Source: Pseudomonas protegens CHA0 (lineage in GTDB: Bacteria; Pseudomonadota; Gammaproteobacteria; Pseudomonadales; Pseudomonadaceae). Taken from it: a DNA stretch of 64,000 bases. Shown here in pieces: positions 1 through 64,000 of the stretch (positions are counted from its first letter, which is position 1; every line of letters begins with the position of its first letter). The DNA lies in the NCBI RefSeq assembly GCF_000397205.1, contig NC_021237.1, forward strand, positions 5,749,501 to 5,813,500, written 5' to 3'. The notes under the pieces were generated by a model. The model did no database searches. It was not told the origin of the DNA and was given only the letters and a program-made list of their open reading frames with translations. Made by a program: the position numbers and the translations under genes.

Positions 1-2377
1 AGGTCCAGATGAAGACGGCAAGCCGCGAAAAGTCTTTGCGCCGTTGACCTGGTGCAAGCGTTCCGATGGGCAAACCACACAATGGCGCTGGCAAGGCCTG
101 CCTGAGCCTAGGCCACTGCTGCGCCTGGATGAGCTAGTACAGCGCACCGATGCGGCTGTGGTGTTGTGTGAAGGCGAAAAGGCCGCTGACGCCGCTGCTG
201 AACTCATGCCCGACCACGTAGCCACCTGCTGGCCGAACGGCTCCAACTCTTGGCATAAGGCTGACCTGACGCCACTCAAAGGACGCACGGTGGTCCTGTG
301 GCCGGATAACGATGCCAGCGGCAAGACCTGCATGGACGCCATCGAGCTCAAGCTGAATGAGCTGAGCGCCGCCTCAGTAAAACGAATATCGCTCGACGTG
401 TTCAAGCTCAAGCCCAGCAGCAAAGGCGGCAAGCCTACGCTGATCAAGGGTGGAAAATGGGCAGACGGCGATGACGCAGCGGATGCGTTAGCCAAAGGCT
501 GGACCGCTGGTCACGTCGCCGAGCTGGTGCGCAGCGGTGAGTTTTTCGGCGGTGCCTCTGAGCCAACTGAACCCCAAGAACAGACGGCCAAGGCGCCCGC
601 CAAACGTCCTGCCAAATCGAAGCACGACCTGTTGCCAGGCGGCTTTCGCCTGACGCCTGAAGGGGTGTTTTATTCCGGCGATGATGGCGAGGCGCGTCCT
701 GTGTGTTCGCCTCTCGAAATCATCGCCCGCACTCGCGACGACAAGGGCCACAACTGGGGCTTGCTGGTTGAATTCGACGACCCAGACGGAGCCAAAAAAC
801 GCTGGAACATTCCGGCCAGGACCATGACCGGCGACTTCGGCAAAGACGTACTCGGCCCGCTGGTAGACATGGGCCTACGCCTTGCCGGAAGCCGATCAGG
901 GCGCAACGCACGCAATGACCTGCAGAGTTACCTTGGCGGCTTCGACAGCGCCCAGCGCGCACGCTTGGTGACGCGCTTGGGCTGGCACGACAATGCGTTT
1001 CTATTGCCCGAACAACAGATCGGCTCGCACGCCGAACACCTGCATTTTTATGAAGCCGGGGCGCAGCTTCCACCCATCAACGAGGCGGGTTCTCTGGAGC
1101 AGTGGCAGCAGCAAATCGGCGCGCTATGCATCGGTAACCACCGCTTAGCGTTTGTCGTCTCTGTGGCGTTTGCAGGGCCTCTGCTGAACCTGCTAGGTCA
1201 TGAGTCGGGTGGCTTCCACCTATACGGCGACAGCTCCGGGGGCAAGACCACTCACCTGCAAGTCGCTGCTTCGGTTTATGGCGGGCCGCGCCTGGTGCGT
1301 TCATGGCGCTCGACAGATAACGCCCTGGAGTCCATCGCAGCCGCCCATTCAGACGGGCTCCTGGTGCTGGATGAAATCGGCATGTGTGACCCACGCATTA
1401 TTGGCGAGACGGTGTACATGCTCGGCAATGGCACGGGTAAAGCCCGGGCGAATGATCGAGGACAAGCGGGCCGACAGGTGCAGGAGTGGCGCTTGCTGTT
1501 TCTCTCGACCGGCGAGAAGACGTTGGCGCAGCACATGGCGGATGCAAACAAGGAGCTGAAAGCGGGCATGGAGGTGCGCATGCTTGCGGTGCCTGCGGAT
1601 GCGAACAAAGGCCTCGGCATGTTCGATGTGCTGAATGGTTTTGAGGATGCTGCTGCCCTCTCCGATGCGCTCAAGGCCCGTGTAGCCAAATACTACGGCA
1701 CGCCCCTCACCGCCTTCCTGCACGCACTGTGCGCGCCAGGAGAAATGCTCAGATGGACGGTGATCATTCGCCGCACGGTGGAGCAGCTCATCACGCAAAA
1801 CCTACCTGCATCGGCCAGTGGGCAAGCCCAACGTGCAGCCCTTCGCTTTGGCATCGCAGCAGCGGCCGGAGAGTTGGCCACCGCCTTTGGCGTCACCGGT
1901 TGGCCTGATGGTACGGCCACGACTGCTGCGCGGGTTTGCCTGCATGCATGGCTGGCTGAGCGCGGCGGCGCCGGTAACTTCGAGGGCGATGCGATTTTGG
2001 CGCGGCTGAGACAGGTCATCGAGCGCTTTGGAGAAAGTCGCTTTACCCGCTGGGAATCTGCCGCCGCCAAGATCGATGAGCACGGCCCACGCACGATTGA
2101 TCGGTTGGGCTTTCGCAAGACGATGGAACACGGCATGGGCGATGCACTGCACACCACCAACACCTATTACGTGCTGCCGGAAGCATGGCGCTCCGAGATC
2201 TTCCGAGGAATGAACCTAAGTGCGGTCAACAAAGAGCTTTTGCGAAGGGGTGTTCTAGAGCCAGGAAAGGACGGCAAAGCTTCAACCGCAGTGCGGCTAC
2301 CCGGACTGGGCTTGCAACGCTGCTATGTGGTTATCGCAGTGCCCGAACAAGGTGATCACGGCGCCCAGGCGGCCTAA
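1..2377 (+). CDS. DUF927/Toprim primase-helicase, 5' end cut by window
   Basis: The frame is open from base 2 with no stop, so the gene begins before the window; an internal TTG at 44 is probably not the start. The N-terminal part has a Toprim-like segment (VVLCEGEKAADAA, later VVLWPDND) as in primases of plasmids and satellite elements. The middle is a DUF927 domain with a Walker A motif GDSSGGKTT (residues 395-403 counted from base 44) and a Walker B GLLVLDEIG about 45 residues later. The known family role is replication or maintenance of integrative elements and phage satellites. Its presence marks this end of the window as mobile DNA. The product class is secure; its activity is inferred from the family. 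Confidence 0.85.
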   Translation, partial: GPDEDGKPRKVFAPLTWCKRSDGQTTQWRWQGLPEPRPLLRLDELVQRTDAAVVLCEGEKAADAAAELMPDHVATCWPNGSNSWHKADLTPLKGRTVVLWPDNDASGKTCMDAIELKLNELSAASVKRISLDVFKLKPSSKGGKPTLIKGGKWADGDDAADALAKGWTAGHVAELVRSGEFFGGASEPTEPQEQTAKAPAKRPAKSKHDLLPGGFRLTPEGVFYSGDDGEARPVCSPLEIIARTRDDKGHNWGLLVEFDDPDGAKKRWNIPARTMTGDFGKDVLGPLVDMGLRLAGSRSGRNARNDLQSYLGGFDSAQRARLVTRLGWHDNAFLLPEQQIGSHAEHLHFYEAGAQLPPINEAGSLEQWQQQIGALCIGNHRLAFVVSVAFAGPLLNLLGHESGGFHLYGDSSGGKTTHLQVAASVYGGPRLVRSWRSTDNALESIAAAHSDGLLVLDEIGMCDPRIIGETVYMLGNGTGKARANDRGQAGRQVQEWRLLFLSTGEKTLAQHMADANKELKAGMEVRMLAVPADANKGLGMFDVLNGFEDAAALSDALKARVAKYYGTPLTAFLHALCAPGEMLRWTVIIRRTVEQLITQNLPASASGQAQRAALRFGIAAAAGELATAFGVTGWPDGTATTAARVCLHAWLAERGGAGNFEGDAILARLRQVIERFGESRFTRWESAAAKIDEHGPRTIDRLGFRKTMEHGMGDALHTTNTYYVLPEAWRSEIFRGMNLSAVNKELLRRGVLEPGKDGKASTAVRLPGLGLQRCYVVIAVPEQGDHGAQAA

Positions 2378-2467
2378 GAATGGCCCCGCAATGAGGAATG
2401 CAGGCTCACTTTGGCCTGGCCCGCCAGCGGAAAAAAATCAATCAACCTCTCACCCTTGGGACTCAAC

Positions 2468-3325
2468 ATGAACCAGCTAAAACAGCAACAAGCCGCACTG
2501 ATTCAAGAACTGGAAGCCTTGGAACAAAGCCTTCCACAACTGGAAACCGAGTGGCGTAACGCGCCGTGTGGCTTCAGTGCTATTGGCAACCCAATTGGAA
2601 GCCCGGAAGCCAGCGAAGCTGCGGATAAAATATCCAGTGCCGAAGCTCGTATACGAGCGATACCTCACGACTTGGCAGCAATTGATCGGAAGATTCAACA
2701 CCTAGAACGCCTGGAAAAAAACGATCAAATTAAAGTCGAATCCATCCAAGCAATGACCGATGCGACAGCCGAAATAGAAGCGTTGGAGCGAAAAAGAGCG
2801 CACTTAAGTGAGCGGTTTAAGGCGATTCAATCTGAAGCCGATCAAGCACTGGAAAACGCGCAACAAGCCGAGCGCGACGCTGCAACGTCCTACGCCAAAA
2901 GCCTCGCCAGTGGTGATACCGAAGGGGAAAAATCGGCAAGCGGCGAAATGCAAAAGGCCGCTAAGCAACTGGCGACAACGGACGAGCAGGTCAGAAGGCA
3001 AGACCTGATCCTCGGTGCTCTGCAAGTAGAGCTCGATACTCTTGAGACTCAAATTACGAATGCCCGCCAACGGTGCGATGACGCCAGGGTCACAGCACTG
3101 AGTGCAGTAGATTTTGCGCTTAATGAGGAGTGGAATGCTGCAACCGAACGGCTGATGGCTTTGGGAGCACGCATATTAGCCGTCAGCCACCAAAAAGGGG
3201 GAATGGGCGATTCTTTGTCCGGATTGAAGGTGCCTCGCTTCGGCCCCTTCCATTCGAAACTTGAGCGTTCCGATCTATCAGCGTTAGCCCGTAACATCTC
3301 CCTGGAGGAACTACTCGCAGCGTAA
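2468..3325 (+). CDS. coiled-coil protein of unknown function (285 aa)
   Basis: I do not recognise this gene. The frame could start at TTG 2411, but ATG 2468 begins a sequence that is coiled-coil from its first residues (MNQLKQQQAALIQELEALEQ). Long Glu/Lys/Gln/Ala heptad-like stretches continue to about residue 210, followed by a more mixed C-terminus ending in NISLEELLAA. There is no signal peptide or membrane segment. It follows the primase gene by about 90 bp on the same strand and is closed by a hairpin, so it may be transcribed with it. It could be a structural or DNA-handling accessory protein of the island; that is a guess from context. Confidence 0.7.
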   Translation: MNQLKQQQAALIQELEALEQSLPQLETEWRNAPCGFSAIGNPIGSPEASEAADKISSAEARIRAIPHDLAAIDRKIQHLERLEKNDQIKVESIQAMTDATAEIEALERKRAHLSERFKAIQSEADQALENAQQAERDAATSYAKSLASGDTEGEKSASGEMQKAAKQLATTDEQVRRQDLILGALQVELDTLETQITNARQRCDDARVTALSAVDFALNEEWNAATERLMALGARILAVSHQKGGMGDSLSGLKVPRFGPFHSKLERSDLSALARNISLEELLAA

Positions 3326-3330
3326 CCCCT

Positions 3331-3356
3331 AAGCAGCCCGCACCGGCGGGCTGCTT
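3331..3356. terminator. hairpin between convergent genes
   Basis: A perfect 11-bp inverted repeat (AAGCAGCCCGC / GCGGGCTGCTT) with a 4-nt loop lies 5 bp after the coiled-coil gene. It has no T-run, but its place between convergent genes suits transcription termination. Confidence 0.6.
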
Positions 3357-3542
3357 ACTCCGTCCGGCATCCTACGTTACTAGGCAAATGCGGACAGTCA
3401 TTAACACCCGAAAAAGACGCTCTGCTGAGTCCAACCCGAGCGCGCGCTCCTAATTCCAGCGAATACTGGAGACGAAACTCTCTCGTCGACAGACTCAGTG
3501 GGGCATTGGCATTGAACATTTCGCCCTGGCTTGGTTGTTATC

Positions 3543-5270
3543 TCAACCTACTGTTAAATTTCTTTTCAATTGAACATATCTACCCCTAAAAAAATGTACG
3601 GGCAGAGGATATCTGTAATGCCGACAAGCCATAACGACAAGCGGCCAATGTCTTAGCTTTACGGCGCTTAGGGAATTGAAGCCTTCAGCCTCCTCACATT
3701 CTTTGAAAACCATATCCAAGAATTGTGACATCCCGTCCTCCCCTTCCATAGACACGTGGGACAGAGTGGCACCATGAGAGGATTTATTACTATAAAAAGC
3801 ATTTTCTGAGTTGACGTCAGGAAACCAAATTTGAAAATTACAGTGCTCCAAAAACTCTTTTTTTATAGTACGTACTCTATTGAAAGCCTCTTCATCACCA
3901 ATCAAAGCCGCCAGAAGTGCCAGATAAGGGTAAAGAACTGACCCTGCTGTAACCTCCTGGAAGTAGGCATCGCTATTTTGAGGATGTTCAATTAGCTTGT
4001 AATAATCATCCAAATTACAAGGGTATTGGTTTTTTGTGGCGATCTGATAGTGCGCCGCCCCAAGAATCTGGTTAAGCCAATCACCAACAAATATATCCAC
4101 TCCAAAATCCAAAGATAAAAACCAAGCAGCCAAAGCTATATCAATCCCCTGATCATCTTTACATGGGGTATTCAAAACTGGATTGTTAATAATCATTTCA
4201 GAAATGCAACACTGCAACCCTCTTATAGTTTCAACTACTGACACCCCGTACTCAGAAGACCTTTCATCCCGGGCCAGACTGTCAAGAACCCATATATTCC
4301 ACAGACCTAAAGATGCTACGCGCCCGAGCACATCAAACATCTTAAGGTTCACATCCGTGGAGCAAGAAGGAAACACAGCCGCCGAAAGTGCATGAAGCTT
4401 ATTCGTGTAGGGCAAGACACACCTGTCCATATAATTAGCGCTTATCTGGACATGCAATAGCTGTATTGCATTAAACGTATTACGGATTGATATATGAGTT
4501 TTGGTCGCTCCCGCAAAAAACTCTTTACACTTATCCCAAGAGTGCAACACGCACAACTCGCTAGAAACATAAGAGCTTTCTAAGTTATTTTGATCACGCG
4601 ACCATGAAAACAAGATCCACAAGCAAAGATAAGCTTGACGCAAAGACATCAACAACTCTTCTTCCGAAGCAGCACCATCGGAAAGCAATAGGTGAATTAG
4701 TCGTTTGAAATTCGCATACGAAGCATCAGGCTCATCAAGTATTGCAATTGATTTTCGAAGTAATGCTCGACAACACTCAGGCAACAACTCCTCTCTCAAA
4801 AAATGTCGCTCGATTAGGTTCGCTAGTTTTTCGCCATTCCACTCACTAAAACTAATATTACCCTTGGTATTCTTATTAATATAGCTACTTACATCTAGCC
4901 TGACTGTTTCCTTTATATTACCACCAAAGCAGAGACATATATCAATTGGCTTATCTTGATAAGGCGCAGGCAGATGAGAACCAATATACGTATCGATAAT
5001 TGAATTCAGCGATGGCCTTAGCGACTGAGGAGATGCACTATCCCAATCAGTTCTTCCAAGATCACCAGACTTCACGGAGAAGAGATAGACCGTTTCAGGC
5101 CCTCCATCAATACTCCCAATCGCTGCCACATCTACGCCGTATTGCCTACCGCCAACGCCAGGCTTAGAAAAAACATCTAGGCCCATCTGCGATAAAAGGT
5201 CAGGTAACAACGCATCTAATTCTTTACGTTCCCGCAACCCAGCTAAATACTCTCTAATTATTAACTTCAT
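3543..5270 (-). CDS. putative PD-(D/E)XK-like nuclease-domain protein, defence-type cargo (575 aa)
   Basis: Unrecognised family. The N-terminal 100 residues contain a pattern like Mrr/PD-(D/E)XK nucleases: GRQYGVDVAAIG (D47), then VYLFSVKSGD (S66-V67-K68), where S-x-K would stand in for E/Q-x-K. The remaining roughly 450 residues are mostly helical with no motif I can name and no membrane segments. Its ATG overlaps the stop of the upstream helical-repeat gene (ATGA, 5267-5270), implying translational coupling and a joint function. Base composition is far more AT-rich than the flanking chromosome, a sign of transfer. The nuclease assignment is an inference from two short motifs. Confidence 0.6.
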   Translation of the reverse strand: MKLIIREYLAGLRERKELDALLPDLLSQMGLDVFSKPGVGGRQYGVDVAAIGSIDGGPETVYLFSVKSGDLGRTDWDSASPQSLRPSLNSIIDTYIGSHLPAPYQDKPIDICLCFGGNIKETVRLDVSSYINKNTKGNISFSEWNGEKLANLIERHFLREELLPECCRALLRKSIAILDEPDASYANFKRLIHLLLSDGAASEEELLMSLRQAYLCLWILFSWSRDQNNLESSYVSSELCVLHSWDKCKEFFAGATKTHISIRNTFNAIQLLHVQISANYMDRCVLPYTNKLHALSAAVFPSCSTDVNLKMFDVLGRVASLGLWNIWVLDSLARDERSSEYGVSVVETIRGLQCCISEMIINNPVLNTPCKDDQGIDIALAAWFLSLDFGVDIFVGDWLNQILGAAHYQIATKNQYPCNLDDYYKLIEHPQNSDAYFQEVTAGSVLYPYLALLAALIGDEEAFNRVRTIKKEFLEHCNFQIWFPDVNSENAFYSNKSSHGATLSHVSMEGEDGMSQFLDMVFKECEEAEGFNSLSAVKLRHWPLVVMACRHYRYPLPVHFFRGRYVQLKRNLTVG

Positions 5271-6997
5271 AGCCTAACGGCTCCTACTCTAAAAGCCCGC
5301 AGCATGTACTCCAGCCCCCCAGAGTCAAGATTACCTAGTGAAGGATACTCTACAGACGTACTAAAACTATGCATCGGATTTTCTTGGCGGACCTTTTCTC
5401 CATTAGGGCCGTGATACACATAATTTATAGAGCTGTTTCCGTACAAAATTACTGAGGGCCTCCCCATGAGAGCAGTCATCAGAGAATCTTTTTTAGCGGA
5501 CTTAAATGATTCCTCCATTTGACGATTAAAACGACGTTGATACGCTTGCCGCTGAGACAGTGGAGCCTCCAATTCTTTTACGTTGGAAATGCTCTGAAGT
5601 CCCTCGTGATATGAATTTAATCTACACAACACCCGATCAATTATTATTGCAGATTCTTGTGAAAGCTCATCACGCTTAGATCTGAAGTATTCTCCGACAC
5701 TTCCACCATAGCTAATCAATAATGGATTAAATAGCATTTCCTCTATCTTTGCTCGCTCAGCGTCTGAAGCAGTATTAAGTGACGAGACCATAAGGCTCGC
5801 AGCGCTCACCGGGTATGCAAACAACCAGCCACAGGCTCTCATTGCCAATAGCAAGTTAGCATTGGGTGGAATCTCGTCCAACAACCCCAAGTCAGCAGAA
5901 AGCCCTATATTTGACCCCCGACCATCTGAAACTATCTGGCCGACAGAGGAACAAAGTTTTCTTTTGCTAGATAATAGCCATCGGGTGACTATTTGTTGTC
6001 GTAAAATCGTACTTTGCGGCTCATCAAGACTCCACATAAAGTGTTCGAAGTCAGAGACAGCCAAATCAGCACCATTCTTTTCCAGTAGGTGTTCAATAAG
6101 CACCAGAATATCTCGCGCTTTGCCCCCGATCAAAAACGGTTCGAACCCTAAATCCAGAAACTTAATCGCCTCTCTATTAGTTGGCGATATCGTTTTGAAC
6201 TCCTCTAGCAAAATTGAAACAATGGACTCAGGCGTATGAAGTTTACCCATCATGAATAATTTAGCTGCAGTGCAAATTACCAAATCACTTGGACACTTGA
6301 AAATCCGACCTACCAGAATCAAGCATTTACTTTCGACATCCTGGCTCATAGGAGCTAATGAAAAAATAGTCTCGAGGGCGGCAGAGAGAAAATCTTCGTC
6401 GCAATCTATTAAGCCTTTATCAATTGCGTCCAATGTTAGCTTTGCTCGAATTACATCTTCCTCGTATCCAAACCGAGAAAGAGACTGCAACGCTAAAGCT
6501 CGCAGACGCGGTTCGCTCGCATCAATTAAATTTATGGCTTTTAGTTGAAATTCGTCAAAATCTATTTTCGAGCCAGCGATTAAAACAACATTCAGAAAAT
6601 TAGATTCCGGATATAAATTCTTTGCCAACTCAAATGCTTCTTCTAAACTCGCCGGGTTTGCCAAGCAGTATTTTTCAAAGGAAGACAACAAGTGAAAATC
6701 AGCACCACCGGCCCTACCAAGTCGATTTATACTAAACATTATATCGGCCACGGGCGCATCAATTAGTTCTAACACCCCCGCAAAAACCTCAATAATTGTA
6801 AACCACTCAAAGCCAAAAATATCTTGCTCTAGAGACTGGTACTCCGCCAAAACATCAATTAAATTTTCAGCATGCAAATTCGCAACTATACAAATTAACT
6901 CAGACTTTTGGTTCTCTTTCACCACAATATCGAAAAACGCAGAAAACACTAGGCGCTTTGCAACGGAATCAAAAACCTGCTCAACACTAACACTCAT
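5267..6997 (-). CDS. helical-repeat (HEAT-like) protein, partner of the downstream nuclease-like protein (576 aa)
   Basis: I do not recognise the family. The sequence is almost wholly alpha-helical, with repeating segments such as LRALALQSLSRFGYEEDV that resemble HEAT/ARM solenoid repeats over residues of about 60-470. A basic, Gln/Arg-rich helix follows (QRQAYQRRFNRQMEESFKSAKKD), then a compact beta-containing C-terminus. There are no catalytic motifs, signal peptide or membrane spans. A GAGGG ribosome-binding site lies 7 nt before the ATG. The gene is AT-rich and ends in an ATGA overlap with the next gene. A two-gene system of sensor/scaffold plus effector is a plausible reading, but unproven. 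Confidence 0.6.
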   Translation of the reverse strand: MSVSVEQVFDSVAKRLVFSAFFDIVVKENQKSELICIVANLHAENLIDVLAEYQSLEQDIFGFEWFTIIEVFAGVLELIDAPVADIMFSINRLGRAGGADFHLLSSFEKYCLANPASLEEAFELAKNLYPESNFLNVVLIAGSKIDFDEFQLKAINLIDASEPRLRALALQSLSRFGYEEDVIRAKLTLDAIDKGLIDCDEDFLSAALETIFSLAPMSQDVESKCLILVGRIFKCPSDLVICTAAKLFMMGKLHTPESIVSILLEEFKTISPTNREAIKFLDLGFEPFLIGGKARDILVLIEHLLEKNGADLAVSDFEHFMWSLDEPQSTILRQQIVTRWLLSSKRKLCSSVGQIVSDGRGSNIGLSADLGLLDEIPPNANLLLAMRACGWLFAYPVSAASLMVSSLNTASDAERAKIEEMLFNPLLISYGGSVGEYFRSKRDELSQESAIIIDRVLCRLNSYHEGLQSISNVKELEAPLSQRQAYQRRFNRQMEESFKSAKKDSLMTALMGRPSVILYGNSSINYVYHGPNGEKVRQENPMHSFSTSVEYPSLGNLDSGGLEYMLRAFRVGAVRL

Positions 6998-7234
6998 ACA
7001 AAAGCCCTCGTATTAACTAGTCCTTCTTTGCATAATTACAGCATGCACACCACCTCATCTAGCATATTCACCTCACCAAAGTCCCCCCTTAAAAAACATG
7101 CGAATAAATACTAAAAAACACTACACACTGACTGATGCCTTTATAGTCAGAACAAACCGAAAAATTTTAATGGAGCGCAGACTCAAAATCTGTAATAGAC
7201 ACATAATGGTTTCTCAAGCCTCCTACGTGATTTT
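6998..7234 (-). promoter_or_regulatory. AT-rich upstream region of the two-gene cargo operon
   Basis: This 237-bp AT-rich gap separates the membrane-protein gene from the helical-repeat gene. Read on the minus strand it carries a TAATTAT-type -10-like sequence about 30-40 bp before the start, but no convincing -35. The pair probably has its own promoter here rather than relying on readthrough. Confidence 0.35.
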
Positions 7235-8533
7235 CTAGATCGGGCGCGCGCGCGTTAGAAGACCGCTAATAATTTTGGCGCCTTCAGATACAAAACCGGT
7301 CAATAATCCCGATGCCCAATCGAGTAGTGGCTGCAGCACGAGCATCACCTCGGGCGTCTTAACCAGGAACACGTAGCCCGTGATCGCCGTCAGCACAAAT
7401 GAAAGAACCGTGAGCGACCAAGCCATTTTTAGGTTCAGATTGCAGTCGGATTTCAAACTGTCGAAGATCGTTGCCACCTCAGCGAAAAGCTTCGGCAGTT
7501 CATGACGAAAACGCTTTTCCTTCTGCACTATTTCATACCTGATTGCCTTGATGGCAATCACCTGGCTTTTGATAAGCCATACGATGATCGTAAGAAAAAA
7601 AAGCGACGACGCCATGACCGTACAGTTAATGGTGAGATGAATGTTGTCTGTCGGCTCTTTTAGCTGTGTCGTAGCTAGGATCGTGGACACGGGTATGGCC
7701 AAAAGCTTGCCTTGGATACCAATGAGCAACCCGTTGAGCTTGACGCTGAACTCTCGTTTCTGCTCATTGAGTTTGTCGAGGTCGTTATTGAAAGAGAAAT
7801 TGGATATGAACAGCTCATAATTATTCTGAGCATTTTCAAGAATTTCATCGCAATGACTCAACAGATGCGACAGCCGGTTAGATTCTTCACAGGACTTCAA
7901 GCTGGAGATCATTGCATTGCGTATAAGCCTTTTCTTTTCCGCGCCGTGCAGCGTGTCGGACAGCATGTCTTCCAGCTTTTCCAGGCCACGAGCAACGACG
8001 TCGGCGGTACGTAGTACGGTTGTTGCGTTGACACCGTAGGTAAGGTAAATCTTCTGGTCGTACGTCATCAGCGTAAAGCGAGTACCTGTCACTTCCAATA
8101 TGGAATTGTGCTCAAGCTGTTTGATGAAACAGGACGCAATAATCACAGAGGCTGGATTTTTTTCCGGTTTGACGCTCCACGATTTGTAGCCAGAGTCGAT
8201 CAGTGCGAAATGCTCAGGCAAACAGTGCAGATTGAACACCGCGAGGAGGTCTTCCTCATCTTTGGCGAGGCAGTGCTGCGAGCCGCGAGGGGGGGCGATG
8301 GCTATTTCGACGCACTGCTCGGCGGCGGCGGCGAGCGTGATCAGCCGCCCATTCAGGCGCACCTCAATCTCGACAGCGTCGCTTTCGTTCAGTCTGTCCA
8401 GTATCACGCGTTGAGCCGCTTGCAGGCGCAATTTTGCGGTGAGTCGGTGACCTGACCATTGCATGGGACACATGCGGTTCAACCGCAGGATGTCTTCTAT
8501 CCCCTCGATGGGCGTCAAGGAAGACCCCATCAC
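7235..8533 (-). CDS. C-terminally membrane-anchored protein coupled to a nucleoid-associated protein (432 aa)
   Basis: Unrecognised family. Residues 1 to about 290 look cytoplasmic, with alpha/beta character and a helical stretch rich in Glu/Leu/Asn (SLKSCEESNRLSHLLSHCDE). Two clear transmembrane segments follow (VMASSLFFLTIIVWLI and LTVLSFVLTAITGYVFLV), and a third amphipathic or hydrophobic stretch near the end (VMLVLQPLLDWASGLLTGF). The start overlaps the stop of the upstream NdpA-like gene: GTG at 8533 gives GTGA, while ATG at 8530 would give TGATG. Tight coupling to a nucleoid-associated protein suggests a DNA-sensing partner and a membrane effector; this is inference. Confidence 0.65.
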   Translation of the reverse strand: MMGSSLTPIEGIEDILRLNRMCPMQWSGHRLTAKLRLQAAQRVILDRLNESDAVEIEVRLNGRLITLAAAAEQCVEIAIAPPRGSQHCLAKDEEDLLAVFNLHCLPEHFALIDSGYKSWSVKPEKNPASVIIASCFIKQLEHNSILEVTGTRFTLMTYDQKIYLTYGVNATTVLRTADVVARGLEKLEDMLSDTLHGAEKKRLIRNAMISSLKSCEESNRLSHLLSHCDEILENAQNNYELFISNFSFNNDLDKLNEQKREFSVKLNGLLIGIQGKLLAIPVSTILATTQLKEPTDNIHLTINCTVMASSLFFLTIIVWLIKSQVIAIKAIRYEIVQKEKRFRHELPKLFAEVATIFDSLKSDCNLNLKMAWSLTVLSFVLTAITGYVFLVKTPEVMLVLQPLLDWASGLLTGFVSEGAKIISGLLTRARPI

Positions 8534-9549
8534 GCTTTCGGAATGTTAGGCTTGATGCTATCAGGTACCTTGGTAATGACCAGGTGCCCCTCGGCATTCA
8601 GGTAAATGGTCTTATTCTCCAAGGCCGCCTGCTCGAACGAGAGCGTATATTCCTTATTCGGCCCTGAGACCCTGTACTTGAGCAGTGATTTCAGGTGCTT
8701 GGCTACAGGCTCGAACTCCGCAGGGATCTCAATTTTGCTGCGGGTAACAAAATCGATGAAGTTATTGGGATCGCCCGGTTCCAACTGGTTTGCTACTTCA
8801 CGCAGGGTAATGCTTTCTCCCTTAGCGATTTTTCCGTCAGCCCACTCCTGGATGGCACGGCGGCTGTTCAAGGCCTCGTCCTCGCCCTTGAACTCCTCAC
8901 AGTAGTTTTTTATCAATGTCACGAGTTGCTGGGTGTGCTTCGACGGATCGAGATAGGCTTCTTCATCGATCCCAAGGAGAGACTTGAAATAGCCCACCAC
9001 AGTGTCTTTCCGATTTTTACCCTTTAGGAACGAAACATGGGGCGCCTCAAGGTCCATGTCAGCTTCTTGCCAACGGCGTATGTCGATATTCGCGGCAAAG
9101 TGAAGTTTATCGATGTCGAGTGTGTCGATTTCCTCAAGGTTGAGGTTCTCGTCAATACCGATGCCCTTGGCATTCTTGATGAGAACGATCATGAGATTAG
9201 GCTCCCCATCGATCAGGTAATCGATGATAGTCAAGAATCCCCCGGTGGCCAGTGGCGCCTTCTCGAGCTCGATTTTGAGCTGAGCGAGGGTGTCCATCGA
9301 GAACTGGTAAAACCCAAGTTCTTTAGCGAAGTAGCGCTTGGTTTTAACGTCGAACCAGCTGTCGGCCAGGATACGCGCGTACGCCATGTTACCCTCGCCC
9401 TGGTAACTCGTAAGAATCGTGCTGACGAGGGTATCGGCCTTGGGTTCCGGAAGGTCAATCTGTCGCTCGCGTGGAACTAATACAACGCCCTTGTCACGCT
9501 GGTTGGTCACGACTTTGTGAAACACAAACCCTTGTAGCTGAAATTCCAT
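8530..9549 (-). CDS. nucleoid-associated protein, NdpA/YejK (NA37) family
   Basis: Length (339 aa) and layout fit the 37-kDa nucleoid-associated family: an N-terminal half with ...GFYQFSMDTLAQLK...GGFLTIIDYLIDGEPNLMIVLI, then ENLNLEEIDTLDIDKLHFAANIDIRRW and VSFLKGKNRKDTVVGYF, which match the order in E. coli YejK ([33 protein letters not shown]). A SD-like AAGGAT precedes the ATG by 6 nt. It is divergent from the housekeeping YejK and heads a two-gene unit with a membrane protein. A LexA-type palindrome lies 134 bp upstream. Island-borne members of this family probably act on DNA in defence or stress, but that role is inferred. Confidence 0.8.
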   Translation of the reverse strand: MEFQLQGFVFHKVVTNQRDKGVVLVPRERQIDLPEPKADTLVSTILTSYQGEGNMAYARILADSWFDVKTKRYFAKELGFYQFSMDTLAQLKIELEKAPLATGGFLTIIDYLIDGEPNLMIVLIKNAKGIGIDENLNLEEIDTLDIDKLHFAANIDIRRWQEADMDLEAPHVSFLKGKNRKDTVVGYFKSLLGIDEEAYLDPSKHTQQLVTLIKNYCEEFKGEDEALNSRRAIQEWADGKIAKGESITLREVANQLEPGDPNNFIDFVTRSKIEIPAEFEPVAKHLKSLLKYRVSGPNKEYTLSFEQAALENKTIYLNAEGHLVITKVPDSIKPNIPKA

Positions 9550-9682
9550 GATGATCCTTATCAGAAGCCGCGGGCCTTCCCGAGTAGGGGGAATTCTAGC
9601 TCATGCTGGCATGGAGCCACATTTCCTTATACAGCGATTCACGTAGTAAACGCCTGGCTCAGCTTGTCACACCTCCTCAACC

Positions 9683-9700
9683 ACTGTATGCAAATACAGT
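9683..9700 (-). promoter_or_regulatory. LexA (SOS) box upstream of the NA37-membrane operon
   Basis: ACTGTATGCAAATACAGT is a perfect palindrome of two 7-bp arms around 4 nt and matches the CTGT-N8-ACAG LexA consensus. It lies 134 bp before the ndpA-like start, with no other gene between. DNA-damage induction of the pair is the natural inference. Confidence 0.75.
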
Positions 9701-9916
9701 ATTTTGTTTTCACATTACGGGCAAGTCTCTGTCGATTGCGCAGTAAGCTTAATCGGCCTTACATAGCAAGGTAGACTGGAAGGGGAACTGTTCGTTACAG
9801 CACAGTCCAAGAAATGAGTCTTCCAAAAAAGACGCTATACGGGGGTATTACCTTAATTATCCTACCGCCCCGCTTAAGCCGATATAGCCCTCCACAGCTG
9901 AGAATTCTGATCCAAT

Positions 9917-9945
9917 AGCAGTCTGCTGGATAAGCACAGACTGCT
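9917..9945. repeat. inverted repeat / hairpin
   Basis: Arms AGCAGTCTG and CAGACTGCT pair perfectly around an 11-nt loop. It is not followed by a T-run. Its role is unknown; it could be a protein-binding site or part of an old recombination site. Confidence 0.45.
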
Positions 9946-10994
9946 CGTCAAAGTACGGTATTGACGTCATACCTCTTGACCATGCAACACCTAAAAGTGC
10001 TACTGAACCATAGCGACGACAAGATAATTAAACCGTTTTAAATCAAATACTTATAATATTTTTAGCACATGCAACACAGGTAACAAGATTTTTTAGAGGG
10101 TCTGCCCCCGAGCCCCTCAAAGGCGTGTCCCACAGCGAGAGAACTCGTTCACGGCTGTCACTTAGAGGCGTACATGCGACCCTCGAAGACTATCTCAATC
10201 ACTAGGTAGGAAACCCGCTGGACATCGTTGGTATCTGGACGAAAAAGCTAGTGGGCTGAGCCATCCATTCACAATTCCGATCAAAACCGAAGACCATTAC
10301 CGAAGCTGTAAATATGTCCCTTTTTCGTGGAGATCATTTCAATTTCAACGATTGAAATTTCAGTAACTTCCCACGCCTCCCACTAACTAGATCCCGCGGG
10401 TTTCATGCCCCGTGTGAAGCGAAACCTCTCAGGGTCCCCAGCGTGATTTCCTCTCATCGAAAGGCGGAGCCGGCGAAATTCGCTTGGTAGGCTGGAGCGA
10501 AAAGCGCCTGCCCACAACACCAGGATGCTGACTTTAGCGTTACACGCACGGGTGGAGTTACATAGGGTGTACGCTATGTCGCTGAACTGTGTAACAGCCA
10601 TGAGAGCCAATGAAACCGGGCGTTTGGTGAAGGGCGTTACACTCGTAACACCGGTTACACCAGTTTTGGAGGGGGGCTGGATATGTGCTCTCTTGCTGCC
10701 TTTCCAAATTGGACCTACACCACATTGTTGGCCTCTCGTGAATCAAGATGACGGGGTGATGAGGACAGCTGATATGCAATGCCACTGGCTCAAGGTGGAT
10801 TGATACCTGACAACACGGCGGGAGAACATCATGAATGGGAATGCAGGATTCATGTCCCTTGCCCTCGCCTCACTGTCGGCAGAAGGTCGGACGAAGAGGT
10901 GACTACCTGACCGAATGGCTACACATTACCTTCCAACTGGTGGTGCTTTACCTAGCAGCGATACCACTACATCCGTAGGCAGAAACATGCAGCG

Positions 10995-11016
10995 TGTATG
11001 CCTACATGTATGCCTA
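10995..11016. repeat. tandem 10-bp direct repeat TGTATGCCTA
   Basis: Two copies of TGTATGCCTA start 12 bp apart, at 10995 and 11007, about 80 bp before the border terminator. Short tandem repeats of this kind next to island ends can be integrase/excisionase arm sites; that is a suggestion only. Confidence 0.4.
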
Positions 11017-11096
11017 AATGACCAACACCGCACGAAACCCTTTAAATACAGCACATTACAAGATCAGTTCAAATGACTGTGTACCACCAAGTACTA

Positions 11097-11129
11097 AAAA
11101 CGGCTTACCGCAAGGTAGGCCGTTTTTTT
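11097..11129 (+). terminator. strong rho-independent terminator at the island/chromosome boundary
   Basis: The stem AAAACGGC-T-TACC / GGTA-G-GCCGTTTT has a GCAA loop and continues into a seven-T run. No intact gene precedes it within 1.5 kb, so it probably belonged to a core gene or tRNA displaced by the island. Confidence 0.8.
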
Positions 11130-11269
11130 ATGCCCGCGAAAAAGTACCGGGGATTACGCCGCATTGATCCACAAACGCGACACCCGCATTGAGCACCGCC
11201 ACTGGCTGGGATAGAACACTCCGGCAGTGTTTGTGAGAGCTGCGCAATCCTCACTTCAAGGGCTCGATA

Positions 11270-12109
11270 ATGACAATAAAAAACCACAGGACTTCAGTCG
11301 CCCCCTGGCTGTTCTCGCTCCTGGCAATCACCTGTACCCCAGCCTTCGCCGAACAGGCCCCTACCCCGCCCTCCAACCTGCTGACCGCCGCCGTGGCCTG
11401 GAAGCAGACCGCCGCAGAGTTCGAGGCGCTGTACTACCAGGGCTTCAACATCGCCCGTCTGCAACTGGACCGCGCCCTGCAGGAACACAAGGCCGGCGAC
11501 CGCCCCCTGGCGATCATCAGCGACGTTGACGACACCGTGCTCAGCAGCAACAGCTACTGGGGCTACATGATCAATTCGGGCAAGGAGTTCTTCGACGACG
11601 AGGCCTGGGACAAATGGGTCGCGGACAATGGCCCGGTGGCCACCCCGGGCGCCGTGGAGTTCCTCAAGTACGCCCAGTCCAAGGGTGTCGAAGTCTTTTA
11701 CGTCACCAGCCGCGACCAGGGCGAAAAGACCTACGAATACGCCCTGGCCAACCTGCGCAAGAACCAGCTGCCCTATGCCGATGAGCAGCACCTGACGGTG
11801 TACCGCGACAGCTCCAACAAGGAGCCGCGGCAGCAGGAGATCGCCAAGGACCACAACGTGGTGCTGATGCTGGGCGACAACCTCAACGACTTCAAACGCA
11901 AGTACTACGTGGCCGACGTCAAGCAGCGCAGCAGCCTGATGACCGAGGACAAGGAGCAGTTCGGCCGCAAGTTCATCCTCTTCCCCAACCCCACCGACGG
12001 CCATTGGCTGAAGGCGATCTTCGGCGACTCCGAACCGCCGGCCACTCCGGAAAATCGGGCCAAGTTCAAGGCCGCGGCCAGCTCGACGGCCTGGCAGATG
12101 AAGCCCTGA
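11270..12109 (+). CDS. secreted HAD-family acid phosphatase (class B/C type)
   Basis: A signal peptide (MTIKNHRTSVAPWLFSLLAITCTPAFA) is followed by an acid-phosphatase fold with the HAD motif I, AIISDVDDTVLSSN (DVDD at residues 85-88), the motif FYVTSR and a C-terminal motif LMLGDNLNDF. Length (279 aa) fits the 5'-nucleotidase e(P4)/acid phosphatase family, which removes phosphate from nucleotides and other monoesters in the periplasm using Mg2+. It lacks an obvious lipobox, unlike e(P4) itself. It is the first recognisable core gene after the island, with a single-gene layout. Confidence 0.88.
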   Translation: MTIKNHRTSVAPWLFSLLAITCTPAFAEQAPTPPSNLLTAAVAWKQTAAEFEALYYQGFNIARLQLDRALQEHKAGDRPLAIISDVDDTVLSSNSYWGYMINSGKEFFDDEAWDKWVADNGPVATPGAVEFLKYAQSKGVEVFYVTSRDQGEKTYEYALANLRKNQLPYADEQHLTVYRDSSNKEPRQQEIAKDHNVVLMLGDNLNDFKRKYYVADVKQRSSLMTEDKEQFGRKFILFPNPTDGHWLKAIFGDSEPPATPENRAKFKAAASSTAWQMKP

Positions 12110-12227
12110 CAGGGCGTCGCAACATCAGCGCAACGCTGGCCCGCCATGGCCAGTGTTGCGCCAAGCCCCCAGGGATGTCATAAACGCCAGCCCCTGCACT
12201 CAGGCAGGAACAAGGAGTCGTTTTCTC

Positions 12228-12914
12228 ATGCGGGCAAGGAAGCTGCTGTTGCTGATCTCGTGCGGGGTACTTGGGGCCTGCAGCACTCCCGAGCCGATCC
12301 AGTACCTGCCCGGCCGGGTCATCTACCGCATCGACTCATCACGCTTTTTCGAGATCGACCGGACCACCTTCAAGCTCTGCAACGGTTCCTCGCCGGTCAT
12401 CGCCAGCAGTGGCGACATGGTGCACTACACCGACACCCGGCTCGGCATCCACACCCCGGTTGCACCCTTTGGCTCATTCAACGGCATCACCGTGCATGGC
12501 CGTGGTTCGCACTTGATGATCGATGCTGCCAACTCCAACTACCTGGTGATTCCGATTGCCCAAGGACCGGGCTTCAGCAAGGGCGGGGCCGGCTTGCCGC
12601 GCCTGTACTTTTCCCAGGATGCCGGGCGTACCTGGCTGCGCATCACCGCGCCCAGGTACCTGGAAAGCCCTGAGCGAACCTGGCTGACCGGCTCCGTCCT
12701 TTCGATCGAAGGCCCCCTCCTGCACGGCGCCGCGCAGATCGACCTGTCCTTGAACTACGAGACGCTCAAGGACCACTCGCCCTACTCGATGCTGTCTTAC
12801 CCACAACGCTGGCAACGCACCGATAGCACTCGTACACCTGGCTACTTCGAACCCGCTCGCCAAGCCCCCATCGATGACCGATTCAATTGCGCCACGGGGG
12901 CCAGGCAGGGCTGA
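12228..12914 (+). CDS. lipoprotein of unknown function (228 aa)
   Basis: ATG 12228 was chosen because AAGGAG lies 11 nt upstream and the protein then opens with a lipoprotein signal, MRARKLLLLISCGVLGAC, with Cys18 as the lipid site. The mature part is beta-rich, with FEIDRTTFKLCNG, GRGSHLMIDAANSNYLVIPI and LYFSQDAGRTWLRI, the last resembling a sialidase/BNR-like turn. A weak likeness to type VI secretion immunity lipoproteins (Tli3-like) crossed my mind, but no toxin gene is adjacent. It follows the phosphatase by 118 bp and is closed by a terminator. Confidence 0.7.
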   Translation: MRARKLLLLISCGVLGACSTPEPIQYLPGRVIYRIDSSRFFEIDRTTFKLCNGSSPVIASSGDMVHYTDTRLGIHTPVAPFGSFNGITVHGRGSHLMIDAANSNYLVIPIAQGPGFSKGGAGLPRLYFSQDAGRTWLRITAPRYLESPERTWLTGSVLSIEGPLLHGAAQIDLSLNYETLKDHSPYSMLSYPQRWQRTDSTRTPGYFEPARQAPIDDRFNCATGARQG

Positions 12915-12932
12915 CCCAGCACGTAGGGCTTG

Positions 12933-12960
12933 AAAAACCGCAGCAGGCTGCGGTTTTTTT
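12933..12960. terminator. bidirectional rho-independent terminator
   Basis: A perfect 11-bp stem (AAAAACCGCAG / CTGCGGTTTTT) with loop CAGG and T-run serves the lipoprotein gene on the plus strand; the A-run on the other side can serve the convergent ccpR gene. Confidence 0.85.
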
Positions 12961-12963
12961 CGC

Positions 12964-13956
<993 letters not shown>

Positions 13957-14016
13957 GACGTCCCCTCATCAGGCTTATAGTTTGTTTCACCCTGTACCCA
14001 ACGCCCCCCTCCCGCC

Positions 14017-14030
14017 CTGACTCAGATCAA
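14017..14030 (-). promoter_or_regulatory. putative ANR box upstream of ccpR
   Basis: CTGACTCAGATCAA differs by one base from TTGAC-N4-ATCAA. It sits 61 bp before the ccpR start in the divergent ccpR/ggt gap. Confidence 0.5.
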
Positions 14031-14191
14031 TCGACGGCCGGGTGAAAGACTGCCTGCGACCCTGTGTACAGGGGAGATGGCCCACTCCAGCCTCGTGCCC
14101 AGGGCTACATCCGGGTCCAACTGCCGGCGCCACTGCTGTACATTCCCCCGCACGGACGACCCCTCATTTCCCTGTGAACGGAGCTCAACGC

Positions 14192-16027
14192 GTGTTCTCG
14201 AACTTCCCTCCCCGTCACCGCCAACTGCTCGGCCTCAGCCTGCTGGCTGCCGCCCTCAGCCTTGGCGCCTGCCACAACCCGCCTTCTTCCAACGCTCTGC
14301 CTGCCGCCCCGGAAATCGCTTCGGGCTACCGCACCGACATGCAGACTCGCCATGCCGACAAGCACATGGCCGCCGCTGCCAACCCGCTGGCCGCCGAGGC
14401 CGGGCGCGAAATGCTGCGCAAGGGCGGCTCGGCCATCGACGCGGCGATTGCCATGCAAGCGGTGCTGACCCTGGTAGAACCGCAGTCCTCGGGGATTGGC
14501 GGCGGCGCGATGATCGTGCTCTGGGACGGCAAGGCCGTGCGCACTTATGACGGTCGGGAAACCGCGCCGGCCGGCGCCACCGAGAAGCTCTTCCTGCAGG
14601 CGGACGGCAAGCCCATGGCCTTCCCCCAGGCGCAGATCGGTGGACGCTCTGTGGGCACCCCAGGCGTGCTGCGCGCCCTGGAAATGGCCCACCAGAAACA
14701 CGGCCGCCTGCCTTGGGCACAATTGTTCGAACCGGCGATCCGCCTGGCCGAGCAAGGCTTCGCCATTTCGCCACGGCTGCACACCATGATCAGCGCCGAT
14801 CCTTTCCTGGCACGCTCGCCGGACATGGCCGCGTATTTCCTGAATGCCGACGGCACGCCGAAAGCCGTGGGCACCTTGCTGAAAAACCCGCCACTGGCAG
14901 CGGTGCTCAAACGCATCGCCGAGGAAGGCCCGGACGCTCTGTACAAGGGCCCGGTGGCCGCGGAAATCGTCGCGAAGGTCCAGGGCCACGCCAACCCCGG
15001 CAGCCTGTCGCTCAACGACCTGCAAGGCTACCGCGCCAAGGAACGCGCGCCGCTGTGCAGCGACTACAAGCGCTGGCAGGTGTGCGGCATGCCGCCGCCC
15101 TCCTCCGGCGGCGTGGCGGTGGCGCAGATACTCGGCACCCTGCAGGCCCTGGAACAGCGCGACCCGCGCTACACCCTGGCCAACCTCAAGCCGCAGAAAA
15201 CCAGCCTGCCCGCCGGCCTGGAGCCCGCGCCACAAGCGGTGCACCTGATTGCCGAAGCCGAGCGCCTGGCCTATGCCGACCGTGGCCTCTACGTGGCCGA
15301 CAGCGACTTTGTGCCCGTGCCGGTGGCCGGCCTGATCGCCCCGGACTACCTGGCCAAACGCGCAGCCCTGATTGGCGAGCGCAGCATGGGCAAGGCCGAA
15401 CCGGGCAAGCCCCAGGGCATCCAGGTGGCCTACGCCCCGGACCGTTCGCCAATGCGCATCTCCACCTCGCAAGTGGTGGCAGTGGATGACCTGGGCGGCG
15501 CCGTATCGATGACCACCACCGTGGAAGCGGCCTTCGGCTCGCACCTGATGGTCCAGGGCTTCATGCTCAACAACCAGATGACCGACTTCTCGTTCATTCC
15601 CGAGGAAAACGGCCAGCCGGTGGCCAACCGCGTCCAACCGGGCAAGCGCCCGCGCTCGTCCATGGCGCCGACCCTGGTCTTCGACCGTGCCAGCGGCGAA
15701 CTGCTGGCCAGCGTCGGCTCCCCCGGCGGCTCGCAGATCATCGAGTACGTGGCCAAGTCGGTGGTGGGCATGCTCGACTGGAACCTGGACCCGCAAGCCG
15801 CCGTCGGTCTGCCCAACTTCGGCAGCCGCAACGGGCCGACCGAACTGGAGAAAGGCCAGTTCAGCCCGGCCCTGAAGCAGGCACTGCAAGCTCAGGGACA
15901 TGAGGTAAACGAGATCGACATGACCAGCGGCACCCAGGCCATCGTTCGCGTGCGTGATGCACAGGGCAAGACGTCCTGGGCAGGCGGCGCCGACCCACGG
16001 CGCGAAGGGGAGGCACTGGGGGATTGA
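14192..16027 (+). CDS. ggt: gamma-glutamyltransferase (glutathione hydrolase), lipoprotein
   Basis: The GTG at 14192 gives a lipoprotein signal (RHRQLLGLSLLAAALSLGAC); the frame extends upstream to 14042 but that part is not signal-like. Family landmarks are GGSAIDAAIAMQAVLTLVEPQSSGIGGGAMIV near the N-terminus and the autoprocessing site STSQVVAVDDLGG with candidate nucleophile Thr425, then GSPGGSQII. The enzyme cleaves the gamma-glutamyl bond of glutathione in the periplasm. Length is 611 aa, normal for the family, with an extra N-terminal lipid anchor. A clear terminator follows. Confidence 0.9.
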   Translation: MFSNFPPRHRQLLGLSLLAAALSLGACHNPPSSNALPAAPEIASGYRTDMQTRHADKHMAAAANPLAAEAGREMLRKGGSAIDAAIAMQAVLTLVEPQSSGIGGGAMIVLWDGKAVRTYDGRETAPAGATEKLFLQADGKPMAFPQAQIGGRSVGTPGVLRALEMAHQKHGRLPWAQLFEPAIRLAEQGFAISPRLHTMISADPFLARSPDMAAYFLNADGTPKAVGTLLKNPPLAAVLKRIAEEGPDALYKGPVAAEIVAKVQGHANPGSLSLNDLQGYRAKERAPLCSDYKRWQVCGMPPPSSGGVAVAQILGTLQALEQRDPRYTLANLKPQKTSLPAGLEPAPQAVHLIAEAERLAYADRGLYVADSDFVPVPVAGLIAPDYLAKRAALIGERSMGKAEPGKPQGIQVAYAPDRSPMRISTSQVVAVDDLGGAVSMTTTVEAAFGSHLMVQGFMLNNQMTDFSFIPEENGQPVANRVQPGKRPRSSMAPTLVFDRASGELLASVGSPGGSQIIEYVAKSVVGMLDWNLDPQAAVGLPNFGSRNGPTELEKGQFSPALKQALQAQGHEVNEIDMTSGTQAIVRVRDAQGKTSWAGGADPRREGEALGD

Positions 16028-16046
16028 GAGTAATCGGATGAACCCG

Positions 16047-16075
16047 AGGGCTGGCCGTGAGGCTGGCCCTTTTTT
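16047..16075 (+). terminator. rho-independent terminator of ggt
   Basis: A 10-bp stem with two G-U pairs (AGGGCTGGCC / GGCTGGCCCT), loop GTGA, then six Ts, 20 bp after the ggt stop. Confidence 0.75.
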
Positions 16076-16181
16076 GTGGGCGGTGAGCGAGGGCTCTGTA
16101 TGCAAGATTTTGCGGCGGTCTGTGTCTGACCCGGCCTTTGGATCTGCCCTAGCATCGTCCCTGTCCACCGAGGAACCGACG

Positions 16182-16676
16182 ATGAACGAAATTGCCGCCA
16201 ACCTTGATCTCCCGGGCCTGAGCCCACGACGCCTGACGCCCCAGGACCTTGAACTGATCTGCCGCCATCGCCAGGCGATGTTTCTCGATGCCGGCAAGGA
16301 CCTCTGCACCTTGCAGGTGATGACCGAGCACTTTCGCCCCTGGTTGCGTGAACGCCTGGAGGACGGCCGCTACTACGGCTTCGCCCTGATGGACGCCGAG
16401 CAGAGCGTGGCCAGCATCGGCCTGATGAGCATCGACTGGCCGCCCCACCCTTCCCATCCAACCCAGGATCAACGCGGCTACGTGCTCAACGTCTACGTCG
16501 AACCGGCCTACCGGCGCCGCGGCCTGGCTTCGGCGCTGATGAAACTGGCGGAGACCGAGTTCCGCCTGCGCGGGCTGGGCTTTGCCGTGCTGCATGCGAC
16601 CGAGGCCGGCAAGCCGCTGTATCAGGGGCTGGGTTGGGCGGCGACCAGCGAGATGGCGAAACAGGGCTTTCTGTAG
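16182..16676 (+). CDS. GNAT-family N-acetyltransferase
   Basis: The ATG at 16182 starts a 164-residue protein with the GNAT core: VLNVYVEPAYRRRGLASALMKLAE (acetyl-CoA loop Q/RxxGxA as RRRGLA) and a final ...LYQGLGW strand. The substrate cannot be told from sequence. It is a single gene after the ggt terminator; its stop codon lies inside the left arm of a REP inverted repeat. Confidence 0.85.
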   Translation: MNEIAANLDLPGLSPRRLTPQDLELICRHRQAMFLDAGKDLCTLQVMTEHFRPWLRERLEDGRYYGFALMDAEQSVASIGLMSIDWPPHPSHPTQDQRGYVLNVYVEPAYRRRGLASALMKLAETEFRLRGLGFAVLHATEAGKPLYQGLGWAATSEMAKQGFL

Positions 16677-16772
16677 CCGCTGCCGCAGGCTGCGACAAGG
16701 ACCGAAGGGCCTTCGGCGCCTGGGAGATCGCTGCGACCGTTCCGGTCGTTCGCAGCCTGCGGCAGCGGCTAC
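16673..16772. repeat. REPIN-like inverted repeat overlapping a stop codon
   Basis: Two 23-nt arms (16673-16695 and 16750-16772) are perfect reverse complements; the left arm begins GTAGCCGCTGCCGCAGG and contains the TAG stop of the acetyltransferase gene. A related short hairpin with GTAGCCGCTGCC arms recurs at 44829-44855, so this is a repeat family of the genome. Confidence 0.8.
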
Positions 16773-16908
16773 AGGGTTGGTTCACAAAATGTCGCAGTAA
16801 TGCCGTTGCGGCGCCCCCTAGTCCAACCTATGGTTCGACCGTCGCTGCAAAATCAGCGAACAGGCTTGGCGGCCTGATAGAATCGAGGCGCAACAGCGCC
16901 CCACCCAC

Positions 16909-17020
16909 ATGCGGGCGCTTTTTTTGCGCCCGCATACCTGCGTTATGGCGGGTTGCGTGGGAGAACCTTCGGGTTCGCCGGTTCCTTGATTCCCGGTCCG
17001 CCAATCCTGCGCAATCCGCC
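16909..17020 (+). ncRNA. structured leader element before the DUF3077 locus
   Basis: Three nested structures are visible: a 10-bp hairpin with a seven-T loop (16909-16935), an 11-bp long-range stem GGCGGGTTGCG/CGCAATCCGCC (16947-16957 with 17010-17020), and inside it GAACC-TTCG-GGTTC (16963-16976), a UUCG-type tetraloop. I have the impression such a segment recurs upstream of DUF3077 genes in Pseudomonas, but cannot verify it. It may be a leader RNA or a separate small RNA. Confidence 0.45.
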
Positions 17021-17044
17021 ACCCTGATCTGCTTGGCGGCAGAC

Positions 17045-17077
17045 GGTGACGGTCCTTCGAATCAAGGAGTCGTGACC
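17045..17077 (+). promoter_or_regulatory. hairpin that masks the ribosome-binding site of a small ORF
   Basis: TCCTT (17053-17057) pairs with AAGGA (17064-17068) of the SD sequence around a 6-nt loop, extended by ACG/CGT and GGT/ACC pairs below. The hairpin ends directly at the ATG of the 21-codon ORF, so its translation may be gated. Confidence 0.5.
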
Positions 17078-17143
17078 ATGAACTGCTTCTGCAATCTGTT
17101 TCTCCATTACCTCCCGTCACAAAAAGCCGGAGGTGCCCGATGA
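17078..17143 (+). CDS. 21-residue upstream ORF coupled to the DUF3077 gene
   Basis: AAGGAG (17064-17069) stands 8 nt before an ATG that opens a short frame beginning MNCFCNLFLHYLPSQ and ending AGGAR. Its TGA overlaps the ATG of the next gene (ATGA at 17140-17143). The GGAGG for that gene (17129-17133) lies within the small frame, so ribosomes finishing the peptide would open the downstream site. It is hydrophobic with two Cys near the start. It may be a leader peptide rather than a functional protein. Confidence 0.5.
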   Translation: MNCFCNLFLHYLPSQKAGGAR

Positions 17144-17406
17144 CCACTCAATCGGCCCTGACCACCCTCGGTGAAATCCGCTTTTCCCAGTGCGGCGAGC
17201 ACCCGCATCCGCTGTTTCGCGTGAATGCCGATGTGCCGGTCAGCGATGCCCTGGAACATGCCTCGGCGCTGTTGCATCCGGCAAAGCAATTCACCCTGAA
17301 GGCGGCCATGGAGCCGGGCTGCGACCGCTATGCTTGGGCGGCACACTACCTGGCAGAGATGGGCAAGGCACTGATGGACGACGTGCACGCCACGCTCTCT
17401 GCATGA
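17140..17406 (+). CDS. DUF3077 domain small protein (88 aa)
   Basis: The sequence (FSQCGEHPHPLFRVNADVPVSDALEHASALL...AAHYLAEMGKALMDD) matches the small DUF3077 family that is frequent and multi-copy in Pseudomonas; the function is not known to me. It is a soluble, helical protein with no signal peptide. Translation is probably coupled to the 21-codon frame before it, and a structured leader lies further upstream. A hairpin without a T-run follows the stop by about 30 bp. Confidence 0.75.
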   Translation: MTTQSALTTLGEIRFSQCGEHPHPLFRVNADVPVSDALEHASALLHPAKQFTLKAAMEPGCDRYAWAAHYLAEMGKALMDDVHATLSA

Positions 17407-17437
17407 CCTGATCGTCCCTGAACCGACGTCGCCTGCG

Positions 17438-17461
17438 CGGGCAGATCCAGCGATCTGCCCG
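17438..17461. terminator. hairpin after the DUF3077 gene
   Basis: Perfect 10-bp arms CGGGCAGATC / GATCTGCCCG with a CAGC loop; no T-run, so termination strength is uncertain. Confidence 0.5.
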
Positions 17462-17493
17462 TACATCGCTTGACGCACTCAGCGACTTGTTTA

Positions 17494-17510
17494 AGTCCCA
17501 GGACGGGACT
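17494..17510 (+). promoter_or_regulatory. likely HigA operator in the higBA promoter
   Basis: AGTCCC-N5-GGGACT lies 12 bp before higB, within the 17-bp spacer between a TTGTTT -35-like and a TAGGAT -10-like hexamer. Such placement suits autorepression by the antitoxin. Confidence 0.5.
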
Positions 17511-17521
17511 AGGATCACGCC

Positions 17522-17833
17522 ATGAGAATTATTGCAGTCAGTCAGTTGAAGGCCTTCTGGGAGAAGTACCCGGACGCAGAACAGCCCTTGCTGGCCTGGG
17601 TCGATGAAGCAAAGAAAGCCGAGTGGTCCAACCCTGCGCAGATCAAGGACCAGTATCGCAACGCGAGCATTCTCAAAAGCCGCAGGGTGGTCTTCAACAT
17701 CAAGGGCAACGAGTATCGACTGATCGTTGCCGTGGCCTACCGCTTTGGTGCGCTGTACATCAAGTACGTGGGCACTCACCAACAGTACGACGCCATTGAT
17801 GCCGACAGCGTAGACATGGAGCAACCCGCATGA
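17522..17833 (+). CDS. higB: HigB-family mRNA interferase toxin
   Basis: The 103-residue protein shows the HigB_toxin signature: RIIAVSQLKAFWEKYPDAEQPLLAWVDEAKKAEWSNPAQIKDQY, then VVFNIKGNEYRLIVAVAYRFGALYIKYVGTHQQYD. The ending ..YIKYVGTHxxYD is typical. The toxin is expected to cleave mRNA at the ribosome. It is followed by a helix-turn-helix antitoxin with a 4-bp ATGA overlap, the normal toxin-first order for hig loci. The SD is weak (AGGA), and the -10 lies so close that the mRNA may be nearly leaderless. Confidence 0.9.
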   Translation: MRIIAVSQLKAFWEKYPDAEQPLLAWVDEAKKAEWSNPAQIKDQYRNASILKSRRVVFNIKGNEYRLIVAVAYRFGALYIKYVGTHQQYDAIDADSVDMEQPA

Positions 17834-18201
17834 ACATCCGCCCTATCCACACCGACCAGGACTACCGCGCCGCGCTGAAAAGCGTCTCGCCCCTGTTCGA
17901 CAACGAACCGCAGCCCGGAACACCTGAAGGCGATTACTTCGACGTCATGATCACCCTGATCGAGGCGTACGAAGCCAGGCAGTTTCCCCTGGACCTGCCC
18001 AACCCGATCGAGGCGATCAAGTTCCGCATGGAGCAATCCGGCTTGTCCGCCGCCGACCTGGCGCCCGCCATCGGCCGCACCAACCGCGTCTACGAAGTAC
18101 TCAACGGCAAGCGCGCGCTGACCCTGCCCATGATCTGGAAACTGCACCAGCTGTTCGGCATTCCCGCCGAGAGCCTGATCAAGCCGATCAAATCGTCCTG
18201 A
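17830..18201 (+). CDS. higA: HigA-family antitoxin with helix-turn-helix
   Basis: This is a 123-residue protein whose C-terminal half is an Xre-type DNA-binding domain (IKFRMEQSGLSAADLAPAIGRTNRVYEVLNGKRALTLPMIWKLHQLFGIPAESLI). The N-terminal part (DYRAALKSVSPLFDNEPQPGTPEGDYFDVMITLIEAYEA) is the conserved HigA segment. It should neutralise HigB and repress the operon through the palindrome before higB. It is translationally coupled to higB. Confidence 0.9.
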   Translation: MNIRPIHTDQDYRAALKSVSPLFDNEPQPGTPEGDYFDVMITLIEAYEARQFPLDLPNPIEAIKFRMEQSGLSAADLAPAIGRTNRVYEVLNGKRALTLPMIWKLHQLFGIPAESLIKPIKSS

Positions 18202-18279
18202 GCCGTGCTGCCGGGCTTGAGCTTGCCCTTGGGTAAAGGCTCAGCATGCCCCGCATCCCAACAACACCAAGGACGCTCC

Positions 18280-19092
18280 ATGCTCACCATCGGACAAATG
18301 GCCCGCTGCCACGGCCTTACCACCAAGACCCTGCGCCATTACGACAGCATCGGCCTGTTCACCCCGGCCCTCACCGGCCGGGACAACGGCTACCGCTACT
18401 ACAGCCCGGAACAGATCGTGACCCTGGGGCGCATCGTCTGGCTGCGGCAGTTGGGCATGTCCCTGGAAGACATCCGCCATCTCGCGGACCAAGGCGGCCT
18501 GGACAGCGTGCTGCACATGCAGCAGTCACTGCAGGCGCATGCCCGGCAGTTGCAAAGCGAGATCGCCCGCAGCCAGAAAGTACTGGGCCATCTGCAGCGC
18601 TACCTGGCCCAGCCGCAGCGCCAACTCCCAGCCGCGCAGACACCACAGAAGGTATTCCTGGCGTCGCAGCGGATCATCGGCATGGCCTGGCAGCAGGATG
18701 ACCCGGGCACCATCGCCGAGCTCTGGCAACGTTTCGAACCTCGGGAACAGGAGATCCAGCGCCTGGCCGAGCCGGTGGGCACCTATGGCATCTGCCAGCC
18801 CCTGGAGGACGGCCAGTGGCGTTATGTGGCCGGCCTGCCGGTCGCCGCCGACGCGCCCCTGGTGCCCGGCATGGTGGAGCTGGAAATCCCTGCCCGCCAT
18901 TACGCGCGAGTCGAGCATCACGGTAGCGTGGCCACCCTGCCGGAAACCTTTCGCGCCGCCTACAGCGAGTGGTTGCCCGCCGCCGGGCTGATGCCCATCG
19001 ACGCGGTGGAGTTCGAGTACACCGGCGAGCGCTTTCTGGGGCCCATGCACCCGGACAGCGTAGTGGAACTGTATATCCCGCTGAGCGCCTGA
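18280..19092 (+). CDS. MerR-family regulator with GyrI-like effector domain
   Basis: The ATG at 18280 opens directly with the MerR winged helix (MLTIGQMARCHGLTTKTLRHYDSIGLFTPALTGRDNGYRYYSPEQIVTLGRI). A coiled-coil linker (residues about 80-115) follows, then a GyrI-like/BmrR-type ligand-binding domain ending VEFEYTGERFLGPMHPDSVVELYIPL. The family activates drug-response promoters by untwisting long spacers. No efflux gene is adjacent, so the target is unknown. Confidence 0.88.
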   Translation: MLTIGQMARCHGLTTKTLRHYDSIGLFTPALTGRDNGYRYYSPEQIVTLGRIVWLRQLGMSLEDIRHLADQGGLDSVLHMQQSLQAHARQLQSEIARSQKVLGHLQRYLAQPQRQLPAAQTPQKVFLASQRIIGMAWQQDDPGTIAELWQRFEPREQEIQRLAEPVGTYGICQPLEDGQWRYVAGLPVAADAPLVPGMVELEIPARHYARVEHHGSVATLPETFRAAYSEWLPAAGLMPIDAVEFEYTGERFLGPMHPDSVVELYIPLSA

Positions 19093-19225
19093 AACGCCCG
19101 GTGAAGGGGCCGACCAGCAGGCTACCGCTGGTCTGCCCCGGCCTATCCAGCGTTGTCTGTCAGCAAAAGTACCTCGGATACCGCTATGCTCTGCAGCCAT
19201 TCCCAGGTTACCGAGCGAAGGCCCG

Positions 19226-19942
19226 ATGAGTTTCCAGGCAGGTGTGTTGAACCAGATATCCGGCATCCGTCATGCGTTTTCGACCCTCGGCGCCGCCCTG
19301 CCGGCCAACCTGTTCTTCTGCTCGCAGATCCACAGCGGCGAGGTGGTGCAAGCCAGTACCACGCTGCCCAGCGGAATCATCCGCGGCGACGCGGTACTCA
19401 CCCATTCCAGCCGGCCCATCGCAGTGGTCACCGCCGACTGCCTGCCGTTGCTGATCAGCAGCGAGGACGGTTCCTGGGTCGCGGCAGTGCACGGCGGCTG
19501 GAAAGGCCTGCATGGCGGGATCATCGCCAATGTGCTGCAACACTTCGCCAGCAAGGGCATCACCCCACAGCAATTGCGGGTGGCCATCGGCCCATCGATC
19601 AAACCCTGCTGCTATGAAGTCAGCGCCGATTTCATCGACACCCTGTCCGCCACTCAGGACCCGCTGTGGCCGGCCGCACAGGCCCCCTGGAGCCGTGAGC
19701 AACCGGCCCCGCTGCTGCCGCCGCAGATTCCGCCACCGCAACCGACCCAGGCCGATTCCCTGTGGTTCGACCTGAGCCGCTATGCCGTGCACTTGCTGCA
19801 CGCCGCTGGAATCAGTGATGAACAGATCGAAATCAGCGAGCTGTGCACCTACTGCTCGACCCCGGCCCTGGCCAGTTATCGTCGACGCGGGCACCGGGGT
19901 GAAGCCAAGGCCTTCCAGTACTCGTGGATCGGCCGGACATGA
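19226..19942 (+). CDS. short laccase-domain (PgeF/YfiH-like) protein
   Basis: The multicopper-polyphenol-oxidoreductase-like (PF02578) zinc site is present: QIHSGEV (H36), VVTADCLPLLIS (C72) and AAVHGGWKG (H89), and the C-terminal ELCTYC...ASYRRRG. Enzymes of the family act on purine nucleosides or edit peptidoglycan precursors. Compared with housekeeping YfiH, the N-terminal block between HAFST and QIHS is much shorter, the usual NLG...V..NR region being absent, so this is probably a diverged paralogue. Its TGA overlaps the ATG of the next gene. Confidence 0.8.
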   Translation: MSFQAGVLNQISGIRHAFSTLGAALPANLFFCSQIHSGEVVQASTTLPSGIIRGDAVLTHSSRPIAVVTADCLPLLISSEDGSWVAAVHGGWKGLHGGIIANVLQHFASKGITPQQLRVAIGPSIKPCCYEVSADFIDTLSATQDPLWPAAQAPWSREQPAPLLPPQIPPPQPTQADSLWFDLSRYAVHLLHAAGISDEQIEISELCTYCSTPALASYRRRGHRGEAKAFQYSWIGRT

Positions 19943-20394
19943 ACCTCGAGAGTGCACTACTCCCAACCTCCCTGAGCGACCTGGAAACCCTGGTCCAGAT
20001 GCGCATCGCGGCGATGCGCGAAAGCCTTGAGCGCCTGGGGCGCTTCGATCCGCAGCGGGCCCGGGAGCGTTTTGCCGCAAGCTTCGCGGCCGAACGCTGC
20101 CACTTCATCCTCAGTGACGGACAGCCCGCAGGCTTTATCCAGAGCCAATCACACGGCGATCATCTGCGCCTGCAGCACCTGTACGTCCTACCGCAATTCC
20201 AAGGGCGGGGCCTCGGCGCCAAGGCCCTGGAGCAGCTTTTGGAACGCTCCGCCAACGAGCAGCTACCCATCCACCTGGATGCGTTGCGCGGCAGTGACTC
20301 GAATCGTTTTTATCGACGCCTGGGTTTTGTTCAGGTGGGTGAAAGTGAATGGGATATTCACTACGTTCGGCCGGCGGATCCACCCCAGGCCTGA
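19939..20394 (+). CDS. GNAT-family N-acetyltransferase, coupled to the laccase-domain gene
   Basis: ATG 19939 overlaps the preceding stop as ATGA. The GNAT core is LRLQHLYVLPQFQGRGLGAKALEQLLE, with the acetyl-CoA loop QGRGLG, followed by DALRGSDSNRFYRRLGFVQVGESEWDIHYVR. Length is 151 aa. The overlap suggests it acts with, or on the product of, the laccase-domain enzyme, but the substrate is not apparent. Confidence 0.85.
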   Translation: MNLESALLPTSLSDLETLVQMRIAAMRESLERLGRFDPQRARERFAASFAAERCHFILSDGQPAGFIQSQSHGDHLRLQHLYVLPQFQGRGLGAKALEQLLERSANEQLPIHLDALRGSDSNRFYRRLGFVQVGESEWDIHYVRPADPPQA

Positions 20395-20490
20395 ACCCGG
20401 TTCCGGTTGGCCACCGAGCCCCTGCTGGTTCTTGGCCAGCAACCTGAGCTAACGTTGCCTCCCCCCTCAGGCCCAACCCAAGGAGTGCCC

Positions 20491-21072
20491 GTGTCTGACA
20501 ACCTCTATGCCCCGCCCCAGGCGGATCTGGTCGCCCCCTCGCCCGAAGCGGCGCAACAGCCGTTCTATGTGGTGTCCAAGGCCAAGTTCCTGACCCTGTA
20601 CATCCTCACCTTCGGTATCTACCAGGTGTACTGGGCCTACAAGAACTGGCATCAGTTCAGGCACGCCAGCGGCCAGGAGCTGTGGCCGGTGGCCCGGGCC
20701 TTCTTCGCGATCTTCTTCACCCATGCGCTGTACCGCGAAGCCGATGCACAGCTCAAGCGCGACGGCCGCAGCCATGACTGGCGGCCCGGTGAACTGGCAA
20801 CCCTGTTTGTGGTGGGGGTGATCATCAACAACGTGGTGGACGCGCTGTCGCGCAAGAACATCGGCTACCCGGTGACCGACATTGCCAGCCTGGCGCTGCT
20901 GCCGGTACTGGCGTGGATCACCTGGCTCGGCCAGCGCGGCCTGAATGCCGCCGCGAAAGATCCCGAAGGCCGCAGCAACGCCCGTTTCACGCCGCTGAAC
21001 TATGTGTTCATCGTGCTCGGGGCGGTGCTGCTGGCCCTGGCGTGCATCGGTGTGATGCTGCCGCCGGAGTGA
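20491..21072 (+). CDS. multi-pass membrane protein of unknown function (193 aa)
   Basis: AAGGAG (20480-20485) places the start at GTG 20491; the open frame before it is not coding-like. After a soluble, Pro/Ala-rich N-terminus (SDNLYAPPQADLVAP) come about four hydrophobic segments: FLTLYILTFGIYQVYWAY, the weaker FFAIFF stretch, LATLFVVGVIINNVV with LALLPVLAWITWL, and YVFIVLGAVLLALACIGV. The pattern resembles DUF4234-like proteins common in Pseudomonas. No function can be stated. Confidence 0.8.
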   Translation: MSDNLYAPPQADLVAPSPEAAQQPFYVVSKAKFLTLYILTFGIYQVYWAYKNWHQFRHASGQELWPVARAFFAIFFTHALYREADAQLKRDGRSHDWRPGELATLFVVGVIINNVVDALSRKNIGYPVTDIASLALLPVLAWITWLGQRGLNAAAKDPEGRSNARFTPLNYVFIVLGAVLLALACIGVMLPPE

Positions 21073-21081
21073 GCCGAAGAC

Positions 21082-21435
21082 TCAGGCGCTGACGTAGACC
21101 CAGGCCTGGATGCCCGAGGCCAGGGTCACGCTGACCCGCTTGTAGTCCGAGACTTCATAGCTGTCGGCCGCTGCCAGCTCCTCGGGGGTGATGCAGAACA
21201 CGGTGCCGGGAATCGGCGCGCTGTCCGCCGCCCCCGGGCGCAGGATCGGGTGGTGGGTCTTGCCGCTGGCCGCCAGCACCTCGGGGTCGGTGATTTCCAC
21301 CCAGCTCTGTTCGTAGCCAAGCATGGCATCCGCGCTGCCACTCAACTCACGGCCAAAGTTGGCGATCTGCACCGCCTTGTCTTGCAGGGTGCCGTAGGAA
21401 AAAAGATAAACCGATGCATCTGTTGCCGAACTCAT
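21082..21435 (-). CDS. gamma-glutamylcyclotransferase-fold protein (AIG2/GGACT-like)
   Basis: The motif LFSYGTLQD near the N-terminus (the YGTL signature that binds the substrate) and AAADSYEVSDYKRVSVTL, supplying the catalytic Glu, identify the fold. The 117-residue length fits the compact GGACT-like branch, which releases 5-oxoproline from gamma-glutamyl amines or peptides. It is convergent with the preceding membrane-protein gene and lies 30 bp from ddl on the same strand. Confidence 0.85.
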   Translation of the reverse strand: MSSATDASVYLFSYGTLQDKAVQIANFGRELSGSADAMLGYEQSWVEITDPEVLAASGKTHHPILRPGAADSAPIPGTVFCITPEELAAADSYEVSDYKRVSVTLASGIQAWVYVSA

Positions 21436-21465
21436 TCGTCACGTCCTTAACCACGATGATCCGCT

Positions 21466-22560
21466 TCAGCGGTTGATTTTCAGCCCTTGCCGTTCAGCGT
21501 GACGCTCCAGCGCCAGCTCGATCAGGCGGCTCACCAGCTCGCTGTAGCTCATGCCGGTGGCCTGCCAAAGTTTGGGGTACATGCTGATCCGGGTGAAGCC
21601 CGGCAGCGAGTTGATTTCATTGATCAGCACTTCCCCCTCATCGGTGAGAAACACATCGACCCGAGCCAGCCCGGAGCAGCCCAGCACCTGGAATGCCTCG
21701 ACGGCCAGGGCCCGAATGCGCTCGCTGTGCTCGATGCTGATGTCCGCCGGCACCAGCACCTGGGCCGCCTCCCCGTCGATGTACTTGCTGTCGTAGGAAT
21801 AGAAACCGTTGCTGACCACGATCTCGCCGCAGCCACTGGCAATGGGCTGGTCGTTGCCCAGCACCGCGCATTCGATTTCCCGCCCACGCACGGCCGACTC
21901 CACCAGCACCTTGTGATCGAAGCCCAGGGCCAGTTCCACCGCAGCCTCGTATTCGGCCTCATTGTCGACCTTGCTCACCCCCACCGATGAACCCTGGTTG
22001 GCCGGCTTGACGAACAGCGGCAGGCCGAGTGTTTCCCGGGCCCGGGCAAAACCGTAGCGAGCACGGGTGGCCCGGGTCAGGGTGATGAACGGGGTCACCG
22101 CCAGCCCGGCGTCGCGCAGCAGGCGCTTGCTGATGTCCTTGTCCATGCACACCGCCGAACCCAGCACGTCGGAGCCGACAAAGGGCAGGTCGGCCATGCG
22201 CAGCAGGCCCTGCAGGCAACCGTCTTCGCCCAGGGTGCCGTGGACGATGGGGAAGATCACATCGACATGCCCCAGCAGTTCCTGGCTGGAGGTTTCCACC
22301 AGTTGCTGGCTGGCCTTGCCCGGCACCACCGCCAGTTCGCGATTGGACTGGTTGAGGGCGATCAGCGCCGGGTTTTCCTGGTTGATCAGGAAGTTCGAGG
22401 TGTCGTTGAGGTGCCAGTGCCCCTGTTTGTCGATGCCGATCAGCACCGGCTCGAAACGCGTGCGATCCAGGGCATCGACGATATTGCGCGCCGACTGCAG
22501 CGACACTTCGTGTTCGGCCGAACGGCCACCAAAAATAATCCCGACCCGCAACTTGCTCAT
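21466..22560 (-). CDS. ddl: D-alanine--D-alanine ligase
   Basis: ATG 22560 was preferred because the protein then begins [20 protein letters not shown], the conserved N-terminus. ATP-grasp landmarks are [57 protein letters not shown] and [20 protein letters not shown]. It joins two D-Ala in the cytoplasm for peptidoglycan. It stands outside the mur/fts cluster, so it is probably the DdlA-type paralogue. Confidence 0.93.
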
Positions 22561-22603
22561 GACTGCTTCCCGTTGAAAAAATGATTGCTGACGGTTCTTC
22601 AAT

Positions 22604-23083
22604 TCAGCTGGGGCTGTAACGCAAATGGATCAGCGCCACTCGCTCCTGTTCCTTGTTCTTGCGCTCTTCGATGGCGAACGGCACAAAGCCCAGCTTCGGA
22701 TAGAGCAGCAACCCCGCCACGTTGCTGTTGAAGCACGACAGCGTCACCTCGCTGGCCTGGTGCTTGCTGTGGGCGATGTGGATCATCTGCCCGATCAATT
22801 GCGCCGCCAGGCCCGCGCCGCGCACCTCTGGGTCGACGATGACATTGCCGATGGTACAGGTGCCGCCGCGAGCCCAGCGGTAGAAGTTGGCAAAGCCCAC
22901 TACCTGCCCGTCACGCTCGATCACCGTCGAGTCGCTGCGCTGGGCGATGGAGTCGCGCAACTGCTCGTGGGTCAGCGGCCAGGTGGCGGCGGGAAAGAAG
23001 AAATACAGCTCCTGGGGATTGCCCACGAAACTGCAGATCCGCGGAATGTCCGCCTCTGCCACCGGGCGAAAAACAACAGCCAT
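22604..23083 (-). CDS. GNAT-family N-acetyltransferase
   Basis: CAGGAG precedes ATG 23083. The 159-residue protein has [39 protein letters not shown] with the RGAGLA acetyl-CoA loop and a closing [17 protein letters not shown]. Function beyond acetyl transfer is open. It stands 44 bp upstream of ddl and downstream of the LysE gene on the same strand. Confidence 0.85.
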
Positions 23084-23156
23084 GTTCGGTCTCCTGATAC
23101 GGGGACGGGTCGTCCTTGTTGGGGGCGGATACTGGCCGGCGCAAGGCACCGGCCGT

Positions 23157-23798
23157 TCAGCGATTGGCCAGCAGATGCCCGCCGAACAGCACATAGCAAC
23201 CACCGGCCAGGCGGTCCAGCCAGCGCCGGGCCCGGGCATAGAACCCGGCCACCCGGCTGCTGGCGAAAAACAGCGCCACGCAGCAGTACCAGGACAACGA
23301 CAGGCCAGCCATGGTCAGCACCGCCAGCCCCAGTAGCAGAGGTGGCGGGGAGGCCGGCATCGAAGTGGCAAAAATGGTGGCCACGAACAGCGCCGACTTG
23401 GGGTTGGTCATGTTGCCGAGAAAACCCAGCCGGTAGGCCGAGAACAGGCTGCGCGCAGCATGGCTCGCGCCATCGGTGGTCGGGGTCTCCAGGGCCGGCT
23501 TGCGCTTGAACTGCTTGAGCCCCAGGTAGATCAGGTAACAGCCACCGGCAACCTTGAACAACACGAACAGCGCCGGCGCCGCGCTGAACAGCGATTTGAT
23601 GCCCAAGCCTCCCGCCAGCCCCCAGAGCACGGTGCCGCTGGCCACCCCCAGGGCGGCGAACAGGCCATGGCGCCGCGAACAGCCCGCCGCCAGTTGTGCA
23701 GTGGTGAAAAAGTTCGGCCCGGGGGTGATCACCGCCACGCTCCAGAGCAGGGCCAGCGACAACAACGGGGCGAGGTAAACCAGGTGCGAGGTGTACAT
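23157..23798 (-). CDS. LysE/RhtB-family amino-acid exporter
   Basis: The 213-residue protein has about six hydrophobic segments and the family motif near the start, WSVAVITPGPNFFTTAQLAAGCSRRHGLFAALGVASGTVLWG, then GGCYLIYLGLKQFK and GFLGNMTNPKSALFVATIFA. It is an inner-membrane exporter of amino acids or derivatives. An AraC-type regulator is encoded divergently 242 bp away and may control it. Confidence 0.9.
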   Translation of the reverse strand: MYTSHLVYLAPLLSLALLWSVAVITPGPNFFTTAQLAAGCSRRHGLFAALGVASGTVLWGLAGGLGIKSLFSAAPALFVLFKVAGGCYLIYLGLKQFKRKPALETPTTDGASHAARSLFSAYRLGFLGNMTNPKSALFVATIFATSMPASPPPLLLGLAVLTMAGLSLSWYCCVALFFASSRVAGFYARARRWLDRLAGGCYVLFGGHLLANR

Positions 23799-24040
23799 GG
23801 GAACAGATGGCCATGAAGAGGGTCCGGGGGAACGACGCTACTCCACTCGCGCCTGCCCAGGCAACCGCCGATTGGCCTCGAAACCCGGCTCAGGCAACAA
23901 GCCATCGTGCAGCGCCGGAACCCTCCTGCAAGCCGCCCGTCTTCGGGCAGAACCGCTACGGCGTAGAACCGAGGGGCAAGACAGCCAGCGCGCCCCTGAG
24001 TTAACGTACGGCCCTTGGTTTCATCCATCAGGACCGTTCC

Positions 24041-24850
24041 ATGGCCAAACCCGCAGCTGTCACCGACTGGGTTCACCGCGCGCCGCCCGCCCGGGGCCTG
24101 GAGCGCATCGAGGCGTATTTCGCCGGCCATGGCTATGACATGCACCGCCATGACACCTACGCCATCGGCCGCACCCTGCACGGGGTGCAGAGCTTCCAGT
24201 ACCGCGGCGGCTGGCGCCACAGCCTGCCCGGCGCCACCATGGTCCTGCACCCCGACGAAGCCCACGACGGCGAGGCCGGCACCCACGACGGCTTTCACTA
24301 CCGCATGCTGTATGTCGAGCCGGCGCTGATCCAGCAGATCCTCGGCGGCCAGCCGCTGCCCTTCATTACTGGCGGCCTGTCCAACGACCCGCGGCTGTTT
24401 GCCGCCACCGAGGCCCTGCTGCGTGGGGTCGACAGCCCCCTGGACCCGCTGGAACAGGAAGACGCCCTGTTCGACCTGGCCCATGCCCTGAACAGCGTCT
24501 CCGGGGTCGCCCAATCACGGCAACGTTTCGACTATGTGGCGGCCGAGCGGGCCCGGGAATACATCCACAGTGCCCTGGACCGCACCCTGACCCTGGAGGA
24601 ACTGGCGGCCCACAGCGGGCGCGACCGCTGGAGCCTGTCCCGGGATTTTCGTTTGCTGTTCGGCACCAGCCCCTACCGCTACCTGAGCATGCGCCGCCTG
24701 GACCTGGTCCGCGCGCTGCTGGTGCAGGGCCAGAGCCTGGCCAACGCCGCACTGATCGCCGGCTTCACCGACCAGAGCCACATGAGCCGGCAGTTTCGCC
24801 AGACCTACGGCCTGCCACCGGCGCGCTGGCTGAAGATGCTCGGCCGCTGA
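24041..24850 (+). CDS. AraC-family regulator with cupin-type sensor domain
   Basis: The N-terminal half is an AraC-binding cupin (residues about 25-140, with YDMHRHDTYAIGRTLHGVQSF and TMVLHPDEAHDGEAG). The C-terminal 100 residues are two helix-turn-helix units (ERAREYIHSALDRTLTLEELAAHSGRDRWSLSRDFRLLFGTSPYRYLSMRRLDLVRALL...GFTDQSHMSRQFRQTYGLPPARW). It is divergent from the LysE exporter, and a small cupin gene follows on the same strand. Confidence 0.9.
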   Translation: MAKPAAVTDWVHRAPPARGLERIEAYFAGHGYDMHRHDTYAIGRTLHGVQSFQYRGGWRHSLPGATMVLHPDEAHDGEAGTHDGFHYRMLYVEPALIQQILGGQPLPFITGGLSNDPRLFAATEALLRGVDSPLDPLEQEDALFDLAHALNSVSGVAQSRQRFDYVAAERAREYIHSALDRTLTLEELAAHSGRDRWSLSRDFRLLFGTSPYRYLSMRRLDLVRALLVQGQSLANAALIAGFTDQSHMSRQFRQTYGLPPARWLKMLGR

Positions 24851-24931
24851 GGCCACACACGATCGTTCAAGAAGCCCTAGCCCCTGGCTGTTTACCCTCA
24901 GCGCTCATTCATCACTGAGGTGGACCACACC

Positions 24932-25318
24932 ATGCAAAACCCTGCCCCGCAAGACGCCTACCAGAGCATCAACTTCGCCAGCAAACTCGGCCTGTTCAGC
25001 GAACACTGGACCCCCAAGGTGATTGCCGAGATGAACGACTACCAGTTCAAGATCTCCAAGTTGCAGGGCGAATTCGTCTGGCACTCCCACGCCGACACCG
25101 ATGAAACCTTCATCGTGCTCGACGGCCAGTTGTACATCGACTTCCGTGACGGCCGGGTGGCCATCGGCAGTGGCGAGATGTTCGTGGTGCCCAAGGGCGT
25201 CGAGCACAAACCCTGGGCCGAGCAGGAGGTCAAACTGCTGCTGATCGAACCCAAGGGCGTGCTCAACACCGGCGATCAAGGTGGCGAACGCACCGCCCAG
25301 AACGACGTCTGGATCTGA
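24932..25318 (+). CDS. single-domain cupin protein
   Basis: ATG 24932 has a GAGG at 24917-24920; a GTG at 24920 is an alternative start 4 codons earlier. The 128-residue protein has both cupin motifs: [24 protein letters not shown] (metal ligands H-x-H...E) and [26 protein letters not shown]. Substrate is unknown; proteins of this type often bind or modify small molecules. It lies 81 bp after the AraC gene. Confidence 0.85.
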
Positions 25319-25576
25319 TCCTCACCGCTGAACCTGCGAGACGGAAAAAGGAATTTCTGCCTCTTGAACACAGTCAGACACAGCAACACGTCATCGATCG
25401 ACTACCCTTGGCCGACCAATGGTGCGTCAAAAACTGTACGTCAGTGCAAAAAGCACAGGTAGAGTGACGCTCTTATTTTTCTGTGCGATGGCTCTAGTGC
25501 AGGGACTACAGCCTGGTCCCAGCTTTCGATGACGCCCATGGCGCGTCCATTACCTGTTGCGACCCCTGATCCCTGA

Positions 25577-26191
25577 ATGCCCAAACCGCACCAAGACACC
25601 ACCGCCCCCACCCTGCTTCAAGACCTGCGCGCCGGCACCGCGACCTTGCACGTGGCCCTGGAAAAGCGCCTGCCGTTCTTCTCCGAGCATCTCGATGCGG
25701 CCTGGTACCGGCGCCTGATCCAGGCCTATTTCGGCTTCTATCAGCCCCTGGAGGCGGCCCTGCATGACAGCGGCCTGATCCCTGCCGGCTACGACCCGGA
25801 GCAGCGCCGCAAGACCCCGGCCCTGGCCGGCGACCTGCAGGCCCTGGGCCTGGCCCCGGAGCGCATCGACGCCCTGCCCCGCTGCGACCATCTGCCCGCA
25901 CTGGCCAGCCCCGGCGCGTGCCTGGGCGCCCTCTATGTACTGGAGGGCGCGACCCTGGGCGGGCAGATCCTGCGCCGGGAAATGGCCCAGCGCCTGGACC
26001 TGCACGGGGATAACGGCGGGGCTTTCCTCGACGTGTATGGCGCCGCCACCGGGCGGCGCTGGAAAGACTTTCTCGACTACCTGGGGCGCATGCCCGAGGA
26101 CGCGAGCGCACGACAACAAGTGGTCAGCGCCGCGCAATCCACATTTGCCTGTTTCGAGCAATGGCTCGACAGCCGCGAGGTGCTGCTATGA
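25577..26191 (+). CDS. bphO: haem oxygenase supplying biliverdin to the phytochrome
   Basis: The protein fits the haem-oxygenase family in length (204 aa) and in motifs: LRAGTATLHVALEKRLPFF (His near residue 26 is the candidate proximal ligand), LGALYVLEGATLGGQILRREM and the C-terminal helix. It opens the haem ring to biliverdin, the chromophore of the bacteriophytochrome. Its stop overlaps the start of bphP as ATGA, so the two proteins are co-produced. Confidence 0.92.
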   Translation: MPKPHQDTTAPTLLQDLRAGTATLHVALEKRLPFFSEHLDAAWYRRLIQAYFGFYQPLEAALHDSGLIPAGYDPEQRRKTPALAGDLQALGLAPERIDALPRCDHLPALASPGACLGALYVLEGATLGGQILRREMAQRLDLHGDNGGAFLDVYGAATGRRWKDFLDYLGRMPEDASARQQVVSAAQSTFACFEQWLDSREVLL

Positions 26192-28428
26192 CCCCACAAG
26201 ACGCCCAAGCCTTCGAACAACTGCTGGCCAACTGCGCCGATGAGCCAATCCGCTCCCCCGGGGCGATCCAGCCCCATGGCGTGCTGCTGACGCTGTCGGA
26301 GCCGGAGCTGCGCATCCAGCAGATCAGCGCCAACGTCGAGGCCCTGCTGGGCCAGCCTGCCGCGCAGGTCCTCGGCCAGCCCCTGGAGCAACTGCTGGGA
26401 GACACCGACGGCCAGCGCATCCGCGAGGTGCTGCAACTGCCGCGCTTGTCCGATGCGCCGCCGCTGCACCTGGCCGTCAATGGCGCGCGCTTCGAAGGCT
26501 TGCTGCATCGCCACCAGGGAGTGCTGATGCTGGAGCTGGAAATCCAGCTCGAACACCTGCAGCCCCAGCACCTGAAAGAGCAGACCGAGAACCTGGGGCG
26601 CCTGCTGCGGCGCTTGCAGACGGCCAAGACCCTGAATGAGCTGTACACCATCAGCGTCAGCGAAATCCAGGCGATGACCGGCTACGACCGGGTGCTGATC
26701 TACCGCTTCGAAGAGGAAGGCCACGGCCAGGTGATCGCCGAAGCCACCCGCCCCACCATGGAAGTGTTCAATGGCTTGTTCTTCCCGGCCTCGGACATTC
26801 CCCAGCAAGCCCGCGAGCTGTACCGCAGCAACTGGCTGCGGATCATCCCCAACGCCGACTACCAGCCGGTGCCCCTGCTGCCGGCGCTGCGCCCGGACAC
26901 TCAGCAGGCCCTGGACCTGAGCTTCGCCACCCTGCGCAGCGTGTCGCCGATCCACTGCCAGTACATGAAGAACATGGGCGTGCTGTCCTCCATGAGCATT
27001 TCCCTGCTCAAGGGCGACCAGCTCTGGGGCCTGATCAGTTGCGGCAACCGCCAGCCGCTGCTGGTGCCCCACGAGCTGCGCATTGCCTGCCAGACCATCG
27101 GCCAGGTGCTGTCGTTGCAGATCAGCGCCATGGAAGCCCTGGATATCAGCCGCCAGCGGGAAGAGAAAGTCGCCGCCCTGGCCAGCCTCGACCAGGCCAT
27201 GCGCGACACCCCCGACAGCGTCTTCGACGGCCTGACCCAGGTGCCGCAACTACTGCTGGAGCTGACCCAGGCCGGTGGCGTGGCAATCATCGAAGACAAG
27301 CAACTGCACTGCTTCGGCAACTGCCCGCCCCAGGACGAAATCCGCGCCCTGCACCGCTGGCTGCAAGGCACCGGGCAGGCGGTGTTCGCCAGCCATCACC
27401 TGGCCAGCGTCTACCCGCCGGCGGCGAGTTATCAACAGGTGGCCAGCGGGGTCCTGGCCATGACCCTGCCCAAGCCTGTGGATAACGGCGTGCTGTGGTT
27501 CCGCCCGGAAGTGAAGGAAAACATCAACTGGAGCGGCAACCCGCAAAAGCCCCTGGACCTGGAAAACTCCGACGCCGGCCTGCGCCTGCGGCCGCGTACC
27601 TCGTTCGAGATCTGGAAAGTGGAGATGGCCGGGATCGCCACCAAGTGGAGCCACGGCGACCGCTTCGCCGCCAATGACCTGCGCCGCTCGGCCCTGGAGC
27701 ACGACCTGGCGCGCCAGGTGCTGCGCGAGCAACAGGCCGTGCGCGCCCGGGACGAACTGGTGGCGGTGGTGTCCCACGACCTGCGCAACCCGATGACCGT
27801 GATCTCCATGCTCTGCGGCATGATGCAGAAGGCCTTCAGTTCCGATGGCCCGCATACCTCACGGCGCATTTCATCGGCCATCGACACCATGCAGCAGGCC
27901 GCCAGCCGCATGAACAATCTCCTGGAAGACCTGCTGGACACCTCCAAGATCGAGGCCGGGCGCTACAGCATCGCCCCGCAGCCGCTGGACGTCAGCCAGA
28001 TGTTCGAAGAGGCCTATTCATTGCTGGCGCCACTGGCCCTGGACAAGGCCATCGACATCAGCTTCCACGCCGAACCGGACCTCAGGATCAACGCCGACCC
28101 CGAGCGCCTGTTCCAGGTGCTGTCGAACCTGGTGGGCAACGCCATCAAGTTCACCCCCAAACAGGGCAAGGTCGGGGTGGTGGCGATGTCCGACGGCGAG
28201 CAGATCGTGTTCAGCGTGCGCGACTCCGGGGAGGGCATTCCCACCGACCAGTTGCCATTCATTTTCGACCGCTACTGGACCCTGAAGGAAGGCAACCCCA
28301 ACGGCACCGGCCTGGGGCTGTACATCACCCAGGGCATCATCCACGCCCACGGCGGCAAGATCGAAGCCCACAGCGAAGTGGGCAAGGGCAGCGAGTTCCG
28401 CTTCAGCGTGCCGCGCGCCAGCCTCTGA
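26188..28428 (+). CDS. bphP: bacteriophytochrome histidine kinase
   Basis: 746 residues: PAS with chromophore Cys16 (LANCADEPIRSPGAIQPHG), GAF with PASDIP (200-205) and pocket His256 (SPIHCQYM), PHY, then a histidine kinase with H-box VVSHDLRNP (His530) and HATPase motifs NLVGNAIKF, RDSGEGIP and GTGLGLYI. It senses red/far-red light through biliverdin made by BphO. The start at 26188 overlaps the bphO stop. No response regulator follows, so its phosphorelay partner is elsewhere. Confidence 0.95.
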   Translation: MTPQDAQAFEQLLANCADEPIRSPGAIQPHGVLLTLSEPELRIQQISANVEALLGQPAAQVLGQPLEQLLGDTDGQRIREVLQLPRLSDAPPLHLAVNGARFEGLLHRHQGVLMLELEIQLEHLQPQHLKEQTENLGRLLRRLQTAKTLNELYTISVSEIQAMTGYDRVLIYRFEEEGHGQVIAEATRPTMEVFNGLFFPASDIPQQARELYRSNWLRIIPNADYQPVPLLPALRPDTQQALDLSFATLRSVSPIHCQYMKNMGVLSSMSISLLKGDQLWGLISCGNRQPLLVPHELRIACQTIGQVLSLQISAMEALDISRQREEKVAALASLDQAMRDTPDSVFDGLTQVPQLLLELTQAGGVAIIEDKQLHCFGNCPPQDEIRALHRWLQGTGQAVFASHHLASVYPPAASYQQVASGVLAMTLPKPVDNGVLWFRPEVKENINWSGNPQKPLDLENSDAGLRLRPRTSFEIWKVEMAGIATKWSHGDRFAANDLRRSALEHDLARQVLREQQAVRARDELVAVVSHDLRNPMTVISMLCGMMQKAFSSDGPHTSRRISSAIDTMQQAASRMNNLLEDLLDTSKIEAGRYSIAPQPLDVSQMFEEAYSLLAPLALDKAIDISFHAEPDLRINADPERLFQVLSNLVGNAIKFTPKQGKVGVVAMSDGEQIVFSVRDSGEGIPTDQLPFIFDRYWTLKEGNPNGTGLGLYITQGIIHAHGGKIEAHSEVGKGSEFRFSVPRASL

Positions 28429-28464
28429 CCCATAGCCCGGGGCTGGCCATTGGGCCCCGGGCGC

Positions 28465-29364
28465 TCATTCAGCCGCCTGGGCCACCAGCCAGTCGCGAAA
28501 CAACTGGCCGCTGGCGGACAGGCGCTTGTGCCGCGGATGCACCAGAAAATCCGCCTGCCCGGTGCGGAACGCCCACTCGCCAACCCGCAGCAACTCGCCC
28601 TGGGCCACCAACTGGCTGGCCATGAAATCCCAGCCCAGCCCCACGCCCATGCCCTGCTGCACCGCGCTGAACATCAGGGTCAGCTGGTTGAACCCCAGGG
28701 CCCCCGGTGGCGCGCTGTAGTCCAGCCCGAAATGATGGAACCAGTCCCGCCAGTCGATGCAGTTCCACTCCGAGGCGTCCAGCTGGATCAACGGCAGTTC
28801 GGCCAGTTGCGCCAGCTCCTTGACCACAGGCAGCTCCAGGCGCCGGCTGACGATGGGGTAGACCATCTCGGCGAACAGCGATACCGCCGCCAGGGACGAC
28901 CAGTGCCCCGCACCATAGAGAATGCCGAAGTCATGCTCGGCCACGCTGGACTCGTCCATGTCGTTGTTGGCATGGATGCTCACGGTGATGTCCGGGTGCT
29001 GCTTGTTGAATGCCAGCAGGCGCGGGAACAGCCAGAACTGCGCCACCGCGTGGGTGCATTGCACGGTGATGGTATTGGCGTCGCGCCCGGCCCGCAGGCG
29101 GCTGACGCTGCGCAGCAGGGCTTCGAGCTGGGTGCTGACCTCGACGAACAGCGAGGCGCCGCTGGCGGTGAGCTTCACCCCCCGGGCCTGGCGCTCGAAC
29201 AGTTCGGTCTTGAGCGACAGCTCCAGGGCACGGATCTGCTTGCTCACCGCGCTCTGGGTCAGGCACAGCTCGGTGGCCGCACGGGTGAAGCTGGCGTTGC
29301 GGCCCACCGCCTCGAAAGTGACCAGGGTTTCCAGCGGCGGCAGATGACGGGCGAAGCGGCTCAC
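28465..29364 (-). CDS. LysR-family regulator, divergent from an EamA transporter
   Basis: A 299-residue protein with an N-terminal LysR helix-turn-helix (FEAVGRNASFTRAATELCLTQSAVSKQIRALELSLKTELFERQ) and a GcvA-like effector domain (CTHAVAQFWLFPRLLAFNKQHPDITV). It lies 102 bp from, and divergent to, a drug/metabolite transporter gene that it probably controls. Confidence 0.9.
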   Translation of the reverse strand: MSRFARHLPPLETLVTFEAVGRNASFTRAATELCLTQSAVSKQIRALELSLKTELFERQARGVKLTASGASLFVEVSTQLEALLRSVSRLRAGRDANTITVQCTHAVAQFWLFPRLLAFNKQHPDITVSIHANNDMDESSVAEHDFGILYGAGHWSSLAAVSLFAEMVYPIVSRRLELPVVKELAQLAELPLIQLDASEWNCIDWRDWFHHFGLDYSAPPGALGFNQLTLMFSAVQQGMGVGLGWDFMASQLVAQGELLRVGEWAFRTGQADFLVHPRHKRLSASGQLFRDWLVAQAAE

Positions 29365-29382
29365 AAGGCATTCCCCAGGAGA

Positions 29383-29398
29383 ATAGGTAGGTGCCTAT
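29383..29398. promoter_or_regulatory. candidate LysR operator
   Basis: ATAGG-N6-CCTAT is an inverted repeat in the gap between the divergent lysR and transporter genes. Two TGACTAG repeats lie a little further on. Confidence 0.35.
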
Positions 29399-29466
29399 AT
29401 ATCCTTTGTCCATCCGGTCAGCAATGACTAGCCTGCGCAGCTTGATGACTAGGTACGAGTGTTTGC

Positions 29467-30399
29467 ATGAAACGTGGAGTTGCTTATGCCGCCCTGGCCG
29501 GTGCGGTCTGGGGCCTGGCGATTGTGGTGCCCAGCCTGCTGCCTGAGTTCAGCCCGTTGCTGCTCAGTTGCGCGCGCTTCAGCCTCTACGGTGCATTCTC
29601 CCTGCTCCTGGCTGCGCCTCAGGCCCGGGAGCTGCTGCAACGCCTGACCTGGGGCGATGCCGTACTGTTGGTGAAGCTGGCGCTGACCGGCAACCTGATC
29701 TATTTCATGCTCCTGGCCAGCGCCATCCAGTGGGCCGGCGTAGCCAGCACCGCACTGATCGTCGGCTTGCTGCCGCTGACCATCACCCTGGCCGGCCGCG
29801 GCGATGCCGATGCCGTGCCCCTGCGCCGGCTGCGCTGGCCGTTGTTGCTGGTGTTCGCCGGCATCTGCTGCATCAACCTCGACACCCTGCTCACCGCCCA
29901 CAGCGATTCGGTGGAACTGGGCCAGCGCGCCCTGGGCCTGCTCTGCGCCTTCGGCGCCTTGCTGTGCTGGACCTGGTTTGCCACCGACAACGCCCGCTAC
30001 CTCAAAGGCAGCCGTTTCAACAGCAGCCAGTGGTCGACCCTGTGGGGCATTACCACTGGGCTGATGAGCGCCCTGGTCTGGCTGCTGGCGGACGGGTTCT
30101 CATTGCCCGGCACCCGGGCCGAGGCCAGCGAGCAGCGCTGGATGCTGTTCTGGGGCCTGAGCCTGTCCAGCGCGGTGCTCGGCTCCTGGTTCGGCAATCG
30201 CATGTGGAATGCCTCGACCCGGCGCCTGCCGCTGACCCTGAGCGGCCAGTTGATCGTGTTCGAGACCCTGTTCGCCCTGCTCTATGGCTTCATCTGCCTG
30301 CAGCACCTGCCCAGCCTGCTGCAAAGCAGCGCCGCCCTGTTGCTCCTGGCCGGGGTGCTGTGGGCGGTGCGCCGCCACCTGCCACAGGCCCATGGCTGA
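29467..30399 (+). CDS. EamA/DMT-superfamily permease
   Basis: The 310-residue protein has ten hydrophobic segments in two five-helix halves, e.g. GVAYAALAGAVWGLAIVVPSLL at the start and LTLSGQLIVFETLFALLYGFI in the second half, as in EamA exporters of amino acids or other metabolites. The substrate is unknown. The divergent LysR gene is its likely regulator. Confidence 0.85.
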   Translation: MKRGVAYAALAGAVWGLAIVVPSLLPEFSPLLLSCARFSLYGAFSLLLAAPQARELLQRLTWGDAVLLVKLALTGNLIYFMLLASAIQWAGVASTALIVGLLPLTITLAGRGDADAVPLRRLRWPLLLVFAGICCINLDTLLTAHSDSVELGQRALGLLCAFGALLCWTWFATDNARYLKGSRFNSSQWSTLWGITTGLMSALVWLLADGFSLPGTRAEASEQRWMLFWGLSLSSAVLGSWFGNRMWNASTRRLPLTLSGQLIVFETLFALLYGFICLQHLPSLLQSSAALLLLAGVLWAVRRHLPQAHG

Positions 30400-30404
30400 C
30401 GCCC

Positions 30405-31811
30405 TCAGCCCTGGGCCACGGAACAGGCCGGCAAGGCCACTCCAGCCCGGGGCAGGCGCAGCGCCAGCAAGGCCCCGAACAGCGCCAGCAGGGCACTGGC
30501 GGCGGTAGCCATCTCGATGCCATAGGCCTGATTGCCGCCGGCGCTCAAGGTGTTGGCCAGGGACACCAGCAGCGCCAGCCCCAGGGCGCCGCCGATCTGC
30601 TGGCTGGTGGAGGCCACGCCCGCAGCCACCCCTTGCTCGGACGCCGCGATACCCTGCCCGGCCGAGACCCACATCGAGGTCCAGGTCATGCCCTGGCCGA
30701 TGCTCATGATCACGATCCCCGGCAGCAGGCCGACAAAGCCGCTACTGCCCGGCAGGGCCAGGTACATCAGGCCGATGCCCAGCGCCCCGAGCAGCAAGCC
30801 GCTGACCAGGGTCGCCCGCAAGCCTACGCGCAGCAGGGCCCGCTCCGCGACCCAGATCCCGGCCGTGCACAGCAGGGTCGAGGGCAGGAACGCCAGTCCG
30901 CTCTGCAACACACTGAACTGATAGACCTGCTGGAAATACAGGCTGAGGAAGTAGTACTGCACGCCGAAGCTGCTCATGAACAGCGCGGTAATCACCATGG
31001 CCATGCGCAGTTGTGGATAACCCAGCAGGCGCAGGGGCATCAGCGGGTCGGCGCTACGCTGTTCAAGGCGCACGAACAGCCCGAGCAGGGCCAGGGACAA
31101 CGCCAGGCAGCCCAGGGTCGCCGGGGCACTCCAGCCCCACTCCGGGCCCTGGACGATGGAGAACACCAGCAGGGTGCCACCCAGGGTCACGGTCAGCGCG
31201 CCGCGCAAGTCGAACTGACGGCCGCGCTGGCGCGCAGGGTCGGCGGGTATCCAGTGCCGGGCCAGCAACGCACAGGCCCCAGCCAGGGGCACGTTGACCA
31301 GGAACACCGCCTCCCAGCCCCAGTACTGGGTCAGCACCCCGCCCAGCAGCGCCCCCAGGGCCAGCCCCGCCGCCGAGGCTGCGCTCCACACCGCAAAGGC
31401 CCGGTTGCGCGCCGGCCCCTCGGCGTACCAGGTGTTGATCAGGGCCAGGGTCGCGGGGAACAGCATTGCCCCGCCCACGCCCTGCACCGCCCGGGCCAGC
31501 ACCAGCAGCAGCGCGCTGCCGCCCAGGCCGCCGGCCAGCGAGGCCAGGGCGTACAAGGACTGGCCGACGATGTAGAAACGCCGCTTGCCCAGGAGGTCCG
31601 CCGCCCGTCCGCCCAGCAGCAGGAAACCACCGAAAGCCACGCTGTAGGCGCTAACCACCCATTGCAACTGCTGGGCGGAGAAGCCCAGGTGGCTGCCGAT
31701 TTCCGGCAGGGCGACAAACACGATGGTGGCGTCCAGGGCGATGATCAATTGCGCGGTGGCCAGCAGTAACAGCATCCAGCCCGACGGCTTGGCTAACGGG
31801 GTCGCGGACAT
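30405..31811 (-). CDS. MFS drug:H+ antiporter, DHA2 (14-helix) type
   Basis: ATG 31811 gives MSATPLAKPSGWMLLLLATAQLIIALDATIVFVALPEI, the DHA2 signature helix. Loop 2-3 carries GGRAADLLGKRRFYIVG and helix 5 has GALLGGVLTQYWGWEAVFLVNVP. At 468 residues it fits a 14-helix efflux pump such as EmrB/QacA relatives. A LysR gene is divergent 97 bp away, with a palindrome between them. Confidence 0.9.
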   Translation of the reverse strand: MSATPLAKPSGWMLLLLATAQLIIALDATIVFVALPEIGSHLGFSAQQLQWVVSAYSVAFGGFLLLGGRAADLLGKRRFYIVGQSLYALASLAGGLGGSALLLVLARAVQGVGGAMLFPATLALINTWYAEGPARNRAFAVWSAASAAGLALGALLGGVLTQYWGWEAVFLVNVPLAGACALLARHWIPADPARQRGRQFDLRGALTVTLGGTLLVFSIVQGPEWGWSAPATLGCLALSLALLGLFVRLEQRSADPLMPLRLLGYPQLRMAMVITALFMSSFGVQYYFLSLYFQQVYQFSVLQSGLAFLPSTLLCTAGIWVAERALLRVGLRATLVSGLLLGALGIGLMYLALPGSSGFVGLLPGIVIMSIGQGMTWTSMWVSAGQGIAASEQGVAAGVASTSQQIGGALGLALLVSLANTLSAGGNQAYGIEMATAASALLALFGALLALRLPRAGVALPACSVAQG

Positions 31812-31860
31812 CGCGAAGATCCTTGTGTGGAAATAACCGGCGGCCAGTGTCATCGATGCC

Positions 31861-31875
31861 GTTTAAATGATAAAC
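31861..31875. promoter_or_regulatory. candidate LysR operator (GTTTA-N5-TAAAC)
   Basis: A perfect interrupted palindrome containing a T-N11-A core lies between the divergent MFS and lysR genes. Confidence 0.45.
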
Positions 31876-31908
31876 AAGCCATTCTCTCTTTCAGTAATGA
31901 CTTTAATC

Positions 31909-32793
31909 ATGGATCTGAACGCCCTTCGCCTGCTGGTCCGGGTTGCCGAAACCCGCAGTTTCACCCGTGCCGCCGGTGACCTGGGGCTGACCCAGTCCGG
32001 CCTGTCCCGAGCCATTTCCCGCCTGGAACAGCAGCTCGGTGTACGCCTGCTGCAACGCAACACCCGCAGTGTCAGCCTGACCCCGGACGGCCAAGTGCTG
32101 GTCGAGCGCGCCGCGCCCCTGCTGGCGGAACTGGCCCATGCCGAACACCTGCTGCTGGACCGGCGCGAATCCCCCAGTGGAATGTTGAAGATCAGTACCC
32201 CGTCACTGTTCGGGCGCAAGGTGGTGATGCCGGTGATCGGCGAGCTGACGGCCCAGCACCCGGGGCTGAGCATCGAAGCGGTGATGACCGACCGGGTGGT
32301 GGACATCATCGATGAAGGTTTCGACGCGGTGGTGCGCACCGGGGTGATCCAGGACCAGCGCCTCATTGCCCGGCCCCTGGCGCCCCTGCGCTGGGTCACG
32401 GTGGCGGCGCCAGGCTACCTGGAGCGCCATGGCACGCCCCGGCACCTGGCCGACCTGCAGCAGCACAACTGCCTGGCCGTGCGTAACCTGCGCAGCGGCC
32501 GGCTGGTGGACTGGCAGTTCATGGACCAGGGCAAGCCCCTGGACCTGGCCGTCCAGGGCCGGCTGATCTTCGATATCGGCGATGCCCTGGTGGACGCGGT
32601 GCTCGGCGGCTTCGGCATTGCCCAACTGATGGAGTTCGCGGTACGCGAAGCCCTGGACACCGGCCGGCTGGTGCCGGTGCTGCAGGAGCATGCCGGGCGC
32701 AGCCGCGAGCTGTCGCTGGTGTATCCGCCCTCGCGCCAGTGCTCGCCGAAGCTCACCGCCTTTGCCGAGGCCCTGGTTCGGTTGAGCTGGTAG
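31909..32793 (+). CDS. LysR-family regulator, divergent from the MFS efflux gene
   Basis: ATG 31909 starts MDLNALRLLVRVAETRSFTRAAGDLGLTQSGLSRAISRLEQQLGVRLLQR, a standard LysR head; an upstream ATG at 31867 would add 14 odd residues. The effector domain (SGMLKISTPSLFGRKVVMPVIGEL...VDIIDEGFDAVVRTGVIQDQRLIARPL) is of the CrgA/PtxR-like type. It probably controls the efflux gene. Confidence 0.9.
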   Translation: MDLNALRLLVRVAETRSFTRAAGDLGLTQSGLSRAISRLEQQLGVRLLQRNTRSVSLTPDGQVLVERAAPLLAELAHAEHLLLDRRESPSGMLKISTPSLFGRKVVMPVIGELTAQHPGLSIEAVMTDRVVDIIDEGFDAVVRTGVIQDQRLIARPLAPLRWVTVAAPGYLERHGTPRHLADLQQHNCLAVRNLRSGRLVDWQFMDQGKPLDLAVQGRLIFDIGDALVDAVLGGFGIAQLMEFAVREALDTGRLVPVLQEHAGRSRELSLVYPPSRQCSPKLTAFAEALVRLSW

Positions 32794-32799
32794 CCGCCT

Positions 32800-33306
32800 T
32801 CAACCGGGCTGGGCGCTGTCGCTCTCCAGGTCCCGGGTCACGCTCAGCAGCAGCGGCTGGGCGACCCTCAGGTAGTCCTGGGTATCGAGCACCATGGAGG
32901 CATCCAGGCGCCCGGCGTTGAAGGCGATCTCGCTGTAGCGGGAGGTCAGTTGCGGGTCGACGATCAGCCGGATGCGCGGATCGAAACTCAGCGGAGCTAT
33001 GGCGCCGATCACGCAACCAGTCAGCTCCCTGGCCAGCTCCGGCGATACCAGTTGCGCCTTCTTGCCCCCCAGGGCCGCGCCGACCTTTTTCATGTCCAGC
33101 TTCTGGTCGCCGCTGAGAATCACCAGCCCATACACCTCGTCTGTGCCCTTGAGGCTGCAGAGCATGGCCTTGGCCCCCTGCCCAGGTTCGGTGCCGCGGA
33201 TCTCGGCAACCCGCGCCGACTGCCCTTCGGCCGGGTGAAAAATCACCCGATAGCGCGCCTGGTGGCTGTCCAGCAGGCTCACCAGTCGTTGGAAAACTGC
33301 ATGCAT
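32800..33306 (-). CDS. YbaK/ProX-type aminoacyl-tRNA deacylase
   Basis: ATG 33306 opens MHAVFQRLVSLLDSHQARYRVIFHP. The family core is present: GAKAMLCSLKGTDEVYGLVILSGDQKLDMKKVGAALGGKKAQLVSPEL, with the catalytic Lys in AKAM, and VIGAIAPLSF (G-A-I-x-P). It hydrolyses mischarged aminoacyl-tRNA. It is convergent with the preceding LysR gene (6 bp apart). Confidence 0.87.
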   Translation of the reverse strand: MHAVFQRLVSLLDSHQARYRVIFHPAEGQSARVAEIRGTEPGQGAKAMLCSLKGTDEVYGLVILSGDQKLDMKKVGAALGGKKAQLVSPELARELTGCVIGAIAPLSFDPRIRLIVDPQLTSRYSEIAFNAGRLDASMVLDTQDYLRVAQPLLLSVTRDLESDSAQPG

Positions 33307-33374
33307 GTTCTGTCCTTGGAAAAGTCGCCAGGGGGTTGATTCAAGCATCCGTCGCCACGCCTGACCAGTGGCGG

Positions 33375-34277
33375 CTACAAGCGCACCCGCTGCGCCAGGA
33401 AGTCGATGAACACCCGCACCCGCGACGGCACGTGGCCGCCCTGGCCGACATACAGCGCATAAAAACTTTCCAGCGGCGCCTGGTTGAAGGCTTCCAGTAC
33501 CGGTACCAGCCTGCCGCTGTCCAGGTCATCGGCGATGGTGAAAGCCGCCAGTTGCGCCAGCCCGGCACCGTGTAGCGCCAGATGGCGCAAGGCTTCGCCG
33601 TCGCTGGCCTGCACCCGGCCATTGGGCTGCAGCAGTTGGCTCTCGCCCGCCGCGCCCAGGCGCCAGCCCGGCACGGCCCGCGCGTAGTCGAAACCGAGCA
33701 GGTGGTGCGCGGCCAGATCCTCCGGGGTCTGCGGTACGCCACAGCGAGCCAGGTAGGCCGGGGAGCCAACGACAACGCCACGGGTTTCCCCGAGCTTGCG
33801 GGCAATCAACTGCGAATCCGCCAGCGGCCCGGTGCGGATCGCCACATCGGTCTGTTCCCCCAAGAGGTCTACCAGGGCATCGCTGTGCACCAGGTCCAGG
33901 GACACCTGCGGGTACAGCTGGAGAAACTCCGCCACCAGGGGCGCCAGTACATGCAGGCCAAAGGAGGCGCTGGTGTTGACCCGCACCCGGCCCACCGGAG
34001 CCCGGGCGCTGCTGGCCTCACCCTCCACTTCTCGCAGGTCTGCCAGCAGGCGCACGCTGTTTTCATAGAAGCCGCGGCCTTCCGCGGTCAGTTGCAACTG
34101 GCGAGTGGAGCGGTTGAGCAAGCGTACGCCCAGGCGTGCTTCAAGCCGCGCCAGCAGCTTGCTCACCGAGGAAGGCGTCACCTGCCTCAACCGCGCAGCG
34201 GCCGACAAGCCGCCACACTCCACCACCGCGACAAAGGTTTCCATCTCGGCAAACCGGTTGATCTCGCTGCCCGCCAT
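33375..34277 (-). CDS. LysR-family regulator, divergent from a PRISE-type reductase
   Basis: The N-terminal helix-turn-helix is FAEMETFVAVVECGGLSAAARLRQVTPSSVSKLLARLEARLGVRLLNRSTR; the effector domain VGRVRVNTSASFGLHVLAPLV belongs to the CrgA-like group. 300 residues. It is divergent, by 95 bp, from the reductase gene at 34373, its probable target. Confidence 0.9.
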   Translation of the reverse strand: MAGSEINRFAEMETFVAVVECGGLSAAARLRQVTPSSVSKLLARLEARLGVRLLNRSTRQLQLTAEGRGFYENSVRLLADLREVEGEASSARAPVGRVRVNTSASFGLHVLAPLVAEFLQLYPQVSLDLVHSDALVDLLGEQTDVAIRTGPLADSQLIARKLGETRGVVVGSPAYLARCGVPQTPEDLAAHHLLGFDYARAVPGWRLGAAGESQLLQPNGRVQASDGEALRHLALHGAGLAQLAAFTIADDLDSGRLVPVLEAFNQAPLESFYALYVGQGGHVPSRVRVFIDFLAQRVRL

Positions 34278-34372
34278 ATGAATTCAACTCACAGCTGCTG
34301 TTCCGGCCGGCAGTCTATTTCACTCAAAGACCCGAATCTATGCTGGCGATCCCTTTATTCGAGGTATCCCAG

Positions 34373-35455
34373 ATGAGCGTTTCAACTTCCCCGGACCGTC
34401 ACTTGCTGGTGATCGGCGGCTATGGCGTGGTGGGCACCGCAGTGGTCGAGCTGATGCACCGTACCCCGGGCTGGCAACTGACCGCCGCCGCCCGTCGCCG
34501 CCCACCGACCAGCCTGCTGGACGGCAGCCCGGCACCGGCGCACATCAGCGCCGACCTGCTGGACGCCGCCGGCACCGCTCGCGCCTTTTCCGGACTGGGC
34601 AGCGTCACCGACCTGGTGTTCTGCGCCTACAGCGAGCGGGAAAGCATGGCCGCCACGGTGGCGCCGAACCTGGCGATGCTGGAGCACAGCCTCAAGGCCC
34701 TGCGCCAGGCCGGAGCCAGGTTGCGCCAGGTGGTGCTGATCGGTGGCGGCAAATCCTACGGTGAACACCTGGGGCCCTATAAGACGCCAGCCAAGGAAAA
34801 CGACCCGCGCTTCATGGGGCCGATCTTCTACAACGATCAGGAAGACCTGTTGTGGCATGAAGCCGAACGCGAGGGTTTTGCCTGGACGGTATTGCGCCCG
34901 GACGGGGTCATGGGCCCCAGCCTCAACTCACCGATGAACATCCTCACCGGCATCGCCAGCTTCGCCGCCATCAGCCAGGCACTGAACCTGCCACTGCGTT
35001 TTCCCGGCAGCCTGCAGGCCTGGTCGGCGCTGCACCAGGCCACCGATTCCCGGGTGCTGGCCCAGGCCGTGCTCTGGGCCCTGACTTCACCGAATGCACA
35101 GCAGCAGGTCTTCAACGTGACCAATGGCGATCACTTTCGCTGGCAGCACCTGTGGCCACAGATCGCCGGGTTCTTCGGCCTTGCCAGCGCCGCGCCGCAA
35201 CCGATGAACCTGGGGGTGCAGATGGCCGACAAGGCGCCGCTGTGGGCGCGCATTGTCCAGGAACAGCAACTGCGCCCCACGCCCTGGGAGCAGATCGCCG
35301 CCTGGCCCTTCGTCGATGGCTGGCTCAATACCGGCTACGACATGGTGCAAAGCACCATCAAGATCCGCCAGGCCGGCTTTACCGGTTGCATCGACAGCCA
35401 CCAGAGCGTGCTCGAACAGTTGCAGCGGCTGCGTGATTACCGGCTGATTCCCTGA
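34373..35455 (+). CDS. NAD(P)-dependent SDR reductase, PRISE-like
   Basis: ATG 34373 was chosen over one at 34340 because the Rossmann motif follows at once (HLLVIGGYGVVGTAVVELM). FMGPIFYNDQEDLLWHEAEREGFAWTVLRPDGVMG carries the Tyr of the atypical active site, and QQVFNVTNGDHFRWQHLWPQIAGFFG is a hallmark of the progesterone-5beta-reductase/iridoid-synthase-like (PRISE) branch, which reduces enones with NADPH. 360 residues. The substrate is unknown. Confidence 0.8.
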   Translation: MSVSTSPDRHLLVIGGYGVVGTAVVELMHRTPGWQLTAAARRRPPTSLLDGSPAPAHISADLLDAAGTARAFSGLGSVTDLVFCAYSERESMAATVAPNLAMLEHSLKALRQAGARLRQVVLIGGGKSYGEHLGPYKTPAKENDPRFMGPIFYNDQEDLLWHEAEREGFAWTVLRPDGVMGPSLNSPMNILTGIASFAAISQALNLPLRFPGSLQAWSALHQATDSRVLAQAVLWALTSPNAQQQVFNVTNGDHFRWQHLWPQIAGFFGLASAAPQPMNLGVQMADKAPLWARIVQEQQLRPTPWEQIAAWPFVDGWLNTGYDMVQSTIKIRQAGFTGCIDSHQSVLEQLQRLRDYRLIP

Positions 35456-35456
35456 C

Positions 35457-36062
35457 TCAGGGCTCGCCGACCAGGGGCAGTTGCCGACCGTCAACGGCGT
35501 CACCGATGGTCAGGAAATGCCCGCCCGCAACATGGTGCAGGGTACGCAGCCGGTCGTGCCCGTCGAAGTGCCAGCGCCCTTCGCTGAACACCCGGGCATC
35601 GGCCTGGGCGGCAATCACTTCGCCAAGGAACAGGTCGTACTGCTGGTGGTTGTGGGGCTCGGGCAGCAGCCGGCATTCCAGCCAGGCCACGCAACCTTCC
35701 AGCAGCGGCGCCGCCAGTTGCTCGCCGGCAAAGGCCTGCAGACCGTAGGCGGCGAACTTGTCGCTACCGCCCTGGCTCAGCTCAAGCCCGGAGCTGTTGC
35801 CCAGGCTCTGCACGATATCCACCTGGGCCACGCAAGGCACATTGAGCACGAAGGTGCCCGAGGCCTCCAGCAGTTGTCGGGTCCAGGTGGACTTGTCGAG
35901 CACCACGGCGACTTTCGGCGGCTCGAAATCCAGGGGCATGGCCCAGGCCGCGGCCATGATGTTGCGCTGCCCGCCATGGGCTGCGCTGACCAGCACCGTT
36001 GGGCCGTGGTTGAGCAAGCGGTACGCCTTATCCAGCGGTACCGGGCGACGAAGATCGGACAT
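35457..36062 (-). CDS. flavin reductase-like FMN-binding protein
   Basis: ATG 36062 gives a 201-residue protein with the split-barrel flavin fold: GPTVLVSAAHGGQRNIMAAAWAMPLDFEPPKVAVVLDKSTWTRQLLEASGTFVLNVPC, then GCVAWLECRLLPEPHNHQQYDLFLGEVIAAQ. Such proteins use FMN for NAD(P)H oxidoreduction. The stop is 2 bp from that of the convergent PRISE gene. An SDR gene is divergent on the other side. Confidence 0.87.
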   Translation of the reverse strand: MSDLRRPVPLDKAYRLLNHGPTVLVSAAHGGQRNIMAAAWAMPLDFEPPKVAVVLDKSTWTRQLLEASGTFVLNVPCVAQVDIVQSLGNSSGLELSQGGSDKFAAYGLQAFAGEQLAAPLLEGCVAWLECRLLPEPHNHQQYDLFLGEVIAAQADARVFSEGRWHFDGHDRLRTLHHVAGGHFLTIGDAVDGRQLPLVGEP

Positions 36063-36227
36063 GACTGGCTCCTGAAAAAAAACTGCGATTGTAGCCCCAT
36101 CGCGGCCGTCGGCAGGCAAGGTCATTGGCCGGATTTTCTGGATAATCCGTCCCGCCGCCGACGGCTTATCAACAGCGGTGCAGACACTAGACTCAGCCTT
36201 CACCCCAATTGTTGAAGGACCCGCGCC

Positions 36228-37001
36228 ATGACCGATCACTCCCTGAACAACAAAGTCGTGCTGATCGCCGGTGGCGTGAAGAACCTCGGCGGCCTGATTG
36301 CCCGCGACCTGGCCAGCCACGGTGCCCGGGCGGTGGCCGTGCACTACAACAGCAACGCCAGCCGGGCCGACGCCGAGGCCACGGTGGCGGCACTCAAGGC
36401 CCTGGGTGTGGAGGCCCAGGCGTGGCAGGCCGACCTCACCCGCGCCAGTGCCGTAGAGCAGCTGTTCAACGAGGCCAAGGCGCGCTTCGGCAAGATCGAC
36501 ATCGCCATCAACACCGTGGGCAAGGTGCTGAAGAAACCCATCATTGAAATCAGCGAGGACGAGTACGACCAGATGTTCGCGGTCAATGCCAAGAGCGCCT
36601 TCTTCTTTATCAAGGAAGCCGGCAAGCACCTGGAGGACAACGGCAAGCTGGTGACCCTGGTGACTTCGCTACTGGGGGCCTTCACTCCGTTCTATGCCGC
36701 CTATGGCGGCTCCAAGGCGCCGGTGGAACACTTCACCCGGGCCGCGGCCAAGGAGTTCGGTGCCCGCGGCATTTCAGTGACTGCCGTCGGCCCCGGGCCC
36801 ATGGATACCCCATTCTTCTACCCGGCCGAAGGCGCCGACGCCGTGGCGTACCACAAGAGCGCCGCAGCCCTGTCGCCTTCGAGCAAGACCGGGCTCACCG
36901 ATATCGAGGACGTGGTGCCCTTCATTCGCCACCTGGTCACCGAAGGCTGGTGGATCACTGGCCAGACCTTACTGATCAACGGCGGCTACACCACCAAGTA
37001 A
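36228..37001 (+). CDS. short-chain dehydrogenase/reductase
   Basis: A classical SDR of 257 residues: cofactor motif LIAGGVKNLGGLIA (a GGxxxxGG variant), INTVGK in place of the NNAG motif, active-site Ser in TSLLG and YAAYGGSKAPVEHF containing Y-x-x-x-K. It ends ITGQTLLINGGYTTK. The substrate is unknown. It is a single gene divergent from the flavin reductase gene. Confidence 0.9.
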   Translation: MTDHSLNNKVVLIAGGVKNLGGLIARDLASHGARAVAVHYNSNASRADAEATVAALKALGVEAQAWQADLTRASAVEQLFNEAKARFGKIDIAINTVGKVLKKPIIEISEDEYDQMFAVNAKSAFFFIKEAGKHLEDNGKLVTLVTSLLGAFTPFYAAYGGSKAPVEHFTRAAAKEFGARGISVTAVGPGPMDTPFFYPAEGADAVAYHKSAAALSPSSKTGLTDIEDVVPFIRHLVTEGWWITGQTLLINGGYTTK

Positions 37002-37110
37002 TCCTGGCGCCCAAGGGGTAAATTGGCCTGCCGAGCCGCAGCATCGATCGCCTCGGCCGATGCTGCGATCCACTGCCGTCAGGCGCCCCCGAACCAGGAT
37101 CGTTCAAACG

Positions 37111-38019
37111 ATGGATAAGCTTGAGCAATACCGCGTGTTCATCCAGGTGGCCGACATGGGTAGCTTCATCAAGGCTGCCCATGCCCTGGAACTGCCACGG
37201 GCCACCGTCTCTTCCGCCGTGCAGCAACTGGAAACCGGCCTCGGCACCCGACTGCTGCACCGCACCACCCGCCACGTGCAGTTGACCGCCGACGGCGCCA
37301 TTCTGCTGGAACGGGCGCGGCGCCTGCTGGCAGACGCCGCCGAACTCAACCAGTTGTTCCACCACCGCCAGATAGACGTCAGCGGGCGCTTGAACATCGA
37401 TGTGCCCAGCCGCATCGCCCGGCGCCTGATCGTCCCCGCCCTGCCCCGATGGCTGGCGCAATACCCCGGCCTGCAACTGGCCCTGGGCGCCAGCGATCGC
37501 AGCATCGACCTGGTCCAGGAAGGCATCGATTGCGCGATCCGCGTCGGCAGCCTGGCCGACAGCAGCCTGGTCGCCCGCCCCCTGGGGCAACTGGCGCTGA
37601 TCAACTGCGCCAGCCCCGTCTACCTGGCCGAACAGGGCGAGCCCCACACCCCCCAGGACCTGCAGAACGGCCAGTGGATGGTCGGTTATGCCTCCCCGGA
37701 CACTGGCCGCGAGCAGCCCTGGGAATACCTGCTGGAAGGTCGCGAGCACCTGCTGGGGCTGCCCAGCCGGGTGATCGTCAACAACGTCGAGAACTACATC
37801 GCCTGCTGCCGTCAGGGGCTGGGGCTGATCCAGGTGCCACGCTTCGACGTGCAGCACCTGCTGGACCGTGGCGAGCTGGTGCAGGTGCTCCGTGAACTGC
37901 CGGTGGCGCCCATGGATATCTGCGCGCTATACCCCGACCGGCGCCATCGCTCGCGCCGCCTCAACGTGTTCATCGAATGGTTCGCCGAACTGATCAAACC
38001 GCACCTGGAGGCTTGCTGA
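37111..38019 (+). CDS. LysR-family regulator
   Basis: ATG 37111 starts MDKLEQYRVFIQVADMGSFIKAAHALELPRATVSSAVQQLETGLGTRLLHRTTR. The effector domain (SGRLNIDVPSRIARRLIVPALPRWLAQYPGLQLALGASDR) is CrgA-like. It follows the SDR gene by 109 bp on the same strand and might control it. Confidence 0.9.
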   Translation: MDKLEQYRVFIQVADMGSFIKAAHALELPRATVSSAVQQLETGLGTRLLHRTTRHVQLTADGAILLERARRLLADAAELNQLFHHRQIDVSGRLNIDVPSRIARRLIVPALPRWLAQYPGLQLALGASDRSIDLVQEGIDCAIRVGSLADSSLVARPLGQLALINCASPVYLAEQGEPHTPQDLQNGQWMVGYASPDTGREQPWEYLLEGREHLLGLPSRVIVNNVENYIACCRQGLGLIQVPRFDVQHLLDRGELVQVLRELPVAPMDICALYPDRRHRSRRLNVFIEWFAELIKPHLEAC

Positions 38020-38072
38020 ACACCCGCGGATCGTGAGAAGAAAGCGCCTTCACGGATTGAGGCACTGGCACC

Positions 38073-38600
38073 ATGACCCACCTGCACATCAGCGCTCCCC
38101 ACCTCGACGACCTGGATGACCTGCTGGCCTTCGAAGGGGAAAACCGAGCGTTCTTCGAAGCCTCGATCAACGCCCGGCCTGCCACCTACTACTCCCGCGA
38201 AGGGGTCGCCGAAGCCATAAACCAGGCGTGCGAGGATGCCGAGGCAGACCGCGGCTATCAGTTCCTGATCCGCGACAACGCAGTGCTGGTGGGGCGCGTC
38301 AACCTGCACCGGGTGCAGCGCCCCTACTTCAATTGCGCGGAACTGGGCTACCGGGTCGGCGCCCGCTTCAACGGCCGCGGCATTGCCCGCACTGCGGTGC
38401 AGCAGGTGCTGCTGCGCGCCTTCGGCGAACTGCAACTGAGCCGCATCGAAGCCAATGCGCGGCCGCAGAACACCGGTTCGGTGCGGGTGCTGGAAGCCTG
38501 CGGCTTCTCTTGCTACGGCCATTCGCGGCGCAGCTTCCTGTTGCACGGCGAGTGGTTCGACCGCTTGCACTACGAGTGCCATGGGCCTGCGCCACGCTAG
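38073..38600 (+). CDS. RimJ/RimL-type GNAT acetyltransferase
   Basis: The 175-residue protein has CAELGYRVGARFNGRGIARTAVQQVLLRAFGELQLSRIEANARPQNTGSVRVLEACGFSCYG, the arrangement typical of N-alpha or ribosomal-protein-like acetyltransferases. It ends SFLLHGEWFDRLHYEC. The substrate is unknown. It lies 53 bp after the LysR gene. Confidence 0.88.
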   Translation: MTHLHISAPHLDDLDDLLAFEGENRAFFEASINARPATYYSREGVAEAINQACEDAEADRGYQFLIRDNAVLVGRVNLHRVQRPYFNCAELGYRVGARFNGRGIARTAVQQVLLRAFGELQLSRIEANARPQNTGSVRVLEACGFSCYGHSRRSFLLHGEWFDRLHYECHGPAPR

Positions 38601-38639
38601 CAACCCGGGCGTGCGCCCCCAAGGCGCACGCCCACGCCC

Positions 38640-39956
38640 TCAGGCCGACAGCTGGTTGGCGAACTGGCCGACCGCGCTGACCACTTTCTGCGCACCGTCC
38701 TGAATCTCGACGATGACCGTGCCGGCCTCCGCTGCCAGGGTCAGGCCCTGTTCCGCCTGCTGCCGGCCCTCGGCCATCAGCTCCACCGCCGAGCGGGCCA
38801 TGTCCTGGTTCTGGCGCACCACGCCGACGATCTCGTCGGTGGCATTGCTGGTGCGCGAGGCCAGTTGCCGGACCTCATCGGCGACCACCGCAAAACCCCG
38901 CCCCTGTTCACCGGCCCGGGCCGCTTCGATGGCCGCATTGAGGGCCAGCAGGTTGGTCTGTTCGGCAATCCCGCTGATGGTCTTGACGATGCTCGCTATC
39001 ACCAGGGACTGCTCGTTCAGGGCTTCGATGCCGTCCCCGGCCTGCTGCATGCAGGTAGCCAGGTCACGCATCACGTCCAGGGTCTCGGTGACCACCGCCG
39101 AGCCGCGCTGGGCGCTGGTGTCGGTCTGTCGGGAGATGCTGTAGGCGATGTCCGCCGCCTCGGCCACCCGTTGCTCCTGGTTCACCTGATCGGTGATCAG
39201 GATGGCGAATTTCACCACCTTGTAGAGCTGGCCGCTGGCGTCCAGCACCGGGTTGTAGGAAGCGTCGAGCCACACCACCCGGCCCTGGCTGTCGATGCGC
39301 TTGAACCGCTGGGCGATGTATTCGCCGGCGTTCAACCGTGCCCAGAACTCCTGGTAGCCGGGCCCTTCGTATTCCTGCGGTTCACAGAATAGGCGGTGGT
39401 TCTGGCCCTGGACCTCATCCAGCCGGTAGCCCATGCAGGCGAGAAACCGCGAGTTGGCCGTCAGCACCCGGCCTTGCAGGTCGAACTCGATCACCGCCGA
39501 GGAGCGCAGCAGCGCCGCCATCAGGTTTTCATGCTCGCAGGCACTTTCCACCGAAGCGCTCTGGTCGGTGCAGATCAGGTTGTAATGATCGAGCCGCCCG
39601 GCGCCATCGCGGATCGGCTGCACGCAGACCTGCAGCCAGGCCTCGCGGCCGCCTCCGCGTTGCAGGCGCAATTGGCCGGTGTAGCTTTCGTTGCGCCCCA
39701 GGGCCGCCTTGAATTCGCGATACAACGGCACAGCCTGCGGGTGGCGCGAGATGATGCTCTCCAGGGCCACGCCGGCCAGTGGCTGGCCATCGAGTTCCAG
39801 GGCCTGGATGAAGTTCTGGTTGGCCCGGCGGATGGCCCCCTCGCCATCGAGTTCGAGATTGAGCACCTGGCTTTCCAGGCAGGCCTTGAATTGCTGCAGA
39901 GCGTTCAGCTCGTCGCTCAGGGTGGCAAGTTGCTGCTTCAAACGTTTGTTGAACAT
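38640..39956 (-). CDS. soluble PAS-PAS-MCP chemoreceptor, BdlA-like
   Basis: 438 residues, no membrane segment. A short coiled coil is followed by two PAS/PAC units (residues about 30-135 and 150-255, the second with [22 protein letters not shown] and [14 protein letters not shown]) and a methyl-accepting signalling domain with the conserved tip [35 protein letters not shown]. The layout is that of BdlA and Aer2-like cytoplasmic receptors, which sense redox or ligands and act on CheA or on c-di-GMP-linked dispersal. A close paralogue of identical length lies just upstream. Confidence 0.9.
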
Positions 39957-40190
39957 GGATACACCGACAGACTAGGAGTGGATACAACAACCCCTAGCCA
40001 TCGGCGCAGTTTGGGCTTTCTCCAAGCCCCGCAGCGCTTTCCAGATACTTCCTACAAGCCTCTAGGAAATTTCTTGGTTTTTCTTGGGCGCAGCCGTCGC
40101 CCGGGGCCCTATCGGTCATGCCCGAGTGTCTCAGCGTGGGAAATGAATGGCGCCAAGGGCGCCGGGGCTGGCCGATGCCGCCCTGAAATC

Positions 40191-40218
40191 CACAGTGCCC
40201 CGTGACGGGAGCACTGTG
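40191..40218. terminator. hairpin after the second PAS-MCP gene
   Basis: CACAGTGC and GCACTGTG arms enclose a further CCC/GGG pairing, 12 bp after the stop of the minus-strand receptor gene. There is no T-run, so it is only a tentative terminator. Confidence 0.4.
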
Positions 40219-40229
40219 CTGGGGAGCAA

Positions 40230-41546
40230 TCAGGAGGACAGTTGGTTGGCGAACTGGCCGACCGCGCTGACCACCTTCTGCGCGCCGTCCTGGATCTCGA
40301 CGATCACGGTGCCGGCTTCCGCCGCCAGGGCCAGCCCCTGCTCGGCCTGCAGCTTGCCTTCGGCCATCAGTTCCACGGCTTCGCGGGCCATGTCCTGGTT
40401 CTGGCGCACCACGCCGACGATTTCCTCGGTGGCCTTGCTGGTGCGCGAGGCCAGTTGCCGGACTTCATCGGCCACCACGGCGAAACCACGTCCCTGCTCA
40501 CCGGCCCGGGCCGCCTCGATGGCCGCGTTGAGTGCCAGCAGGTTGGTCTGTTCGGCAATCCCGCTGATGGTCTTGACGATGCTGCCGATCACCAGGGATT
40601 GCTCGTTGAGGGCGCCAATGCCTTCGCCGGCCTCCTGCATGTGCTTGGCCAGATCGCGCATCACGTTCACCGCCTCGGTAACCACCGTGGTGCCGCGCTG
40701 GGCGCTGTTGTCGGTCTGCAACGAGGTGTTGTAGGCAATGCTCGCCGCCTCGGCCACGGCCAGTTCCTGGTTTACCTGGTCGGTGATCACGGTGGCGAAC
40801 TTCACCACTTTGTAGAGTTTGTTGTTGGCGTCCATGACCGGGTTGTAGGAAGCCTCCAGCCAGACCACCCGGCCATGAGCGTCGATGCGCTTGAAGCGCT
40901 CGGCGATGAACTCACCGGCGTTCAGGCGTTTCCAGAAGGCCTGGTAGGCCTGGCTGTTGTACTCCTCCGGCTCGCAGAAGATGCGGTGATGCTTGCCCTG
41001 AATCTGCGCCAGGCTGTAGCCCATGCTGGAAAGGAAGCGGTCATTGGCCGTCAGCACGTTGCCGTTGAGGTCGAACTCGATCAGCGCGGTAGAACGCATC
41101 AGCGCGCCAATCAGGTTCTCGTGCTCCCGAGAGGCCTCGATGGTGCGGGTCAGGTCACTGGAGAAGATCGCGAAATACTTGATCCGCCCCTCGGAGTCGC
41201 GAACCGGCTGGGAGATGGAACGCAGCCAGGCTTCCTGGCCATTGCCGCGCAGCAGCCGCACCGCCCCGGCAAAGTGTTCGCCCCGGGTCAGGGTCGCCTT
41301 GAACCGCAGGTGAAACTCATCATGCTTGACGTGTTCCGGGACGATGTCCTCCAGGGCCCGGCCCACCAGATCGCCAGTCTTGTAGAGCATTTCCTGGGCG
41401 AAATTGTGATTGACCGACTGAATCCGTCCATCGGCGCTCAGGTTGATGACGAGCATCTCGCTTTCAAGGCTCTCCTTCACTTGCTGAAGGCTCGAAAGTT
41501 CTTCGCGTAGAGTCGACAACTCCTGCTTCAAGCGTTTATTGAACAT
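40230..41546 (-). CDS. soluble PAS-PAS-MCP chemoreceptor, BdlA-like (paralogue)
   Basis: Also 438 residues and built like its neighbour: MFNKRLKQ start, two PAS/PAC units (the second with [13 protein letters not shown] and [26 protein letters not shown]) and a signalling domain almost the same as that of the other copy from [20 protein letters not shown] to the end. The PAS parts differ far more than the signalling part, so the two may sense different cues and feed one output. A 273-bp gap separates the genes. Confidence 0.9.
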
Positions 41547-41762
41547 GAGGATGTACCGGGGGGGGCTGAAAAAGTGGACTGCTTTGGGCCTAACATCGGC
41601 CCTGAAAGATTTTTCTTAATAGCCATTAAGGCTTGTCTGACAAAAATAATTCCGCAGCCAGCAAGGCCGCGGAATTCGGGCCCGCAGCCGGGGATTTCGC
41701 GCAACCAAGGAGCGCGTATAGTCGGCGACGGGAAATTCCAGGGCGATCGACGGAGTTGGACT

Positions 41763-42257
41763 ATGGATGCATCACGCAAGGCACTTTTCCAGCAGGCCGC
41801 AGCACAGGTCGGACACAGTTTCGAAGGCGAGATGCGCATTGGCGGCAATTACGTGCCGGCGGTGCGCAATGGCGATGAGGTGTATGTCAGCGGGCAGATC
41901 CCGCGTATCGACAATACCGTGATGGTGGTTGGCCGGGTCGGTGCCGAAACCTCCCTGGAGCAGGCCCGGCACGGGGCGCAGATCTGCACCCTGCGGGCCC
42001 TGGCGATCCTCGAGCAGATGCTCGGCGACCTGCAGCGGATCAAGCGCATCCTGCGGATCAACGTCTATGTACAGAGCGCGGCGGACTTCACCCAGCAGAG
42101 CGAAGTGGCGGACGGCGCCTCCGCAGTCCTGTATTCGATCTTTGCCGACGCCGGCGTACACACCCGGACCTCGGTGGGGGTCTATCAATTGCCCAAGAAT
42201 GCCTCGGTGGAAGTGGACATGATCGTCGCCCTGCACCCCGGCTCCGGCAACGACTGA
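41763..42257 (+). CDS. RidA/YjgF-family protein
   Basis: ATG 41763 opens a 164-residue protein with YVPAVRNGDEVYVSGQIPRIDNTVMVVGRVGAETSLEQARHGAQICTLRALAILEQMLGDLQRIKRILRINVYVQS and a conserved Arg in HTRTSVGVYQLPKNASVEVDMIVAL. Family members hydrolyse enamine/imine intermediates from PLP enzymes; this one is of the longer YjgH-like branch. It is a single gene, divergent from the receptor genes. Confidence 0.9.
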   Translation: MDASRKALFQQAAAQVGHSFEGEMRIGGNYVPAVRNGDEVYVSGQIPRIDNTVMVVGRVGAETSLEQARHGAQICTLRALAILEQMLGDLQRIKRILRINVYVQSAADFTQQSEVADGASAVLYSIFADAGVHTRTSVGVYQLPKNASVEVDMIVALHPGSGND

Positions 42258-42317
42258 GTGCAGCCACGCTGGCCGGGCCCACCCCTGCGGGCCCGGCACA
42301 GCAGCGCCGGCGGCCCA

Positions 42318-42650
42318 TCAACTGCCGTTGTTGCGGCACTGGCCCATGACCTGGTACTCGATGGTCTTGAGCTGGCCGGCGGAATCCTCATACGTCATGC
42401 GCGAAGGCACCACCTCGCAGGACTTGATCGGCGGGGTCACGTTGACCACCTTGGCGACATCCAGCTTCATGCCGTAGCGGTACGCCTGCACCACCGGCGC
42501 CGGCTTGCCCTGGTTCGCCGCATAGCGCTCCATGGCCTTCTGGTTTTCCACCATGGCCCGGGCGAACGTACGGTCGCCTCCCCCTTCGGCCTGCGCCAGG
42601 GAAGCCAGGCTCAACAGCAGCGCGGCGAGACTCAGGTTGATTGCTTTCAT
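42318..42650 (-). CDS. small secreted PtrA-N/DUF2790 protein
   Basis: A signal peptide (MKAINLSLAALLLSLASLAQA) precedes AEGGGDRTFARAMVENQKAMERYA, like the N-terminal part of the copper-induced protein PtrA. A DUF2790 domain follows (YGMKLDVAKVVNVTPPIKSCEVVPSRMTYEDSAGQLKTIEYQVMGQC). DUF2790 proteins are abundant in Pseudomonas, without clear function. A perfect palindrome lies 70 bp before the start. A metal-responsive role is inferred from the PtrA likeness and the nearby czc genes. Confidence 0.75.
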   Translation of the reverse strand: MKAINLSLAALLLSLASLAQAEGGGDRTFARAMVENQKAMERYAANQGKPAPVVQAYRYGMKLDVAKVVNVTPPIKSCEVVPSRMTYEDSAGQLKTIEYQVMGQCRNNGS

Positions 42651-42971
42651 CACAGTTTCCTCGTCCAGTTGACGCCAGCGAGGATAAGCAACCGACCCTG
42701 TCAGGATGATCGCGGGCAGATTACTTATCTGTAATGGGCGCTGCCGACAGCCCGCCCTACCCGAGATAACCCCCGGCCCGCCGGGGTTTTGGCCCGGGCC
42801 CTGGACGGCTTTCTTGCACAATTGTAATGACCGGGTCACCCCGCCGTTATCTGCCGTTTGCAACTATCGACAGCGACTGGGCAGGCGTTGCGACGCCTGC
42901 CGGTCGAGCCCAATAAGAACGCCTCTGGCGATATAAAAGTTGATAGCTGCCAACCCTCAGGAGCGACCCCC
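42651..42971. promoter_or_regulatory. divergent control region with two ATTAC/GTAAT-type boxes
   Basis: Between the PtrA-like gene and the porin gene lie ATTACTTATCTGTAAT (42720-42735, perfect palindrome) and CTTGCACAATTGTAAT (42813-42828), which share a 5-N6-5 layout. Between them is a hairpin CCCCGG-CCCG-CCGGGG followed by four Ts (42771-42790), reading toward the porin. The boxes may bind a metal-type response regulator. Confidence 0.5.
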
Positions 42972-44300
42972 ATGCGTATCAATCCCCCCTTGTCCCTGTC
43001 CGTGCTCGCTGCGGTACTGGGGCTCAGCCCTATGGCGGCAGTGGCCGCCGAGGAACGGCCCGAAGGCTTTGTCGAAGGCAGCCGCCTCGACCTGCTGCTG
43101 CGCAACTTCTACTTCAACCGCGACGACCGCAAGGGCCAGTCCAGCCCCACCGGCAACGGCTATTCCGAAGCCTGGGCCCAGGGCCTGATCGGCCAGTTCG
43201 AATCCGGCTTCACCCAGGGCACGGTGGGCTTTGGCCTCGATGCCTTTGCCATGTACGGCCTCAAGCTCGACTCTGGCACCGGCCGCAGCGGCGGCGGTGG
43301 CTCCTTCGGCATGCTGCCGCTGAACCACGACAACCGGCCCGCCGACAGCTACGGCAAGGCTGGGGGGGCGGTGAAAATGCGAGCCCTGGATACCGTGGTG
43401 AAAGTCGGCGATGTGTTTCCCAAGACCCCCGTGGTGCACTACGGCGACTCCCGCCTGCTGCCGGAAAGCTTTCGCGGGGTGACCCTGGAGAACACCAGCA
43501 TCGACGGCCTCAACCTGCAGGGCGGCCGCCTGCATGCCATGAGCCAGCCCGACAGCAGTGGCATGCGCGATGGCTTCGCCACCTTCTACGCCGGCAAGGT
43601 GGACTCGCCCTGGGTCGGCTACTTCGGCGGCGACTACCGGCTCAACTCCAATCTCAACTTCAGCCTCTACAGCAGCCGCCTGAAGGACGCCTGGGACCAG
43701 TACTACTTCGGCGTCGCGGGCAACTACCCGCTGTCCGACCAACTGAGCCTGTTCAGCGGCTTCAACTATTACAAGGCCGTCGATGAGGGCAAGAAGCTCC
43801 TGGGCGAGCTCGACAACAACATCTGGAGCGCCAAGGTCGGCGCCACCTACGGCGCCCACACCCTGGCCCTGTCGCATCAGCGCAACAACGGTAACGACGA
43901 CTTCGACTACCTGCGCCAGTCGGACTCGATCTTCCTCGACAACTCGATCCAGTACAGCGACTTCAACTCGCCCAAGGAACGCTCGTGGATGGTCCGCTAC
44001 GACCTCGACATGCAGCCCCTGGGCATTCCCGGCCTGTCGTTCATGACCCGCTACGCCCGCGGCAGCGGCGCCGACTACAGCCACGCCAACTCGGTGTACA
44101 TGCGCCGCGATGCGGCAGGTGACCCACTGACCGACCAGCGCCGCTGGGAGCGGGATATCGAAGCCAAGTACGTGTTCCAGGGCGGCAGCCTCAAGGATCT
44201 GTCCCTGCGCATCCGCCAGGCGACCATCCGTTCCAGCCAGTTCGAATCCGACCTGGAAGAGTTTCGCCTGATCGTCGAGTACCCCCTGGCCCTGCTCTAG
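42972..44300 (+). CDS. OprD-family outer-membrane porin
   Basis: ATG 42972, with GGAG upstream, gives a signal peptide (MRINPPLSLSVLAAVLGLSPMAAVAA) and a 442-residue beta-barrel protein with the family landmarks FVEGSRLDLLLRNFYFNRD, GYSEAWAQGLIGQFESGFTQGTVGFGLDAFAMYGLKLD, PVVHYGDSRLLPESFRG and EFRLIVEYPLALL at the C-terminus. OprD channels take up basic amino acids, peptides or organic acids; the subtype is not clear. No substrate gene is adjacent. Confidence 0.93.
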   Translation: MRINPPLSLSVLAAVLGLSPMAAVAAEERPEGFVEGSRLDLLLRNFYFNRDDRKGQSSPTGNGYSEAWAQGLIGQFESGFTQGTVGFGLDAFAMYGLKLDSGTGRSGGGGSFGMLPLNHDNRPADSYGKAGGAVKMRALDTVVKVGDVFPKTPVVHYGDSRLLPESFRGVTLENTSIDGLNLQGGRLHAMSQPDSSGMRDGFATFYAGKVDSPWVGYFGGDYRLNSNLNFSLYSSRLKDAWDQYYFGVAGNYPLSDQLSLFSGFNYYKAVDEGKKLLGELDNNIWSAKVGATYGAHTLALSHQRNNGNDDFDYLRQSDSIFLDNSIQYSDFNSPKERSWMVRYDLDMQPLGIPGLSFMTRYARGSGADYSHANSVYMRRDAAGDPLTDQRRWERDIEAKYVFQGGSLKDLSLRIRQATIRSSQFESDLEEFRLIVEYPLALL

Positions 44301-44309
44301 AGAGCGGCT

Positions 44310-44334
44310 CCGGGCAGGCGCCAGGCCTGCCCGG
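44310..44334 (+). terminator. hairpin after the porin gene
   Basis: Perfect 10-bp GC-rich arms CCGGGCAGGC / GCCTGCCCGG around GCCAG, 9 bp after the stop; the T tract is poor. Confidence 0.6.
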
Positions 44335-44361
44335 TGTTAAAACTTCTTCACAGACTCATGC

Positions 44362-44377
44362 CTTTCAGAACTGTAAT
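44362..44377. promoter_or_regulatory. degenerate (A/C)TTNC-N6-GTAAT box
   Basis: CTTTCAGAACTGTAAT lies 100 bp before the small secreted-protein gene and keeps the spacing and the GTAAT half of the boxes near the porin and czc promoters. Confidence 0.35.
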
Positions 44378-44476
44378 ATCGGCCTCACCTTCTCGTTAGG
44401 TTGGCCTTCATATACTCCCGGACACACTGGCAGCCACCGTGTTTTTCACGGCCGCCCAACGTGTCAGGAGAAGCTC

Positions 44477-44698
44477 ATGCGCCCAACCCAACTGTTATTG
44501 ATCGGCCTACTGGCCACAACCAGCTCCGCCACCTGGGCCGCTGATGGCAGCGAACGCCCACAGCAGGTCCGCGAAGCTTTCCTGGCCAGCCAGGAACAGA
44601 TCCACGGCGACGCCAACCAGGAAACAGCCGCCACCGGCAGCACCGGCAAAGCCCCTCGCGATGCTTCTGCGCCTACCACGGCCGAAGAAGACATCTGA
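44477..44698 (+). CDS. small secreted protein of unknown function (73 aa)
   Basis: AGGAG lies 7 nt before the ATG. A clear signal peptide (MRPTQLLLIGLLATTSSATWA) leaves about 52 residues rich in Gln/Glu/Ala/Thr (ADGSERPQQVREAFLASQEQIHGDANQ) that look disordered. I know no family. Its position beside czcA and the metal-type box upstream suggest a periplasmic, metal-linked role, but nothing in the sequence proves it. A strong terminator follows. Confidence 0.65.
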   Translation: MRPTQLLLIGLLATTSSATWAADGSERPQQVREAFLASQEQIHGDANQETAATGSTGKAPRDASAPTTAEEDI

Positions 44699-44773
44699 CA
44701 GCGATTGCCTACCGAGCACATTCATCTCTTGAAGCGTTTTTTCTGATGCTCCTTTGGAAAGAGATGAATTTTT

Positions 44774-44799
44774 AGCGCCCCCTTGGGGCGCTTTTTTTT
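44774..44799 (+). terminator. rho-independent terminator of the small secreted-protein gene
   Basis: 8-bp stem AGCGCCCC / GGGGCGCT with a 3-nt loop and a run of eight Ts. Confidence 0.85.
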
Positions 44800-44828
44800 G
44801 CCCGAAAATTGCCGCAGGACTGACACCT

Positions 44829-44855
44829 GTAGCCGCTGCCTGCGGCAGCGGCTAC
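44829..44855. repeat. short REP-like hairpin
   Basis: GTAGCCGCTGCC-TGC-GGCAGCGGCTAC repeats the arm sequence of the REPIN at 16673-16772. It lies 17 bp after the czcA stop (minus strand) and could stabilise or end that transcript. Confidence 0.7.
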
Positions 44856-44871
44856 AAGAAGCGGCGCGCGA

Positions 44872-47800
44872 TCAGTCTTCTTCCCTGCGATGCGCCCATT
44901 GGTACAGGGCAGGCAGCACCAGCAAGGTGAGGATGGTGGAGGACAGGATGCCGCCAATCACTACCGTGGCCAGGGGCCGTTGCACTTCGGCGCCGGTGCC
45001 GGTGGCCAGGGCCATGGGGATGAAGCCCAGGGAGGCCACCAGGGCGGTCATCAGTACCGGGCGCAGTCGGGTCAGGGCGCCTTCATGAATCGCCAGGGAC
45101 AACGAGCGCCCTTCCTCTCGCAGGTTGCGGATAAAGGCAATCATCACCAGGCCGTTGAGCACGGCGACCCCGGACAAGGCAATGAAGCCCACCCCCGCCG
45201 AGATCGACAGCGGTATGTCCCGCAGCCACAGGGCCATGATCCCGCCGGTCAGGGCGAAGGGAATCCCGGTGAACACCAGCAGGCCATCCTTGAGGTTGTT
45301 GAACATCATGAACAACAACCCGAACACCAACAGCAGCGCCACCGGCACCACCACTTGCAGGCGCTGGGACGCTTCCTGCAATTGCTCGAACTGGCCGCCC
45401 CAGGTGGTCCAGTACCCCGCCGGGACTTTGACCTTCTCGCCGATCAACGCCGTGGCTTCCTCGACGAAGGAACCGATATCGCGCCCGCGCACGTTGGCGC
45501 TGACGATCACCAGGCGCTTGCCGTTCTCGCGGCTGACCTGATTGGGGCCCAGCACCAGATCGAGGCTGGCCACTTCCGACAGGGCGATGAAGCCGATCTG
45601 CCCGTTGGCCGTGCCCGCCGTCGCCGGTATGGGAATCAGCAGCCGGGACAGGCCGTCAATATCGGTGCGCAGTTGATCGGACAGGCGCACCACCATATCG
45701 AAGCGCCGGTCGCCTTCGTACAGGGTGCCGGCCTGGCGCCCGCCCACCGCAACGGCGATGGTGTCTTGCACGTCCCCCACGTTGAGGCCGAAACGCGCGG
45801 CTTTGTCGCGGTCGATATTGATGGTCAGCACCGGCAGCCCCGAGGTCTGCTCGACCTTGACTTCCGAGGCGCCAGGCAAGCTCTGCAATGCCGTGGCAAT
45901 TTGCGTAGCGGTCTTGTTCAGCACCGCCATGTCATCGCCAAACACCTTCACCGCAACATCGCTGCGCACCCCGGAAATCAGCTCGTTGAAGCGCAGCTGG
46001 ATCGGCTGCGACAGCTCGTAGGCGCTGCCCGGCACCAGGGCACTGGCACGCTGGATATCAGCGATCAGCGCCTCCCGCGACTTGTTCGGGTCCGGCCACT
46101 GGGCCTTGGGCTTGAGCATCAGGTAGCTGTCGGAAATATTCGGCGGCATCGGGTCCGAGGCGATCTCCGCGGTGCCGGTGCGGGCGAACACCCGCTCGAT
46201 CTCCGGCACTTGCGCCAGCAGGGTTTTCTCCAGGCGCTGCTGCATGTCCACCGACTGAGTGAGGCTGGTGCCGGGCACCCGCAGGGCCTGCTGGGCAAAG
46301 TCGCCTTCGCTGAGGCTGGGGATGAATTCACTGCCCATGCGGCTGGCCAGCAGCGCACTGCCAGCGAGGATCAAGCCGGCCAGGGCGAAGGTCAGGCCAC
46401 GCCGGGCCATCACCCAGTCCAGCACCGGGGCGTAGCCGCGCTTGGCGCTGCGCATCAGCAGGTTTTCCTCTTCCTTGACCTTGCCGGTGACGAACAGCGC
46501 GATGGCTGCCGGAACGAAGGTCACCGAGAGAATCATCGCCCCCAGCAACGCCATGACCACAGTGAAGGCCATGGGGTGGAACATTTTCCCGGCCACCCCG
46601 GTAAGGGCAAAGATCGGCAGGTACACCACCATGATGATCAACTGGCCGAAGATCAGCGCGCGCCGGGCTTCCTTGGCCGCGGCAAAGACTTCATGCAGGC
46701 GTTCGGAGCGGGTCAGCATGCGCCCGTGGTGCTGCTGGGCATGGGCCAGGCGGCGGATGGCGTTCTCGACGATGACCACCGCGCCGTCGACGATAATGCC
46801 GAAGTCCAGGGCACCGAGGCTCATCAGGTTGGCGCTGACCTTGTTGCTGAACATGCCGGTGAAGGTGAACAGCATGGACAGCGGGATCACCAGGGCGGTG
46901 ATCAGCGCCGCGCGGATATTGCCCAGGAACAGGAACAGAATCACGATCACCAGCAGCGCGCCCTCGAAGAGGTTCTTCTTCACCGTGGCGATGGCCTTTT
47001 CCACCAGGTTGGTGCGGTCGTACACCGTGACCGCCACCACGCCTTCGGGCAGCGAGCGGTTGATCTCCTCAAGTTTCTTCGCCACCGCCTGGGACACGGT
47101 ACGGCTGTTCTCGCCGATCAGCATGAACACGGTGCCCAGCACCACTTCCCGGCCATTCTCGGTGGCCGCGCCGGTGCGCAACTCGCGGCCGATCTGCACG
47201 TCGGCCACGTTGCGCACGCGGATCGGCGTGCCGTCGCTGCTGCTGATGACGATGTTGGCGATGTCCTCGATGGACGCCAGTTGCCCCGGCGCGCGGATCA
47301 GCAACTGCTCGCCGCTGCGCTCGATGTAGCCGGCGCCGACGTTGGCGTTGTTGCGCTCCAGGGCCGTCACCAGGTCGCTCAGGGTCAGCTTGTAGGCCGC
47401 CAGGCGCTTGGGGTCCGGGGCAATCTGGTACTCCTTGGCAAAGCCGCCGATGGTGTTGATCTCGGCCACGCCCTGCACGTTGCGCAGTTGCGGCTTGATG
47501 ATCCAGTCCTGGATCACCCGCAGGTCGGTGGGGGTGTAGGGCGTGCCGTCCTCCTTGCGGGCGCCCTCCTCGGCCTCCACGGTCCACAGGAAGATCTCCC
47601 CGAGCCCGGTGGAAATCGGCCCCATCACCGCCTCCACACCGTCGGGCAATTGCTCGCGAGCCACTTGCAGGCGCTCGTTGACCAGTTGGCGGGCGAAGAA
47701 CAGGTCGGTGCCGTCCTTGAAGATCACGGTTACCTGGGACAACCCCGAGCGCGACAGCGACCGGCTCTGCTGCAACCCCGGCAGGCCGGCCATGGCCGTC

Positions 47801-48009
47801 TCGATGGGAAAGGTGATGCGCTGTTCGGTTTCCAGGGGTGAGAACCCCGGCGCCGCGGAGTTGATCTGCACCTGGACGTTGGTGATGTCCGGCACCGCGT
47901 CGATCGGCAGCTTCTGGTAGCTGGCGATGCCGACGCCGGCCATCAGCAGCACCGCCAGCAGGACGATGATGCGCTGCTCGATGGCGAATTGAATGATGCG
48001 TTCAAACAT
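44872..48009 (-). CDS. czcA: heavy-metal RND pump, CzcA
   Basis: 1045 residues with the RND layout: an N-terminal helix (FAIEQRIIVLLAVLLMAGVGIASYQKLPIDAVPDITNVQVQI), large periplasmic loops and two sets of membrane helices. The heavy-metal signature DFGIIVDGAVVIVEN (D402, D408) in TM4 matches the HME1 (Co/Zn/Cd) subgroup. It exports divalent cations from the periplasm and cytoplasm with CzcB and CzcC. It is last in czcC-orf-czcB-czcA and starts 26 bp after czcB. Confidence 0.95.
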   Translation of the reverse strand: MFERIIQFAIEQRIIVLLAVLLMAGVGIASYQKLPIDAVPDITNVQVQINSAAPGFSPLETEQRITFPIETAMAGLPGLQQSRSLSRSGLSQVTVIFKDGTDLFFARQLVNERLQVAREQLPDGVEAVMGPISTGLGEIFLWTVEAEEGARKEDGTPYTPTDLRVIQDWIIKPQLRNVQGVAEINTIGGFAKEYQIAPDPKRLAAYKLTLSDLVTALERNNANVGAGYIERSGEQLLIRAPGQLASIEDIANIVISSSDGTPIRVRNVADVQIGRELRTGAATENGREVVLGTVFMLIGENSRTVSQAVAKKLEEINRSLPEGVVAVTVYDRTNLVEKAIATVKKNLFEGALLVIVILFLFLGNIRAALITALVIPLSMLFTFTGMFSNKVSANLMSLGALDFGIIVDGAVVIVENAIRRLAHAQQHHGRMLTRSERLHEVFAAAKEARRALIFGQLIIMVVYLPIFALTGVAGKMFHPMAFTVVMALLGAMILSVTFVPAAIALFVTGKVKEEENLLMRSAKRGYAPVLDWVMARRGLTFALAGLILAGSALLASRMGSEFIPSLSEGDFAQQALRVPGTSLTQSVDMQQRLEKTLLAQVPEIERVFARTGTAEIASDPMPPNISDSYLMLKPKAQWPDPNKSREALIADIQRASALVPGSAYELSQPIQLRFNELISGVRSDVAVKVFGDDMAVLNKTATQIATALQSLPGASEVKVEQTSGLPVLTINIDRDKAARFGLNVGDVQDTIAVAVGGRQAGTLYEGDRRFDMVVRLSDQLRTDIDGLSRLLIPIPATAGTANGQIGFIALSEVASLDLVLGPNQVSRENGKRLVIVSANVRGRDIGSFVEEATALIGEKVKVPAGYWTTWGGQFEQLQEASQRLQVVVPVALLLVFGLLFMMFNNLKDGLLVFTGIPFALTGGIMALWLRDIPLSISAGVGFIALSGVAVLNGLVMIAFIRNLREEGRSLSLAIHEGALTRLRPVLMTALVASLGFIPMALATGTGAEVQRPLATVVIGGILSSTILTLLVLPALYQWAHRREED

Positions 48010-48035
48010 GGGAAGTCACTCTCTGATGAGGCCGA

Positions 48036-49205
48036 TCAATGGCCGTGGTCGGCCGCGCCCTTGCCCAGTTCGGACTTGAGGGTAAAGCTGCCGCGGGCGG
48101 CTACCTGGGCCCCGGCTTCGAGGCCCTCGCGGATCTCGACAAAACCGTCCTGGCTGGCCCCGGTGACCACAGGCGTGGCCTGGAACCCCTCGGCCACGCG
48201 GACGAACACCGAGGGCCGGTCTTCCACGGTCTGGATCGCCGTCTGCGGCACGCTGACCGGTGCGTCGAAGGCTTCGGTGGCCACCTGTACCGAGACGAAC
48301 AGCCCCGGGCGCCAGGCGTCATTGGGGTTGGCCAGGGTCACCCGCACCGTGGCGGTGCGGGTCTGTTCCCCCAGCAGGCTGCCGACGTAGGCCACCTGGC
48401 CCTGGACCTGGGTCCCCAGCTCACTGGAGCTGACCTGCACCGGCTGGCCGACCCGGACCTTGTCCAGGTCCTTGGGAAACACGCCGAAGGTGGCCCAGAC
48501 CCGGGACAGGTCCGAGAGGGTGAACGCGGCGCTGGTTTCGCCCACCACTTCGCCCACGCTCAGGTGTTTTTCCACCACCACACCGTCGAACGGCGCGCGC
48601 ATTTCATAGCGATTGCCACCCACCAACTGGGCGCTGCCGCTCAGGGCATTCATCTTCTGCCGGGCATTGTTGAGGGCGATTTCCGCCTCTTGCAGGGCCT
48701 GGCGTGCCAGCAGGTAATCCTGCTCAGCGGAGATCTGGTCGACCCACAACTGGCGCTCGCGCTGGAAGGTGGTACGGGCCAGTTCCACCCGCCGCCCGGC
48801 GGCGGCCAGCTCGCTGCGCTGATCGGAGATCTGCTGGCTGGCGATCACCGCCAGCAGTTCGCCGCGCTTGACCGCCTGGCCGAGGTTGACCTGTACCGAC
48901 TCCACCACACCGGCGGCCCGGGGCACGATGTGCGAGGTACGGTCCTCGTCGAAGCGGATCTCTCCCGGCAGGCTGAGTACCCGGTTGAGGCGCCGCGGAC
49001 CGGCTGCGGCCAGCTCGATGCCGGCGGCCTGGATCTGTTCCGGGCTGAGTTCCAGATGGCCCTCGGGCTCCTGGGCGCCGTGCCCGGCCTCCTCGGCCTG
49101 GGGCACCGTTGCCGGGCTGGCGAACAGGCCCGGCAGCAGCAAGGCCGCCAGCCCGAGGCCGACCACTGCCGTGCTGGCCAGAACAAGGCTGCGTTTTTTA
49201 TCCAT
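48036..49205 (-). CDS. czcB: CzcB periplasmic adaptor (membrane fusion) protein
   Basis: 389 residues: an N-terminal signal-anchor, a His/Glu-rich stretch (AEEAGHGAQEPEGHLELSPEQ) likely to touch metal, then barrel-sandwich and helical hairpin regions (GVVESVQVNLGQAVKRGELLAVIASQQISDQRSELAAAGRRVELAR) and a beta-barrel, VWATFGVFPKDLDKVRVGQPVQV. It links CzcA to the outer-membrane channel CzcC. It follows the small 52-codon ORF by 45 bp. Confidence 0.93.
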   Translation of the reverse strand: MDKKRSLVLASTAVVGLGLAALLLPGLFASPATVPQAEEAGHGAQEPEGHLELSPEQIQAAGIELAAAGPRRLNRVLSLPGEIRFDEDRTSHIVPRAAGVVESVQVNLGQAVKRGELLAVIASQQISDQRSELAAAGRRVELARTTFQRERQLWVDQISAEQDYLLARQALQEAEIALNNARQKMNALSGSAQLVGGNRYEMRAPFDGVVVEKHLSVGEVVGETSAAFTLSDLSRVWATFGVFPKDLDKVRVGQPVQVSSSELGTQVQGQVAYVGSLLGEQTRTATVRVTLANPNDAWRPGLFVSVQVATEAFDAPVSVPQTAIQTVEDRPSVFVRVAEGFQATPVVTGASQDGFVEIREGLEAGAQVAARGSFTLKSELGKGAADHGH

Positions 49206-49250
49206 GGGGACTCCTGAATCGATCGAGGGTCGGTAGCGCCAGGCGCTGCC

Positions 49251-49409
49251 TTACGGGGTAGAGGGAAACAGCCATTGACCAATGGCCCGATGCAGCTCAT
49301 GCACGCACCAATGCGCGGGTGGGTCTTCGGGGGCTGTCGGGGGTGCGCCACTGCAGTCGCTCACCAGCAACGCGGCAAGGCACGCCAGGCCCATCAGCCA
49401 GGGTTTCAC
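49251..49409 (-). CDS. 52-residue possible lipoprotein between czcC and czcB
   Basis: The GTG at 49409 overlaps the czcC stop (GTGA), so the frame is positioned for coupled translation. The product has a hydrophobic start (VKPWLMGLACLAALLVSDCSG) with a lipobox-like LVSDC, then a Pro-rich linker and AHWCVHELHRAIGQWLFPSTP with His and Cys residues that could bind metal. It fills a 200-bp gap between two operon genes that otherwise has no purpose. No family is known to me; being so short, it could be chance. Confidence 0.5.
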   Translation of the reverse strand: MKPWLMGLACLAALLVSDCSGAPPTAPEDPPAHWCVHELHRAIGQWLFPSTP

Positions 49410-50656
49410 CAACGGCTGAGGTCGCCGTAGATGCGCTCGATCCGTACCCAGGCATCGGTGGTTTGCGCCACCGCGGCGAGGTACTGGGTACGCGCGCCGA
49501 TCAGGGTGCGTTGAGCATCGAGAACGTCGAGAAAGCTGAACTTGCCCATCTCGAAGCCCTGGGTGGCGCTGTCCACCGCACGCTGGGCGGCGGGCAGGAT
49601 GGTCTGGTTGAAGGACTGCACCTCGCCCCGGGCGGTGTTCCACTGTTCCAGGGCCTGGCGGGTTTCGGTACGCAAGCGCAATTCGGTGGCGTTGCGCAGG
49701 TCCCGGGCCTGGTCGGCGCGGCGGGCGGCGGACAGCACGTTGCCCTGGTTGCGATTGAACAGCGGCAAAGGCATCGACAGCCCTACCAGGTTGACCCGCT
49801 CCCGGGCGCTGGCGTCGTACTGGCTGCCCACGCTGACGTCCAGGTCGGGAATGCGCTGGGCCTTCTCCAGCCCCAGGGACGCCTCGCGCTGCACCACTTC
49901 CTGCTCCGCCAGGCGCAGTTCGGTGGTTTCCGGCAGGCGGCCAAGCAACTGTGCCGGAGCCGGCAGCGCCGCCAGTGCCAGGGGCTGCTCCTGCACCCCG
50001 GCAAAGTCGCTGGTGGCCGCGCCAGTGACCATGGCCAGGCGTCGGTAGGCATTGTCCTGCTCCATCTGCCCCCGGTTCAGTTCCAGGCGCACCTCGGCCA
50101 GTTGCACCTGGGCCCGGGTGGCTTCCACCGGCGAGGCCTTGCCGGCGTTGACCCGGCCCTGGGCTACCGCCACGCCCCGTTCGGCCAGGGCCAGGGAGCG
50201 CCCGGCCAGTTGGGTGCGTTCCTGGGCCCGCAGCGCCGTGTAATAGGCATCCAGAACATCCGCACGCAACTGGTTGCGACGCCGCTCCAGCTCCAGGGCC
50301 GCCAGTTCCTGACCGCGACTGGCCACGTCGATCCGTGCTCCGCGCTTGCCCCCCAGCTCCAGGGCCTGGCTGAGCTTGACCGAAGTGGTGCGCGAATCCC
50401 GGCGGGTGTCCTCGGCGTCCACCGACAGCACCGGGTTGGGGATGAGCCCGGCCTGCTGGCGGGCGCCCTGGGCGATGTCGATCTCCCAGCGTGCGGCGGC
50501 CAGTTCAGGGTTGTTGGCAAAGGCTCGGGCCAGGGCGCTGTCCAGGCTCAACAGCGGTTGCTCAACGGCGCTTGCAGATTGGCTCGCCAGGGCCAGCAAC
50601 AGGGTCAGGACGCAGGTGCGTGCTGCCCGGGCAGATATTCTCGGGAAAGTCGGCAT
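49406..50656 (-). CDS. czcC: CzcC outer-membrane efflux channel
   Basis: 416 residues with a signal peptide (residues 1-30) and the TolC-like duplicated helical layout (LSLDSALARAFANNPELAAARWEIDIAQGARQQAGLIPNPVLSVDAEDTRRD, later SLPLPLFNRNQGNVLSAARRADQ-type second repeat). It is the outer-membrane exit duct of the CzcCBA pump and the first gene of the operon. The start lies 386 bp from the divergent czcR-like gene. Confidence 0.92.
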   Translation of the reverse strand: MPTFPRISARAARTCVLTLLLALASQSASAVEQPLLSLDSALARAFANNPELAAARWEIDIAQGARQQAGLIPNPVLSVDAEDTRRDSRTTSVKLSQALELGGKRGARIDVASRGQELAALELERRRNQLRADVLDAYYTALRAQERTQLAGRSLALAERGVAVAQGRVNAGKASPVEATRAQVQLAEVRLELNRGQMEQDNAYRRLAMVTGAATSDFAGVQEQPLALAALPAPAQLLGRLPETTELRLAEQEVVQREASLGLEKAQRIPDLDVSVGSQYDASARERVNLVGLSMPLPLFNRNQGNVLSAARRADQARDLRNATELRLRTETRQALEQWNTARGEVQSFNQTILPAAQRAVDSATQGFEMGKFSFLDVLDAQRTLIGARTQYLAAVAQTTDAWVRIERIYGDLSRW

Positions 50657-51042
50657 AACAAGTTCCGGCCCCTATGGAGGCAAAGTGTCTGCGAAGTTGC
50701 AGCGCACCATATCGACGCTTATCCACAGGAGTTCCGGCCGATATGAAACTGCAGCAGTTCGCCCATTGACAGGGAGAGTTTCAAGTTCGGCCAACTGTAA
50801 CTTTCAGTGCTTATCAGCAGGGTGGCGCAAAGATTACAAATCCGTTAGCAAAGGCTCTGGCTCAAGGTTCTGTATTAACATCCGGCTATTCGAAGTGAAC
50901 ATCAAGAGCACTTTTCAAGTGCCAGCAAGCGAACTTTAAAGAACACGAATACGGCACGGGGCCGCACAACTTTCGAGCATTGGCCCGCTGATTATTCGCG
51001 TCTTTTCGTTACTGTCCCCCACCTGCCGAGAACCTCATTTTC
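50657..51042. promoter_or_regulatory. czcC / czcR divergent control region
   Basis: This 386-bp gap has no gene. Both promoters must lie here. At 50833-50848 ATTACAAATCCGTTAG has the 5-N6-5 spacing of the boxes near the porin and PtrA-like genes and may be the binding site of the divergent response regulator. The sequence around 50840-50920 is more AT-rich than the rest. Confidence 0.5.
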
Positions 51043-51717
51043 ATGCGTATTCTGGTCATCGAAGACGAACCCAAGACCGCTGACTACCTGCATCAGGGGC
51101 TGACTGAAAGTGGCTACGTGGTGGATTGCGCCAACAACGGCGCGGACGGCCTGCACCTGACTCGCCAGCATGCGTACGACCTGGTGATCCTCGACATCAA
51201 CCTGCCGCACATCGACGGCTGGGGCGTGCTCGGGCAGATCCGCCAGGACAGCAGCACCCGGGTGATGATGCTCACCGCCCAGGGCCGGCTGGCGGACAAG
51301 ATCCGTGGCCTGGACCTGGGCGCCGACGATTACCTGGTCAAGCCGTTCCAGTTTCCGGAATTGCTGGCCCGGGTCCGCACCCTGATGCGCCGCAGCGAAC
51401 AGGCGCCGGTGCCGGATGTGCTGCGGGTCGCCGACCTGGAGCTGGACCAGGGCCGGCACCGGGCCTTTCGCGGCAAGCAGCGCATCGACCTGACCACCAA
51501 GGAGTTCGCCCTGCTGCACCTGCTGATGCGCCAGAGCGGCGTGGTGCTGTCGCGGACCCAGATCATTTCCTTTGTCTGGGACATGAATTTCGACTGTGAC
51601 ACCAATGTGGTGGAAGTCTCGATCCGCCGCCTGCGGGCCAAGATCGACGACCCTTTCGAACGCAAGCTGATCCACACCCTGCGCGGTGTGGGTTATGTCC
51701 TTGAAGAACGCGACTGA
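51043..51717 (+). CDS. CzcR/CopR-type heavy-metal response regulator without adjacent kinase
   Basis: The 224-residue OmpR/PhoB-type regulator has receiver acidic residues E7-D8, phospho-acceptor Asp51 (LVILDINLP), K in YLVKPF, then a winged-helix domain ([53 protein letters not shown]). The segment [18 protein letters not shown] is typical of CzcR/CopR/IrlR. It is divergent from czcCBA, which it probably activates. A CzcS-type sensor kinase should follow, but the next gene is czcD on the other strand. Confidence 0.9.
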
Positions 51718-51729
51718 GGCACGGCCGTG

Positions 51730-51753
51730 TTCGCCGGCAAGCCGGCTCCTGCA
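51730..51753. repeat. REP element
   Basis: A typical Pseudomonas REP with core GCCGGCAAGCCGGC and the flank CTCCTGCA lies between the convergent czcR-like and czcD genes. Confidence 0.75.
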
Positions 51754-51774
51754 CAAGACGCAAGCGCGGCTCCC

Positions 51775-52671
51775 TCAATGTTCATGCACCTGCTCATGAA
51801 ACCCTGCCTGCTCCACCTGCAAGGTGACGTGGGCAATGTCGAAGCGCTCCTGTAGCAGCTCGGTGACCTCGGCCAGGATCGCCTGTTCATCCCGCCCTTG
51901 CAGGTGCGCCACCAGATGCGCGCTAAGCACGTTCTTGCCGCTGGTCAGGGCCCAGATATGCAGGTCGTGCACGTCGCTGATCCCCGGCACCTGGCGTATG
52001 GCCTGCTCCACCTGGTCGATGTCGACCCCGTCCGGCACCCCTTGCAGCAGCACGTTCATGCTCTCCTTGAGCAGGGTCCAGGTCCGTGGCAACACCCACA
52101 GGCCGATGGCCGCGGCTACCAGGGAATCGACCCAGCCCCAACCGGTGAACATGATCACCAGCGCGGCGATGATCACCCCCAGTGAACCGAGCATGTCGCT
52201 CCATACCTCCAGGTATGCACCCTTGACGTTGAGGCTCTGGCTGCTGCCGGAGGCCAGCAGGCCCATGGAGATCAGGTTGACGATCAGCCCCAGCACCGCG
52301 ATCACCAGCATTCCCGTGGACTGGATCTCGGCCGGTGCCTGCAGGCGTTGCCAGGCCTCGAACAGAATGTAGAACGCCACCACGAACAGCAGCAGGGCGT
52401 TGAACGCCGCGGCGAGGATCTCGAAGCGCGCATAACCGAAAGTACGCTTGCGGTCAGCCGGGCGCTTGGCGACCTGGATCGCCACCAGGGAGATGGCCAG
52501 CGCCAGGGTATCGGTGAGCATGTGCGCGGCATCCGACAGCAGCGCCAGGCTGCCGGTGACAAAGGCCCCGATGACCTCGGCGAGCATGAAGCTGCCGGTC
52601 AGCCCCAGGGCCATCCACAACTTGCGTTCATGCCCGGCCCGTACCTGGCCGTGACTGTGTCCTGCGCCCAT
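51775..52671 (-). CDS. czcD: CzcD cation diffusion facilitator
   Basis: 298 residues. The N-terminus is His-rich (MGAGHSHGQVRAGHE), followed by six membrane helices with metal-site residues in TM2 (SDAAHMLTD, H50 and D54) and TM5 (YLEVWSDMLGS), and a cytoplasmic domain GVDIDQVEQAIRQVPGISDVHDLHIWALTSG, ending in HVTLQVEQAGFHEQVHEH. It moves Zn/Co/Cd out of the cytoplasm by proton antiport, complementing CzcCBA. Confidence 0.92.
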   Translation of the reverse strand: MGAGHSHGQVRAGHERKLWMALGLTGSFMLAEVIGAFVTGSLALLSDAAHMLTDTLALAISLVAIQVAKRPADRKRTFGYARFEILAAAFNALLLFVVAFYILFEAWQRLQAPAEIQSTGMLVIAVLGLIVNLISMGLLASGSSQSLNVKGAYLEVWSDMLGSLGVIIAALVIMFTGWGWVDSLVAAAIGLWVLPRTWTLLKESMNVLLQGVPDGVDIDQVEQAIRQVPGISDVHDLHIWALTSGKNVLSAHLVAHLQGRDEQAILAEVTELLQERFDIAHVTLQVEQAGFHEQVHEH

Positions 52672-52760
52672 GAAAGATCCTCGTTTGGCTGGTAAAGCGT
52701 GGCTCTGATGATAGTTCGATTGGCCAGGTGCCCAGGGCTGGATAAGCGAATTGTCATCTG

Positions 52761-52809
52761 CCGGTTATCCGCCGGTTATCCAGGGCAGGCCCATAGTTAG
52801 CCGGCTAAC
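52761..52809. promoter_or_regulatory. repeat and palindrome upstream of the GntP permease
   Basis: CCGGTTATCC occurs twice, 11 bp apart (52761 and 52772), and a perfect 14-bp palindrome GTTAGCCGGCTAAC follows at 52796-52809. These are candidate operators for the permease gene. Confidence 0.4.
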
Positions 52810-52919
52810 GAATGCACCAAAAGTGCGCATAAGCCCTCTGCGGCGGGCGCCTCGGGTATGCTCCCAAAAAAGTGAAACAAAACGTAACAGATAAAAATAG
52901 CCGATTGAGGAGTCCCGCC

Positions 52920-54290
52920 TTGGATGTATCGACTGCCGCCTGGATGGTCCACGACACCCGCCTGATCATCTGCTGCCTGGTGGCCATCGCCAGCATCATT
53001 GTGCTGATCAGCGCCACCAAACTGCCGCCGTTCCTGTCGATCCTGATCGGCACCTTCATTGCCGGGGTGGGCGCAGGCCTGCCACCGGAGGAAGTGGCCA
53101 AGGCCTTCAGCAAGGGCGCCGGGGCGATTCTCGGCGAGGCCGGGATCATCATTGCCCTGGGCTCGATGCTCGGCGCATTGATGGCCGAGTCCGGCGCCGC
53201 CGACCGCATCGCCTCGACCTTGCTGGGCCTGGGCAAGGGCAAGTCGCTGCCCTGGGTCATGGCCCTGGTGGCGATGGTCATCGGCCTGCCGCTGTTCTTC
53301 GAAGTGGGGCTGGTGATGATGGTGCCGATCATTTTCGTCATGGCCCGCCGCTCGGGCCTGCCGCTGCTGAAAATCGCCATTCCGGCCCTGGCCGGGATGA
53401 CCACCCTGCACGCGCTGATGCCCCCGCACCCGGGCCCGCTGATTGCCGTCAGCGCCCTGCACGCCGACCTCGGCCTGACCATGCTGCTGGGCTTGTGCCT
53501 GGCCGTGCCGGCGGTGATCCTGGCCGGCCCGCTGTATGGCAACTGGTTGTCCAAGCGCCTGCAGGTCAGCGAACCGGCGGAGCTCGGCGCGCTGTTCAGT
53601 GCTGCGCCCAAGGCCCCGCGCCAGCCGGGCTTCGGCGTGTCGCTGCTGATCATTGTGCTGCCGGTGCTGCTGATGCTCGGCAGCACCCTGGCCAAGGTCG
53701 CCATGAGCCCGGAGAACACCCTGGCCCTGACCCTGAAGTTTCTCGGCGAACCCCTGATCGCCCTGGGCCTGGCGGTGATCGCCGCGGTGATCTGCCTGGG
53801 CTGGGCCAACGGCATGGCCCGGGACCAGGTCGGCAACACCCTGCGCAAAAGCCTGGCACCGATTGCCGTGCTGCTGCTGACCATTGGCGCCGGCGGCGGG
53901 CTCAAACAGACGCTGCTGGATGCCGGGGTCAGCCAGACCATCAGCAAGGTGGCCGAAGGCGCGCACCTGCCGTATATCCTCCTGGCGTGGCTGATCGCCG
54001 TGGCCCTGCGCCAGGCCACCGGCTCGGCTACCGTGGCCACCACCACGACCGCCGGCATCCTGGCGCCGATGATGGCCGGTCTGGCCGCCACCCAAAGCTC
54101 CCTGGTGGCGCTGGCCATCGGCGCCGGCTCGGTGTTCTTCTGCCACGTGAACGACGCCGGGTTCTGGATGGTGCGCGAGTATTTCGGCCTGCAACTCAAG
54201 CAGACACTCTGGGTCTGGTCGGTGCTGCAGACCATTGTTTCCGTGGTCGGGCTGGTGGGGACGCTGCTGCTCTGGCACTGGTTGCAATAA
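52920..54290 (+). CDS. GntP-family gluconate:H+ symporter
   Basis: A GAGGAG stretch places the start at TTG 52920; a GTG at 52872 would add 16 polar residues. The 456-residue protein has about 12 hydrophobic segments and family stretches such as LPPFLSILIGTFIAGVGAGLPPEEVAKAFSKGAGAILGEAGIIIALGSMLGALMAESGAADRIA and LHALMPPHPGPLIAVSALHADLGLTMLLGL. It imports gluconate or a similar hydroxy acid. No gntK/gntR is adjacent, so the exact sugar acid is uncertain. Confidence 0.88.
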   Translation: MDVSTAAWMVHDTRLIICCLVAIASIIVLISATKLPPFLSILIGTFIAGVGAGLPPEEVAKAFSKGAGAILGEAGIIIALGSMLGALMAESGAADRIASTLLGLGKGKSLPWVMALVAMVIGLPLFFEVGLVMMVPIIFVMARRSGLPLLKIAIPALAGMTTLHALMPPHPGPLIAVSALHADLGLTMLLGLCLAVPAVILAGPLYGNWLSKRLQVSEPAELGALFSAAPKAPRQPGFGVSLLIIVLPVLLMLGSTLAKVAMSPENTLALTLKFLGEPLIALGLAVIAAVICLGWANGMARDQVGNTLRKSLAPIAVLLLTIGAGGGLKQTLLDAGVSQTISKVAEGAHLPYILLAWLIAVALRQATGSATVATTTTAGILAPMMAGLAATQSSLVALAIGAGSVFFCHVNDAGFWMVREYFGLQLKQTLWVWSVLQTIVSVVGLVGTLLLWHWLQ

Positions 54291-54377
54291 CCGCTGGCCG
54301 TGGTGGGCAGGCCAGCCCTTCTGCATTGGGAACAGCGCTGTAGAATGCCCGCTTCATTCTCAGCGCAAGGGACCGAC

Positions 54378-54794
54378 ATGCCTTATCAGCCCTGGATCTT
54401 TGGCCTCGTCATCGCCGTAATTGCAGGCGCCGCTGGTTGGGCGCCTGCCCAGGCCGCAGCGCTGGATTGCGAGCACATCAGCGTCAGCGAACAGGTCGAC
54501 CGCTGCGCCCAGCAGGACAAGGAGCGGGCCGACGCCGCACTCAACCAGAGCTATCAGGCGCTGCTGGTCCGGGTGCACAACCTGTACCCCAGCAGCCTGC
54601 TGCAAGAACAGGAATACCTCGGCAAATTGAAGAACGCCCAACGCGCCTGGATCAAATACCGCGACAGCACCTGCGTGCTGGAGGCCTTCGAAGTGGAACC
54701 GGGCAAGCCGGCCCATGTGACCCTGATCAACCTCTGCGTGACCCGCCTGAGCACCGAACGCACCCGCTATCTGGAACAACTGCTGCCCGAATGA
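54378..54794 (+). CDS. secreted LprI/DUF1311-type protein
   Basis: ATG 54378 (AAGGGA upstream) gives a signal peptide (MPYQPWIFGLVIAVIAGAAGWAPAQA) and a four-Cys, helical domain: LDCEHISVSEQVDRCAQQDKERADAALNQSYQALLVRV...YLGKLKNAQRAWIKYRDSTCVLEAF...NLCVTRLSTERTRYLEQLL. This is the DUF1311 fold seen in lysozyme inhibitor LprI and many small periplasmic proteins. Target unknown. 138 residues. Confidence 0.85.
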   Translation: MPYQPWIFGLVIAVIAGAAGWAPAQAAALDCEHISVSEQVDRCAQQDKERADAALNQSYQALLVRVHNLYPSSLLQEQEYLGKLKNAQRAWIKYRDSTCVLEAFEVEPGKPAHVTLINLCVTRLSTERTRYLEQLLPE

Positions 54795-54813
54795 CAGCAG
54801 GCCCGGGGGCCTC

Positions 54814-54859
54814 TTCGCCGGCAAGCCGGAGCACCTGCAGGAGCGGGCTTGCCCGCGAA
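54814..54859. repeat. pair of inverted REP elements (REPIN)
   Basis: Two REPs face each other: TTCGCCGGCAAGCCGG at 54814 and GAGCGGGCTTGCCCGCGAA ending at 54859, joined by CACCTGCAG. The pair sits between convergent genes. Confidence 0.75.
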
Positions 54860-54866
54860 AGCGGCC

Positions 54867-55385
54867 TCAGGAGCCCGCTCGCGGCCAGAACGGTCGATGC
54901 CCCGAGCCATGCAGCAGCCCGCAGATCAGGCTGACGAGCCAGGCAAAGCCCAGCATGCCAACACACGAGTCGCCCTGGCGCAGGCGCTGCTGGCACTCTG
55001 CGGCGCTGGAACACAGGGCGCTGCACCCGGGTTGATCGTCGCGGCGACAACTGAGCAGGTACCCCCGCAGGTGGCTGAGAACCAGGGTCTGCCCCGGCAG
55101 TTGAGCGAGTGGCAGCTGGAGCCGGGTCAGTTCGCGGTTCAGGCGCAAGCGTTGGCGCTCCCCGGTGTCGAGTTCCTCCACCAGCAGCGCCCCGGCCTCC
55201 ACTGCGATCACCCGGGAGCGCAAGCTGTCGGGGCTGGCGCCCTCCAGGCCGTAGTCCAGTTGAGTGCAGGTCCAGGCCTGGATCAGGGCAAACACCAACC
55301 CCAGCACGAAGCTCATCAGCGCCACTTGTAACAGTGGCGCCAAGGCGGAGAAATTTCGCAAGGAACACAGCGTCGAACGAATCAA
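54867..55385 (-). CDS. two-segment membrane protein of unknown function (172 aa)
   Basis: The start at 55385 gives an N-terminal hydrophobic segment (LLQVALMSFVLGLVFALIQA), a soluble middle (TQLDYGLEGASPDSLRSRVIAVEAGALLVEELDTGERQRLRLNREL) and a second hydrophobic segment near the C-terminus (VGMLGFAWLVSLICGLLHG). The middle carries several Cys (SCRRDDQPGCSALCSSAAEC). Unknown family. An overlapping frame at 54727-55368 on the same strand was judged spurious since it has no such order. Confidence 0.65.
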   Translation of the reverse strand: MIRSTLCSLRNFSALAPLLQVALMSFVLGLVFALIQAWTCTQLDYGLEGASPDSLRSRVIAVEAGALLVEELDTGERQRLRLNRELTRLQLPLAQLPGQTLVLSHLRGYLLSCRRDDQPGCSALCSSAAECQQRLRQGDSCVGMLGFAWLVSLICGLLHGSGHRPFWPRAGS

Positions 55386-55553
55386 GACAGCTCCCGGAAA
55401 CCCAAGCGCAGGCCGCGCGTTCCGGGAGATTAGCGGGAAAAAACCGGGGGCTGAAAGCCCTTTTTCAGCCCGGTTTCACGCGGGATCAAGAGGCGTTTTG
55501 GTGAAGGCTCTAGCTCGCCGCCTCGCTGAATCACAGCAGGCCGAAGAAAAGTC

Positions 55554-56882
55554 CTAGCGTTGGTCAGCCATGCAGCTTTCTCTCGCTGCCGCAGGCCCTT
55601 CCTCACCCACACGGCCGCCGAAGTAAGCGGCGCTGACGACCCCCACCGCTCCCATCACTGCGCAGTAGATCACGCAGATCCAGGGGCTCCAGGGCATCAG
55701 TGCGATCAGCAGCAACGGCGTGGTACTGGCCCAGAGGGCATAGGCGATGTTGTAGGTGAAGGAGATCCCCGACACGCGAATCCGCGCCGGAAACAGGCCC
55801 ACCATCACCGACGGCACCGCCCCCACCACGCCGCAGCCCAAGCCGGCGATGGCATAGGCCAGGCCGATCCAGGCGCCGCCGCTGATCAGGCAGCCATAGA
55901 GCACGGCGATGCCCAGTGGCAGCAGCAGGCTATAGAGCATCACCGTGCGCCAGGCACCGAGGCGGTCGACGATCAGCCCCGCCAGCACGCAACCAATGTT
56001 GAGAAAGACAATCCCTAGGCTGCTCAGGGCAAAAGTGTGGCTGGCGCTCATGCCGAAGTTTTTTTGCATCATGGTCGGGGTGATGACCACGAACACCACC
56101 ACCGCCGAGGTCAGCACGCAGGTGAGGATCAGCGCCGGCAGGATCGCCAGCCGGTGTTCCCGCAACACGGTGCGCAGGGGCAGTTCGGCGGCGGCATCGC
56201 GCTGGTGCTGCAGCGCCACGAACACCGGGGTTTCGCTCAACCAGCGGCGCAGCCAGACGCCGATCACGCCGAACACGCCGCCCAGCAGGAAGGGATAGCG
56301 CCAGGCGTGGTCGAGGATTTCCTCGGGGCTGAAGACCCGCGCCAGCAGGGTCGCGGTCAGGGCGCCCAGCAGGTAGCCGAAGGTCAGCCCGGCCTGGAGA
56401 AAGCCCAGGGCATAACCGCGATGGGCCCGCGGCGCGTGCTCGGCGACGAACACCCAGGCGCTGGGCACTTCGCCGCCCACGGCGGCACCTTGCAGCACCC
56501 GCAGCGCCAGCAGCAGCAAGGGCGCGAAATAACCGATCTGGGCATAGGTCGGCATGATGCCGATCAGCAGGCAGGGCAGCGCCATCATCAGGATGCTCAG
56601 GCTGAAGACCTTCTTGCGCCCCAGGCGGTCGGCGAAATGGGCCATGAGGATGCCGCCCAGGGGCCGGGCCAGGTAGCCGGTGACGAAGATTCCGAAGCTC
56701 TGCAGTAGGCGCAACCACTCGGGCATTTCCGGGGGAAAGAACAGCTGGCTCAGGGTCAGGGCGAAAAATACGAAGATGATGAAGTCGTAGATTTCCAGGG
56801 CACCGCCCAGGGCGGCCAGGCCCAGGGTCTTGTAGTCGGAGCGGGAAAAGCGCGCCGGCGACGACTCAGTGGAAGGGGTCAT
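55554..56882 (-). CDS. MFS metabolite:H+ symporter (MHS family)
   Basis: ATG 56882 gives MTPSTESSPARFSRSDYKTLGLAALGGALEIYDFIIFVFFALTLSQLFFP, the MHS head; the frame continues upstream to 57140 but that part is not coding-like. LARPLGGILMAHFADRLGRKKVFSLSI is the loop 2-3 signature and HRGYALGFLQAGLTFGYLLGAL is typical of helix 5. 442 residues, 12 helices. The substrate is probably an organic acid or osmolyte, unspecified. Confidence 0.88.
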   Translation of the reverse strand: MTPSTESSPARFSRSDYKTLGLAALGGALEIYDFIIFVFFALTLSQLFFPPEMPEWLRLLQSFGIFVTGYLARPLGGILMAHFADRLGRKKVFSLSILMMALPCLLIGIMPTYAQIGYFAPLLLLALRVLQGAAVGGEVPSAWVFVAEHAPRAHRGYALGFLQAGLTFGYLLGALTATLLARVFSPEEILDHAWRYPFLLGGVFGVIGVWLRRWLSETPVFVALQHQRDAAAELPLRTVLREHRLAILPALILTCVLTSAVVVFVVITPTMMQKNFGMSASHTFALSSLGIVFLNIGCVLAGLIVDRLGAWRTVMLYSLLLPLGIAVLYGCLISGGAWIGLAYAIAGLGCGVVGAVPSVMVGLFPARIRVSGISFTYNIAYALWASTTPLLLIALMPWSPWICVIYCAVMGAVGVVSAAYFGGRVGEEGPAAARESCMADQR

Positions 56883-57057
56883 AAAGCAACTCGATGGCAG
56901 CACAAAGCAAAGGCGCTCATGGTCTACGCAAAAGATCCGGGGAACAACCCGTTCCCGGCCCTGGGTTGGTTTTCCGGGGTTTTCTGTACCTTGAACGGCC
57001 GCGCGCCAGGCCAATAATCGGGCACTTTCCCACCCAAGCAGAATCAGGAAAGTCGTC

Positions 57058-57885
57058 ATGAGCAGCCATACCCGCACCCAGCGCCTGAGCGTCCCGCAAC
57101 TGGTGGCCATGAAAGGCCGGCAGAAGATCGTTTCCCTCACCGCCTATACCAGCCACATGGCGCGGCTGATGGACCCCTTCGTGGATTTCATCCTGATCGG
57201 TGATTCCACCGCCATGGTCGGTTACGGGCGCACCTCGACCCTGGACATGAGCCTGGCGGAAATCATCGCCCACACCCGCGCGGTGGTGGCCGGCAGCCGC
57301 CTGGCCTGCGTGATTGCCGACATGCCCTTCGGCAGCTACCAGGAATCCCCGCAACAGGCCTACCGCAATTGCGCCGAGGTGATGGCCCGCACCGGTTGCG
57401 CCGCCCTCAAGCTGGAGGGCGGCCGGGCCCTGGCGCCCACCGTGGAGTTCCTGGTGCAGCGGGGCATTCCGGTGATGGCGCATATCGGCCTGATGCCGCA
57501 GTTCGTCAACCAGATGGGCGGGTTCAAGGCCCAGGGGCTCGACAGCGAGGCGGCCCGCAAGATCGAGGAAGATGCCCGGGCCCACCTTGAGGCCGGCGCC
57601 TTCAGCCTGTTGCTGGAAGGGGTTGCGGAGCCCCTGGCGCGGCGCATCAGCGACTTCTCGCCGATGCCGACCATTGGCATCGGCGCCTCCCCGGCCTGCG
57701 ACGGCCAGGTACTGGTGACCGAAGACCTGCTGGGGCTGGGCGGGCCCCAGGTGCCGCGTTTCGTCAAGCAATACGCCGATGCCGGCGCCCTGATCAGCCA
57801 GGCCTGCGAACGCTTCGCCGCAGAGGTTCGGGAGCAGGCCTTTCCGCAGTTGCAGCATTGTTATGGGGTGGTTCAGGAGGCCTGA
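57058..57885 (+). CDS. panB: 3-methyl-2-oxobutanoate hydroxymethyltransferase, stand-alone PanB
   Basis: 275 residues with PanB landmarks: [35 protein letters not shown] (metal Asp in GDS), [57 protein letters not shown] and [23 protein letters not shown]. It adds a hydroxymethyl group to ketoisovalerate from methylene-THF in pantothenate synthesis. There is no panC or panD beside it, so it is probably a second copy. Its end overlaps the convergent MocR-type gene by 13 bp. Confidence 0.92.
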
Positions 57886-59261
57886 CTCACCGCCCGCGCC
57901 AACAGCCCGAGGGCGCCCTGGATATCCTTGCTCCAGTCCAGGGTGAAGCTCAGGCGCAGGTGCTGCTGCCACAAGCCCTGCTGGCTGAAGATCGCCCCCG
58001 GGGCGATGACGATGCCGTCGGCCAGCAGGCGCTCGTAGACCCGGGTCATCGGCACCGGGCGCCTGGCTTCGACCCACAAGGTCGCGCCGCCGGCGGCAAG
58101 CGGCGCATGCAACAGCCCGCCGGCCTGCTCGTCCAGCAGTTGCTGCAACTGCTTCATCCGCTGTTGCAGCATGCCCCGCAGTTTCAGCACGTGCTGGTCT
58201 ACGCGACCGGAACTCAAGAGCCGGGCCACGGCCTTCTGGCGGATCGGCGACAGGCGAAAGCGCCGCTCCAGGCACTGGCGCTGCAAGGCCGGGCCCAGGC
58301 TGCGGCTCAGCACGTAGCTCAAGGGCGCCTCGGCGCCGATGGCCTTGTCCAGGCTGGCGAACACCAGCAGGCGCTCGGGGTCGGCGAAATCCCGATAGCG
58401 AGCAGCGCCGGGCACGAAGCTGAATGCTCCGTAGCTGTCGTTCTCCAGCAGCCAGATCCCCCGCTCGGCAAACCAGCGGCACAGCTGCTGCTTGTCGGCG
58501 GCGGGCATCAGGCTGCCGTGGGGGATGTTCACCGTCGAGGAGAACACCGCCAGGCGCACCGGCTCGCGCTGAAGCAGCGCTTGCACCTGCTGCAGATCGA
58601 AGCGCCCGCCGGCATCCAGGGGCAGCTCGATAATCCGCAGGCGCGCCGCCCGCAACTGGCGCAGGATCGCCCAGGAACACGGGGACTCCACCAGCACCAC
58701 GCCGCCGTCCAGGTCCAGCGCCCGCAACGCCAACTCCACCACGCTGTGCAGATCGGCCCCCAGGAACACCTGGTCGGCCTGCCAGTAGTCGCGGCTGGAG
58801 CAGGTGTAGCGCCGGGCCAGTTCGCTGCGCAGCTCCTGCTCGCCCAGGGGCTGGTACAGCGGTGCCTGGTTGCGCGGGTACTGGCGGGCCAGTTCGCGCT
58901 CGGTCATCAGCAAGGGTTGCTCCAGCGACAGCAGCATCGCCGGCGCATCGCTGCACAGCGCCAGGCGCCCCGGCAGGCGGGCCTGGGCATAGAGGTTGTC
59001 GAGCAGATCCTCACCGGCCTCGGGCACGGTCGCGGCGGCCAGGGCCCGGGTGAAATAGCCCTGGCGCGGCCGCGAACAGATGCGCCCCTCGTCTTCCAGC
59101 AGGGCGTAGGCGTACTTGATGGTGGACAGGGAAACCTTCAGCCGCTGTGCCAGTTCGCGCAATGACGGCAGGCGTTGCTCCTGATCGCTGGCGGCGTTGT
59201 CGATCCACTGCAACAGGTAGCGGTAGACCGCCTGATAGGCGAAAGACGGGTGGCGCTGCAC
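57873..59261 (-). CDS. MocR-type regulator (GntR helix-turn-helix fused to aminotransferase-like domain)
   Basis: The GTG at 59261 gives [72 protein letters not shown], the GntR winged helix. A class-I aminotransferase fold follows (residues about 110-455) with [13 protein letters not shown] and [19 protein letters not shown], where the PLP-Lys would be in SLDK. The open frame upstream to 59594 overlaps another gene and is not coding. Family members sense PLP or amino acids. Target unknown; panB is convergent. Confidence 0.88.
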
Positions 59262-59265
59262 CGCT

Positions 59266-59499
59266 TCAGTTGCCTTTGGCCATGGCGATCGCCGCCTGGA
59301 TCGCCGCGCGGGCCTGGGGGCTGTTCTTCCAGCAACTGGAACCCACCAGAGCCGCAGCCTGGGTGACGATGTGCAGGGCATCGGCGGCGGCCAGCTGGGC
59401 CAGGGAAGTGATGCCCAGTTGTTCCAGGCGAGCGACCACGGTAGAACCGACACCCTTGACCTTGAGCAGTGCGGCGCGTTCTTCGGGGGAAAATGACAT
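59266..59499 (-). CDS. small helix-hairpin-helix protein (77 aa)
   Basis: ATG 59499 starts MSFSPEERAALLKVKGVGSTVVARLEQLGITSLAQLAAADALHIVTQ, a clear helix-hairpin-helix of the pathogenicity-locus/DUF4332-like kind that normally contacts nucleic acid. Its stop is 4 bp before the MocR-type start, so the two may be one transcript. The function is unknown. Confidence 0.75.
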   Translation of the reverse strand: MSFSPEERAALLKVKGVGSTVVARLEQLGITSLAQLAAADALHIVTQAAALVGSSCWKNSPQARAAIQAAIAMAKGN

Positions 59500-59614
59500 G
59501 GGCGTTGAGATCCTTTGCAGTCCGTGGCAATTGCCGCATTCTTGCACAGTTCTCGGCCGCCTCTGCCTGGGGCGGCCGACCTCCTTATAAACATAAGAAA
59601 TCCGAGGTACTCAC

Positions 59615-61033
59615 GTGGCCGCTGATATTCAAGATAGCCGCTCCGCCCGCTTTGCCCTGCGCTGCTCGAACTGGGCCGAACGCTGGTTTCCCGACTCCTG
59701 GGTGTTCGCCGCGCTGGCGGTGATCATCGTTGCCCTGGCCACGCTGGCCATGGGCGCCAAGCCCACCGATGCCGCCATGGCGTTTGGCGACGGCTTCTGG
59801 AGCCTGATCCCCTTCACCATGCAGATGGCCTTCGTGGTCATTGGCGGCTATGTGGTAGCCAGCTCGCCGCCGGCGGTGAAGCTGATCGACAAGCTGGCGC
59901 GCATTCCCAGGAACGGCCGCTCGGCGGTGGCCTGGGTGGCGCTGATTTCCATGGTCGCCTCCCTGCTCAACTGGGGCCTGTCCCTGGTGTTCGGTGGCCT
60001 GCTGGTGCGGGCCCTGGCCCGGCGTACCGAACTGCGCATGGACTACCGCGCCGCCGGCGCTGCCGCCTACCTGGGCCTGGGCGCGGTCTGGGCCCTGGGG
60101 CTGTCGTCTTCGGCGGCGCAGTTGCAGGCCAACCCCGGCAGCCTGCCACCGTCGATCCTGGCCATCACCGGGGTCATTCCCTTCTCCCAGACCATCTTTC
60201 TCTGGCAATCCGGCGTCCTGCTGCTGGCCCTGGTGGTGGTCTCGCTGATCGTCGCCTACGCCACGGCGCCCGGCCCCGGCAGCGCCCGGGATGCCCAGGC
60301 CTGCGGGGTCGACCCGAGCTTCAGCATGCCCAAGCCGCAACCCCGGACCCGCCCTGGCGAATGGCTGGAATACAGCCCGCTGCTGACCCTTCTCCTGGCG
60401 CTGCTGGCGGCCGGCTGGCTGTATCACGAGTTCGCCACCAAACCGGCGATCACCGCGATCTCCGGGCTCAACACCTACAACTTCCTGTTCCTGATGGCCG
60501 GCGCCCTGCTGCACTGGCGCCCGCGCAGTTTCCTCGATGCCGTGGCCCGGGCAGTACCCACCACCACCGGGGTGCTGATCCAGTTCCCGCTGTACGGTTC
60601 GATCGCCGCGCTGATGACCGTGGTCAAGGGCGTGGATGGCCAGACCCTGGCCCACCACATCTCGACCTTCTTCGTGCAGATCGCTTCCCACGACACCTAC
60701 GCGCTGCTGATGGGGCTGTACTCGGCGGTGCTGGGTTTCTTCATTCCTTCGGGCGGCGGCAAGTGGATCATCGAGGCGCCCTACGTGATGCAGGTGGCCA
60801 ATGACCTGCAGTACCACCTGGGCTGGGCGGTACAGATCTACAACGCCGCCGAGGCCCTGCCGAACCTGATCAACCCCTTCTACATGCTGCCGCTGCTGGG
60901 GGTGCTGGGCTTGAAGGCCCGGGACCTGATCGGCTTCTCCTTTGTCCAGTTGCTGGTGCATGCGCCCCTGGTGCTGGTGCTGCTCTGGGCCCTGGGGACC
61001 ACCCTGTCCTACCTGCCGCCGGTCATTCCCTGA
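59615..61033 (+). CDS. atoE: short-chain fatty-acid permease, AtoE type
   Basis: The GTG at 59615 with GAGG upstream gives a 472-residue protein with about 11 hydrophobic segments and AtoE/TIGR00366 stretches: SNWAERWFPDSWVFAALAVIIVALATLAMGA, GFWSLIPFTMQMAFVVIGGYVVASSPPAVKLIDKLARIP, MDYRAAGAAAYLGLGAVWALGLSSSAAQLQA and FFIPSGGGKWIIEAPYVM. It imports short-chain fatty acids or acetoacetate. No ato catabolic genes are adjacent in the window. Confidence 0.9.
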   Translation: MAADIQDSRSARFALRCSNWAERWFPDSWVFAALAVIIVALATLAMGAKPTDAAMAFGDGFWSLIPFTMQMAFVVIGGYVVASSPPAVKLIDKLARIPRNGRSAVAWVALISMVASLLNWGLSLVFGGLLVRALARRTELRMDYRAAGAAAYLGLGAVWALGLSSSAAQLQANPGSLPPSILAITGVIPFSQTIFLWQSGVLLLALVVVSLIVAYATAPGPGSARDAQACGVDPSFSMPKPQPRTRPGEWLEYSPLLTLLLALLAAGWLYHEFATKPAITAISGLNTYNFLFLMAGALLHWRPRSFLDAVARAVPTTTGVLIQFPLYGSIAALMTVVKGVDGQTLAHHISTFFVQIASHDTYALLMGLYSAVLGFFIPSGGGKWIIEAPYVMQVANDLQYHLGWAVQIYNAAEALPNLINPFYMLPLLGVLGLKARDLIGFSFVQLLVHAPLVLVLLWALGTTLSYLPPVIP

Positions 61034-61038
61034 CAGAG

Positions 61039-61068
61039 CCACAGGCCCGCTGCACAGCGGGCCTGTGG
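61039..61068 (+). terminator. hairpin after atoE
   Basis: A 13-bp perfect stem (CCACAGGCCCGCT / AGCGGGCCTGTGG) with loop GCAC begins 5 bp after the stop; no T-run. Confidence 0.65.
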
Positions 61069-61219
61069 ATAACGGCCCGCCGGCCCAATCGCAGATTTAT
61101 CCAGGGCCCAGACAGCCAGGCCGTGCCGCATTCCTGTAGCCTTTGCGTCATATTCGGTTGTTACCGTGCGACCGAAATACTTTGTAACGAATCCTCAGAG
61201 AGCCGAGCAAGGAGCCGAC

Positions 61220-62923
61220 ATGAGCGACGATACCGACCTGCGCGACACCCCCGAATCCGCCACCGACCAGCCTGCCGATACCAGCCGCCGCCGCTTCCTA
61301 GGCGGCGTTGCGGTTCTGGGGGTCGGCGCCACCCTGAGCGCCTGCGGCCAGCCCGGCGAGCCAGGAGGCAAACCGCCGGTGGAACGCCCCTTGTCCCCGG
61401 CCGAACTGGACAAGGCGCTGCAGGAGCAGGTGAAAAACGTAGTGGTACTGTTCGCCGAGAACCGCAGCTTCAACAACCTGTTCGCCAACTTTCCCGGGGT
61501 GGAGAAACCGCTCTCGGCCCTCAAGCCCGAAGACTTCCAGCAGCGCGACCGCGACGGCAACCTGTTGCAGAAACTGCCGCCGATCTGGGGCGGCATTCTC
61601 CAGGTGGGCCCGCAGACCTTGGACGGCATCACCTACCCGGTGGAAACCCAGTTCCAGGAAAACCTGCCCAATGCCCCCTTCGCCCTCAAGGGGCCCAGTG
61701 GCGAGGACCTGCCCCTGGGCCTGGTGACCCGCGACCTGTGGCACGTGTTCTACCAGAACCAGATGCAGATCAACGGCGGCAAGAACGACAGCTTCGTGGC
61801 CTGGGCCGACTCCGGCGCCCTGACCATGGGCCACTACGCCCAGACCCGCTACTCCCTGCGCCTGTGGGACGTGGCTCGGGAGTTCGTGCTCTGCGACAAC
61901 TTCTTCCAGGGGGCATTCGGTGGCTCGTTCCTCAACCACCAGTACCTGATCAGCGCCAAGGTGCCGTTCTACCCCGATGCCGCCAACTCGGTGGCCAAGT
62001 CGCAGATCGCCACCCTGCAGGGCGACGACCCCAAGGGCACCCGCCTCAAGCCCCTGGACAAGTCCCCGGCCAGTGCCATGGACGGCGCTCCGCAGTTCGG
62101 TCCCAGCGCCCTGACCCCGGACGGTTACGCGGTCAATACCATGGCCCCGCCCTACTGGCCGACCTGGATCCGCGACCCGGAGCGCCCGGACTACGCCAAG
62201 CCGGACCTGCCCAGCGTACTGGTGCCTCAAACCCACGAACACATCGGCGACAAGCTGTCGAAGAAGAACGTCGACTGGGCCTGGTACGGCGGCGCCTGGC
62301 AGGCGACCCTGGAGCAGTTCAAGGATTCCGGCGGGATTCCCAAGATCCCCAACTTCCAGTACCACCACCAGCCCTTCAACTACTTCGTGCGCCAGGGCCC
62401 GGAAAACCCCGCCGAACGGGCCAAGCGCCTGCGGGACGGCGGCCTGGGGGACGAGTCGAGCACCAACAAGTTCTTCGCCGACGCCGAGGCCGGCAAGCTG
62501 CCGGCGGTGACCTTCTACAAGCCCCAGGGCAACCTCAACCTGCACGCCGGCTATGCCGATGTGGCCGCCGGCGACCGGCATATCGACCGGGCATTGAAAG
62601 TGCTGCGGGAAAGCCCGCAGTGGAAAAACATGGTGGTGATCGTCACCGTTGACGAAAACGGCGGCTGGTGGGACCACGTGGCACCGCCCCAGGGCGACCG
62701 CTGGGGCCCGGGCACGCGGATTCCGGCGCTGGTGGTATCGCCGTTCGCCCGCAAGGGCACGGTGGACCACACGGTCTACGACACCGCCTCGATCCTGCGG
62801 CTGATCACCCGGGTGTTCCAGCTGGAAACCCTGGACGGCATCAAGGAACGTGACCAGGCCATGATCGCCCGGGGCCAGAAGCCCATGGGCGACCTGACCA
62901 ACGCCCTGCACTTCACGGCCTGA
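61220..62923 (+). CDS. Tat-exported phosphoesterase/acid phosphatase (PF04185-type)
   Basis: ATG 61220 has AAGGAG upstream. The N-terminus has a twin-arginine motif (SRRRFLGGV, R23-R25) and ends in LSAC (Cys42), so the product may be a Tat-lipoprotein. The phosphoesterase domain has VVVLFAENRSFNNLFANFPG (the E-N-R-S-F active-site strand) and VVIVTVDENGGWWDHVAPP, as in phospholipase C/AcpA-type enzymes that cleave phosphate esters. 567 residues. Exact substrate unknown. Confidence 0.88.
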   Translation: MSDDTDLRDTPESATDQPADTSRRRFLGGVAVLGVGATLSACGQPGEPGGKPPVERPLSPAELDKALQEQVKNVVVLFAENRSFNNLFANFPGVEKPLSALKPEDFQQRDRDGNLLQKLPPIWGGILQVGPQTLDGITYPVETQFQENLPNAPFALKGPSGEDLPLGLVTRDLWHVFYQNQMQINGGKNDSFVAWADSGALTMGHYAQTRYSLRLWDVAREFVLCDNFFQGAFGGSFLNHQYLISAKVPFYPDAANSVAKSQIATLQGDDPKGTRLKPLDKSPASAMDGAPQFGPSALTPDGYAVNTMAPPYWPTWIRDPERPDYAKPDLPSVLVPQTHEHIGDKLSKKNVDWAWYGGAWQATLEQFKDSGGIPKIPNFQYHHQPFNYFVRQGPENPAERAKRLRDGGLGDESSTNKFFADAEAGKLPAVTFYKPQGNLNLHAGYADVAAGDRHIDRALKVLRESPQWKNMVVIVTVDENGGWWDHVAPPQGDRWGPGTRIPALVVSPFARKGTVDHTVYDTASILRLITRVFQLETLDGIKERDQAMIARGQKPMGDLTNALHFTA

Positions 62924-62956
62924 CCCCGGCCGGGCCCGCAACGGGCCCACCTGCCA

Positions 62957-62995
62957 CCGCAGAACCGAAACCCAAGCCCGGCTTCGGTTCTGCGG
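62957..62995 (+). terminator. hairpin after the phosphoesterase gene
   Basis: 13-bp arms CCGCAGAACCGAA / TTCGGTTCTGCGG around a 13-nt loop, 34 bp after the stop; no T-run. Confidence 0.6.
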
Positions 62996-63115
62996 CACCG
63001 GCACAAATGATAGCCATATAACATCACCCACTTTACCCATCCACCCGGCGGGTAATATCCTGCGCACCACCTATTTGTTTCATCTGTTTTCCGATTGGAA
63101 AGGGAGTTCGTCGTC

Positions 63116-64000
63116 ATGATCGTAGGTATCGACCTGGGGACCACCAACAGCCTGGTCGCGGTCTGGCGCGAAACCGCCAGCGAGCTGGTGCCCAATGCCC
63201 TGGGCGAACTGCTGACCCCCAGCGTGGTGGGCCTGGACGACGAAGGCCGGATCCTGGTGGGGCAAGCCGCCAGGGAGCGCCTGCACACGCACCCGCAGCT
63301 CACCACGGCGCTGTTCAAGCGCTACATGGGCAGCGCCACCGAAGTGCGCCTGGGGGAACGTACCTACCGCCCCGAAGAACTCTCGGCCCTGGTGCTCAAG
63401 AGCCTCAAGGAAGACGTTGAGCGGGCCTATGGCGAACCGGTGGAGGAAGCGGTGATCAGCGTGCCAGCCTACTTCAGCGATGCCCAGCGCAAGGCCACGC
63501 GGATTGCCGGCGAACTGGCCGGGCTCAAGGTGGAAAAACTGATCAACGAACCCACCGCGGCAGCCCTGGCCTACGGCCTGCACCAGCGTGACCGGGAAAC
63601 CTCGTTCCTGGTCTTCGACCTCGGTGGCGGCACCTTCGACGTGTCGATTCTGGAGCTGTTCGACGGGGTCATGGAAGTCCGCGCCAGCGCCGGCGACAAC
63701 TTCCTCGGCGGCGAGGACTTCGACAACCTGCTGCTGGAACACTTCCTCGAACAGCAGGCCCAGGCCGCGGGCTTTCCCGAACGCCAGAGCGTGCTCCAGG
63801 CACTGCGCCGGGAAGCCGAGCGCGTGCGCCGCGCCCTCGGCCAGGAGCCCAGTGCCGAATTCAGCCTGCGGGTCGATGGCCGGCAATGGACCCAGACCAT
63901 CACCCAGGCGCAACTGGCCAGCCTCTATGCGCCGCTGCTGGAACGCCTGCGGGCGCCCATCGAACGCGCCCTGCGCGATGCACGGATCCGCGTCAGCGAC
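63116..64000 (+). CDS. hscC: HscC-like Hsp70 chaperone, 3' end beyond the window
   Basis: ATG 63116 (AAGGGAG upstream) opens [19 protein letters not shown], the Hsp70 phosphate-1 motif. [44 protein letters not shown] and [21 protein letters not shown] confirm the ATPase domain. 295 codons are present, i.e. about half of the usual length, without a stop. The short [16 protein letters not shown] start and [12 protein letters not shown] fit HscC rather than DnaK/HscA. Its J-domain partner may follow outside. Confidence 0.88.

Follow-up and report, generated by a model that had tools for sequence, protein, structure and literature searches.

Why should a YejK-type gene on a mobile island of Pseudomonas protegens CHA0 lie, together with a gene for a putative membrane protein, behind an apparent operator for the SOS repressor LexA? 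The locus falls in a window of 64,000 nt (NC_021237.1, positions 5,749,501 to 5,813,500), the whole stretch analyzed here, to which plain coordinates refer. Both overlapping genes described in an earlier note on this DNA are present on the minus strand: an NA37/YejK-type gene at 8530..9549 (339 aa), whose product is the presumed DNA-engaging component, and partner gene A at 7235..8533 (432 aa, GTG start), the presumed effector gene. They overlap by GTGA, which holds the stop of the NA37 gene and the start of gene A, and an ATG follows immediately after the GTG. The LexA box that the note had placed 134 bp upstream of the NA37 gene ATG was likewise found (CTGTATGCAAATACAG, 9684..9699, within an 18-bp palindrome at 9683-9700); it resembles SOS sites elsewhere in the genome and is found again before diverged relatives. 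The reading we lean towards, with little more than even confidence, is that the pair represents an SOS-armed, divergent DS-1-like anti-phage module, in which a membrane effector is paired with a component that engages DNA.

The Pfam family NA37 matches the first gene over the whole model (9e-49), a profile of the gene's family matches the solved YejK structure 9be2, and the gene also matches phrog_3767. Gene A matches phrog_5023 (1.6e-30). According to hydropathy and alignment, its product has an N-terminal part without a hydrophobic stretch, followed by hydrophobic helices, with hydropathy placing the stretches at about residues 269-287, 310-328 and 366-391. The corresponding segment of gene A (7361..7729, minus strand, residues about 269-391) is presumed, from hydropathy, to encode membrane helices and includes Pro281, which is invariant in an 18-row and a 20-row alignment. 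A SieB likeness of the partner, seen in one of 18 members at 1.4e-4 and for the window protein at 0.13, was too weak to retain, and matches to eukaryotic membrane proteins among PDB sequences (0.008 to 0.02) were discarded for their low significance.

The gene combination had been taken for an undescribed system, which is ruled out by the homology of both genes to the DS1 pair (NCBIfam; PMC13092281). The NA37 gene is a divergent homologue of DS1_1 (NF053868; 60.3 bits, E 1.5e-16, cut-off 330) and gene A of DS1_2 (NF053869; 56.9 bits, E 1.9e-15, cut-off 315); neither passes its cut-off, and in both family alignments each of the 18 members reaches E <=0.001 against DS1_2 and DS1_1. The window NA37 gene is closer to YejK (168 bits) than to DS1_1 (60 bits), and scores 166.8-167.9 bits against the YejK model NF001557 without passing the cut-off of 341. 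An E. coli prophage pair clears both DS1 cut-offs (451 and 375 bits), and the NF053869 cut-off of 315 is cleared by L050 (321.5), L067 (349.4) and E. coli L086 (375.2). Profile comparison connects the group of the E. coli prophage pair with the window clade at 96.9% (E 1.5e-10, 151 columns). DefensePredictor reported a validated YejK-domain anti-phage system in E. coli that protects against phages (PMC13092281), and its tie to the name DS-1 is given by the NCBIfam model names. The text of that report gives no trigger or mechanism for this system, and SOS and LexA do not occur in its main text. The E. coli-type loci scored, which comprise two chromosomes and 26 of 28 viral loci (for one of them, just 202 bp), showed no box at score 15 within 400 bp, indicating that the E. 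coli-type system does not include SOS control. LexA-type control seems to be new, whereas the gene combination itself has already been described.

Within the window, the loose pattern CTGT-N8-ACAG occurs twice compared to 0.65 expected, and 11 of 100 shuffles reach two, so that the window count alone is weak. With a LexA matrix built from other sites of the window genome, the box at 9684 scores 22.9 versus 11.9 for the second match at 8117, which lies within the membrane-protein gene and was rejected as a LexA site. Genome-wide, the loose pattern is found at 39 places compared to 18 for the reversed control, including sites directly upstream of lexA, yebG and a SRAP gene. Six of the 39 places, the window box among them, carry the tighter form CTGTAT-N4-ATACAG, which of the lexA, yebG and SRAP gene sites only the yebG site shows. 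The operator near the NA37 gene is therefore of the LexA type and similar to the genome's own operators, and from its sequence we infer LexA binding and induction at this box. A sigma-70 consensus scan found no promoter at the window box, which, like the distance of 134 bp between box and gene, counts against the reading as an SOS-armed module. Read by eye, TTGCCC-N17-TACTGT (9696..9724, minus strand) is a possible promoter whose −10 box would overlap the LexA-type box, and TTGTCA-N17-TACTGT is seen at the equivalent position in the plasmid relative L078.

Scoring of 400 bp upstream with the same matrix was applied to 32 intact Pseudomonas-type pairs, which form 19 clusters at 80% identity and 13 clusters at 60%, and to a control set of 167 ORFs. 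The box precedes 19 of the 32 pairs, corresponding to 9/19 and 5/13 clusters, versus one control ORF (Fisher, 1.5e-9 and 5e-6, respectively), whose box is shared with DS-1. Box scores of the pairs are bimodal (<=5.9 or >=16.0), and the box label requires four changes on a 22-row tree. Because the box recurs in relatives, we rejected a chance origin. The presence of the box in related loci, by which the earlier note had wished its idea to be judged, was borne out for these 19 pairs and not for L117, the second-closest relative found (51% in the partner), or for the scored E. coli-type relatives. Since a direct box is absent from 10/19 Pseudomonas-type clusters and from all scored E. coli-type loci, it is recurrent rather than a universal family trait. 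Among the ten is a cluster in which the pair lies downstream of umuD-umuC: two of its three members, both viral contigs, have a LexA-type box ahead of umuD, and the third, L043, retains a partial umuC. A UmuD-like gene at L037 had no Pfam match and was dropped. The alpha-type LexA pattern was not found upstream of L078, L079 and L082-L086, nor was the Xanthomonas pattern upstream of L161.

The box and the umuDC linkage would also fit an SOS damage-tolerance or growth-arrest module, in which the NA37 protein protects or reshapes damaged chromosomes, the membrane protein slows growth, and phage defence is secondary. TisB, an SOS-induced membrane toxin, offers an analogue for such a growth-slowing protein. 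Moreover, PMC8072944 names yejK of Salmonella among new SOS loci and gives it a LexA box, 102 bp away by our reading of the table, and an interaction of YejK with gyrase and topoisomerase IV is cited in PMC9927451. We nevertheless consider this reading unlikely: the pair is accessory and scattered in its occurrence, with 27 carriers among 398 genomes of the genus and 3 among 369 of the class (the window genome counted in both), it is located in a defence island and in prophages, and the YejK-domain system with tested anti-phage activity has box-less E. coli-type loci.

Of 31 places in 26 other genomes within the genus, 28 have NA37 directly upstream of the partner, as do the opened plasmid, phage, viral-contig and other-class relatives, with a Cupriavidus remnant as the exception. 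Every full-length partner examined is preceded by an NA37 coding sequence, which is interrupted or short in seven loci (L060, L064, L071, L085, L133, L143 and L145). These seven refute the rule that a full-length partner never occurs without an intact NA37 gene, and argue against the partner being toxic or useless without NA37. The concern about homologues lacking the membrane partner thus finds a divided answer: the full-length partners examined all follow NA37 sequence, and NA37 genes without a partner do occur (yejK, phages). A single-sequence scan of genome contigs found no relative, and BLASTN searches of L053, L065 and L067 against E. coli genomes gave no match.

Carriers of the pair are very diverse and include prophages, where it is found beside an antiterminator Q gene. 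In CHA0 it adjoins an OloA-type defence gene (5267..6997, minus strand; PADLOC OloA 9.3e-96) and an OloB-type defence gene (3543..5270, minus strand; PADLOC OloB 8e-194), both of them Olokun genes. Olokun shares island, strand and adjoining position with the pair; in contrast, the searches made revealed no family in common, and the two loose LexA-pattern matches of the window are not near the Olokun genes. The island further carries an integrase, AlpA, tRNA-Met and a DUF927 gene, presumably primase-like, which starts before the window and ends within it (44..2377, plus strand; Pfam DUF927 3.5e-82 on L120:13969-16878). The 3′ end of tRNA-Met is imperfectly repeated at 11067..11094 (plus strand); this copy, 86% over 29 bases when compared with the tRNA-Met region adjoining the integrase (tRNA at L120:9629-9705), is likely the right attachment site. 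An empty-site search using the gene right of the island matched 4 of 19 genomes, its own included, with one strong other match (G007, L123).

Location on an integrase island might instead point to an island regulatory module, in which NA37 acts like NdpA2 and lifts H-NS-type (MvaT) silencing after DNA damage, leading to excision or movement, with the membrane protein as an accessory. NA37 proteins are found on ICEs, plasmids and phages, phages bear NA37 alone, mobile elements are suited by SOS induction, and NdpA2 together with TprA tunes PAPI-1 transfer (PMC8565334). This reading is less probable still, as the neighbours of the window NA37 gene, judged by ORFs and PADLOC matches, appear to be the membrane-protein gene and those of Olokun rather than a TprA-type RHH regulator, the membrane partner is conserved after NA37 in diverged relatives, the pair is homologous to a validated anti-phage pair, and carriers as different as prophages with the pair beside the Q gene are involved. 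Least probable is an incidental box, or one with another function, in front of a DS-1-like pair that is constitutive as in E. coli, for although the box-less E. coli-type loci and 10/19 clusters and the lack of a strong promoter adjoining the window box would agree with this, the enrichment over control ORFs, the close likeness of the box to SOS sites elsewhere in this genome and the nesting of the pair behind umuDC in another cluster speak against it.

In the preferred reading of an SOS-armed defence module, LexA would repress the two genes on their mobile island until DNA damage by phage or another insult leads to RecA-driven LexA cleavage and increased expression of the pair. The NA37 protein would engage DNA, the nucleoid or phage-altered topology and control the co-encoded membrane protein, which would then damage or depolarize the membrane, so that infection is halted and the cell sacrificed. 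The NA37 protein is presumed to engage DNA; NdpA2 by itself gave no shift of a promoter fragment (PMC8565334), which weakens a simple role as DNA sensor. Gating of the partner by the NA37 protein we place slightly on the doubtful side. Hydropathy and analogy lead us to suppose that the two proteins may be in direct contact and that the partner may damage the membrane, with a presumably abortive outcome.

The recurrent box before distant DS-1 relatives suggests that defence may often be armed by the cell's damage alarm, and provides a directly testable arming signal for a YejK-domain system. More tentatively, an anti-phage system whose YejK-type protein watches the state of DNA and gates a membrane effector might have come under the SOS repressor repeatedly in Pseudomonas, through box gains in diverged lineages and, for one clade, through a position behind umuDC, so that a damage-causing phage would trigger its own last-line response. 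If true, the SOS regulon would be linked to immunity via a membrane protein and would serve not merely damage tolerance but the arming of a membrane-directed immune response, and such systems may be missed or misjudged when cells are screened without stress or under foreign promoters.

Among known systems, DS-1 shares with the window pair a two-gene operon with the YejK-domain gene first and the partner gene directly after, significant homology of both proteins, and mobile or prophage locations. In contrast to DS-1, the window pair falls far below the cut-offs (60/330 and 57/315 bits), carries a LexA-type box, which is missing from the E. coli-type loci scored, and resides on a different carrier. 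Housekeeping YejK/NdpA (PF04245; 9be2) has the same domain at full length. The window copy is not the only yejK of its genome: a separate genomic yejK (G000:C1:1214584-1215543) reaches 330.7 bits compared to about 167 for the island copy, and has neither a partner in the surrounding 3960 bases nor a box (best score 4.2). NdpA2 of the ICE PAPI-1 is likewise an NA37 protein encoded by a mobile element of Pseudomonas, but is 97% like the host NdpA, acts with TprA on a pilus promoter and, in the sections of that study at hand, is described without mention of a membrane partner such as that of the window NA37 (PMC8565334). AbpAB also links defence to DNA damage; unlike the proposed window system, it is reported to be activated by damage without involvement of RecA and LexA (PMC10732053). 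CapW/WYL regulators similarly keep defence under transcriptional restraint, CapW being a separate transcription factor (PMC9122588), whereas the switch proposed here would be LexA itself.

The NA37-domain gene (8530-9549, minus strand, 339 aa, by Pfam) is followed by partner gene A (7235-8533, minus strand, 432 aa), whose product has C-terminal hydrophobic stretches by hydropathy. The start of the partner gene overlaps the end of the NA37 gene by GTGA, and a LexA-type box, CTGTATGCAAATACAG, is located at 9684-9699, 134 bp ahead of the NA37 gene; ORF calls, Pfam and a pattern scan confirmed both the gene overlap and the box described in the earlier note. Comparison with NCBIfam models gave 60.3 bits for the NA37 protein with DS1_1 (nucleoid-associated anti-phage protein; cut-off 330), 167.9 bits with YejK (cut-off 341), and 56.9 bits for the partner with DS1_2 (anti-phage protein; cut-off 315). 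Since both DS1 models are matched but below cut-off, the window pair is a divergent DS-1-like pair and not a DS-1 equivalog. The DS1 models are matched by 18/18 members of each family alignment, indicating that the relatives form one family; in single scans of ten partner proteins, L050 and L067 exceeded the DS1_2 cut-off, and both proteins of the E. coli prophage pair L086 exceeded theirs. In PHROGs, the window proteins are assigned to phrog_3767 (NA37) and phrog_5023 (partner).

The loose pattern CTGT-N8-ACAG occurs at 39 places in the 6.87-Mb genome compared to 18 for the reversed control, and six of the 39, including the window box, fit the tighter CTGTAT-N4-ATACAG. Ten of the 39 places, picked by resemblance, were retrieved for their adjoining ORFs. 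A Pfam search of eight of these ORFs (all but those at L036 and L042) revealed lexA, yebG, a SRAP gene, two radical-SAM genes and a DUF1654 gene, while the ORFs at L034 and L037 matched no family; of the five further tight sites, that of yebG is the single one for which Pfam names an SOS gene. A LexA matrix trained on nine of these ten sites, without L042 and without the window box, scored the latter at 22.9, within the 17.8 to 26.0 of the training sites. A second match in the window, at 8117, was rejected as a LexA site with a score of 11.9, below the training range.

To compare relatives, the 400 bp upstream of each NA37 gene were scored and a box was called at a score of at least 15, a threshold fixed after the scores were seen to fall into two groups (up to 5.9, and 16.0 or more). 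A box was found in 17 of the 28 genus places with NA37. Removal of L060 and L064 (box) and L071 (no box), whose NA37 genes are interrupted or short, and addition of the window, L078, L117, L118, L119, L130 and L159 gave a set of 32 intact pairs, 19 of which carry a box at 27 to 175 bases from the start. At the level of clusters this corresponds to 9/19 (80% partner identity) or 5/13 (60%), whereas only 1/167 other ORFs of at least 150 aa in the extended loci has a box: L051:4875-5687, which is divergent from a DS-1-like pair and shares its box. The resulting Fisher p values (1.5e-9 and 5e-6) are rough because the control ORFs are mechanical and the relatives are statistically dependent on one another. 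On a 22-row tree, which omits eight near-copies, L130 and L159 and has flagged long branches, the box label requires 4 changes compared to a shuffled mean of 7.2 (4/500 shuffles as low). The nearest relative of the window pair, on a Pseudomonas plasmid (L078; 69% identity in the partner), has a box, CTGTGTATGCATACAG, at 116 bp. The conjugative P. putida plasmid p716811-VIM (L159) carries a DS-1-like pair with a box of score 24.0, 111 bp upstream, and a NACHT-domain gene nearby. The window pair itself is very probably under LexA control, with the box at 9684-9699 as its putative operator.

The earlier note's expectation that related loci carry the box held for these 19 pairs but not for the second-closest relative, L117 (P. 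putida, 51% in the partner), or the E. coli-type loci scored. No box was detected upstream of the pair, or anywhere in the analysed stretches, in L117, L044-L049 and L066-L068. The same is true of the upstream stretches of 26 scorable among 28 E. coli-type viral loci (with just 202 bp available in one case, and scoring repeated from the correct start in three), two E. coli chromosomes and six other non-Pseudomonas loci (L079, L082-L084, L160, L161). Some E. coli-type prophage stretches do have a LexA-like site, but further from the pair. In phage stretches of Klebsiella and the E. coli type, LexA-like sites with scores of 18.9 to 20.3 follow the pair on its downstream side (L081:6621, L151:6843, L152:6843, L134:6981). 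The cluster L043/L118/L119 likewise lacks its own box before the pair. In the viral contigs L118 (1098-5278) and L119 (1093-5290) the DS-1-like pair follows a umuD-umuC-like pair (Peptidase_S24 and IMS by Pfam in L118) at a distance of 80 to 85 bp, with a LexA-type box before umuD (20.0 and 17.3) and, on its other side, an ORF that looks SRAP-like by eye. In L043, a partial umuC adjoining an integrase gene lies about 150 bp upstream, with no LexA-type box within the locus. The umuDC linkage is a candidate second route to SOS for this cluster.

The partner is present in 27/398 genomes of the genus and 3/369 of the class, each including the window genome; a profile search of the genus gave 28, the added one being a fragment. 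Extension of 31 of the 32 other-genome places in the genus (fragment G030:C41 omitted) placed NA37 directly upstream of the partner in 28, the gap ranging from -56 to +6 bases; three of these are the interrupted or short NA37 frames of L060, L064 and L071, and the three places without NA37 have short partner genes (307, 272 and 272 aa). Among the relatives opened, the same order is found in plasmids of Pseudoalteromonas, Methylobacter, Sphingomonas and Xanthomonas, one Sinorhizobium and two Klebsiella phages, two more genomes of the class and E. coli prophages; on a Cupriavidus plasmid, a 208-aa remnant of the partner is present with no NA37 gene. A short DNA match to the L086 NA37 gene (8% of the query) occurs in 105/5426 E. 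coli genomes, two of which were examined. No full-length partner gene examined lacks NA37 coding sequence in front of it, though that sequence is broken or truncated in seven cases. NA37 genes without a detectable partner do exist: housekeeping yejK, Vibrio phage D65 (L162:3001-4056) and MT835540. The NA37 query has matches like that to D65 in 17 further Vibrio phage records, and temperate phages of P. protegens carry NdpA/YejK genes according to PMC10305613.

In E. coli-type loci, an intact partner follows an interrupted NA37 gene in L085, L133, L143 and L145, and an interrupted partner follows an intact NA37 gene in L155. One gene is broken or truncated at L060, L064, L071, L133, L143, L145, L055, L072, L073 and L155. 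It looks as if the pair often decays, through damage to the one gene or the other. The prophage pairs of L086 (4024-6416) and L085 adjoin an antiterminator Q gene, and in L085 (FORC_069) NA37 is annotated as two pieces.

Downstream of the window pair, on the same strand, PADLOC identified OloA- and OloB-type genes (3543-6997, minus strand; Olokun-type pair), over which GC content falls to about 0.42-0.43. A tRNA-Met, a tyrosine integrase, an AlpA regulator and a DUF927 gene precede the window, and an imperfect copy of the tRNA-Met 3' end at 11067-11094 suggests the right junction, which would give an island of about 16 kb. By gene content, to which the name is limited, the putative carrier is an integrase-AlpA-primase island; phage satellites are known to carry antiviral systems (PMC9122126). 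Further on, at 25577-28428, a heme-oxygenase-like ORF is followed by a phytochrome-kinase-like one (named by eye).

From hydropathy, the partner is predicted to have three membrane helices towards its C-terminus, and we read it as having a predicted cytoplasmic N-terminus and a coiled coil. Across the three nearest proteins, the partner is best conserved over the first hydrophobic stretch and the residues leading into it, a region where Pro281 is invariant in 18-row and 20-row alignments. In the preferred model, LexA cleavage would raise both proteins, the NA37 protein would read DNA or nucleoid state, and the partner would act on the membrane; that it is an effector gated by the NA37 protein is a tentative reading, slightly short of an even chance. 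A YejK structure is solved (9be2), interactions of YejK with gyrase and topoisomerase IV have been reported (cited in PMC9927451), and NdpA2 increased the affinity of MvaT for a promoter without binding this promoter itself (PMC8565334).

SOS control of a YejK domain has a precedent in Salmonella yejK (PMC8072944). Among the matches listed, judged by title and start of abstract, none described LexA control of DS-1 or a YejK-type defence; the main text of the DefensePredictor paper mentions neither SOS nor LexA. The systems validated by DefensePredictor bear the name DS, and a YejK nucleoid-associated domain is counted among the newly validated ones, with phage tests in E. coli MG1655 (PMC13092281); the NCBIfam model names identify DS-1 as this YejK-domain system. 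The combination of NA37 and membrane partner, which the earlier note did not know as a described system, thus has homologues in DS1_1 and DS1_2, and the window pair almost certainly belongs to the wider DS-1 family.
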